In this document: piece by piece, positions 1 through 64,000 of the stretch
How the letters are laid out: every line of letters starts with the position of its first letter
How positions within the stretch are numbered: the first letter of the stretch is position 1
DNA from: Sycon ciliatum
Taxonomy: Eukaryota; Porifera; Calcarea; Leucosolenida; Sycettidae
Length of the DNA stretch: 64,000 bases
NCBI RefSeq assembly: GCF_964019385.1
Contig: NC_088646.1
Coordinates: forward strand, 8,970,571-9,034,570
Reading direction: 5' to 3'
Notes under the pieces: model-generated
Seen by the model: the letters and a program-made list of their open reading frames with translations, nothing else
What the model was told of the DNA's origin: nothing
Databases searched by the model: none
Translations under genes and position numbers: made by a program

Positions 1-62
1 CCGTTGGAGGGATTTGGTAGCTTCGAGTTTGTGTTTGACCGGCATATTGGAGGTGCAGTGGT

Positions 63-212
63 TGATACGTTACTATTTATTCGTGAAGACTTGGGAACGG
101 AAACAAAACATGTCATGAGAAAGAACAACAGGAAGAAGAAGCACACTCAACTAATCCGTGTGTGTGCGTGCATGCAGTACAACTATGACGTAATGAATAT
201 AGATACACATCA
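63..212 (-). repeat. 3' LTR of the gypsy element (150 bp)
   Basis: A direct repeat of 4828-4977. It starts TGATACG and ends ACACATCA on the plus strand. With respect to the minus-strand coding region this is the 3' LTR. Only a 5-bp duplication separates it from host sequence at 62. Confidence 0.93.
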
Positions 213-329
213 CGCCCCTTCGAGATGTTGCGAAACTTGTGACAGCAACATCTATCATAAATAAAACAAAATGAAGAATGAAAACAACAAAGCAGAGACA
301 GCAGAAATTGACATTAGTGATCAAGAGTG

Positions 330-3300
330 TCAATCATAGGACTGTCCATGATGCGAACCAATGTTTAAACGCTGGGGTGGCTTGCGCTGACGTGCGCTGC
401 GGCGGGACGGCGGCGGCGGGGAAGAGGCGTCAGCAGCAGCCGGTTGGACAACAAGCGGTGCAGGCACAAGTGGGCGATACGGACGCAGGAATCTGCGGTT
501 CCGCCAATAAATGCGACCACTCGGCAACTTCACTAGGTAGTCCCGATGATTACCGACAGCAACAATGACCCCACGAATAGACCACTGCTTGGTGCGCGGA
601 TGCTGAACATCCACGTGGGTGCCGAGGCGGAGCTGCGGCAACGAGCGACGAGTTGACGACTTGTCTGTGACGGCATCGTCGGATGGCATGGCAGTCTCAT
701 CACGTGTCGTCGCTTTGGAGAGCCAGGATGAATCAAACTCCTTCCAATGTGCAATGACGAATGACTGGAGAGAGCGGCCATATAGGAGCTCAGCGGGGCT
801 CTGACCAGAGGAGCCAGGTGTGTTTCGCCATTCCAGTAGCCCTCGGCGGAAGTCATCTGTGTCAAGATTGCCATTCACGGTTGTCTTGGTGATAAGACGC
901 TTCATGGCTTTGACAGCAGCTTCGGCGTGCCCATTACTCTGCGGGTAGTGGGGAGAGGACATGACATGGTTTACCTGCCAGCGCTTACAAAACTCAGCAA
1001 ACTTATGCGAGGAGAACTGGGGACCACCATCTGTACACAGCACAGCAGGAACACCAACATCAGAGAACCAGCGACGGAATGCTAGTATCACGTCATGCGA
1101 TGAGGTGGTGCGGCCAGTACGCGCGACACAGGGCCAACCGGTCAAACGATCTGCATACACAAGGAAGTCGTGACCTTGACAAGTGAACAAATCGGCAGAT
1201 GCACATTCAAACGGTAGTGTCGGGGTGCGGTCGTTCAGCAGGGGCTCAGCTGGCTGGGACGACTGGTGTTCGCGGCAAGCAGGACAAGAACGAACGAGTG
1301 TATCAATGTCCTTGGTGATACCGGACCAGTATACAAGCTGACGCGCACGAGACTTAGTACGCACTAGGCCTTGGTGTGAAGCGTGGAGGTTGTGCAATAC
1401 CTGAGCACGCAATGATTCAGGAACAACAATGCGGTTGCCCTTCATCACAATGCCATGGTCGACGGAGAGATGCTCACGTCCATTCCAGTACGCACGTAAC
1501 GGAGCAGGCAACTTCTGCTGGCGATCAGGGAATCCAGTCAAGATACACTCAATCAATGACTGGTACGTGGCATCTGCAGCTGCAGCTTCCCGCAGCTCTG
1601 CAACCTTGAGATTCGCATTCGGCTCAGTGTCCGAGTGCACCATGCAGATCTGAATGCTGCGGCAATGAAGCGACGGGGCTTCACCAAGCTCATCAGTGGT
1701 GGAAGGAATGCCAACAGGATTCCGGGACAGCGCATCGGCGAAGGCATTTTCAGAACCTTTTCGCCAAGATGCCTGCAGCTGATAGGCTTGGAGCTTGAGG
1801 CGTAATCGTAGAAGACGCGGGTTCTCGATCTGATCCAACGAATATGAGTTGATGATCGGAATCAGGGGCTTGTGGTCGGTGACGACTTCAAATGGCGCAC
1901 CAGACAGGTAGATGCGGCATTTGCGCACGGCCCATACTACAGCGAGCATTTCCAACTCGATGACAGCATAACGTGTTTCAGCATCAGACAGGTAGCGGGA
2001 TCCACACTGAATAATACGCCACTGATCATTCTGCTTTTGCCAAAGCACGAATCCGAGACCTCTTAGAGCGGATGCATCGGTTTCAAGCCGGAGGTCTTGA
2101 CCAACTTGATAGAAAGCGAGAACCGGAGGAGACAAGAGAGCTTCCTGTGTCCGTTCAAACGCTGCAATGTGGCTAGCGTCCCACATGAACTCACGGGAGG
2201 TCTTGAGCAGGCCACGCAGAGGATTGGTCAACTCGGCTAGATGTGGAGTGAACTCGCCACATTGGTTCACTAGACCGAGGAACGAACGGAGATCGGTTCT
2301 GTTGGCGGGTACTGGAAACTGGCGAATACCGGACGTCTTATCATCGTCGACGACCCAGCCATCAGGCGTGACGTTGTAGCCGCAGAAATGGATACGTTGC
2401 GTACCGAACACAAACTTGGCGGGGCTGAACGTGATACCATGCTCCCTGGCGCAGAGCAGAATCTCGCGCACGTGGCTGACATGCGACAGAAAGTCGTCGT
2501 CGTACGCTAGGCAATCATCGACTACCTTGCCGAGACGCGGGATGGCAGAGAACGCAGCATCAGTGCGCCGGTTGAACTCATCCCCAGCAGATATTAGACC
2601 CTGCGGGTTCCGTAGATAACGATATCTGCCGTACGGGGTGATAAACGTGGTGAATTCCTGAGCAGTGTCACTGAGAGGAATCTGCCAGTAGCCGTGCCTT
2701 GCATCGAGCTTCGTAAAGAACTTAGCAGAGCCAACTCCAGAGACAACGTCACGTGCCGTATGTACGGGATGCGCGGGACGACGGACTTGGTCGTTCAGCC
2801 GCTTGAAGTCAACTGTGAGGCGCTTCTCAGTGCTGCCCTTCTTGTCTACTATGACAATCGGATGGCACCATTCACTGGGCTCCGTCACTGGTTCAATAAT
2901 CCCGTCGCTGACCATGCCGTCGAGCTGAGTCTTGATCTGGTCACGGAACGCATACGGTATTGGTCGAGCAGTGTACACACAGGAAGGCTTAGAATCGTTC
3001 TGTAGCTCAATTTCCATTGGCGGACCTTCCATTGGCTTCAGACCGGAATCCGAGAAAACGTCAGCGAACTCTTGCAGGAGCTGCTCACGTGTCCGCGCTA
3101 ACTCAGCATCACTAGGATGAGCGCATGACGAAACAGCTGCACAGATCTTGGGTGAAGATGCACCCTCGTGTTCAGCGGTGAATTGGACTGGCCAATCAGG
3201 TGGGAGAAACTTCAGCGCACGCAATGAGGTATGAGAGAGCAGGGCATCGTGTAGACCCTTGTACACATGGATGACGGTTTCATGCTGCGTCTCACCGACT

Positions 3301-4649
3301 CGTAGAGTCGCACGTATTTTGCCCAGGTTGCGTAGCGGCTCACCGGTCACAGCCTGCACACAGTCGTGGTCGTCATCTAAGTTCTCGACGAACCCACCGA
3401 TCTGCGTGAGGTGCTCCTCGCAAATGGCATCAACGTCACTGCCTGTGTCTGGTGTCCAGGACAGTTGGGATGGCTGATCCTCTGTTTGCAGCATGGTCGA
3501 AACAGGTACTGTGCGACGGTCCACGCGAGACGCACGCTGTAGCTTCAGCTGTCCAAGCTTGGCAGCAGAGCTAGTCTTCGGCTGTTTCTGGCTCTTGCAC
3601 ATTCGCTGAAAATGCCCAATGCCATGACAGGAGTTGCACTTCTTGCCCTTGGCAGGACATACAGATTTCGTGTGGTCAGAACGACCGCAATTTGGACAAG
3701 TGGACTTGGCCACACTTGATGTCTCACTTGGCTTAGAGTCAGCTGGCTTGTGACGTTTCTGCTGCTTGTACGCCGACTGCTTGGCAGCACTTGCCTGGAG
3801 GCCAGGACTGGGCATGTGTGCCTTGGTGTGGTATGCTGCTTCCTCCGTCCGACAGAGGGTGACAGCCTGGTCGAGCGTGAGACCATGAGTTGCGAGCAAC
3901 TTGTGTCGCGTCTCATCGTTCCGCACACCAATGACGACGCGGTCGCGCAGAGATTCCTCCTTGAGGGTACGGCCGAGGCCTTTGCACTGCGCACAGCAGC
4001 GAGCATCACACGTTCCACATAGGCTGTGTGACAAGAAGTCGCATGCACTTTGTAGTTCACACAGGGCTGTGTAAAACGCATCAAATGATTCTCCAGCTTG
4101 CTGGACACGCTGGTAAAACTCTATGCGGTCTAACAGTGGGTTACGTTGCCGTCTGATATACGCCTGAATGCGCTCCAGCATCAGGTCAACGTCAGCTGAA
4201 GCTGGTATGCAGATAATATCCTCTCGGATAAAACGTCGCAGCTCCTCATCGAAACACTGACGGAGTGTTGCCACTCTGGCCTCACGAGCCTGGCTGGCCA
4301 AATGCTGGCAAACACTAAAATCTCTCCAGCTTTCAACGAAGGAGTGAAAATCAGCCAGCGTCGCAGACGACAATAAGTGTGGGCAGGAAACACTGTTCAC
4401 TGGCCGTGGTGCTGAGGTCTGCGAGGTGGACTGAGCTGGTGCTGAGGGCTGCGGAGTGAACTGAGGCTGCGACGGTGATAGCGACCTGCTCTGAACATTC
4501 TTGAACAGATCTTGCATCGCCTTATCACGAGCCTCAGCTGCACGCATCTGCTGCTCCATAAATTTCATCAGGACACCCATTTGAGATTCCTGCTGTCGCT
4601 CGGTCGCGGAGGACAGGTCAAATCCGGTATCGTCCTGTGATTGTTCCAT
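330..4649 (-). CDS. Gag-Pol polyprotein of Ty3/gypsy retrotransposon
   Basis: One open frame of 1439 residues with no stop or frameshift encodes gag and pol as a fusion. In order: a Gln-rich gag N-terminus; two CCHC-type zinc knuckles near residues 318-350 (CPNCGRSDHTKSVC and the following CNSC...C); an aspartic protease with a DTGS active site near 400; reverse transcriptase with LDARHGYWQI and the catalytic VVDD at about 710; RNase H with ETDAS near 857 and TDHKPL; then integrase with an HHCC zinc region (CPAC near 1123) and a D,D-35-E core (SADLF, TDGGPQF, GHAEAA, about 1150-1240). The domain order protease-RT-RNase H-integrase defines Ty3/gypsy. I see no chromodomain and no envelope frame. 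Probably competent for transposition. Confidence 0.95.
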   Translation of the reverse strand: MEQSQDDTGFDLSSATERQQESQMGVLMKFMEQQMRAAEARDKAMQDLFKNVQSRSLSPSQPQFTPQPSAPAQSTSQTSAPRPVNSVSCPHLLSSATLADFHSFVESWRDFSVCQHLASQAREARVATLRQCFDEELRRFIREDIICIPASADVDLMLERIQAYIRRQRNPLLDRIEFYQRVQQAGESFDAFYTALCELQSACDFLSHSLCGTCDARCCAQCKGLGRTLKEESLRDRVVIGVRNDETRHKLLATHGLTLDQAVTLCRTEEAAYHTKAHMPSPGLQASAAKQSAYKQQKRHKPADSKPSETSSVAKSTCPNCGRSDHTKSVCPAKGKKCNSCHGIGHFQRMCKSQKQPKTSSAAKLGQLKLQRASRVDRRTVPVSTMLQTEDQPSQLSWTPDTGSDVDAICEEHLTQIGGFVENLDDDHDCVQAVTGEPLRNLGKIRATLRVGETQHETVIHVYKGLHDALLSHTSLRALKFLPPDWPVQFTAEHEGASSPKICAAVSSCAHPSDAELARTREQLLQEFADVFSDSGLKPMEGPPMEIELQNDSKPSCVYTARPIPYAFRDQIKTQLDGMVSDGIIEPVTEPSEWCHPIVIVDKKGSTEKRLTVDFKRLNDQVRRPAHPVHTARDVVSGVGSAKFFTKLDARHGYWQIPLSDTAQEFTTFITPYGRYRYLRNPQGLISAGDEFNRRTDAAFSAIPRLGKVVDDCLAYDDDFLSHVSHVREILLCAREHGITFSPAKFVFGTQRIHFCGYNVTPDGWVVDDDKTSGIRQFPVPANRTDLRSFLGLVNQCGEFTPHLAELTNPLRGLLKTSREFMWDASHIAAFERTQEALLSPPVLAFYQVGQDLRLETDASALRGLGFVLWQKQNDQWRIIQCGSRYLSDAETRYAVIELEMLAVVWAVRKCRIYLSGAPFEVVTDHKPLIPIINSYSLDQIENPRLLRLRLKLQAYQLQASWRKGSENAFADALSRNPVGIPSTTDELGEAPSLHCRSIQICMVHSDTEPNANLKVAELREAAAADATYQSLIECILTGFPDRQQKLPAPLRAYWNGREHLSVDHGIVMKGNRIVVPESLRAQVLHNLHASHQGLVRTKSRARQLVYWSGITKDIDTLVRSCPACREHQSSQPAEPLLNDRTPTLPFECASADLFTCQGHDFLVYADRLTGWPCVARTGRTTSSHDVILAFRRWFSDVGVPAVLCTDGGPQFSSHKFAEFCKRWQVNHVMSSPHYPQSNGHAEAAVKAMKRLITKTTVNGNLDTDDFRRGLLEWRNTPGSSGQSPAELLYGRSLQSFVIAHWKEFDSSWLSKATTRDETAMPSDDAVTDKSSTRRSLPQLRLGTHVDVQHPRTKQWSIRGVIVAVGNHRDYLVKLPSGRIYWRNRRFLRPYRPLVPAPLVVQPAAADASSPPPPSRRSARQRKPPQRLNIGSHHGQSYD

Positions 4650-4827
4650 TACGATTAGTCACTCGTCCACGAGTACGAACAAATACACTACTAAAATAAT
4701 TAAACTGAGACAGAGTTTCGATCGCGGAAACTACTACTTCATACGGAAAAAACAACTGGGCCCGTGCAAACACTACAAGGTGCGGACACAAGGCACGGAC
4801 ACAGGAAAGAACAAGTTCACTGCGCCA

Positions 4828-4977
4828 TGATACGTTACTATTTATTCGTGAAGACTTGGGAACGGAAACAAAACATGTCATGAGAAAGAACAACAGGAAG
4901 AAGAAGCACACTCAACTAATCCGTGTGTGTGCGTGCATGCAGTACAACTATGACGTAATGAATATAGATACACATCA
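4828..4977 (-). repeat. 5' LTR of the gypsy element (150 bp)
   Basis: A direct repeat of 63-212 with no differences noticed by eye. It should carry the promoter for the minus-strand polyprotein starting at 4649. The leader between LTR and start codon is about 180 bp and includes the presumed primer-binding site. Confidence 0.93.
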
Positions 4978-5258
4978 GTGGTATCAGCTTGGCTCAAGAC
5001 CAGAGGGACTGGTGCGAGCTTAGCCGCCAGAAACCTTCAAGCCAACCTCAGCCAAGATGGCAAGAATCTTCACCTGTGCCTGCGGTCACGATTTCCGTCG
5101 TTAGAATTTGGAATGACTTGTCTTGACACAGGAATCTCTGTCTCGCCTAACAGCTACCGTTACCTTCAGCAATGGTCTTTCCAAAGGTGGGACGCTGTCA
5201 CTATGTTCAGTGTCTCTCCTGGAAAGATGCCTCGTTGTGCCTGTTTGCTCTTTTCCAG

Positions 5259-8200
5259 GGCATTACGTTTGACCAGTTTTGCAATTTTGACAAGTTCCTC
5301 AACAATTTGCACGACTTCTCTATTGTGGTGAAAATGTACACTGTGGCTGGACACCCTATCACTAAAGGTATGTCTCCGAATGGTGTCATTGCTCTCATAG
5401 CTTGAGTTGATATTTGTACACTGGAATGTAGCTCATTGTGTCACTCGATTTATAGGTGAGATGTGCAGCTGGCCTACTAATGAAGCTTTTTATCGTGTCG
5501 CAGTGACCTGTTCGTTACAATGGAAAGCAAACATGGCGACACTCGGTTAGAAGATAGAAGAAAGTAGTCACTCTGTTTGATTTACAAAACCCGATTTCGG
5601 CAAAGGACTTGCTATGAGATGTGGTCAACAGCAGTTAGTCGTAAAACTCAACTTTTTGTTCTATGCAAGCCTGCAAGGTCAGTACAGTCAACTTCGCTAA
5701 TAACGACTGCGGATATAACGACAATTCGTGAATAAGGACAGAATTTCCATGCCCAGAGCAAAGTCTCATCTATAAACTGTAATACATATAATGAGACTTC
5801 GGGTAAAGGACACTTCACGAATAAGGACACTTTTCTGATGCCCCGCCGAGTGCCGTTATACGCAAGGTTGACTGTATATCTTATCTCCGCCGTATCTGAC
5901 TGCTGCTTTGCAATACATGTGCATGCTCCCATTCTCGGCCGGTTGTTGTGTGTAGGTCAATTTCAGCGTGCAGTGAAGGCATGCATGGGCTATGATCTGG
6001 ACGAGCACTTGATCGACACTGTCTTCAAACTCTTTGACACAGATGGTGAGTGGTGAACTTATTTGAAAAGAGTTCGATTGCGGTTGGTCAGCGCATCCGA
6101 AACGTGACAGAGCCAAATGTCGAGTCGTTGAATGTCATATCATCAGTCAGTACTGTGCCAAATGTCGCATGGTCTGACCCTACAGTATGTTGGCAATAAA
6201 TTGGTGGACAACAACACAATGAGTAAATTTGGTCATTTCCTTCTTCAACTTATGTCCTTGGGTTTCAGGTTTTTTTTTAAATAACTGAGGCCGATTTACT
6301 ACAGTCCATTTCAAAACTATAGACGCGTACCTAGGTAAAAACCGTTATGCCAGCATCTATACCACATGAAATCTGTGATCACTTTGTGCATAATTTTTTC
6401 CAAATTGGGCGTCTGTTATCCAATCCTTTAGAAACTATATGAGAGTAATTGTGGAGCGATCCTGAGCAATATTCCGAAAACTATTCTCGAAAAGTTCCAG
6501 CCAAATTTGAAATATTTCAAAAACCCTACGCGTCTATAGTTTTGAAATGCACTGTAGTACCCTAGAAACAATACTTGTTTGGTTATGCAGCCCACTGGCT
6601 CCTGTTTCTTATAGTCACAAGAACAGTCACAGTTCACGATTCTCCGACTTGTCATCTTGGATATGTCACCCACGTCTCTTCTTGAGTGCTGGGCAAAGGC
6701 TGAACATCAGGGTTGTGGAAAAGCCGCTCGCTTTGTGTGTAGAGTTGGAGTCACGCCATTATGTGTGCGGGGGAAGTTGACGCCAGGGAGTCGTCAAATA
6801 TTTGACGACTCCCTGACTACGATGTCCTTAACAGCAGGATTGGGACACAGCCTAACTCAGTCGGCTGGCTGGGGGGGGGGGGGGGATCTGGGCGAGTCTT
6901 CCCCACCTGACTTGTACAGGGCTAGCCTTGCCAAAGTTGTGTGGTGGCTTGCAACACTTGTGATGTTGTAACTTGAGAAACATGCTTACCACTGTGCATA
7001 GAAGGAAGGATTGTACTTAGAAGTAACAGAATCTGGACTATGTTGCTTCTGCTGTTGTCGCTGCTGCTGCTGCTGTGATTGGTCTGTGTAGGTGACGGAC
7101 GGCTCAGTCATGAAGAATTTATTGTCGTGATGCAAAAACGGGTGCAGCGTGGCTTCGGGGTCAGTAGTAGTCTTTTCACTTGCGCTTCTTTTGCCTTGTT
7201 CATGTAGCAGTTGTGTTGGCTGCAACACTGTACGCTGTGTGTGTAGCATCTGTGTGGCTGTGCTTGCATAGTGCTTGCATAGCATGATCCTTGTACATGT
7301 GCAGGCTGTGTGTAGACACTCGTCTTTTCAAGGTCCTTGCTGAATGAAGTCCTTGGAATTGTATAACAGTTTTCAAGACATCTGTACTTCTTCCAGTATG
7401 CTACGCGTGGGCAGCTGTGCCTTGACCAGGCGCGTACGCAGGGGGGGGTTTCCCGTTGCCCGGAAACCCCCCAAATGTTCCAAACGAGCAACGTTTTTGG
7501 GCATATTTTGGTAGGGCGCACAATCGATCTGGCAAGAATGCAAAACTTCAACAGATCGTAACTCAGTCAAATCTTGCTCAAATCCAACAATCCAAATATC
7601 CAGGTCGAATACAAAACTCTCAGCTGTCGGTTGAAACAATTTGCGATGCGCTGCGAGCAATGTCTCTTGAGATACATCGTTCGTAAGTTGAGCCGCGATC
7701 TCGCAATTTCAAAAGCACACAGCGCGACTCGAGTATGGAGAATTTGAGACTTTTCGTCACGCTGACTTGCTCACACTTGCAGGGCCTAGGGGCTTCACTT
7801 GTGATATTTTCAAGAGTACGAGTCGTACGCAGCAAAAATCGAAACTCTGCGATCAAGAAAAACGAAATCGCTGGAGCATGCTAGCAGTACGCGCGTTTGG
7901 GCCTTTGGCCCAGTTTGGGGCATTTTTTCGCACCGTCGCTGCACTCTACAGCTAGCATTATAGCGCTGGATATGTACATGACTGTACTGTGTCTTAGATC
8001 CTGGCTATCATGGTCGACCTCATTCCCTCCCTGGCCCTGGTACCTTTCCACTTCCAGGAAGCCTAAGTCTCGTTTTTACTAAATTGGGCGCTGTGACACA
8101 GACACAAAATTCCAGCAATATTACTCCGCTGGGCTGTCATTTGCCACTTCGTTGCCGTCAGCTGCCTCATCCAGCACCTCGCTGCCACTAGAAATGTCTT

Positions 8201-9175
8201 CCTCTTCTTCCATTGTTGTCAAAACAACATCAATGTACACGAAAGGAATAAACTTCAATAAACTTCAATAAAGTGATCACAATATCCCAAGTCGATATTG
8301 TCGTCAACGTCGTCATCTTCTAAAAAATAAATTATTTTTCCTCACTCCACGTGAACTCGTGTTTTGCGCTTGCTCATACGACGCACACCTCACCACTCGC
8401 GTAAAAATATTTGTTCTCACGGTGGAATTTGGTCGAGAAAAGAAGCCCTCGCGAAGGTCTCTGGATCGGTTCTGGAACGTCCAACAAGCGAAAACGTATC
8501 CTTTGTGATGTCCTTGACCAACACTGTAAGCGGCGATTTGTCCATCCGAGAGTGCAACGGCACTTGTGATTTTGAGTTTTGGCTCACGGACAAAAGATAA
8601 TGAAGATTGAGTGAGTAGAACCAAGAGTACATGAAAACCAGAGTGTGCAGCTCGGATGGGTTGCTGTCACGGCGAAATTCCGTGATTACATCATTTTAGT
8701 GATGTAGTGCGTACAAGCAGAATTCAAGCAGGTCTCTTTCTGCACAACTGCAGCTCAGTTGTACGCACTACGCCATTTCCCGCCTCAGATCTGGGCCAAA
8801 TATGATGTAATCACGGAATTTCGCCGTGACAGACACCCATAGCAGAAAAGGCCCCAAGCTGCACACTCTGGTTTTCATGTACTCTTGGTAGAACTGACGT
8901 TATGATCCAAAGAACACGAAAAAATGCATAATTTTGAAAAATTCCCAGGCTAGGGCTCTTTAGAAAGGGTTAATTAATTAATTAAAACGAGTCACTGTTT
9001 GCGATTCGGATGGAAACCCCCCTAGAGGTGACCCTGCGTACGCGCCTGATTGACTGTGTCTTTTCTTTTCTTATGGGGATGTGTGTATGTGTGACACCAT
9101 TATTTGACCGTGCAGGGTAAGCGTACAGGTTGGGATGGATACAAGGCATGTGTACGAAAGCAGGTCAGCTCCTAG
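5259..9175 (+). CDS. MICU2/3-like mitochondrial calcium uptake protein, 3' exons
   Basis: The last four exons of a MICU-family gene: 5259-5367, 5956-6045, 7092-7159 and 9116-9175 (stop TAG 9173-9175). Each has AG/GT borders and the phases agree. The joined product starts GITFDQF, continues through FLNNLHDFSIVVKMYTVAG and RAVKACMGYDL, has a canonical EF-hand loop DTDGDGRLSHEE, and ends in a short tail containing GWDGYKACVRKQ. MICU proteins sit in the mitochondrial intermembrane space and gate the calcium uniporter; the second EF hand is the one visible here. Wording matches MICU2/MICU3 better than MICU1. Earlier exons lie before the window; the gypsy element sits just upstream of the first exon seen, probably in an intron. 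Introns hold MITEs (5683, 6297, 6784, 7427). Confidence 0.82.
5683..5876. mobile_element. pogo-like MITE (TACAGTCAAC ends)
   Basis: A 194-bp unit in a MICU intron with inverted ends TACAGTCAAC / GTTGACTGTA. It probably has a TA target duplication and termini CAGTCAAC. Inside are repeats of AATAAGGACA and ATAACGAC. The termini and subterminal iterations resemble non-autonomous pogo (Tc1/mariner) elements. It has no coding capacity. Confidence 0.7.
6297..6559. mobile_element. MITE with 33-bp terminal inverted repeats
   Basis: Ends starting TACTACAGT and containing TTTCAAAACTATAGACGCGT appear in opposite orientation at 6297-6329 and 6527-6559, with one mismatch seen. It is 263 bp, non-coding, in a MICU intron. 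Confidence 0.75.
6784..6815. repeat. 32-bp perfect palindrome, CAGGGAGT family
   Basis: Two inverted arms CAGGGAGTCGTCAAAT with no spacer. The ends match the miniature hAT-like insertions at 18813 and 24290. Unlike those, no 8-bp target duplication is visible (gttgacgc before, actacgat after). Confidence 0.6.
7427..9048. mobile_element. hAT-like non-autonomous DNA transposon, about 1.6 kb
   Basis: Inverted ends CAGGCGCGTACGCAGG at 7427 and CCTGCGTACGCGCCTG ending at 9048, within the last MICU intron. CAGG-type ends suggest hAT, but I cannot define an 8-bp target duplication (both flanks contain TTGAC but not in register). No transposase frame is present. The element at 8622-8887 is nested inside it. 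Confidence 0.55.
8622..8887. mobile_element. 266-bp MITE, CAAGAGTACAT family, 7-bp target duplication
   Basis: Arms CAAGAGTACATGAAAACCAG and continuing are inverted at the far end. Flanks are GTAGAAC on both sides (8615-8621 and 8888-8894). Inside is a second inverted segment around a GTGATTACATC motif. A close relative is at 15850-16114. Confidence 0.9.
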
Positions 9176-10923
9176 ACCGTGAGCCTGTTGCACGGTCCAA
9201 GGACATGAACGTCTTGGACCGCTTCAGAGCTCATGTCAATACCAGGGCATATTTTGCACGTCGGCCATCGGTGCTTCTTTTAAATCTACAATCTGGATCC
9301 ATTGAATGCGAGGTGCAATTATTTTCCTCAAGCGGCCTCAAGTGGCTGCCTTTTGTCCGTGAGCCACAGCCACACGACTTGGCTTTTGCAGGGTGCTCTT
9401 TGCGCATGTTTCGCGGACAGCCATTCCTGCATTTGCTCTTCCTCAGCACTTTTGATCTCATTCAAACTCACTCACAACTCACTCCAAGACTGTTTGTCTA
9501 CTTTCTTCTAGTTCCATGAATGTATTTTGGCGTTTGACACACAAGTATATTTTAAAAGCCCGTTGTGTTTCAGGCGGAATCGGCAACCATTGCCCGTCAG
9601 TACGTCATTCGTTGTCAATCCCCTCACAAAACACATACGTTTACCTTGTAGTATATGCCACATTCTAGGCGCTTTTAGGTAGGGTGTTTTTTTTAATAGC
9701 GTAACATCATCAGTTCCGTCTGCAAATGAAGCAGCTCTTGTTTCAAAGTATATCTGCTGGCGGTCACACTCTTTTAGTTTTCGTTCGTGTGTTTGTGATG
9801 TTATCCTGTACGAATCTAGGGTGATAGCAAAGGGTATGTTAAACCGTGATTAAGGGTTGGCCTGCAACGCATTGCATCCATTACATAAGTTGTCCATACC
9901 ACGCTTTGTACTGAAAACTTGTGATCTCTCGTACGTACAGGCATTGCTGCTTTTGCTTGATTCGTTTGAATCATGGCGCCCAGCCCTACATATTCTGTGC
10001 GAAACTTAGTTTTGCACCACAGTACGAGAGGGTGAGTTTTTGATCTTTCGCACCATGAGGCCTCGAGGGTGAACTTGTACAATGCAATCAGGTTAGGAAA
10101 GCATGCACTGCGAGGCTGGCCCATATTAAAGAGACCACGGTGGTGTATTCTGTGGGCTCTTGCTTGTACTACCAGTACATGTTCAGTTGTGGCCAAAAAA
10201 ATCCGACACGGGGTTACACATCAGTTGTTGGCTATCGGCATTTCAACATGCCAATACATGTAGTACTTTTTTCCTTCTTCAAACAGTGATAAGAGAAAAA
10301 TCAAGCAATCGCGCAGCTGCCTTTCATTGACAACAGTAGAAGGAAATACAGGAATACGGTGTGTTGATACAAGTAAACGCGAGGTCCAGTTTGTGTCATG
10401 TGCGAAGTTCTTTGACTGAAAATACAATAGGTGAAAACCATTTTGCGCGGAAACTCAATGACTGGCATGGCATGATCTGATCAACTATGCAGCATACATG
10501 ATGTAATGCTAAAGATAGCTCTGTTTAAAAAGACGAATAGAAGACAGAAAGAAAGAATTCACGCACAATACCTATTGAATCGTGAGGACAATACACAAGG
10601 GAGATCAGTGTGAGCTTGATCTAGATAACCAGGGTAGAAACAGTAACAAGAAACAAAACACTTAACATGACTGACCATCACTACCCCGGGCTGGATGGAA
10701 GCAAGCCACAAGTACATGTACAGTACAGAAAAGCTTAGAGATGAACGGCCTAACCCCAAAGAAATCTACAGTTGCACATAGGTAAAACCAGGGTAAAAAG
10801 CTAACAGAGACGTGTTTTAGTTTACATTACAAAGGCAACGAGGAACGTGTGAAAGGCCATTGGAGGTGATGATGTTCAGTAGCAAAACCATGCCAAGTTG
10901 TTCCGGTGTCGCAGTGCTGTCGT
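9176..10923. other. Intergenic stretch, no gene recognised
   Basis: This separates the 3' end of the MICU gene from the 3' UTR of the minus-strand MsrA gene. No convincing coding exon, RNA gene or transposon end was seen. The small open frames here lack family resemblance. Confidence 0.5.
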
Positions 10924-11009
10924 TTTGCATGCTTGTCACAACCATCCGGCTTCTGGTTTCAGCTGGGAGCTGATTGCACCAGGTGCCATCATACAGACAC
11001 GCATGCAAA
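10924..11009 (-). promoter_or_regulatory. SECIS element (form II) in the MsrA 3' UTR
   Basis: On the minus strand this 86-nt segment folds as a eukaryotic selenocysteine insertion element. Helix I pairs TTTGCATGCGTGTC (from 11009) with GACAAGCATGCAAA (ending 10924), one mismatch. An internal loop follows. The non-Watson-Crick quartet has AUGAU at 10992-10988 and GGAU at 10947-10944. Helix II is GGC/GCC plus CUGGU/ACCAG. The conserved A-A (10975-10974) lies in the 5' side loop 12 nt after AUGAU. A small top helix UCAGCU/AGCUGA with a CCC loop makes it form II. It starts about 90 nt after the MsrA stop codon. It would recruit SBP2 and the Sec elongation factor to decode UGA. Confidence 0.88.
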
Positions 11010-11099
11010 TGTCAAGCACTGCTACACACCGAAAGCAAGCAAGGCCAGTCGTGCACACCGTACACATCACAGGCCGCTGACCAAACACATAAGGCCCTC

Positions 11100-13021
11100 C
11101 TAGCGTGCAGAGCAAGTGGCATCTGAGCCAAACTTACACTGGCGCAACACCTTATGCTTCAAGTCCTCGTTCTTAATACAGAAGCTCTCCCACTCCTTCT
11201 CCAGATCCTGTGCAGCTCCATATCCACCCACGTAACCGTTGAGACGACAAGCACGAGAAGACTCGATGAGCTCCCTATTGGTTTTGATGCCCAGCGCTGA
11301 TACGATAGCAGGATGCTTCTGCAGCAGATACTTTTGGTGATAGCTGAACACAAACAACGAAAGAATACACACAACACATGAAGATAACAATGCCGGTAGA
11401 AATTATTGCATGGTAAGCTGAGGGCGCCAACTACGCACAATTGGTCGGAGTTCACCGAGCGCAGCTGTACATTAGGCTCTAGAATACAGAGTGTAGAGTG
11501 TAGTTATGTAATTAGCAATCTGTGTGTCACCTGTGCAACCATGCATGGTGCATTCCAACTGCACAAGCCTTCCGGCAGATGATTCGGAATTCGTGGAGAG
11601 GATCAACGTGCGGTTCATGCGCCGTCACGTCGACCGTGAGCTCCGCATCCATCTCCAGACGTCGGACACCACGGGCGCTAAAGCTGTAGCCACGCTAGGC
11701 CGTCCAGAAGCCGCACAAGCCCACCGGCGGTTAAAAGACGACTTGGTGTGTTCATTGAGCGGATTAATGTACATTTAAAAAATGCTAAAGAACCCAACAG
11801 GCCCTGCGTTTAGCATACCGGTACATGTAACTTACTCTTCAGCGTCATAGAACACTGTGGACGAGGCTGCAGCAATGACGGTAGCAATCGGTTTCTTCTC
11901 TTTCTTCTGATGGGCGGCCTTGGATTCCTCGGCCAGGGTCTTCTGGTGGCTGCTGTGGTACCAGATAGCCGACATGTATTGCCGGGACATTCGGCTTGTG
12001 CAGCTGTGATTGTTCCAGAAGAAGTCCAGCAGCTCGCTGTACGTCGTCTCTTCTGTGTTGAAGATAATCTCCACAGCTTCTGTGTGATCACCACTGACAT
12101 CATTGATGTGCATTGAAGGGCAAGAAGAAGAGAGCAAGAACATAAAATGCAACGTAAGGACCATGGGCATGGTTATGTTTACAGGCTTCATCAAAAACGT
12201 ACAGCGGCAAATCGCTCGACATGCTACTTGTCTCTGCATCATCCCCAAAACAAAGACTGCAATTGAGTCTTGAAGCTTTGAATATTCAAAATTACTTGTG
12301 CGAATGGATTAGTAGCTCCAACTCCAAGAGTGCGGATGGCTTCAAGCAAGAACCAAAACATGTTACGCATACAGGCACATGCAAAGGCAAAATTTTCAGG
12401 AGCCAACCATTCAGTCACAGGACACTTCTGTTAGCAGTACTTCCCCTTGTTTAGCACCATAACAAATAAGTACTACTAGGAACATGAAACAACACACAGC
12501 CTCAAGAATCGCACCATGCCTTTTTTTTCATGCCACTGCAAAGTACACCGGTGATTCGGAAAAGTCAAGTCATTGCAGCCGTGGCTATAATAATAATGCC
12601 TTGTTTCTTTCATGCAGCGCAGCACACAGGGAATAGAAGGCTGCCTTGGAGGACGAACCGAAAGTACTTACAGGCTATGGTAGGTCGGATTTTTCTTCTG
12701 ACCTCCTGTGAAACCAACCCTGGTTTTCACAACTCCCGGGGCACAGCCGACCTGTGCCTCGGGAAACCAAAATCAGCTCATGGCGAAAGTGGCAGTTTCG
12801 AACTGCTGCGGCTCAGAGTCGGTGGATGCAGTCGACTTCTTGTCCATTTCCGCTGCTGTTTCTGGTCTGCTTTTCGCACTGCCACTACCCGTGATCCTTC
12901 TGAGGATAGAAGACATCTCTGCAACAGACTCAGTGGCCCCTGTGCCTGTAGCCGCACGACTCCGTACAACGACTGGCACGTGCTGTAGCGATCCACGCAA
13001 GAATTTTTGAAACAAAGGCAT
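11100..13021 (-). CDS. msrA: Selenoprotein methionine sulfoxide reductase A (UGA-encoded Sec)
   Basis: Reduces methionine-S-sulfoxide in proteins. Three exons: 12672-13021, 11836-12093 and 11100-11343 (852 nt, 283 residues counting Sec). Around the catalytic site the frame reads ATFAMS-UGA-FWFPEA, where the family has GCFWG; UGA (12775-12773) replaces the Cys codon. After it come GVVKTRVGFTGGQKKNPTY, GDHTEAVEI, FFWNNH, QYMSAIW and AEDYHQKYL, all MsrA landmarks, and the exon junctions restore HSLGDHTE and AEDYHQKY. C-terminal cysteines (SSRACRLNGYVGGYG and QCKFGSDATC) may act as resolving residues. The 80-residue N-terminal extension is Arg-rich early, so mitochondrial targeting is possible. 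Sec-containing MsrA is known from algae and reported in some invertebrates; vertebrates use Cys. Confidence 0.92.
12773..12775 (-). other. In-frame UGA read as selenocysteine (codon 83)
   Basis: The only in-frame stop between the MsrA start and its TAG at 11102-11100. It stands exactly where the family has its catalytic Cys, and coding similarity continues for 200 residues past it. An ordinary nonsense mutation would hardly fall on this codon in a gene that also has a SECIS. Confidence 0.92.
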
Positions 13022-13682
13022 AAAATAGAAGCACTTGCTCCTGAGCTGACGACTGTGTTGTCGTTGTTCTGAACTGGAGAAGACTACGGTTGGTGCGGCG
13101 CCTGCACATGCACTGCCCCGATCTCCTTCGGGGTTCGATCTTTGATGGTTCGTACAGCTCTCGATTGTTTCGAAGAGGCTTTATATATATTACTATTCTG
13201 TGTAGGCACATTTCCAAAACTACTGTGTGGTGTACGGTGACGCTGTACGGTGACGCTGTAGTACAGTGTTGGCCCGTAGATCTTATCTACGTACATACAA
13301 CAGTGAATTATTTTTCGAAGTACCACTTGAAGTTTTTAGAGCTATTTTGCTGGGCATGCCTTCCAGAAGCATCAAGCGACAGCAGAGAAAGTCAAGAGTC
13401 ACTTCTTTTGTCAAGACGGGACCAACGACGTCGACTCGGACATGACTGGTGTCAGCGTAGCTTGACACCCACTCTCCAGTCTGTGATCCAGGCCGCTACT
13501 CAGTCTTTAGTTTAGACGAGGGGGACTCACGAGCTGCAACTGCAAGCTAGGGCGAACACTGCCCACTGGATCATGGACATGGAGCGTCTCTGTTTGCACA
13601 GTACGGTCAGTACTCAGTAGTCTGCTGCTGTAGCTGCGGGACTATTTTAGTTGTGCACCGTCATCAAGGTCAGCGTGTAGCC
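13022..13682. other. MsrA upstream region, no gene recognised
   Basis: This lies between the MsrA start codon and the palindromic TTAA elements, so the MsrA promoter should be here. A CGCTGTACGGTGACGCTGTA direct repeat occurs near 13238-13260. No other coding signal was supported. Confidence 0.4.
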
Positions 13683-13686
13683 TTAA

Positions 13687-14547
13687 AGGGGAAGTATACC
13701 CTAAAATCAAATTTTCACCAGTTGTAGTCTTCTGGGTGCTGAGTCGAATGGTCTTGGTCCGAGGAAGCTGCGACGCTCCCTTCCTACTTGAATCCCAATC
13801 GAACTCGCGCACTTCCACCGAAACTGGGTGACTGCGCCCTACTAGATGGGGATTTGTATGCAAAATGTCACTAAAAGCGCCATTTCGTTCTTATAAAAGC
13901 ACGGATGACCGCGATTGGCCCATATGTTGTAGTCTTTTGGACGCTGAGTCGACTGGTTTTGGTCCGAAAAGGCTGCGATGCAGCGTTCCTCCTTTATTCC
14001 CAATCGAACATGGTTGAACAAGCGGTCACGTGCTCCTGGGTGCCCAAATCACCTGGTCACCGCGCCAGCAGGCGACAACTTTCACACCAAGGTTCAACTC
14101 GAGTTCAACTCGAGTGACAGGACTGCACCCAAAAAAGGTCAAACAGTTTAGTAAGTTGTACCCTGCAGGCACGGTGACCAGGTGACTGGTGTACGCAGGA
14201 GCACGTGACCGCTTCTTCAACCATGTTCGATTGGGAATAAAGGAGGAACGCTGCATCGCAGCCTTTTCGGACCAAAACCAGTCGACTCAGCGTCCAAAAG
14301 ACTACAACATATGGGCCAATCGCGGTCATCCGTGCTTTTATAAGAACGAAATGGCGCTTTTAGTGACATTTTGCATACAAATCCCCATCTAGTAGGGCGC
14401 AGTCACCCAGTTTCGGTGGAAGTGCGCGAGTTCGATTGGGATTCAAGTAGGAAGGGAGCGTCGCAGCTTCCTCGGACCACGACAATTCGACTCAGCACCC
14501 AGAAGACTACAACTGGTGAAAATTTGATTTTAGGGTATACTTCCCCT
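13687..14547. mobile_element. 861-bp palindromic TTAA element, copy A
   Basis: Flanked by TTAA at 13683-13686 and 14548-14551. Ends are AGGGGAAGTATACCC / GGGTATACTTCCCCT. The inverted arms extend about 350 bp to a non-palindromic centre near 14030-14200. TTAA target sites occur in Kolobok and piggyBac superfamilies; the superfamily cannot be decided without a transposase. It has no coding capacity of its own; short open frames repeat in both arms. Confidence 0.85.
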
Positions 14548-14551
14548 TTAA

Positions 14552-15412
14552 AGGGGAAGTATACCCTAAAATCAAATTTTCACCAGTTGTAGTCTTCGGG
14601 GTGCTGAGTCGAATGGTCTTGGTCCGAGGAAGCTGCGACGCTCCTTTCCTACTTGAATCCCAATCGAACTCGCGCACTTCCACCGAAACTGGGTGACTGC
14701 GCCCTACTAGATGGGGATTTGTATGCAAAATGCCACTAAAAGCGCCATTTCGTTCTTATAAAAGCACGGATGACCGCGATTGGCCCATATGTTGTAGTCT
14801 TTTGGACGCTGAGTCGACTAGTTTTGGTCCGAAAAGGCTGCGATGCAGCGCTCCTCCTTTATTCCCAATCGAACATGGTTGAACAAGCGGTCACGTGCTC
14901 CTGCGTACACCAGTCACCTGGTCACCGTGCCTGCAGGGTACAACTTACTAGCCTGTTTGACCTTTTTTGGGTGCAGTCCTGTCACTCGAGTTGAACTCGA
15001 GTTGAACCTTGGTGTGAAAGTTGTCGCCTGCTGGCGCGGTGACCAGGTGATTTGGGCACCCAGGAGCACGTGACCGCTTGTTCAACCATGTTCGATTGGG
15101 AATAAAGGAGGAACGCTGCATCGCAGCCTTTTCGGACCAAAACCAGTCGACTCAGCGTCCAAAAGACTACAACATATGGGCCAATCGCGGTCATCCGTGC
15201 TTTTATAAGAACGAAATGGCGCTTTTAGTGACATTTTGCATACAAATCCCCATCTAGTAGGGCGCAGTCACCCAGTTTCGGTGGAAGTGCGCGAGTTCGA
15301 TTGGGATTCAAGTAGGAAGGGAGCGTCGCAGCTTCCTCGGACCAAGACCATTCGACTCAGCACCCCGAAGACTACAACTGGTGAAAATTTGATTTTAGGG
15401 TATACTTCCCCT
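14552..15412. mobile_element. 861-bp palindromic TTAA element, copy B (inverted)
   Basis: The same length and ends as copy A, sharing the central TTAA (14548-14551) and ending at TTAA 15413-15416. Its asymmetric centre is the reverse complement of that of copy A, so the two are head-to-head. Only scattered base differences are seen. Confidence 0.85.
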
Positions 15413-15583
15413 TTAAACATGAAACACAAGAGTCAAGACAAGAGTCAAAGATTGAAAGATACGGGCCATTATGTTGTGTACTTCAGTATACTAAAATGCA
15501 GTAGATGACCGAAGGAAAGGAGTCAAATACATGTACAACGTAACATAGTATGCAGTCAATATTTGACCCATTGTCTGCTCCAG

Positions 15584-15775
15584 GCCAGACCCTGTTGGGG
15601 GGGGGGGGGGGGAGGACCGCTTGGAAAAAGAACACCGGGTCCAGGTGACCCAGTTGGGAATACGATCAGAGAGCCATAACATGTTTACAATTGCTCTGAC
15701 CCGGACCACCCCGGTTGCAATAGTTGTGCCAGGTACACGTGTACCAGGTTGGTTTGAAATCCTAGAGCAGACACT
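15584..15775. repeat. Dispersed repeat with G tract, similar to 22553-22686
   Basis: A run of G is followed by a degenerate segment holding GCCAGGTACACGTGTACC and AGAGCAGACACTG. The same order of motifs occurs near 22553-22686 next to a C tract. Class unknown. Confidence 0.45.
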
Positions 15776-15788
15776 GTGACCGCTTAGT

Positions 15789-16285
15789 TACCGTAGTAAC
15801 GCACATTATAGGCATGTGCGCGTGTATTCGGATACAAGCGCACTCTCACCAAGAGTACATGAAAACCAGAGTGTGCAGCTTGGGGCCTTCTCTGCTATGG
15901 GTGTCTGTCACGGCGAAATTCCGTGATTACATCATTTTGGTGCAGATCTGAGGCGGGAAATGGCGTAGTGCGTACAACTGAGCTGCAGTTGTGCAGAAAG
16001 AGACCTGCTTGAATCCTGTTTGTACGCACTACATCACTAAAATGATGTAATCACGGAATTTTGCCGTGACAGCAACCCATCCGAGCTGCACACTCTGGTT
16101 TTCATGTACTCTTGCTCTCACTTATAAGCGCATGCTCTTATAGGCGAAGCACTACCTAAATTATCACTTTGACACAATCACGGATAAAAGTCTGCGTACA
16201 GCATACAGGAACCATGAAATACACTACAAGACCTAGTCAAAATTCACTTTTAAGCGCATGTGCTTATATGTGCGTTATTACGGTA
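15789..16285. mobile_element. TACCGT-type MITE, split by another MITE
   Basis: Inverted ends TACCGTAGTAACGCACAT and ATGTGCGTTATTACGGTA. Internal iterations read CTTATAAGCGCATG. The CAAGAGTACAT-family element at 15850-16114 is inserted inside, so this one is older. Probable TA target duplication. Confidence 0.7.
15850..16114. mobile_element. 265-bp MITE, CAAGAGTACAT family, 7-bp target duplication
   Basis: CAAGAGTACATGAAAACCAG ends, inverted. Target duplication CTCTCAC at 15843-15849 and 16115-16121. Closely related to 8622-8887 but with its centre in the other orientation. Confidence 0.9.
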
Positions 16286-16622
16286 TCAGGGAAATCAGTG
16301 GGGTGAAATACTAAGAAGGCGATAACATTTAGAGAAGACGATCACAACGAGAAGACGACCATAAATAGATCATAGACCTCATAGTCGGTCTATGCATGCT
16401 TTATAGACGGCGACAACATACTAGTGCGGTAAAGTACAATGCTGCTCAATGAAATCCCATCTTGTGAGTCAAGTTTGCATCCTGCACTATAATTGTAGTA
16501 CAGTGCCATGAGTATTAGTTTCCAAGTTCTTTACAAGATTGGTGAAAGCTAGATGTCTTGAAGGAAGTGAAGAAGCAGGTGGTTTATATAGGATTAAGAG
16601 AATAATAGAAGACTATGCAAGG

Positions 16623-17040
16623 TACCGTATTTTCCCCAATAAATGTACAGTCAGTGCTTTTATTTTTTCAAAGGTGGTCAGACCTGTACTACTATAGGAG
16701 ACTGTACTAGCATTGGAGACGTGTACTTTTATTGTTTCTGAGAAGATTTATTGCCTGGGTTGGGTGGCAAACAACTAGAGATAATGATGCTGTAAGGCTG
16801 TAAATACACCCAACCATGGTAAGAATCAGTGTACAAAGACACGAAGATGATGAACGGGTAAGAAAAACGAAGTAAGGTGGACCCTAATATCTGTACCCCA
16901 CTAATGCCCATCACATCATTCCGCCATGTACTATTATTAGAGACATGTCCTTTTATATTTTCGATCCTCACCCAACATGTACTACAATTGGGGACGTACT
17001 AGTAATGGAGACGGGTACGTTTAATGGGGAAAATACGGTA
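16623..17040. mobile_element. TACCGTATTTTCCCC MITE
   Basis: Inverted ends TACCGTATTTTCCCCAATAA and its near complement ending AATACGGTA. The inside repeats GGAGAC / GTACTTTTATT-like units in both orientations. Non-coding, 418 bp. Confidence 0.7.
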
Positions 17041-17249
17041 GTTTGTTGTTACCTTAGTTATTTGACGTTTGGAACTTAGGAGAGATGAGCGAAGACTACC
17101 TAAGTTCTACCATAGTGTTGTGTGTGCGAGAAATGCCTTACATTAAAATGTGGATTGGAGCTACGATGGGCAGATATTACACATCATCATGGTTAGTTGA
17201 GGAATATTTATGTGATGCAGGTACTATGAGAGTCAGGTGAAATAGCGTT

Positions 17250-17645
17250 TAATAATAATAATAATTCGCGGGATTCGCGTTGGCATCGCTTGAATGTTCA
17301 GAAACACACAAACTAGCCTTCGCTTCCGCAGGCCACCACTATGCCTATGCCTTGCACACCTTAGTGGCGAATGCAGACCTCACAAGTGAGTCAGCGGAGA
17401 GTAGGTGAGTCTCTCAACCAATCGGGCGTGTAACGGCCCATAACCCTGTAAACTGCATCCTTGTTACCCTCACTCCGAGCTGTGAGTACCCAGTTGACCG
17501 TGGGTGTCGGCGCAGTTCACCACGCATAAAAAGTCTTTACTCACGTAAAAAGTCTTTACACGCTCCCTGCTACCAGCGCGGGTCTCGAACTCGGGACCTC
17601 ATGATTCGCAGGCAAGCCTGCAAACCAATCGGCCATATGCGTTGG
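17250..17645 (-). repeat. tRNA-derived SINE with (ATT)n tail
   Basis: Read on the minus strand, the 5' end has a pol III A-box-like TGGCCGATTGG (17635 downward) and a B box GTTCGAGACC (near 17590), spaced as in a tRNA gene, then a 300-bp body and a tail of ATT repeats (17252-17266). The tRNA part is too degenerate to be a working tRNA. Confidence 0.6.
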
Positions 17646-18184
17646 TCTGCGTTTGTGGTGAGGAAATCAGGAGGTGATAGTATGTGTGCGTGCAAACGAA
17701 TTTGTGTGTGTTTACAACTTCACTGGATCCTTGAGGGTAGCGGTGTTCCTAGTTTTTAACATGTCAACCCGGCTAGCCCGTAAACGCGCACGCTTTGGGT
17801 TTGCGTAGATGCCCACTGCCAACCGGGCCAGGTTGAAGACCAGCCAGAGCCGGAGTGTGTGTGTGTGTGTGTGTGAGTGCGTGTGTGTGTAGCTTTCCAG
17901 TTGAAGACTTCAATGGCATCGCCCGGGACAGGGAGAAATAGGGTCTGAGGTGCCGTGACGGAGTTGAGCACATCGTCAACAACAGGACTCAACCGGTAAC
18001 GAAGCCGTTCCAATGCCCGGTATGCCACCGTTGTTTTCGTCGATGGCAGGATGAGAGTTGCCACAAATGTAACGCGACAAGACACTCCCGCCGAGCGCCC
18101 TGATGGACAGCACAAATCCGAGTCTGCCCCTTTGGGGGTCACATAGCCGGACACGGCAGTGGTACATGTACAAGGAAAGAAGGA

Positions 18185-18249
<65 letters not shown>
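18185..18249. repeat. (TG)n microsatellite
   Basis: About 32 uninterrupted TG units. A shorter TG tract is at 17856-17890. Open frames across it are artefacts of the repeat. Confidence 0.95.
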
Positions 18250-18252
<3 letters not shown>

Positions 18253-18812
18253 CCAGACCAGTCAACTAGCCCAGGCTGGAGTTGTGCATAGAGTCAGGGG
18301 CTTGATGAGGTAACATAAACATGGGCAGCTGGAAAGCGAGTCGACGTGCACGTCGCTCCCATGTTGGCCCATTCCTGTTCCCCTTTCGACATGGCTAATG
18401 TATGCACACTTTGCATTATAGTATTTATACTTCGAAGTAATACATAATTATACATATACATGTATATGGTACTGGTCTGGGCTACGCTTTGGGTCAGCAT
18501 TTCAAAGCTGCACTTGCGCGTTGCATGGCCCACGGATCACTTAGAACTTCCGGATCTGCTTTTGAAACACGCGTTGTTTTGGGTGGTAAATTATGGTCTC
18601 AATCATGTCATCTTCCTTGATGCTTTGACTCCCTATTAGAAAGATTCTGCGTCACGTGGAGCGTACCGCAATAACGCACAGAGTCTGGGTTGGAGTGTAC
18701 GGTTTCATGTGTTTGGGGTCCAGATTTCTACGTGGAGAGGAGGTTCTAGTGGTGGCATATGCAAAGAAACCGTGTACAGATCTGCTGTGTATCCTCAAAT
18801 TAGCGAGAAAAC

Positions 18813-18847
18813 CAGGGAGTAGTAAATACCATATTTACTACTCCCTG
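18813..18847. mobile_element. 35-bp miniature hAT-like insertion
   Basis: CAGGGAGTAGTAAATA, a 3-base spacer, and the inverted copy. Target duplication GAGAAAAC (18805-18812 and 18848-18855), 8 bp as in hAT. The whole element is two terminal repeats. Confidence 0.85.
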
Positions 18848-18939
18848 GAGAAAACTGGTGAACGTAGAGCAGGACACAGATATCTCATGTGTCATGGAAA
18901 TGCGAAGAGTGATCGGGGCATTCTTGATGTCCCATTCCC

Positions 18940-19188
18940 ATAACATGAGCAGAACGTCTCTACTGTCTTAAAAGCGGAAACATTCGGGTGAGCTTTCACA
19001 AACAAATTCAGACTGGATACGATGAGATCATTTGACTTGCTGCAGACCACAGTTATCACCGGCAGTGCAGGCAATACGCAATAGTTTGGGTGGCAGCGGT
19101 TCTCTACAGCATCTCTTGCTTTGATAAGAGGCTTAGAGCATTCCAGTTCTGCATGAAGATGCCTGCATTCAACTGGCCCGCAGCTGTG
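18940..19188 (-). other. Possible unassigned exon
   Basis: On the minus strand an AG acceptor (CTCTTGCACAG) precedes about 80 codons of open frame with varied, protein-like composition (for example CHPNYCVLPALPVITVVCSKS). I do not recognise a family, and no flanking exon was found. It could be a remnant or chance. Confidence 0.2.
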
Positions 19189-20198
19189 CAAGAGATATAA
19201 TAATAATTGTAGTCAGATGGTGCATCCACTGACATCGAGACCACTGTTTTGCAAGATATGATTGTCTCGTTGAGTCATAGTACACAATCCAGTAGGTTGA
19301 TAGCTGTGTACAAATTTACACACAATGTACAATGTACATGTGGTCTTTCATCCTAACTTTCTCATAACTATCTCAGTATCCGAGCCAGCATGTTATGCAA
19401 CTATCAAGGGAACATCTTCATCGTGCTCGCATGGGGATTTACATGTACTGACGTGGGACAGCTACAGCCAAGACACTGGATGGGTGACAACGACGGGTTC
19501 AACTACAATAAATTACCAAGCATATAACAAGAATAGAATGTCACATGACATAGAGATACCAAGCAGCATCCACACGCTGGACTGCCGCACAGTGTAGTCA
19601 CTGTGAATGGCTGCCTATGGCTGTGAGTGAATTCCACAACCCGAAAAGTACTGCTGTAGTGGTGGAATACCAGGAGCCACGAGATGACAAGGCGAGTGGC
19701 AATGCCACATGTTCTCTTCCCCTTCCCCTGAAGACATTAGAAGATCAGCTTGTCTTGCTTTGAGACTTTTGAAAAGACCGCAGGCCAATCAGCATCCACA
19801 GAATGGAAAACCCTACACAGCACGGAGCAAGAAAGAAAGTAGGGAAAAAATCAAGCAATCACTCCAGCAGCGAAACGTTATTGCGCAAGAATGAACAAGA
19901 AACAACTATAGCAGTACAGGAGATCGTAAACTACCTTCTGTGCCCTTGTAGGCCGGCCCAAATGACATGCCGGTACGTACTTAAAGTAGTAATCACCATA
20001 CAAGTCTGCCACCATACGCTACTCTGAAGTAGAAATAGTGAAACATGTTCAGTGAAATATGAAGCGGTACACGAGGCTACTAGTACATGTACACGGCACA
20101 AGGACACCCAATCGAGCTGTGGATCATGCATTTTCACCTATACCTTACTCGAATCACACAGGTCTAGACACCAAGCTAATCACAATGGTCCTAGTTAC

Positions 20199-21565
20199 CT
20201 GACACTAGGAGAGGTGCGACAGTACCAAAGTTCACATCAGCTGTTTTGTACACAGCCAGCTCAGTAGAGAAGTGACCAAACGCCAAGATGTACGAATAAA
20301 GGGTAGCGTTGTATAGGCTGGAGCAAACAGGAATCACACAAAACCTGCTGTCAGGCAAGTCACGTCGTCATAGTCAAAGATTCATGGCATGCAGAAACAG
20401 GGACATCTCTATACTGTACTTTACATTAGTACTGCTAGTACGTACTACAGCAGGACCGCCGGAAGCAGTAACTGTTTTTGATTGGTCCGGTAGTATTGTG
20501 GCCTTTCATACAGTTTGTGTATGGATATGGTGGATACACATGCCCTCCACAGTAGTACACACTTGTTGTGGCCAACATGTTGGTCAGGTGATAACCTGAC
20601 CAACTGGACCGGTTCCGGCGGGCCTGTATACACCAGGGTTGCCCATGGATACAGAAAGGCTTTTTTTAAATTAATTCCATGCAAATTCACTACAAACCGC
20701 CGATATCCATTCATTCTTCCGTGGCATCTTTTCTGGTGAGAAATGGACGAAAATCTTCTGTGTAGTTTAGGGTGGATGACGGATGTGCCGTGTACTAAAA
20801 TAGTATGGAATCATCCACCAGGACATGCACATACACTAGTCAGTCACCATTGCAATCCGAACGTGAGTTGACACTTGTGGCTGAGCCTTACTGGTTGTTA
20901 TGGATGTTGTATGCACACCCCAGTCGCAGACCGCCCGCTAGTAGAATCCATGCACCAAATAGACGTGCTGTGAGCGGTGTAACTGCACAGAGGGACACAC
21001 AACACATGTATAGTACTGTTTTTTGACGCATACTGTGAAGTCGCTTCACAAGTAGAAATATCGACAGGCAACGGACCAACGGTTTTAAACAGTAATACTG
21101 TATATTCTCTATTATAAGCGCTGTGCTTAAATTTTTTCAACACCCCTCTACCCCGTGCTTATATTGGAGACCGCGCTTATATAGGAGACTGTGCTTATAT
21201 TTTTTCAACCAATACATCCATACAGAGCAAGAAGAGATACATGCTAGATATCATGCATGCAGCATTGATTTCCACCAAGACCGTGATAATAATAGAGACT
21301 GTGCTTATAATGTTTCGAAAGGTGCTCACAGTGTGCTAATACATTAGAGACTGCTAGTAATGGAGACCTGTGCTTATAATAGAGAAAGAGAATATACGGT
21401 ACGATCCTTACCTTGTTCTGGCTGTTGTGTGTAGATACGCTCAGCGAGGAATGTTGGACTGCCAAAGAAGCACTGCACGGCTTGCACATTGGCCATAACA
21501 CCAGTCACGGCGATCCATATGCGCATTGGAAGCTTCATGGCAGGATACACTTCAGCAGTGGGCAT
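20199..21565 (-). CDS. ERG28: ERG28 homologue, ER sterol-biosynthesis scaffold
   Basis: A small multi-pass ER protein that tethers sterol C-4 demethylation enzymes. Three exons on the minus strand: 21412-21565, 20892-20982 and 20199-20317, with GT/AG borders and consistent phases. The product has MRIWIAVTGVMANVQAVQCF, then TFLAERIYTQQPEQ, LTARLFGAWILLAGGLRLGC, YNIHNN, and YILAFGHFSTELAVYKTA followed by FGTVAPLLVS. These align by eye with human ERG28 (TFLYEKLYT, LQARTFGIWTLLSSVIRC, DIHNKTLY, LALGHFLSELFVYGTA, IGVLAPLMVA). The 3' end is uncertain: the best next acceptor (about 20031) gives a stop after one codon, leaving about 122 residues against 140 in human. A MITE sits in intron 1. Confidence 0.85.
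21096..21401. mobile_element. TAC(T/C)GTATATTCTC MITE in ERG28 intron 1
   Basis: Inverted ends TACTGTATATTCTCTATTAT and near complement ending ATATACGGTA. Inside, GTGCTTATA and GGAGAC units repeat in both orientations. It resembles 22741-23055 and 16623-17040. Confidence 0.7.
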
Positions 21566-22059
21566 GGTTGCATCAGCCAGGCTGTCCTAGTCACAAAACT
21601 AAATCGAACAGACACCATAGAACTAGGCTAGTACATGTACTACATGTGCCGCTGCATCATGGTGCATCATTGGAAAATCATTGGGAAATCATAAATATAT
21701 CAACCAAACAGGGGATATGGCATGATGAAAGGATAACACAGGAAGTTGAAAAAATTGTACACCATTGTGATCATCTCCTGTTGCTCACACAGGCAGACAT
21801 AGCTACTAAGTACAAGAGGAGGGTCAACTCGCCAGCAAGGGAGGCGTGGATTTATTAGGGTACAGCAGACTCACACAGCATACACTATAGTTTTGGTCGT
21901 TTCTCGTAGTTTCCATGTGAAAACTGAAAAGTGAGGCTACGGCAATGGTCACATTATCAGACCGATGCACACGCAGAATCCCAGGTCCGCTCTGGGAGTC
22001 ACAGAGCATACTCGGGCTCTTTGTGTGTGTTCATGTACATGTAGTCGGCGACTATCAAA

Positions 22060-22512
22060 AAATCCCGCCAGAGCGCCCCTACCTCCTCGACGCTTCAGGT
22101 GGGGAGGGGCGGATGGGCGAGTCCTACTTGCCGCCATTCAGTGCTACATGAAAAAGTACTCCCCCTACGAAAACTGTTCGTGCATCTCGTACACCGACCA
22201 AAACACCCTCTCTCTTTGTATTGGCCGGTGTTCTCACTGTGCTATGAGATGCTGTAATAAATAAATAAATAAATAATAAATAAGAGCCAGGAGTCGTACA
22301 GACCCGACAAAACGCAGGGTTTGTGCGATCCCTGGTCAAGAGGATGGGCACTGTTGCGTACATAATCATTTCCAACGGGGTTGAGCACGCGTCTGCAGTA
22401 CAGTACGGCATCACAGACTGCGACAGAGTCATACGAGGATACAATCAATCACGTCCCTGACAAGAAGTCAGGGAGGGGCGGATGGGACAGACGGGGCGCT
22501 CTGGCGGGATTT
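22060..22512. repeat. Unit bounded by 20-bp perfect inverted repeats
   Basis: AAATCCCGCCAGAGCGCCCC at 22060-22079 is inverted at 22493-22512. A direct repeat GGGAGGGGCGGATGGG occurs inside near both ends. It looks like a small DNA transposon, but no target duplication was defined. Confidence 0.5.
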
Positions 22513-22730
22513 TACGGTACTAACCCACTTGCACAGCGATTAGATGCAGCATGCCGCCGCCCCCCCCCCCCTCCCCCGTATTTAGTGCGGCACCCACCCG
22601 GCTCCGACCCAGTTGAAATGGTTGCGCCAGGTACACGTGTACCCGGACCCGGCTGTCCTACAATCCTAGGCTAGAGCAGACACTGAAAGTCTGTAGAAAA
22701 TGACAGCGAAGTTTGCTAATACCGTATTAG

Positions 22731-23074
22731 CAAGAGTACATACCGTATTATCTCTAATATAAGCACGGTCCTTTATTTTTTCAATATATCTCCGCCCCGT
22801 GCTATTAATGGAGACGTTCCTTTATTGGAGACTGTTCCATTATTATTTCAACCTCATTTCAGAGGCATGTTGCCATGCCAAATTCATGTCAGACACACAC
22901 ATTTCAGGATTTTTTTCGCCGGTACAGATAATGAATTTACACAGTGTGCTTATAATGGAGACTGAGCACTTTATTTTTTGAATGCCGCCCCAAGGTGTTC
23001 TATTATTGGAGACATGCTATTATTGGAGACTGCTTATATTAGAGATAATACGGTAACCATTGGTTATGTACTCT
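22731..23074. mobile_element. CAAGAGTACAT micro-element split by a TACCGT MITE
   Basis: Left arm CAAGAGTACATA (22731-22742) and right arm TAACCATTGGTTATGTACTCTG (from 23054) would join at a shared TA to give the same inverted structure as 32065-32100. The 315-bp element 22741-23055 lies between. Confidence 0.6.
22741..23055. mobile_element. TACCGTATTATCTCTAATAT MITE
   Basis: Terminal inverted repeats of at least 23 bp, ending GATAATACGGTA. Internal GGAGAC, GTGCTTATAAT and CTTTATTTTTTC units iterate. Its TA target lies inside the older CAAGAGTACAT element. Confidence 0.75.
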
Positions 23075-23079
23075 GTTAT

Positions 23080-24289
23080 GTACTCTTAAGATCTTGGTAC
23101 TATTAGCAATAGCAAAACTATCACCATACCCGATTTGAGCATGAGCTGTTGGAAAATCATACAATCTGACTACTGGTATCTGAGATAGTGTGCATCACCA
23201 CTACCAGGCCTTACCTGGTCACTAGTGCACTTCCCACTCGTAGATCTACTCAGCGGAGGGCCACGGAAAGTCTTTACGAGTACTTGTTGCTGGCACTACT
23301 CTTGTAGTAACTGATGCAGTAGCTGCTACTGTACATGAAGGCGAAACTAACCACCCCCTTCAAAAATACTTACGCGACTCTCGCTCTCTGGTAATTGTGA
23401 TCATAGCTAAGTAATAGTTGTAGCGGATTTTTCCTGTGTAGATCTAGATCTACCTACCCAACGACCTCATGACCGTCATGTCATGAGCTCAGATCAGTCG
23501 ACCTCTCTATTACTAGTCAGTCGACCTCTCTACTGTATACTCTTTTTGTAGGCTCTAGCTTTAGCTTTGGCTTTGTCCCCCCCTACTGGGCCCCTATATG
23601 TAGGCCCGGGCGCCCTGTCACTAGCACTGGTCACTTGTCCGAGACTGTGAAGTGTGATCTTCGATCACACTTCACACTGATCGTCGATCAGTCAGTGAAG
23701 TGACGTCACACTAACGTGACAACGCGGGAAGCCTTGCTTGCTTGAAAAGTTTCCAGATTTCGTGAGTTTTCTGTGGCTAGCTTCACCTTGTTCACTTCAG
23801 AGTTCAGTTCTTTCCTAGATCCTGTCGTTGTATAACATTAACAGGTGAGGCCAACTGGACTCCAGTGAAAACAGAAAACTGCCTGAGCTACAATTATTAT
23901 GTAGCTGGCTCGACTTCAACTCCCGCGCGACCCCACGAGGCTTTACTCTAGATCCGGTATCCCGTGGCAAACGTGCACGTGATCCAGGTGAAACGACGTG
24001 ATTACATTCGTGACTACATGTATTCTGTCATGGTGATTTGCAGTGTGTCATTTCGGTGTTGAGTCAGATGACATCTGACTGTTTTGTCATATCGACTCAC
24101 AAGTAACGAAAACAAGTAAGTAATAGTTAGTAACAAGTAAGTTGTACATGTAGCTGCTTGCTTTGACTTCAACGGTCTTTTATTTATTGTGCAACTACGG
24201 GTTGCTTTGTCGTAGAGGAACTTGATTGCAGAAGGGACGGAGGGCCAGCGGCTAGATCATCACACTACCAGTGAGTGGTCACTTACAAG
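23080..24289. other. Intergenic stretch upstream of photolyase
   Basis: No gene recognised. It holds a short hairpin GTGAAGTGTGATC-ttc-GATCACACTTCAC (23648-23676) and a related GATCGTCGATC palindrome next to it. Promoter or 5' exon of the photolyase gene may lie in the last part. Confidence 0.4.
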
Positions 24290-24331
24290 CAGGGAGTACA
24301 TGTAGTAAAATACATATTTTACTACTCCCTG
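24290..24331. mobile_element. 42-bp miniature hAT-like insertion
   Basis: Ends CAGGGAGTA / TACTCCCTG with inverted TAGTAAAATA arms. Target duplication CTTACAAG (24282-24289 and 24332-24339), 8 bp. It lies about 400 bp before the photolyase start codon. Confidence 0.85.
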
Positions 24332-24726
24332 CTTACAAGTAGGCTCCGTCTACGTTTCTTTGTGTAGCATACATGTACCAGTATTGCCACAGTGATTACT
24401 CGTATATGTGGATCCGATGTCTACCATGATCTACTTGTACTTGTAGCAGCTAAATAAGCTGTTACCCGAGTCAGTGACTCAATCAGTGTGTACTGGGCTG
24501 TGGAGTACAAGGCAGAAGCTCATCTCCGCCGTTCACAGCGGGTAGAGCTAGCAGCCGGTTTGGCCGGACCACTGTTGCCAAAAGGTATTACACGCCTGTG
24601 AATACAGTGGCGGTCATCTTCAGCACAATTGGTGGCAGGCTTTTTAGATCAGCAGCAGCAGCAGCAGCAGCAGCACATTCCCGCCACAGCAGCTGCACCG
24701 ACAGTCTGCTCTCACCTCTAGCCAAG

Positions 24727-26268
24727 ATGTCGAAAACACAAGCAGGAGGTGTATCTGTGGAGGGTGTGCAGGCCGAAAGAGTGCGTAGCCTGAATGAGAA
24801 AGACTGTGTGGCTGGTGGTCATTATGTCCTGTACTGGATGCAGGCATCAGTTCGCTGTGACTTCAACCATGCTCTAGAGTTTGCCATTGCCCGTGCCAAT
24901 GCGTTGAACAAGCCGTTAGCATGTTGTTTCGGATTGACAGATGGCTACCCGGAGGCAAACGAGCGACACTACGCCTTCATGCTTCAGGGACTTGCCGAGG
25001 TTCAATCGGACCTTCTGCGACTGCGGCACATCAACTTGGATGTGTTCAAAGGCTCGCCGGAGGCTGTTGTGTCGGAGCTGAGCAATGACGCGTGCGAAGT
25101 CGTGACGGACATGGGCTATATGCGCATTCAGCGTTCATGGCGAACACGTCTGGCCGAGAGAGCACTGTGCAACGTGTGGCAGATTGAATCGGATATTGTT
25201 GTGCCTGTCGAAACAGCATCGGACAAGGAGGAGTTCGCTGCTCGAACTATTCGCGGCAAGATCCAATCAGTTGCAAGCAAATACCTGAAGCCAGTAGAAT
25301 GTGTGGAACTGGAGGATATGTCCATTGTGGACTTGCAATCGAGAACGGCTGCACCAAAATTGGACCTCTCAGATGTTGATGCCGCACTGGCAGGATTGGA
25401 CGTTGACCGATCTGTGCCGCGTGTTTCATCGTTCATCGGCGGCCGGTCAGAAGCACAGCGGTGTCTCCAGCAGTTCATTGATACAAAGCTGTCCAAGTAT
25501 GGCGAAGGTCGCGACGAGCCAATGGACAATTCGCAAAGCTACCTCTCCGCTTATCTCCACTTTGGCCAGATCTCTCCAGTTGAGATTATCCTAGCTGTAC
25601 GAGCAGCGAAGGCATCCAAGACTGGCAAGGATAACTTCATAGAGCAGCTGATGATCCGGCGTGAGTTGGCCATCAACTTCTGCTGGTACTGCCCGCAGTA
25701 TGACTCGCTGGAGTGCCTGCATGACTGGGCAAAGACAACACTTGCCGCGCACCGGGATGACAAACGCGACTATGTGTACGACCTTGCAAGGCTGGAGAGC
25801 GGGCAGACGCACGACCCGTACTGGAACGCCATTCATCTGGAGATGGTGGTCACGGGCAAGATGCATGGATACTTCAGGATGTACTGGGGCAAGAAGGTTC
25901 TCGAGTGGACCACGGACGTGGACACGGCGTTCAAGTGGCTACTGTACCTGAACAACAAATATGAGCTTGATGGACGCGATGCTAATGGTTACACAGGCGT
26001 TGCCTGGATTTTCGGCAAGCATGACCGGGCCCACGCGGAACGCGCTGTCTATGGCAAGGTGCGCTACATGAGTCAAGATGGTATCAAGAGGAAATTCAAG
26101 ACGCTCCCGGCCTATGTCAAGCACATTGAGAAGCTAGCGGCAGACTACAAGAAGACGTATGGCCCAATCGGTGCGGTGAAATCTGGAAAAGCCGGCCCGT
26201 CAGCAACTACCACTGCATCTAGTGCTTCTTCTGCAAGTGAACCTCCTGCAAAGAAGAAGAGAAAGTGA
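24727..26268 (+). CDS. Class II CPD photolyase
   Basis: Light-driven repair of cyclobutane pyrimidine dimers using FAD. 513 residues from the ATG at 24727 (context gccaagATGt), in one exon. The N-terminal Rossmann-like domain has VLYWMQASVRCDFNHALEFA; the FAD domain carries the class II signatures RRELAINFCWY and KYELDGRDANGYTGVAWIFG followed by HDRAHAER. The C-terminus ends in a basic PPAKKKRK, a good nuclear localisation signal. The same frame stays open upstream to about 24598 (Ala run, Arg, Ser) but has no ATG there, so a spliced upstream exon could add a targeting peptide. Class II, not a cryptochrome. Confidence 0.95.
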   Translation: MSKTQAGGVSVEGVQAERVRSLNEKDCVAGGHYVLYWMQASVRCDFNHALEFAIARANALNKPLACCFGLTDGYPEANERHYAFMLQGLAEVQSDLLRLRHINLDVFKGSPEAVVSELSNDACEVVTDMGYMRIQRSWRTRLAERALCNVWQIESDIVVPVETASDKEEFAARTIRGKIQSVASKYLKPVECVELEDMSIVDLQSRTAAPKLDLSDVDAALAGLDVDRSVPRVSSFIGGRSEAQRCLQQFIDTKLSKYGEGRDEPMDNSQSYLSAYLHFGQISPVEIILAVRAAKASKTGKDNFIEQLMIRRELAINFCWYCPQYDSLECLHDWAKTTLAAHRDDKRDYVYDLARLESGQTHDPYWNAIHLEMVVTGKMHGYFRMYWGKKVLEWTTDVDTAFKWLLYLNNKYELDGRDANGYTGVAWIFGKHDRAHAERAVYGKVRYMSQDGIKRKFKTLPAYVKHIEKLAADYKKTYGPIGAVKSGKAGPSATTTASSASSASEPPAKKKRK

Positions 26269-26950
26269 ACTTTCAAGTGTGGGGGTTGTATTACCCTTTT
26301 GCCACCGTTGACGAAGAGCTTTTGAAATCAGCAAAGCCCGGATGCATGAGCATCTTCCCTCTTACTCTCCCCCTCTTTCTCTCTCACACGTATGCACGCA
26401 CGCGCACATACGCGAGCGCGCACACACACACACACACACACATGCCCCTTTCCATATAATATTATACAAAGCATCTGTCTGTGAGTGTCTACCCATCATA
26501 TCCTCATCATTAATTTATTCATCTATCTACAAGTACCATCAAGAAAAATAACCATGCAGTGTGATAATGTTCTCATGCTACTATCCATCTATTTACCACG
26601 TGTGCCTTTGAGTTCTATACTGGTAATTTGGCCTAGTCTGTGACTCTTTGTGTAGTATGCTAGCACATCCTGTATGACCGGTATGTGTCTTGATTACTAC
26701 ATTGTAACAGTAGTACAATGTAGTCATAATGCTCCTTTGTCTCTTGACGACTTGCGTCCCTGGATTTTACAGTGTTCTTCCGTACCTTGTGCTCCTATTT
26801 GATACACACATGCATGGTGTGTGGAACACACTCATGAGCTCTTGTGCGCCACAGTTCATTTATTATTATTAATTATTCCACGGCCATGATGCGTGCATGT
26901 TCAATGTCATGTATGTTGAACTGACAACAAGTGACGTGGGTATTGAATAC
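26269..26950. other. Photolyase 3' flank, no gene
   Basis: Photolyase 3' UTR and spacer. It contains a short CA tract near 26421-26442 and an imperfect ACTACATTGTA inverted repeat near 26694-26722. Confidence 0.4.
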
Positions 26951-27618
26951 CAGTGCTGCCAAATAATTTTCGCCCCAAATTGGACACCCTTCATCGCCAA
27001 AGCTGGCCACATGGTGCGAATTTGGCCTCGGCAATTTTTTTTACAGAGAATTCAAAATATCGCCTAAAACACCATGAAAATTCGCTTTGTTGCCATGGTA
27101 ACCCCGGAATTGTCATGAATTTTGTGAATGACTAGAACATAACACCAAAAAATGAAAAAAATTGTATGTGTGAAAAAACGCAAAAAAACAAACAAACAAA
27201 AAACAGGAAAATACAAGGGCACTGTCCTACCCACCATCGTCTCCAAAACCTCACAGCCGGCCCTCCGAGATTGCCAACTCTCGCAATGCATTCACATTGA
27301 ATGAATTTTGTAATGATGAGTGTGGTCGCACACTGACTCTGTACAGACTGTCAGCGTACATGCCATCCAGCCTGATCCAGGCATGTTACTTTGCACTTCC
27401 ACAATCCACAGCCAAGCGCTAGCCTTTTTAGAAGCAAATGTAGAGTGATTTGTGCCTTCAGTTGCGCTGAAAAGTGAAAGTACAGGACTTCTGCATAGGG
27501 AAGTAATGATCTCCGACATTTTTGCTGCTTTTCGGACGTTTCCCTTTTCGGACCGGTTTTCGGAAGAGCCTTCAAAAATCGGACACTGTCCGAAAAATCG
27601 GACGGTTTGGCAGCACTG
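26951..27618. mobile_element. Non-autonomous DNA transposon, CAGTGCTGCC ends
   Basis: Inverted ends AATACCAGTGCTGCCAAA and its complement finishing at 27618 (core CAG...CTG). Its 3' part is rich in TCGGAC / TTTTCGG units. A related fragment appears near 58822-58870. CAG ends suggest hAT; the target duplication is unclear. Confidence 0.55.
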
Positions 27619-28416
27619 GTATTGCAATAGATAGCATTTACCATTTTAACCCTGATGGGCCAGGCTCGAAAAATTGGTGAACACTTTTTTTTTCGAAGTA
27701 GCGCCTGCACCGAAGAGACAATGATCGAGTGTTAAGAGGAAACCTTATGTGTAAGTGGCTGCAATGGAGTTTGCGAGTACAGTACTTATAAAATTATTTA
27801 CACCCAATGGAACAGATATAGCGAGAGCAACAGGTAAAAACGGCGCAACTTACAACCCGCCATATTAATGAAAAAGAAGGAAAAGGGAGAAGAGAGAACT
27901 CGTTGTGTTATGGTAGGAATTCTGTCAATGGAAATGGACATATATTCCTATTCAACAAAGGTTTGATGGGCATCAAGTGTGGTCCAGCCACATGGTGTAT
28001 GCACATCAATGTGAAATAGAAATGCCTTCTCCCCTGGCCCCTGCCACACAACAACGCAGGAGAGGAGGAGAACGGCGAAAGTCAAACAAAAAAAAAGATC
28101 CAACGGCAAAAAGACAAGGGAACAACAAAGAACAAGCAGTATATGCAGTACAAGTAATAAAGCGACGGCAAATCGAGACGACGAATCAAGGACCAATACG
28201 TACAGAACACATGACCATGAATCACACATCACTCTCACTCCCAATCCAAACTAGCACTACGCGCATGAGCAGCATTCACTTGACAGTCACTCTCACACAG
28301 ACGGAAGCAGATTCTCAGACTCTGACAACGCGTACTCCTGCATGCACCACACACCATAAACGTCACACATCACACCATACTCACACGTACACTTAGACCA
28401 TATATGACATCAGACA

Positions 28417-28707
28417 TACCGTAAAAGCCCGTGTATAGGCCCCGGGCGTATAGAATAGCACCCTCGATTTCCTGGGCGTATACAAGGGTACGGGCGTTAT
28501 TTTGGAACCGGCCGTATACTTGAAATAGGGATAGCAGTAAGTATTGGGTATCAGTACCTGTACATGAACTTGTGTTTCCGGCATACCTGGGCGTATACAT
28601 GGGCATGGGCGCTATTTTGAAACAAAAGTGTTGACTTCCCCTGACTGGGCGTGTACACGGAGGGTGGGCGTATTTTCGAGTGGGCGTATACAGGGGCTTT
28701 TACGGTA
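28417..28707. mobile_element. TACCGTAAAAGCCC MITE
   Basis: Ends TACCGTAAAAGCCC / GGGGCTTTTACGGTA. The inside is almost entirely repeats of GGGCGTATA in both orientations. 291 bp, non-coding. Confidence 0.75.
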
Positions 28708-28965
28708 GGACTCTACAGGACCAGAACCAAATCCAACGTGCGTAAATAATGGTCGAACGGAATTTCGCAACAAATGTATCTGGGAGTGGGACGCAGATGA
28801 AGCTAAACATTATATATATTTCGTAAATGAGATTTGTGGCACCTACCTGCATTGCTGTCAAAGACTGACATCTGGAATGTACTTCGTACTGCAGAGGAAT
28901 TCAAGTGGCTTCAGCATTATCAAAAGCTGGTACCTAAACCATTGTCCTTGTCCAGCAAGGTCTCC

Positions 28966-30149
28966 CTAAAATGGGACAGCTCCTGCAGGCAGTGAACATG
29001 TTGCATTGTGAAATTCAATTCTATACAAGCACATGCGCATGCTGAACTGCAAGAAGTTGAGCACCGGTGCAATGGCGTAGTGGCGCTCAGTAGCCGCGTG
29101 GCAGTGCGAGTCACTGAGAATGCAGTCTTCTCTAGTCAGCAAATGCGGTGGGTCCTCCATGCTCAGGTGAGGTCCGAAGCGTGCCTCAACCGTGATGTTG
29201 AGATGCGTGCGAGTCCTGTACGCCCAGTCTCGCATCCGTACACTGCACGGCGTCATCAACCAGACGTGGAACATCGACGGCGACTGCGTGGAAGCGTTGT
29301 GTAAGCTATTCACCAAGGAGTGCAGCTTCTCCCGAGGTGAACCGGCCAGATCATGCACGTGCAGTCGGCTAGAGAGGGCCCTCGGCCAGGCAAGGAGCGT
29401 GCGTGGCGGCATGTAGGTCTTGTAGTACAGCAGATGATGTTGATAGTGCACCTGGCGGCCTGCAAACGGGACCTGACGAAGATGCTGACGCTGATATTGC
29501 AGGCCCGGGATGACACCGCCCTGATGTAGGATGCCAAAGAAAATCGAGAGGAGTACACAGTGCACAATGGACAGGCTAAGCAGCAAGCGCGAATTGAGGA
29601 TGTGATGGGCGAATCCGATTATCAGGGGAACAGCGAGTGGCAGCAAAAAACGAGCTTCTTGGTGTGGAGCTGTAGAGAGCGCCAACAAGGGTACGAGTAT
29701 TGTTCCTGTCAGGAGGTACGTAGCGTGCTTAACCGTTTGCCATTCATTCTCCTGCCAGCTGTGCTGCGGCTCGTTTCTCCAGTTCAGGCCGCCATGGAAA
29801 GCATGCAATGAGATAACACTCGGTGACCGTATGAACAACGCTGCTGAGCTCTTCAGATCCCGGTACAGCAGCCAGTGGGCGCAGAAGGCAAAGAAGATCC
29901 CGGCCAGCACTCCGAACAGCATCGGCATGTAGACAGCAATGTGCGTGATTCTTGGGTGAATGCCGTGCTCCGCCAGGTTAGACGAATGCATGTTGTAGTG
30001 CAGCCAGTTCAGCGGCGTCAGCACAATGGAGAGAGGACTTGAAGGAGAACAGCCAGTTAGCTTGTGCACTGTCCAGTCCACAATCTGTGCGGGTACGGGT
30101 GCATTGCTTCCACAAGTCCATGCCTAGGGGATTTGGTATTGTGGTCAGA

Positions 30150-30218
<69 letters not shown>

Positions 30219-31469
30219 ACACCACACACACGTGTACAGACATACACACAGGAAACAAGTAGAGCGTTCGATGTTCCAACGTAATAGTAATAAAACCATT
30301 CAGGCTACTATCATGAACAGGTGCAAGAACATACATTATGTGTACACAGACGGATCCACGGCACATGTATTTCATCGGCTTGCAACAATAACACAAGGCA
30401 TCGACGAGACGCGATGATACAAGGAACATGTGATTTACACCATACACTGCACATACGGTGTGCCGCTACGGCCCTATGATAGTCCAAGCAGCAGGTGTGG
30501 CGCCAGCGCTTGATCATGCCAGAAAGCATAGCACTGGCAACACTAATGTGGAGGACAAGCACGGGTACTATGATCAAAAGACCAAACACCTATGCAGCCT
30601 GACCTTGGTCTGTGAAACAGGAAGAACACTCGGGGATTTCGCATGACCGTTGTGCACAACTTAAGAATACGTACTGGATTGAGGTATTCAAGAGGATGAA
30701 TTGTACAGCAATCCAAGTGTGCAACATTGCGCAACATTGGGCAACACTGCACAGCGCCAGCACCACAAGAAGCAACAGCACTCACCCTGTTGTGGTAACT
30801 GAAGTACACCGTGTCCAAGGCAACGAGGAACAGTGACGTACCAGCCCCCTGCAGTAGCAGGTTGTGGACGATCAAGCGCCGGCGTTCCGCTGGCCTCGGG
30901 CAATGCACAAGCACATTGTACAGCCAGGACAGCGTTGGAACAACGGCAAAGAAAGCGAACGTTGGTCGGTTGAAGAACCCCATGGCAAGATAAACGCCGA
31001 TTTTGCCCTTAGGCGTAAGACCAGGAAAACTCAACATGATGATACCAGCAAGCAAGTAGACCTCGATGGAATTAGAGAATGGCCGAAGCATGAAGGTATA
31101 CCATATGGGTGACAGCATCAGCGGCAGGCAGGATGTGTTCTTGCTGAACATACTCAGCATATAGCGGAAATAGCAGATGAGGATAACAAACAATAATGCC
31201 ATAATGGCCCGGTACAGAAAGATACTACCACCAGGCTCGGCCAAGAACGAGCCGGACGCCGTGAAGAGCAGCATAGGAAAGAAAACGGAGCGGCATGGCG
31301 CTGTGCCTGTGAACTCCCATGGTGTGTAGTGCACAATGTCAAACCAGCCTCCTGATATGACCTCGGAGGACTGGAAGAACTCATCCGGGTGGATGTATGA
31401 TCTGAACGTACACGTGTACACGTACAGGGCCAGGCTAAACGCGGCAGGGGCCCACCACCCTGACATCAT
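28966..31469 (-). CDS. PIGZ: GPI mannosyltransferase 4 (PIGZ/SMP3 family, GT22)
   Basis: Adds the fourth mannose to GPI-anchor precursors in the ER lumen. Two exons, 30786-31469 and 28966-30084; 600 residues against about 579 in human. The family hallmark HPDEFFQSSEV is near residue 28, followed by PWEFTGTAPCRSVFFP. Later come FNRPTFAF, then in exon 2 LTPLNWLHYN, NLAEHGIHPRITH and HQEARFLLPL. Many hydrophobic segments fit a polytopic membrane enzyme. The acceptor at 30085/30084 was chosen because it restores the frame into DWTVHKL; other acceptors could change a few residues. The intron holds a long CA tract (TG on the sense strand). ALG9, ALG12, PIGB lack this motif combination. Confidence 0.9.
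30154..30212. repeat. (CA)n microsatellite in the PIGZ intron
   Basis: About 29 CA units on the plus strand, which is TG on the sense strand of PIGZ. Confidence 0.95.
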
Positions 31470-32023
31470 TACTACACTAGCTTCACTGCATCTGGATCAC
31501 CCAAGTCGCAAGCAGTGCCTTTCATTCTACGAGGCCATCTCTCTTTATCCAGGGCCTGCACACGTAATTCATTCAGTGTCGTTGTGATGACGAATATACA
31601 TTCCAGGCCAGCATCATGTCACTCAGTCTGAGAGAAGGTAGAACACTTGGTCACTGCCGAAAAGACGGGGCGCTCAGATTACTCAGCTCAGTAGCCTTTG
31701 ACATCCAAATGCAAAATCTGACAATAGGCGTTATTTTCATCACACAGTACTGCCGCAAGTGGTCTTGGGTGTTTGTTCGAAACAGTCCTTCACTGCATCT
31801 GCGAACAGTATTCTGGGCCTCAAATCTACCATAGAAAAAGACTGTCCATTGTAGATCAGATCCTTGGCAGAGGACAGAGCAGCAGGGAGAAGTGAAAAGT
31901 ATCAACCCCAGAAACGATTTTTTTTAAAGCAGAGCACCCACGTTGTCTGGAAAAGGGGAATCCCCGTGCTCCGACCACACTCCACGGATGTACCCCAGGG
32001 ACAGATGGCAAGACCACTGTCAC

Positions 32024-32051
32024 CAAGAGTACATAACCCCCCGTACTCTTG
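32024..32051. mobile_element. 28-bp micro-MITE, CAAGAGTACAT family
   Basis: CAAGAGTACATAACC arm, then GTACTCTTG. Target duplication CTGTCAC at 32017-32023 and 32052-32058. It is the same family as the 265-bp elements, reduced to its ends. Confidence 0.82.
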
Positions 32052-32064
32052 CTGTCACTGATAT

Positions 32065-32100
32065 CAAGAGTACATAACCCGGGGGGGTTATGTACTCTTG
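32065..32100. mobile_element. 36-bp micro-MITE, CAAGAGTACAT family
   Basis: Arms CAAGAGTACATAACCC and GGGTTATGTACTCTTG with a short G spacer. Target duplication CTGATAT at 32058-32064 and 32101-32107. It sits immediately after the 28-bp element. Confidence 0.85.
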
Positions 32101-32333
32101 CTGATATCTGTGACCTGGTATACCTGGTATACAGGGACACATGCCACTACGGCACTTGCCAGAGGCTTTCAAGTACAGGAGTCATGACTGTATTTGTTTA
32201 CATGATCATGATGATCGCGATCCTACTACAACGCATTAAAACCGTATTCGTTTGGCCTTATCAATATATTATTAGACCTGCCCGGGCGTCGCGTTGATTC
32301 ACATAATAAATTATTGTGTTCAGGGGGGGGGGG

Positions 32334-32718
32334 GGGGTATCCAATGCCCCGGCGGGGTTATCCAATGCCCCGGTGGGGTTATCCAATGCACCGGTGGGGT
32401 TATCCAATGTGCGGCCCCAGTGGGGTTATCCAATGCCCCAGCAGGGTTATCCAATGCCCCAGCAGGGTTATTCAATACCCCAGCAGGGTTATCCAATGCC
32501 CCAGCAGGGTTATCCAATGCCCCAGCAGGGTTATCGAATACCCCGGCAGGGTTATCCAATGCCCCAGCAGGGTTATCCAATGCCCCGGCGGGGTTATCCA
32601 ATAAGTGCCCCAGCAGGGTTATCGAATACCCCGGCAGGGTTATCCAATGCCCCAGCAGGGTTATCCAATGCCCCAGCAGGCTTATCGAATACCCCGGCAG
32701 GGTTGTCCAATGCCCCAA
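32334..32718. repeat. 21-bp minisatellite
   Basis: About 18 units of GGTTATCCAATGCCCCAGCA with small changes, preceded by a G run (32323-32336). Since the period is a multiple of three, several frames are open across it: [14 protein letters not shown] and a third on plus, and one on minus. No start with good context, flanking exon or conserved domain supports translation; GYPMPQQ does resemble the low-complexity GYPPQQ tails of some animal proteins. Confidence 0.85.
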
Positions 32719-32719
32719 T

Positions 32720-33549
32720 GGCATTCCCAGAGCACAACACTCGTATCCGCCATCATCAGGCATTGGCCAGTAGCGTCCCTTTCAGTATACTTCAAAAGAA
32801 GTAATAAAAATAAAAATAATTATAAAAATAACAGAGGCTGGTGATATTTCTCATTGCTAGTGCAGCAGTATGATCATCCGAGACTAAACTATGTCACAGT
32901 ATGTGTGCCGGTATACAGTAGTACTAGTCAATACGGCAATGTTACAACAATATCCAAATAACCGATTATGATTCTAGTTGATGGTTGGCTAGCCTGGGTA
33001 TGATATGGGGTCTACTGTCAAGTACATCATGCTGGTGTGGCAAGGTGTAAGCAGACAGTCTAGCATGCAGGGAGGCTGTACTTGAGTGGCACAGACCATG
33101 TCGCGTACCTGAGACTAGCGACATAATAATTATAACGTTACACTGCACAAACAATGGTCAGTATGCTGGTTTATGAACAATGCTTATTACGCCGGCTTAT
33201 AGACAATGATTCAATAGGCGCTCAAGGCTGGCAGTCTGGAGCTGCTTGGACGACTGGTCAATGTTGCAAACGCAGTGTCTCTCAAGAGGACAGACCGTGA
33301 GCACGAAATGCAATTGGCACCACAACTGTACAGTCAGCAGTGCTAGCTCCTAGTCAACTTCATGGACTCTTCGACTGAAAAGGCAAATGAAACTGTCAGG
33401 TCACTACAAAGTACATACAGCACGATGTGGCCCTTTGGCATAAGAGACTGGGGAGAGCACATTATAGAACGCTAAACGTCAAAGACCTGCATTTGGTATA
33501 GTGCTGGCAGTGAAGTGCTACTACTAGATGTGCACAGCCTAGCTTGTGT

Positions 33550-33628
<79 letters not shown>

Positions 33629-34088
33629 CAGTGATAGTGGAAGTCGGAATTGGTGACACTACAAATCCAGCTTTATGACGCAGCGTCCATGTGGTCCGTG
33701 AACGGGGCGGAGCCGAAACCATTGTTTCCGGGATATTTAAGTTATCGCCAACCCGACACTGAGATGTGCTTACCAAGTCAGCTGAACGCACTTGGACACT
33801 GGCAACTTCAGTGTTGATGCCATCATCAGGTGAGTCCACTCCACGCCTTACAGTGAAGAGATGCTGTTTCAAATCACGGGATCTAAGCTTGCGAATATCG
33901 TCGTTGGTGTGAGTGACGCCTATTTCCGGACAACCCTGTTGGTATTCACTGCCAGGTCTGTTTGACATCGCGCTTCTGTCACTCAAGGTCAGAACACCAC
34001 TGTAGGAAAGTGCTAACTTCTATGCAGCCGACTGTCACCCGTGTTCAAAATCCTTGCAGCAGGTGTGTACGGCTTTCACGATGCGGCG
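32720..34088. other. Spacer between PIGZ and BBS9
   Basis: No gene recognised. It holds a long CA microsatellite (33553-33627). The minus-strand frame at 33462-33986 is half CA repeat and lacks family resemblance. Confidence 0.4.
33553..33627. repeat. (CA)n microsatellite
   Basis: About 37 CA units downstream of BBS9 (TG on its sense strand). Confidence 0.95.
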
Positions 34089-36743
34089 CTAGTCAGCAGC
34101 TTCGGCCTCTGGCTCAGCAAGACCCCTCGAATTCTGCACTCGTTTGATGAGCAGAGCAATATGCCGCTTCAGCTCGATCGAGCTGCTTGGCATGGTCAGA
34201 TTTGTATCGAGCACAACCTCCGACTCATCTTTGGTCTTGTGGAAATGAGTGCTGATGACGTGTATTAGCGACGCATCTGTCATCTCCTCCCAGCCAATTG
34301 GGTCGGTTGGCGAACTGATCTCAGGAGAGAGGACTGCCCCGAACATCTCAACCTCTTCCGGCGTCAGGCGCAGGTAGAAGCGCAGAAGAATGAGCATGGT
34401 ACGTGTACCAGCACTTAACTCCACACTGCTGCGATTCAGTTCCTGGCGCTGTGTCTCCTCTATGTCCAGGATGTCCATAATGTGCTGGTAGCTACGACTG
34501 AGCAGCATGTCCAGGCATCCCAGATGGGTGGGTGTCTGCTGCTTTATGCGAATCAGCAAGCGCTTCTGTAGCATGCGAAACTCAGCAGCTCGCTGCTCCA
34601 GGGAGGTGAGAGACTCGTTGAGCGCTTTCCGCTTCTCCAGGTGGTCATCAATCAGTGCAAAATACTCCTTCAGTGGTAGATCGCTTGTTATGCTCAGCTC
34701 CAATGGAGCTGTCTGACTCTTGGTCGAGTCGGTAGTGGAGAAGTACTTTTCCAGCCTGTCTGCAAATTCTTCCATCACCATCCAGAGAGCCTGGAAGACC
34801 TCGCTCTGAATGCGATAGCGGTTGGAGTGCTTGGCGGCCAGTATTGATACAGACATGCCGCCAGGGAGACTAAGCGTCAGGGCGTTGTGATTCTGGGACT
34901 CAGTCTGGCGTTCAACATCGCTGAACAGCTCCAACAGGTCGACGCACGGTTTGTTGCTATTGAGGACCATCTTGCACGCCGCATCTTTCACCACCTTGAC
35001 GGACTTGGCAAAGAGTGTAATGGGTAGTCTGATGTTATGCACCAGTGAATTGGGATATCCAGTGGCGGACGTGTAAGAAGCCACAACTGTAGCCGACGCA
35101 TTGCATACGGTTGTGTCGCTAGCGACGAAAAAGTGGAAAAGGAGCTCGGAGGAGCTTCCAGCAGCGACCCGACTGACGACTATACCAGGCGGGTTGACGA
35201 TGACGGGCTCGACACAGCGTACAGTAACGGCGACTTCGTGTGCACCACCTTCACTCGGGGCATGTATTGTGAGCTTGACGACTGCGCATGGCCGAGGAGC
35301 GCCCTCATTTCCCTCGCCAAAACAAGCCACGAGCTCTCCAGGTGGAAGCTCCATGATCAGTCTCTGCTGGGTTTCAACACGCAGCTCTGTCGTCACCTTT
35401 TTCACATCAATGTCCTCCGGCGGTGCCTCGCGCTTTTCAATGGAGTCGATGAGCTGCATGAGTTTTTCAATATCGCCTGTTGTCACGTCCGTATTGCGTC
35501 TCTGTGAGAGTGGGTTGACTTGTTGTAGAGGCTCGGTTCCCAGGTAGGAGCATGTGATGCAGCCGTTGTCACCTAATGTTACGATCAGGCCACGCTGCTC
35601 CTTGTCCTGGCTGCCGAAAGACGCCACTGCCACTGCTATCGGAGTGGACGTTGGGAAGTTGGTGGCCCACGCTAGGCGCGTGTTGCTGAGCACGGCCAGG
35701 GAGCCGCTGTCGTGATACGATAGCAGCGTCAGCACCTCCACGGACGGCTTCTCGCCCGCCCTGTCGGGCCGGGCACAGCTCAGTGCATACGGCGCAAAGC
35801 AGGAGGCCGGTGAGTCTAGCTTCTTGGCGAAGAGAATGACACCGTTCATACCTATGCAGAAGAGTGACCGCTCTCCCAGCACCATCAGGCACGTGTCGTC
35901 TTCGTCCTCTTCAACGTCACCTATTCCCGGCACCGCTCGTTTTCGATCGTAGTCTATCATCACCTCATGGATGTCCAGGATCATCTCTCCCAGGTCAACG
36001 GACCAATCGGGAGATACGCGCTGCGTGGACTGTGATGCCAGGGTGTCAAGCCCGTGGCTCGTAGCAGCCTTGGCAATGGCCGTGTACTTGAAACACTGTA
36101 CCTGGCGTGTGCTCGAAGCTGTCAGCAATGCAGTCAGACTCTGGCTGTACGCGATGGGTCCCGGCAGCAGAAAGCTAGGTAGATAGCAACCATAATGCAG
36201 GACGGCCGCGTCAAACGTGTAGATCATGCCGTCCAGGCTCTGCACGCAGATGCACTCGGTGCCGTCGGTTTTGCCGAATGAGCCCTGGCACATGTTGTAA
36301 GCAACGTGTTTCAGCGCGTGGCGGTAGCATTCCTCGAGTGTGTATGCTGCACCCGCCTGACTATCGCTACTGCCACCAGTGGTAGCACCACTGGCAGCCT
36401 GTGCTGATTTGCTCTGCTTCCTCAGACTGTAGACAGCCAAGCGCCTTGGCATGAGCACAGCAATGCTAATGTCCTTGTCGTGCGCACCGAACCGACCACA
36501 CATCACCTGCAGGATGGGATCGCCTCCCAGGTTCTTTTCCGCCAGTACATCGCTGGCTTGGAAGCCATTCGGTGTTGGCTGGTACACGCGCAGGCAGCCC
36601 TTCAGGCTGCCCACCACGATCTTGCTACCTGTTGGTTGGTTGTCGCAGTTGGCCACGCACATCGCCGACGGGTTGAACTCTTCGTTGCCGTCTCCCGCTA
36701 CTGTTCGCCACCATTCCCTGGCTCGGAACTGGGACATGGTCAC
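34089..36743 (-). CDS. BBS9: BBS9 / PTHB1, BBSome subunit
   Basis: A core subunit of the BBSome, the coat complex that moves membrane proteins into and out of cilia. 884 residues in one exon, almost the human length (887). It starts MSQFRAREWWRTVAGDGNEEF (human MSLFKARDWWSTILGDKEEF); the ATG two codons upstream is also possible. The N-terminal half fits the beta-propeller (IVVGSLKGCLRVYQP, DPILQV), followed by the GAE-type and helical regions, and the end has LIHVISTHFHK and LKRHIALL as in the family. It is intronless, unlike the heavily split HOOK nearby, so either a retrocopy origin or intron loss is possible; no poly(A) relic or flanking duplication was noticed. Confidence 0.95.
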   Translation of the reverse strand: MTMSQFRAREWWRTVAGDGNEEFNPSAMCVANCDNQPTGSKIVVGSLKGCLRVYQPTPNGFQASDVLAEKNLGGDPILQVMCGRFGAHDKDISIAVLMPRRLAVYSLRKQSKSAQAASGATTGGSSDSQAGAAYTLEECYRHALKHVAYNMCQGSFGKTDGTECICVQSLDGMIYTFDAAVLHYGCYLPSFLLPGPIAYSQSLTALLTASSTRQVQCFKYTAIAKAATSHGLDTLASQSTQRVSPDWSVDLGEMILDIHEVMIDYDRKRAVPGIGDVEEDEDDTCLMVLGERSLFCIGMNGVILFAKKLDSPASCFAPYALSCARPDRAGEKPSVEVLTLLSYHDSGSLAVLSNTRLAWATNFPTSTPIAVAVASFGSQDKEQRGLIVTLGDNGCITCSYLGTEPLQQVNPLSQRRNTDVTTGDIEKLMQLIDSIEKREAPPEDIDVKKVTTELRVETQQRLIMELPPGELVACFGEGNEGAPRPCAVVKLTIHAPSEGGAHEVAVTVRCVEPVIVNPPGIVVSRVAAGSSSELLFHFFVASDTTVCNASATVVASYTSATGYPNSLVHNIRLPITLFAKSVKVVKDAACKMVLNSNKPCVDLLELFSDVERQTESQNHNALTLSLPGGMSVSILAAKHSNRYRIQSEVFQALWMVMEEFADRLEKYFSTTDSTKSQTAPLELSITSDLPLKEYFALIDDHLEKRKALNESLTSLEQRAAEFRMLQKRLLIRIKQQTPTHLGCLDMLLSRSYQHIMDILDIEETQRQELNRSSVELSAGTRTMLILLRFYLRLTPEEVEMFGAVLSPEISSPTDPIGWEEMTDASLIHVISTHFHKTKDESEVVLDTNLTMPSSSIELKRHIALLIKRVQNSRGLAEPEAEAAD

Positions 36744-38314
36744 AACTGTCTACACTCGTACATGCACTGTGCTTTTTTCTTCAAAACTAACACCGCCAGC
36801 AGTCCGCTAGGCACAGGTCCTGGAGTCGATCAAAGTCAGTGCAAGACCTAGGACCGGTTGATGTCATGAATGCTAACCTCAATCTTCGATCAAGCAAGCG
36901 ACTACCAATACCATGAAGACGGAAGGCAGGGCCGAGGGACTATTTCCTTGTTCTTTCCCCTTTCAGGCTTTCTACAACAGTATCAGCAGTTTATTTACAA
37001 ATACATTCTCTCAATGATCCGCTGAAAGGACCAAGGAGGAGGTAGTGCAGCTAGCTGAGAGTGATCAGAGATTGACTCGGAGGGGAAGAAGCAAGAATTA
37101 TTTTGAAGAAAATGTAGGCATACTGCCGGCCGCATAGGCTGCTAGGCGCGAATCGGTGTGATCGCGCGAGCACCAGCGAGTACGTGATCCGACTGATCGT
37201 GAGTAGGTCACACGCGTTGCTATTGGTAACGTCTTGACAGTGGATTTTTCCTCGGCTTTAGTTTAGACCATAAAATAATTACCACTGAGTCTGTAGACGA
37301 CTCGATGATTTTCCTGTTCTCTCTTCTGTTCTGTCTTCACCATGATGTATCAGTTCTCTTGTCCTGGTCTCGGTACGTCATTCATTGTACAGTCATCATT
37401 ATCATCGCTACACCAAGATCATGTGCTCTTGCCACTGAGTCTTGGCATTATTCTCGCGTTGTAACAGTACAGCGTTGGGTGGGATACAGTCCTGTCGTTG
37501 CCAACAGCAACAAGGAATGCCGAGACCAACGGTCACCGATTTGATACAAGGCATTATGCAGGCTAGAATCACATCCCCATTGTGATCATAATCAAGATCG
37601 ACCCACTCGCGCGACAACCATGCTGCACACTCCTGACATGGGACTGTGGCTGAGATATCCCAGACTGTTATCAGCCTGATGTACATGTAGAAATATTACC
37701 AATGATGAGGACAATATTTCGAAGTATCAAAGCTCAGCTGAACACTCATAATATAATTATAACGTTAGAAGAGATAACAGTGAACACAAATGGAAACATT
37801 ACTAGAGAATAGATCGGGAAATGCGGACTTCAAACTTCAAGCCTTCTTAAAAACTAACAACGATAACTGTGACAAAGCAGCAGAGGTACCAGCACCAACA
37901 GAGGTACAACACAAGTTTCGACCTCGCCTCGCCAGTACATGCTCATGCCGGGCAGGAGCTGAACTATTAAAAAAAACAAAACAAAAAACGATCAAGCAAT
38001 GCAGCACATGTGAGCATCGAGAGTCATATCGCCTCTGTGTCTCATAGCAGACAGAACAAAAGCCAAAGTTACTATAGTAATACATAAAAACGGGAACACG
38101 CGCACACATCAACAGACATGCATACATACTTCAAAGTACTAGCCACATACACACACACACACTCGCACGCATGCACACACCTTAAACATAGCAAGAACAC
38201 TGTGTTGGTTGCCTGGATGGGCTAATACTAATAGCCAGGAAAAAGTCTATGCACTTCATACACACTGCCAGCAGTAGTGAGAGAAAGCAGTAAACCTGTC
38301 CTGACAGGTTCTCA
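36744..38314. other. Spacer between BBS9 and GPS2-like, no gene recognised
   Basis: The BBS9 promoter and GPS2-like 3' UTR should be here. Only short unsupported frames. A few CA units lie near 38150. Confidence 0.4.
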
Positions 38315-39670
38315 TCAATAATAAGAATTAGACCTGGACCCATGATAGCTACCTCTGCTGCGCATGGAGGAATAGTGCTGTTGCTGCTGCTGCTGCTGCT
38401 GCTGTTGTTGTTGCTGTTGTTGATGTGACTGTGCTGCTTGATCACGATGAGTGTATGCACCATGGCCATACGCATGTTGTACTGGTGCTTGCTGCTGCTG
38501 CTGCTGGGGTTGTTGCTGGATGATCTGTACGTGTTGCTGTTGCGGTGCTACATTGGCACCCGCCAAGTGCACAAGCCGCTGCTGCACATCACCATGCTCA
38601 GGGTATTCCCCATCGCCACCAGTGGGGTGCGGCAGCAGTCCGTGGTGGTGGTGCTGCTGCGGCTGCACCTGGTGGTGATGCATCACACCGATTTGACTAT
38701 GTTGCTGCTGCTGCTGTTGCTGCATGTCTGCTGGCATCTGGGTCGGCACTACTTGATACCCCGAGGGCACAAGTTGCTGCACAGGGGGTACCGAGGAGTG
38801 CCGTACACCACTGCCGGGACTGTCGAGATGGCTGCTACTGCCGCTGCTACTGCGATGCACATGGTGATGACCATGATGCACTGCAGTCACTCCTCCCGTT
38901 GCCGCACTACCACTGGCGCCGTCACCGTGCTCAATGGCCATTGGTACAGCATGCTGCACATGTCGCTGTTGCTGATGGTGTTGGTGCGGTTGCTGTGGCG
39001 GCTGCTGCTGCTGCTGCGGTTGCTGTTGTTGTTGATGATGCATGGGATGCATGTGTGACTCGCGCCGATGCTGTCCGCCCGACAGCTGCGGGTTTTGCAG
39101 TAGCGCTTGTCTGTGCATATTCACCTGGCTCTGTGCAAAGGTAGCTTGCTCATTATACTGACCCCCAGGAGACTGTGGTGCTGATGCAACACGCTTCGCT
39201 GGGTAGTGATGCCCAGCAGTTGGTGGTGATGGACTTCGCTGTCGCTTTCCACTGTCTTTGGCCCACCTTCCAGAAGCGTCTTTACGTGGTGTACCAGGTA
39301 GAACATTTCCAGTCCTATCTGTGGTCCTGTCATCAACAGCCATGTTCTCCAGGGGCTTGGCAAGGGGCTTTGCCTCACGCTGCCGTTCACGCATCTCTTT
39401 CTTCTGTGTCTTCCTTCTTTTATCATCCTCCTGATTAAGAACTTGTCTGAGCTTTGTAAACAGGTCGTGTTTTCGCTGATGCAATTCCTCCAGGTGAGCT
39501 TCTACTTCACGGATCTGTGCATCGCATTGCTCTACGGAGGTTTTCTCCAGCGCCTGCCGCTGCAGAAGCTCACCTCGCTCAGATTCTTTGCGCCTCTGCT
39601 GCAAGATATGCTGGCGCACAGCTTGCTTTTGCTGCGCCGACTGCTCAGCAGCTTTCACCAGAAAGGGCAT
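38315..39670 (-). CDS. GPS2: GPS2-like corepressor subunit, Gln/His-rich
   Basis: GPS2 is a subunit of the nuclear NCoR/SMRT-HDAC3 corepressor. The start is taken at the ATG 39670 (MPFLVKAAEQ), which lines up with human MPALLERPKL; the frame stays open upstream without an ATG. The first 110 residues are a charged coiled coil ending EELHQRKHDLFTKLRQVL, close to human LQEEKHQLFLQLKKVL, the SMRT-interaction region. A QSPGGQY motif near the middle echoes GSPGGAY. The remaining 280 residues are low-complexity Gln/His/Ser tracts (CAG and CAC repeats), longer than in human (451 against 327). The 3' end could be spliced. Other Gln-rich coiled-coil nuclear proteins are possible alternatives. Confidence 0.68.
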   Translation of the reverse strand: MPFLVKAAEQSAQQKQAVRQHILQQRRKESERGELLQRQALEKTSVEQCDAQIREVEAHLEELHQRKHDLFTKLRQVLNQEDDKRRKTQKKEMRERQREAKPLAKPLENMAVDDRTTDRTGNVLPGTPRKDASGRWAKDSGKRQRSPSPPTAGHHYPAKRVASAPQSPGGQYNEQATFAQSQVNMHRQALLQNPQLSGGQHRRESHMHPMHHQQQQQPQQQQQPPQQPHQHHQQQRHVQHAVPMAIEHGDGASGSAATGGVTAVHHGHHHVHRSSSGSSSHLDSPGSGVRHSSVPPVQQLVPSGYQVVPTQMPADMQQQQQQQHSQIGVMHHHQVQPQQHHHHGLLPHPTGGDGEYPEHGDVQQRLVHLAGANVAPQQQHVQIIQQQPQQQQQQAPVQHAYGHGAYTHRDQAAQSHQQQQQQQQQQQQQQQHYSSMRSRGSYHGSRSNSYY

Positions 39671-40784
39671 GGCAGCTAACTCAGCCCCAATCCAAGCGTA
39701 TATATAGCCAGATCGTGCAGTGGACGTCCAAGGAAGGAAAACATGAGAGAATTGCGAAGGCCTATGCGACAATCAACACACAGTCCTCTGTCACTGGCCT
39801 TTATGACGAGGCTGACTCTTGACTCCTGGTCAGGACCACTAATCAGAATTTCTCCTCCAGAGCTTTATAGTCCAACAACAAAGCAGCAGTTCTACTTGTC
39901 CGAAACGATAGGATCGTTCACTGTTCAGTACAGGTATTTGCACTAGTCCAACTATTAATTAAATACTTGGAATTGTCATGGGGAAGATTTATTCAGTGCA
40001 GCTATTGAACACAGAATATTATTGATTACAACTAATTACTTACAAGACAAGATAAAGGACAGTCTAGGGAAGCAAGGAATGGGGACAGCGTCGACCACAA
40101 GCAGGATCGACGCCCCCACAGTAAAGAAATTTATTATTTGAAATAACAATTCTGCTCCCTTCAATCAACGTTCCCAGGTTCCGTGTCTCTCGTAATCGTA
40201 TGTACGGTGTCGATGCGCATATGCATCGCATGTCTTGGCTGCTTCATGTTTCTATGGCGATTTACATGCTTCGTTTGCTCCGAAAATAATTTTTTACATG
40301 GTGATTTCTACGTCGTTGCAGGTCGGATCATCGACGGATGTTGCATCAAATGCAAAAACGACCACCCCATTTTCAAAGTAGCGGCACAGACTCAGTGCAG
40401 TGCTCAAGTCTACACAGAATGTGCTGCTTCTTTTGTGTGAATACTTCAACAACTCTGCACTACCAACCCCGAGCAAGTAGAGTGAATGGCACTGACAACA
40501 AAGAGGTTCAAAGTAGTTAGTTAGTTTGAACTCTTTCACTCAGTCTTTGCCTTGGCTGCTACAGGCTGGCCGCTGCAGTGACTTCGGCAGGTACCGTAAA
40601 TCTGCGATAAGTTCCGGCACATAGTAATAGTAACTGTTGGACAAAGGCTAGAATTATCAGAATTATTTCGTGTCTCGACCTGCAGCTAGCTGTAGTGAAA
40701 AGCCTCCAAGCATTTAGCGCCGACAAAATAGTATCTTCTCAGACCTCGTAGTAGGACTTTCCTTTATTCACTGACCCCTGTAAC
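39671..40784. other. Divergent promoter region GPS2-like / HOOK
   Basis: 1.1 kb between two genes read outward. No coding exon seen. A TACCGTAAATCTGCG end near 40593 may be a broken MITE. 5' UTRs of both genes must lie here. Confidence 0.4.
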
Positions 40785-63672
<22,888 letters not shown>

Positions 63673-64000
63673 CCCCTGCAATAGCTGCTGCAGCAACAGC
63701 AGCAGCCATCTCTGTCTCATACTTTGCACTACTTGCAACCTTGATATCTTTTCATATGGTACCAGGTAAGCCCAGCATTTGAATGCCCATTTGCGACCAT
63801 CATGCCCCCCCCACCCCCTCATCGAGAGTATACTGTTACTTTCCACTCGACTATTTTGGTTTCATAATCCCCAACTATGTTTTTGAATATTCACGCTATA
63901 CCGCTGTCCCGACCGCTGCTTTGTTGACTTTAGCTGTACAATTTGACAAAAACCAAAATAAATACAACTGCCGGCCATTGGCATCATGAACAATTCCATG

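Follow-up and report, generated by a model that had tools for sequence, protein, structure and literature searches.

The window (the whole stretch of DNA analysed, 64,000 nt; C4:8970571-9034570 in a genome of 538,412,230 bases and 313 contigs) carries on its minus strand a three-exon gene for methionine-S-sulfoxide reductase A (MsrA), with a UGA codon inside its reading frame and a SECIS element downstream. The features, in the order of transcription, are:

12672..13021, minus strand: MsrA exon 1, with an N-terminal extension, the start of the PMSR domain (PF01625 from residue 76) and the putative Sec codon
12773..12775, minus strand: UGA in the reading frame (codon 83), on the catalytic residue; probably read as selenocysteine
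12094..12671, minus strand: intron 1, GTAAGT...CAG, phase 2
11836..12093, minus strand: MsrA exon 2, the PMSR core (GDHTE..., RQYM); genome profile match C4:8982405-8982665
11344..11835, minus strand: intron 2, GTAAGT...CAG, phase 2
11100..11343, minus strand: MsrA exon 3, YHQKY after a split D codon, then the C-terminal helical domain PF20939
10924..11009, minus strand: SECIS element, with AUGA at 10992-10989, apical AA at 10975-10974, GA at 10946-10945 and an extra apical stem, UCAGCU/AGCUGA

Elsewhere in the window there are single open frames for BBS9/PTHB1 (34089-36749; all five Pfam parts present; the closest relatives, two metagenomic proteins, are each 51% identical, and the nearest named one 34%) and for a DNA photolyase (24478-26268; closest relatives 66 and 64% identical, again metagenomic proteins). 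The closest relative of the photolyase and that of BBS9 each lie on a contig of 304,305 bases, probably one and the same. A long open frame at 330-4658 resembles, by eye, a Ty3/gypsy-type retroelement polyprotein.

The MsrA frame begins with an ATG at 13021 and ends with a TAG at 11102-11100 (minus strand). Joined, the three exons give 283 codons in which the UGA at 12775-12773 is the sole in-frame stop; by simple arithmetic, a stray single stop would fall on codon 83 with a chance of 1/283. The locus has no signs of decay, with no second stop, no frameshift, and both introns intact. A first-pass annotation of this DNA had proposed that the UGA is the only stop in the frame and lies exactly on the MsrA catalytic position, and that MsrA sequence continues beyond it across two introns. 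Both proposals hold: the PDB alignments described below place codon 83 of 283 on a catalytic Cys16, and the 200 codons past the UGA include most of the PF01625 match and are joined at phase-2 GT-AG junctions.

The predicted product matches Pfam PF01625 (PMSR) over residues 76-213 (E 5.6e-36; 124.5 bits, cut-off 23.7) and PF20939 (selenoprotein MsrA helical domain) over residues 226-261 (E 2e-6; 27.9 bits, cut-off 23.7), and its TIGR00401 score of 114.9 is above the cut-off of 108.1. Its best PDB matches, 4u66, 7c13, and 4lwj, are all MsrA (E about 8e-39, best 7.8e-39; residues 72-269), and all three alignments pair codon 83 with Cys16, where the catalytic residue of the clostridial selenoprotein MsrA lies (4LWJ is identified as this protein in the available part of PMC4479559). 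Besides the GCFWG motif, the clostridial active site is described as including Tyr47, Glu55, Gln89, Tyr90, His137, and Tyr140 (PMC4333827, available portion). All six are retained here, as Y114, E122, Q155, Y156, H205, and Y208, and are identical in 120, 120, 120, 119, 120, and 111, respectively, of the best 120 of 2713 relatives. The two Gly residues of GCFWG are S and F in the window protein, as they are in 50 of the 59 Sec-type proteins among those 120. Cys93 and the Cys of an RQC sequence close to the C-terminus both have a Cys counterpart in the alignment with a second MsrA copy, found on another contig, C11 (discussed below).

The protein search behind these figures yielded 2713 relatives from 4458 candidates, and the best 120 were examined. 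In the codon 83 column they have W (59), C (33), a gap (27), or I (1), the gaps belonging to truncated or differently started proteins. The W residues are senseless as catalytic nucleophiles, and we therefore infer that they represent UGA translated with code 4, making 59 of the 120 listed relatives putatively Sec-type. One protein with C in this column, from Daphnia magna, has no F directly after it and was excluded, leaving 32 Cys-type relatives. Sequence on both sides of the UGA is conserved among the best 120. The expectation that gene callers truncate genes of this type is borne out by the NCBI entries for Amphimedon, Lytechinus, and Nematostella, which start at FWFPEA, the residue directly after the UGA; the Acanthaster entry starts one residue later.

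The residues immediately around the UGA (window 12764-12778, residues 82-86) appear at first to be linked to Sec: the combination of S at -1 and F at +3 is found in 50 of the 59 Sec-type relatives listed and in none of the 32 Cys-type (0/32, best 120 of 2713). A tree was calculated from 108 sequences with the motif masked, comprising 106 of the 120 relatives and the two MsrA proteins of this genome, with 14 truncated ones omitted. When descent is counted on this tree, just two independent well supported pairs bear on the association, with a median p of 0.5; it is confounded by descent, and is not significant. A narrow literature search found no paper on an S-Sec-F-W-F flank, which is not proof of absence. 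On the same tree the window protein adjoins a group containing Amphimedon and Oopsacas, a placement with no well supported branch. Acanthaster and Ptychodera also have a Cys MsrA of the same subfamily (P0058, P0110); by eye, both have a signal-peptide-like start, and the Acanthaster protein ends in KDEL, as ER proteins do.

A SECIS element downstream of the gene, also anticipated by the first-pass annotation, is present at 10924-11009, its AUGA beginning 107 nt downstream of the stop codon. The predicted fold comprises helices I and II, with AUGA opposite GA between them, and an apical loop that carries AA, plus an extra apical stem; we take this anatomy to be form 2. The folding energy of 10915-11012 is -36.9 kcal/mol (z -2.82), and was equally low in 4 of 200 shuffles. 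A fixed-rule scan, requiring an inner stretch of at least 36 nt (it is 42 nt here), was applied to all RTGA sites on both strands of the window (613 + 593 = 1206). Twenty-four of the 1206 pass (7 + 17), the best being this element at -36.8 and the runner-up -27.6. When the 500 nt following the stop codon were shuffled with dinucleotides preserved, 0 of 2000 shuffles reached this score, and 48 of 2000 contained any passing site at all. Rfam SECIS_1 matches 10935-11000 over its full length (model positions 1-64 of 64) and is the only match among 4227 Rfam families in 10500-11400 at an E threshold of 10, with 21.3 bits against a curated cut-off of 35 (E 0.25 over the 4227 families); since the score is under the cut-off, a search of the whole window at gathering score gives no match. 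The identification of the element thus stands on its anatomy and on the shuffles, not on the Rfam cut-off.

Lack of the machinery for Sec insertion in the genome would have spoken against a selenoprotein, as the first-pass annotation pointed out, but tRNA-Sec, SEPSECS, and a UGA-containing SPS2 are all present. There are three copies of the tRNA-Sec gene on C4 (L015-L017), each scoring 76.6 bits (cut-off 47) and having the anticodon TCA according to ARAGORN; the other 35 of the 38 matches in this search are under the cut-off, and one of these, when checked, was a tRNA-Ser. The three genes lie within 0.55 Mb on the same chromosome as the window. SEPSECS is represented by five ordered exon matches (C4:221972-234450), whose manual assembly matches O-phosphoseryl-tRNA(Sec) selenium transferase with an E of 2e-94; one of them (L011) overruns its exon, so that two stops are visible in it. 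A sixth match, on C163 (E 4.6e-5), by eye resembles another PLP enzyme. SPS2/SelD is found at C5:4146781-4147626 (L014; E 5.3e-68) as a single stretch covering positions 1-269 of 311 in the SelD model, with one internal TGA in the context KG-U-GCKVP, which is presumably the Sec site of SPS2.

A PF01625 search of the whole genome, carried out exon by exon with only the best candidates (six) scored, gave four exon matches at two loci, the window and C11:4506932-4511552 (L005:4433-9053). The C11 gene has 215 codons, is also matched by both PF01625 and PF20939, and has two introns with positions and phases identical to those of the window gene; its one UGA is at the same codon. It lacks the N-terminal extension of the window protein, which is basic. 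The two copies are far apart: 97 of 213 aligned codons have the same meaning (counting the UGA pair), pN is 0.385, and synonymous change is saturated. Differences at codon positions 1, 2, and 3 number 88, 75, and 141 of 213, the pattern that coding constraint would produce. This search of best candidates gave no Cys MsrA. Another outcome that the first-pass annotation had set against a selenoprotein, an intact Cys copy with decay at this locus, is therefore not what is seen: both MsrA loci found carry the UGA, and the window locus is undecayed. In the viral contigs scanned with the C11 protein, no relative was found.

The C11 gene has no convincing SECIS. Under the fixed rules none of the 74 sites on its strand of L005 passes. 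Laxer rules, permitting other apical letters and weaker helices, give six sites in L005 and six in L006 (the two stretches examined for this gene), of which the sole one in the 3′ flank with an apical AA is L005:9459 (L006:659), 405 nt after the stop codon, with a score of -22.7; its parts follow the order of those in the window SECIS (ATGA, CAATCAGC, GCTGA, GA), with weak helices. Neither of two higher-scoring sites, L006:1908 (-32.2, apical CA) and L006:8377 (-39.1, apical AC, some 8 kb past the stop codon), is considered credible. Within L006:1-3000, a stretch reaching 2.7 kb past the stop, Rfam has no SECIS match with an E of 10 or less. In an alignment of the window and C11 3′ flanks, 930 of 1000 shuffles score as high or higher, and no homology of the two is claimed. 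In Capitella, a second MsrA copy that is incomplete and without SECIS has been taken as a dying gene (PMC3473315, in the part available); the C11 copy is like it in having no convincing SECIS but differs in its intact frame. Because of the missing SECIS and this precedent, the C11 copy counts as weaker support.

The exon structure, the UGA, the SECIS, the conserved active site, and some of the Sec machinery are visible in the sequence itself; taken together, they suggest that this animal makes a Sec MsrA, as the first-pass annotation had supposed, and that the window gene is, with high probability, a working selenoprotein gene. In the proposed mechanism, the three exons would be joined into one mRNA, in which the SECIS of the 3′UTR would recruit the Sec insertion machinery so that tRNA-Sec decodes the UGA at codon 83. 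By analogy with the family, the Sec selenolate would then attack the sulfoxide of protein Met-S-O, with release of Met, and the enzyme would presumably be regenerated by glutaredoxin or by a Cys of its own. The basic N-terminal extension suggests, as a guess, that the protein may be sent to mitochondria.

One alternative is that the window holds a pseudogene of a Cys MsrA, in which TGT or TGC has mutated to TGA. A single base change would suffice, but it would leave unexplained how 283 codons escaped any other stop or frameshift with both introns intact, and why a strong SECIS lies correctly placed behind them. The same UGA codon has also persisted in the C11 paralogue, though just 97 of 213 codons agree and the differences follow the coding-constraint pattern; 59 of the 120 listed relatives appear to be UGA-type as well, and no Cys MsrA was seen among the best candidates of the exon-wise genome search. 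We consider decay very improbable. The UGA might instead be a plain stop, giving either a truncated protein of 82 residues or a product started past it, as several of the named relatives have in fact been annotated. Either product would be missing the catalytic residue, yet sequence is conserved on both sides of the UGA and a SECIS follows downstream, leaving this reading a smaller chance still. The least probable, almost negligible, is a changed nuclear code in which UGA means Trp. It would take the W at codon 83 in 59 of the 120 listed relatives at face value, but Trp is unable to act as a catalytic nucleophile, the genome has three tRNA-Sec genes with the anticodon TCA, and SPS2 too has a UGA at its presumed Sec site.

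The selenoprotein reading can be extended, much more tentatively. It is conceivable, if rather doubtful, that all MsrA of this animal are selenoenzymes with no Cys backup, the extended copy perhaps mitochondrial and the other unextended; that S-Sec-F-W-F is an active-site frame of its own, shifting with Sec/Cys exchange; and that the second copy is decoded by way of a weak or unusual SECIS. If it is true that only Sec-MsrA exists in this genome, methionine repair here would depend on selenium supply.

The window gene is one more member of an already known kind. That Sec-MsrA occurs in some invertebrates, as the first-pass annotation stated, was published in 2012 and 2014: the available portions list MsrA selenoproteins in Amphimedon (1), Trichoplax (1), Nematostella (2), Capitella (2), and Branchiostoma (1), with none given for Lottia (PMC3473315), and in Strigamia, Daphnia, Ixodes, and Branchiostoma (PMC4244043). 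Algae are covered by PMC7539508, as far as its accessible text goes. The invertebrate proteins of the first two papers, on the same partial basis, belong to the same subfamily and have Sec at the catalytic position, as here. Two copies per genome are likewise not new, given the counts for Nematostella and Capitella in the part of PMC3473315 cited. Among the matches listed, Amphimedon is the nearest named relative, sharing 60% identity across 62% of the query length.

The selenoprotein MsrA of Clostridium oremlandii (PDB 4LWJ, 4U66) has the PMSR domain, PF20939, and the active-site residues in common with the window protein, and differs from it in having GCFWG where the latter has SUFWF; in bacterial Sec insertion, the element is found beside the UGA. 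The mechanism of the clostridial enzyme and its recycling by glutaredoxin are treated in the portions available of PMC4333827 and PMC4479559. According to the former portion this enzyme has no Cys, whereas the window protein has several possible resolving thiols. The Cys MsrA of insects (Periplaneta, Cryptotermes), Acanthaster, and Ptychodera are of the same subfamily and 45-50% identical to the window protein; in the 32 Cys MsrA listed, Cys stands in place of Sec, the residue ahead of it being G or A and that at +3 never F.

An ancestral Sec form of MsrA, replaced by a Cys form in insects and vertebrates, has been argued for in PMC4244043 (available part). The present gene is consistent with this published view of Sec-MsrA as old in animals and replaced by Cys in some lines later. 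It belongs to the genes that automatic annotation truncates at their Sec codon, and probably adds one more animal that uses selenium for methionine repair to those already described, from a lineage for which the searches carried out gave no close named relatives.
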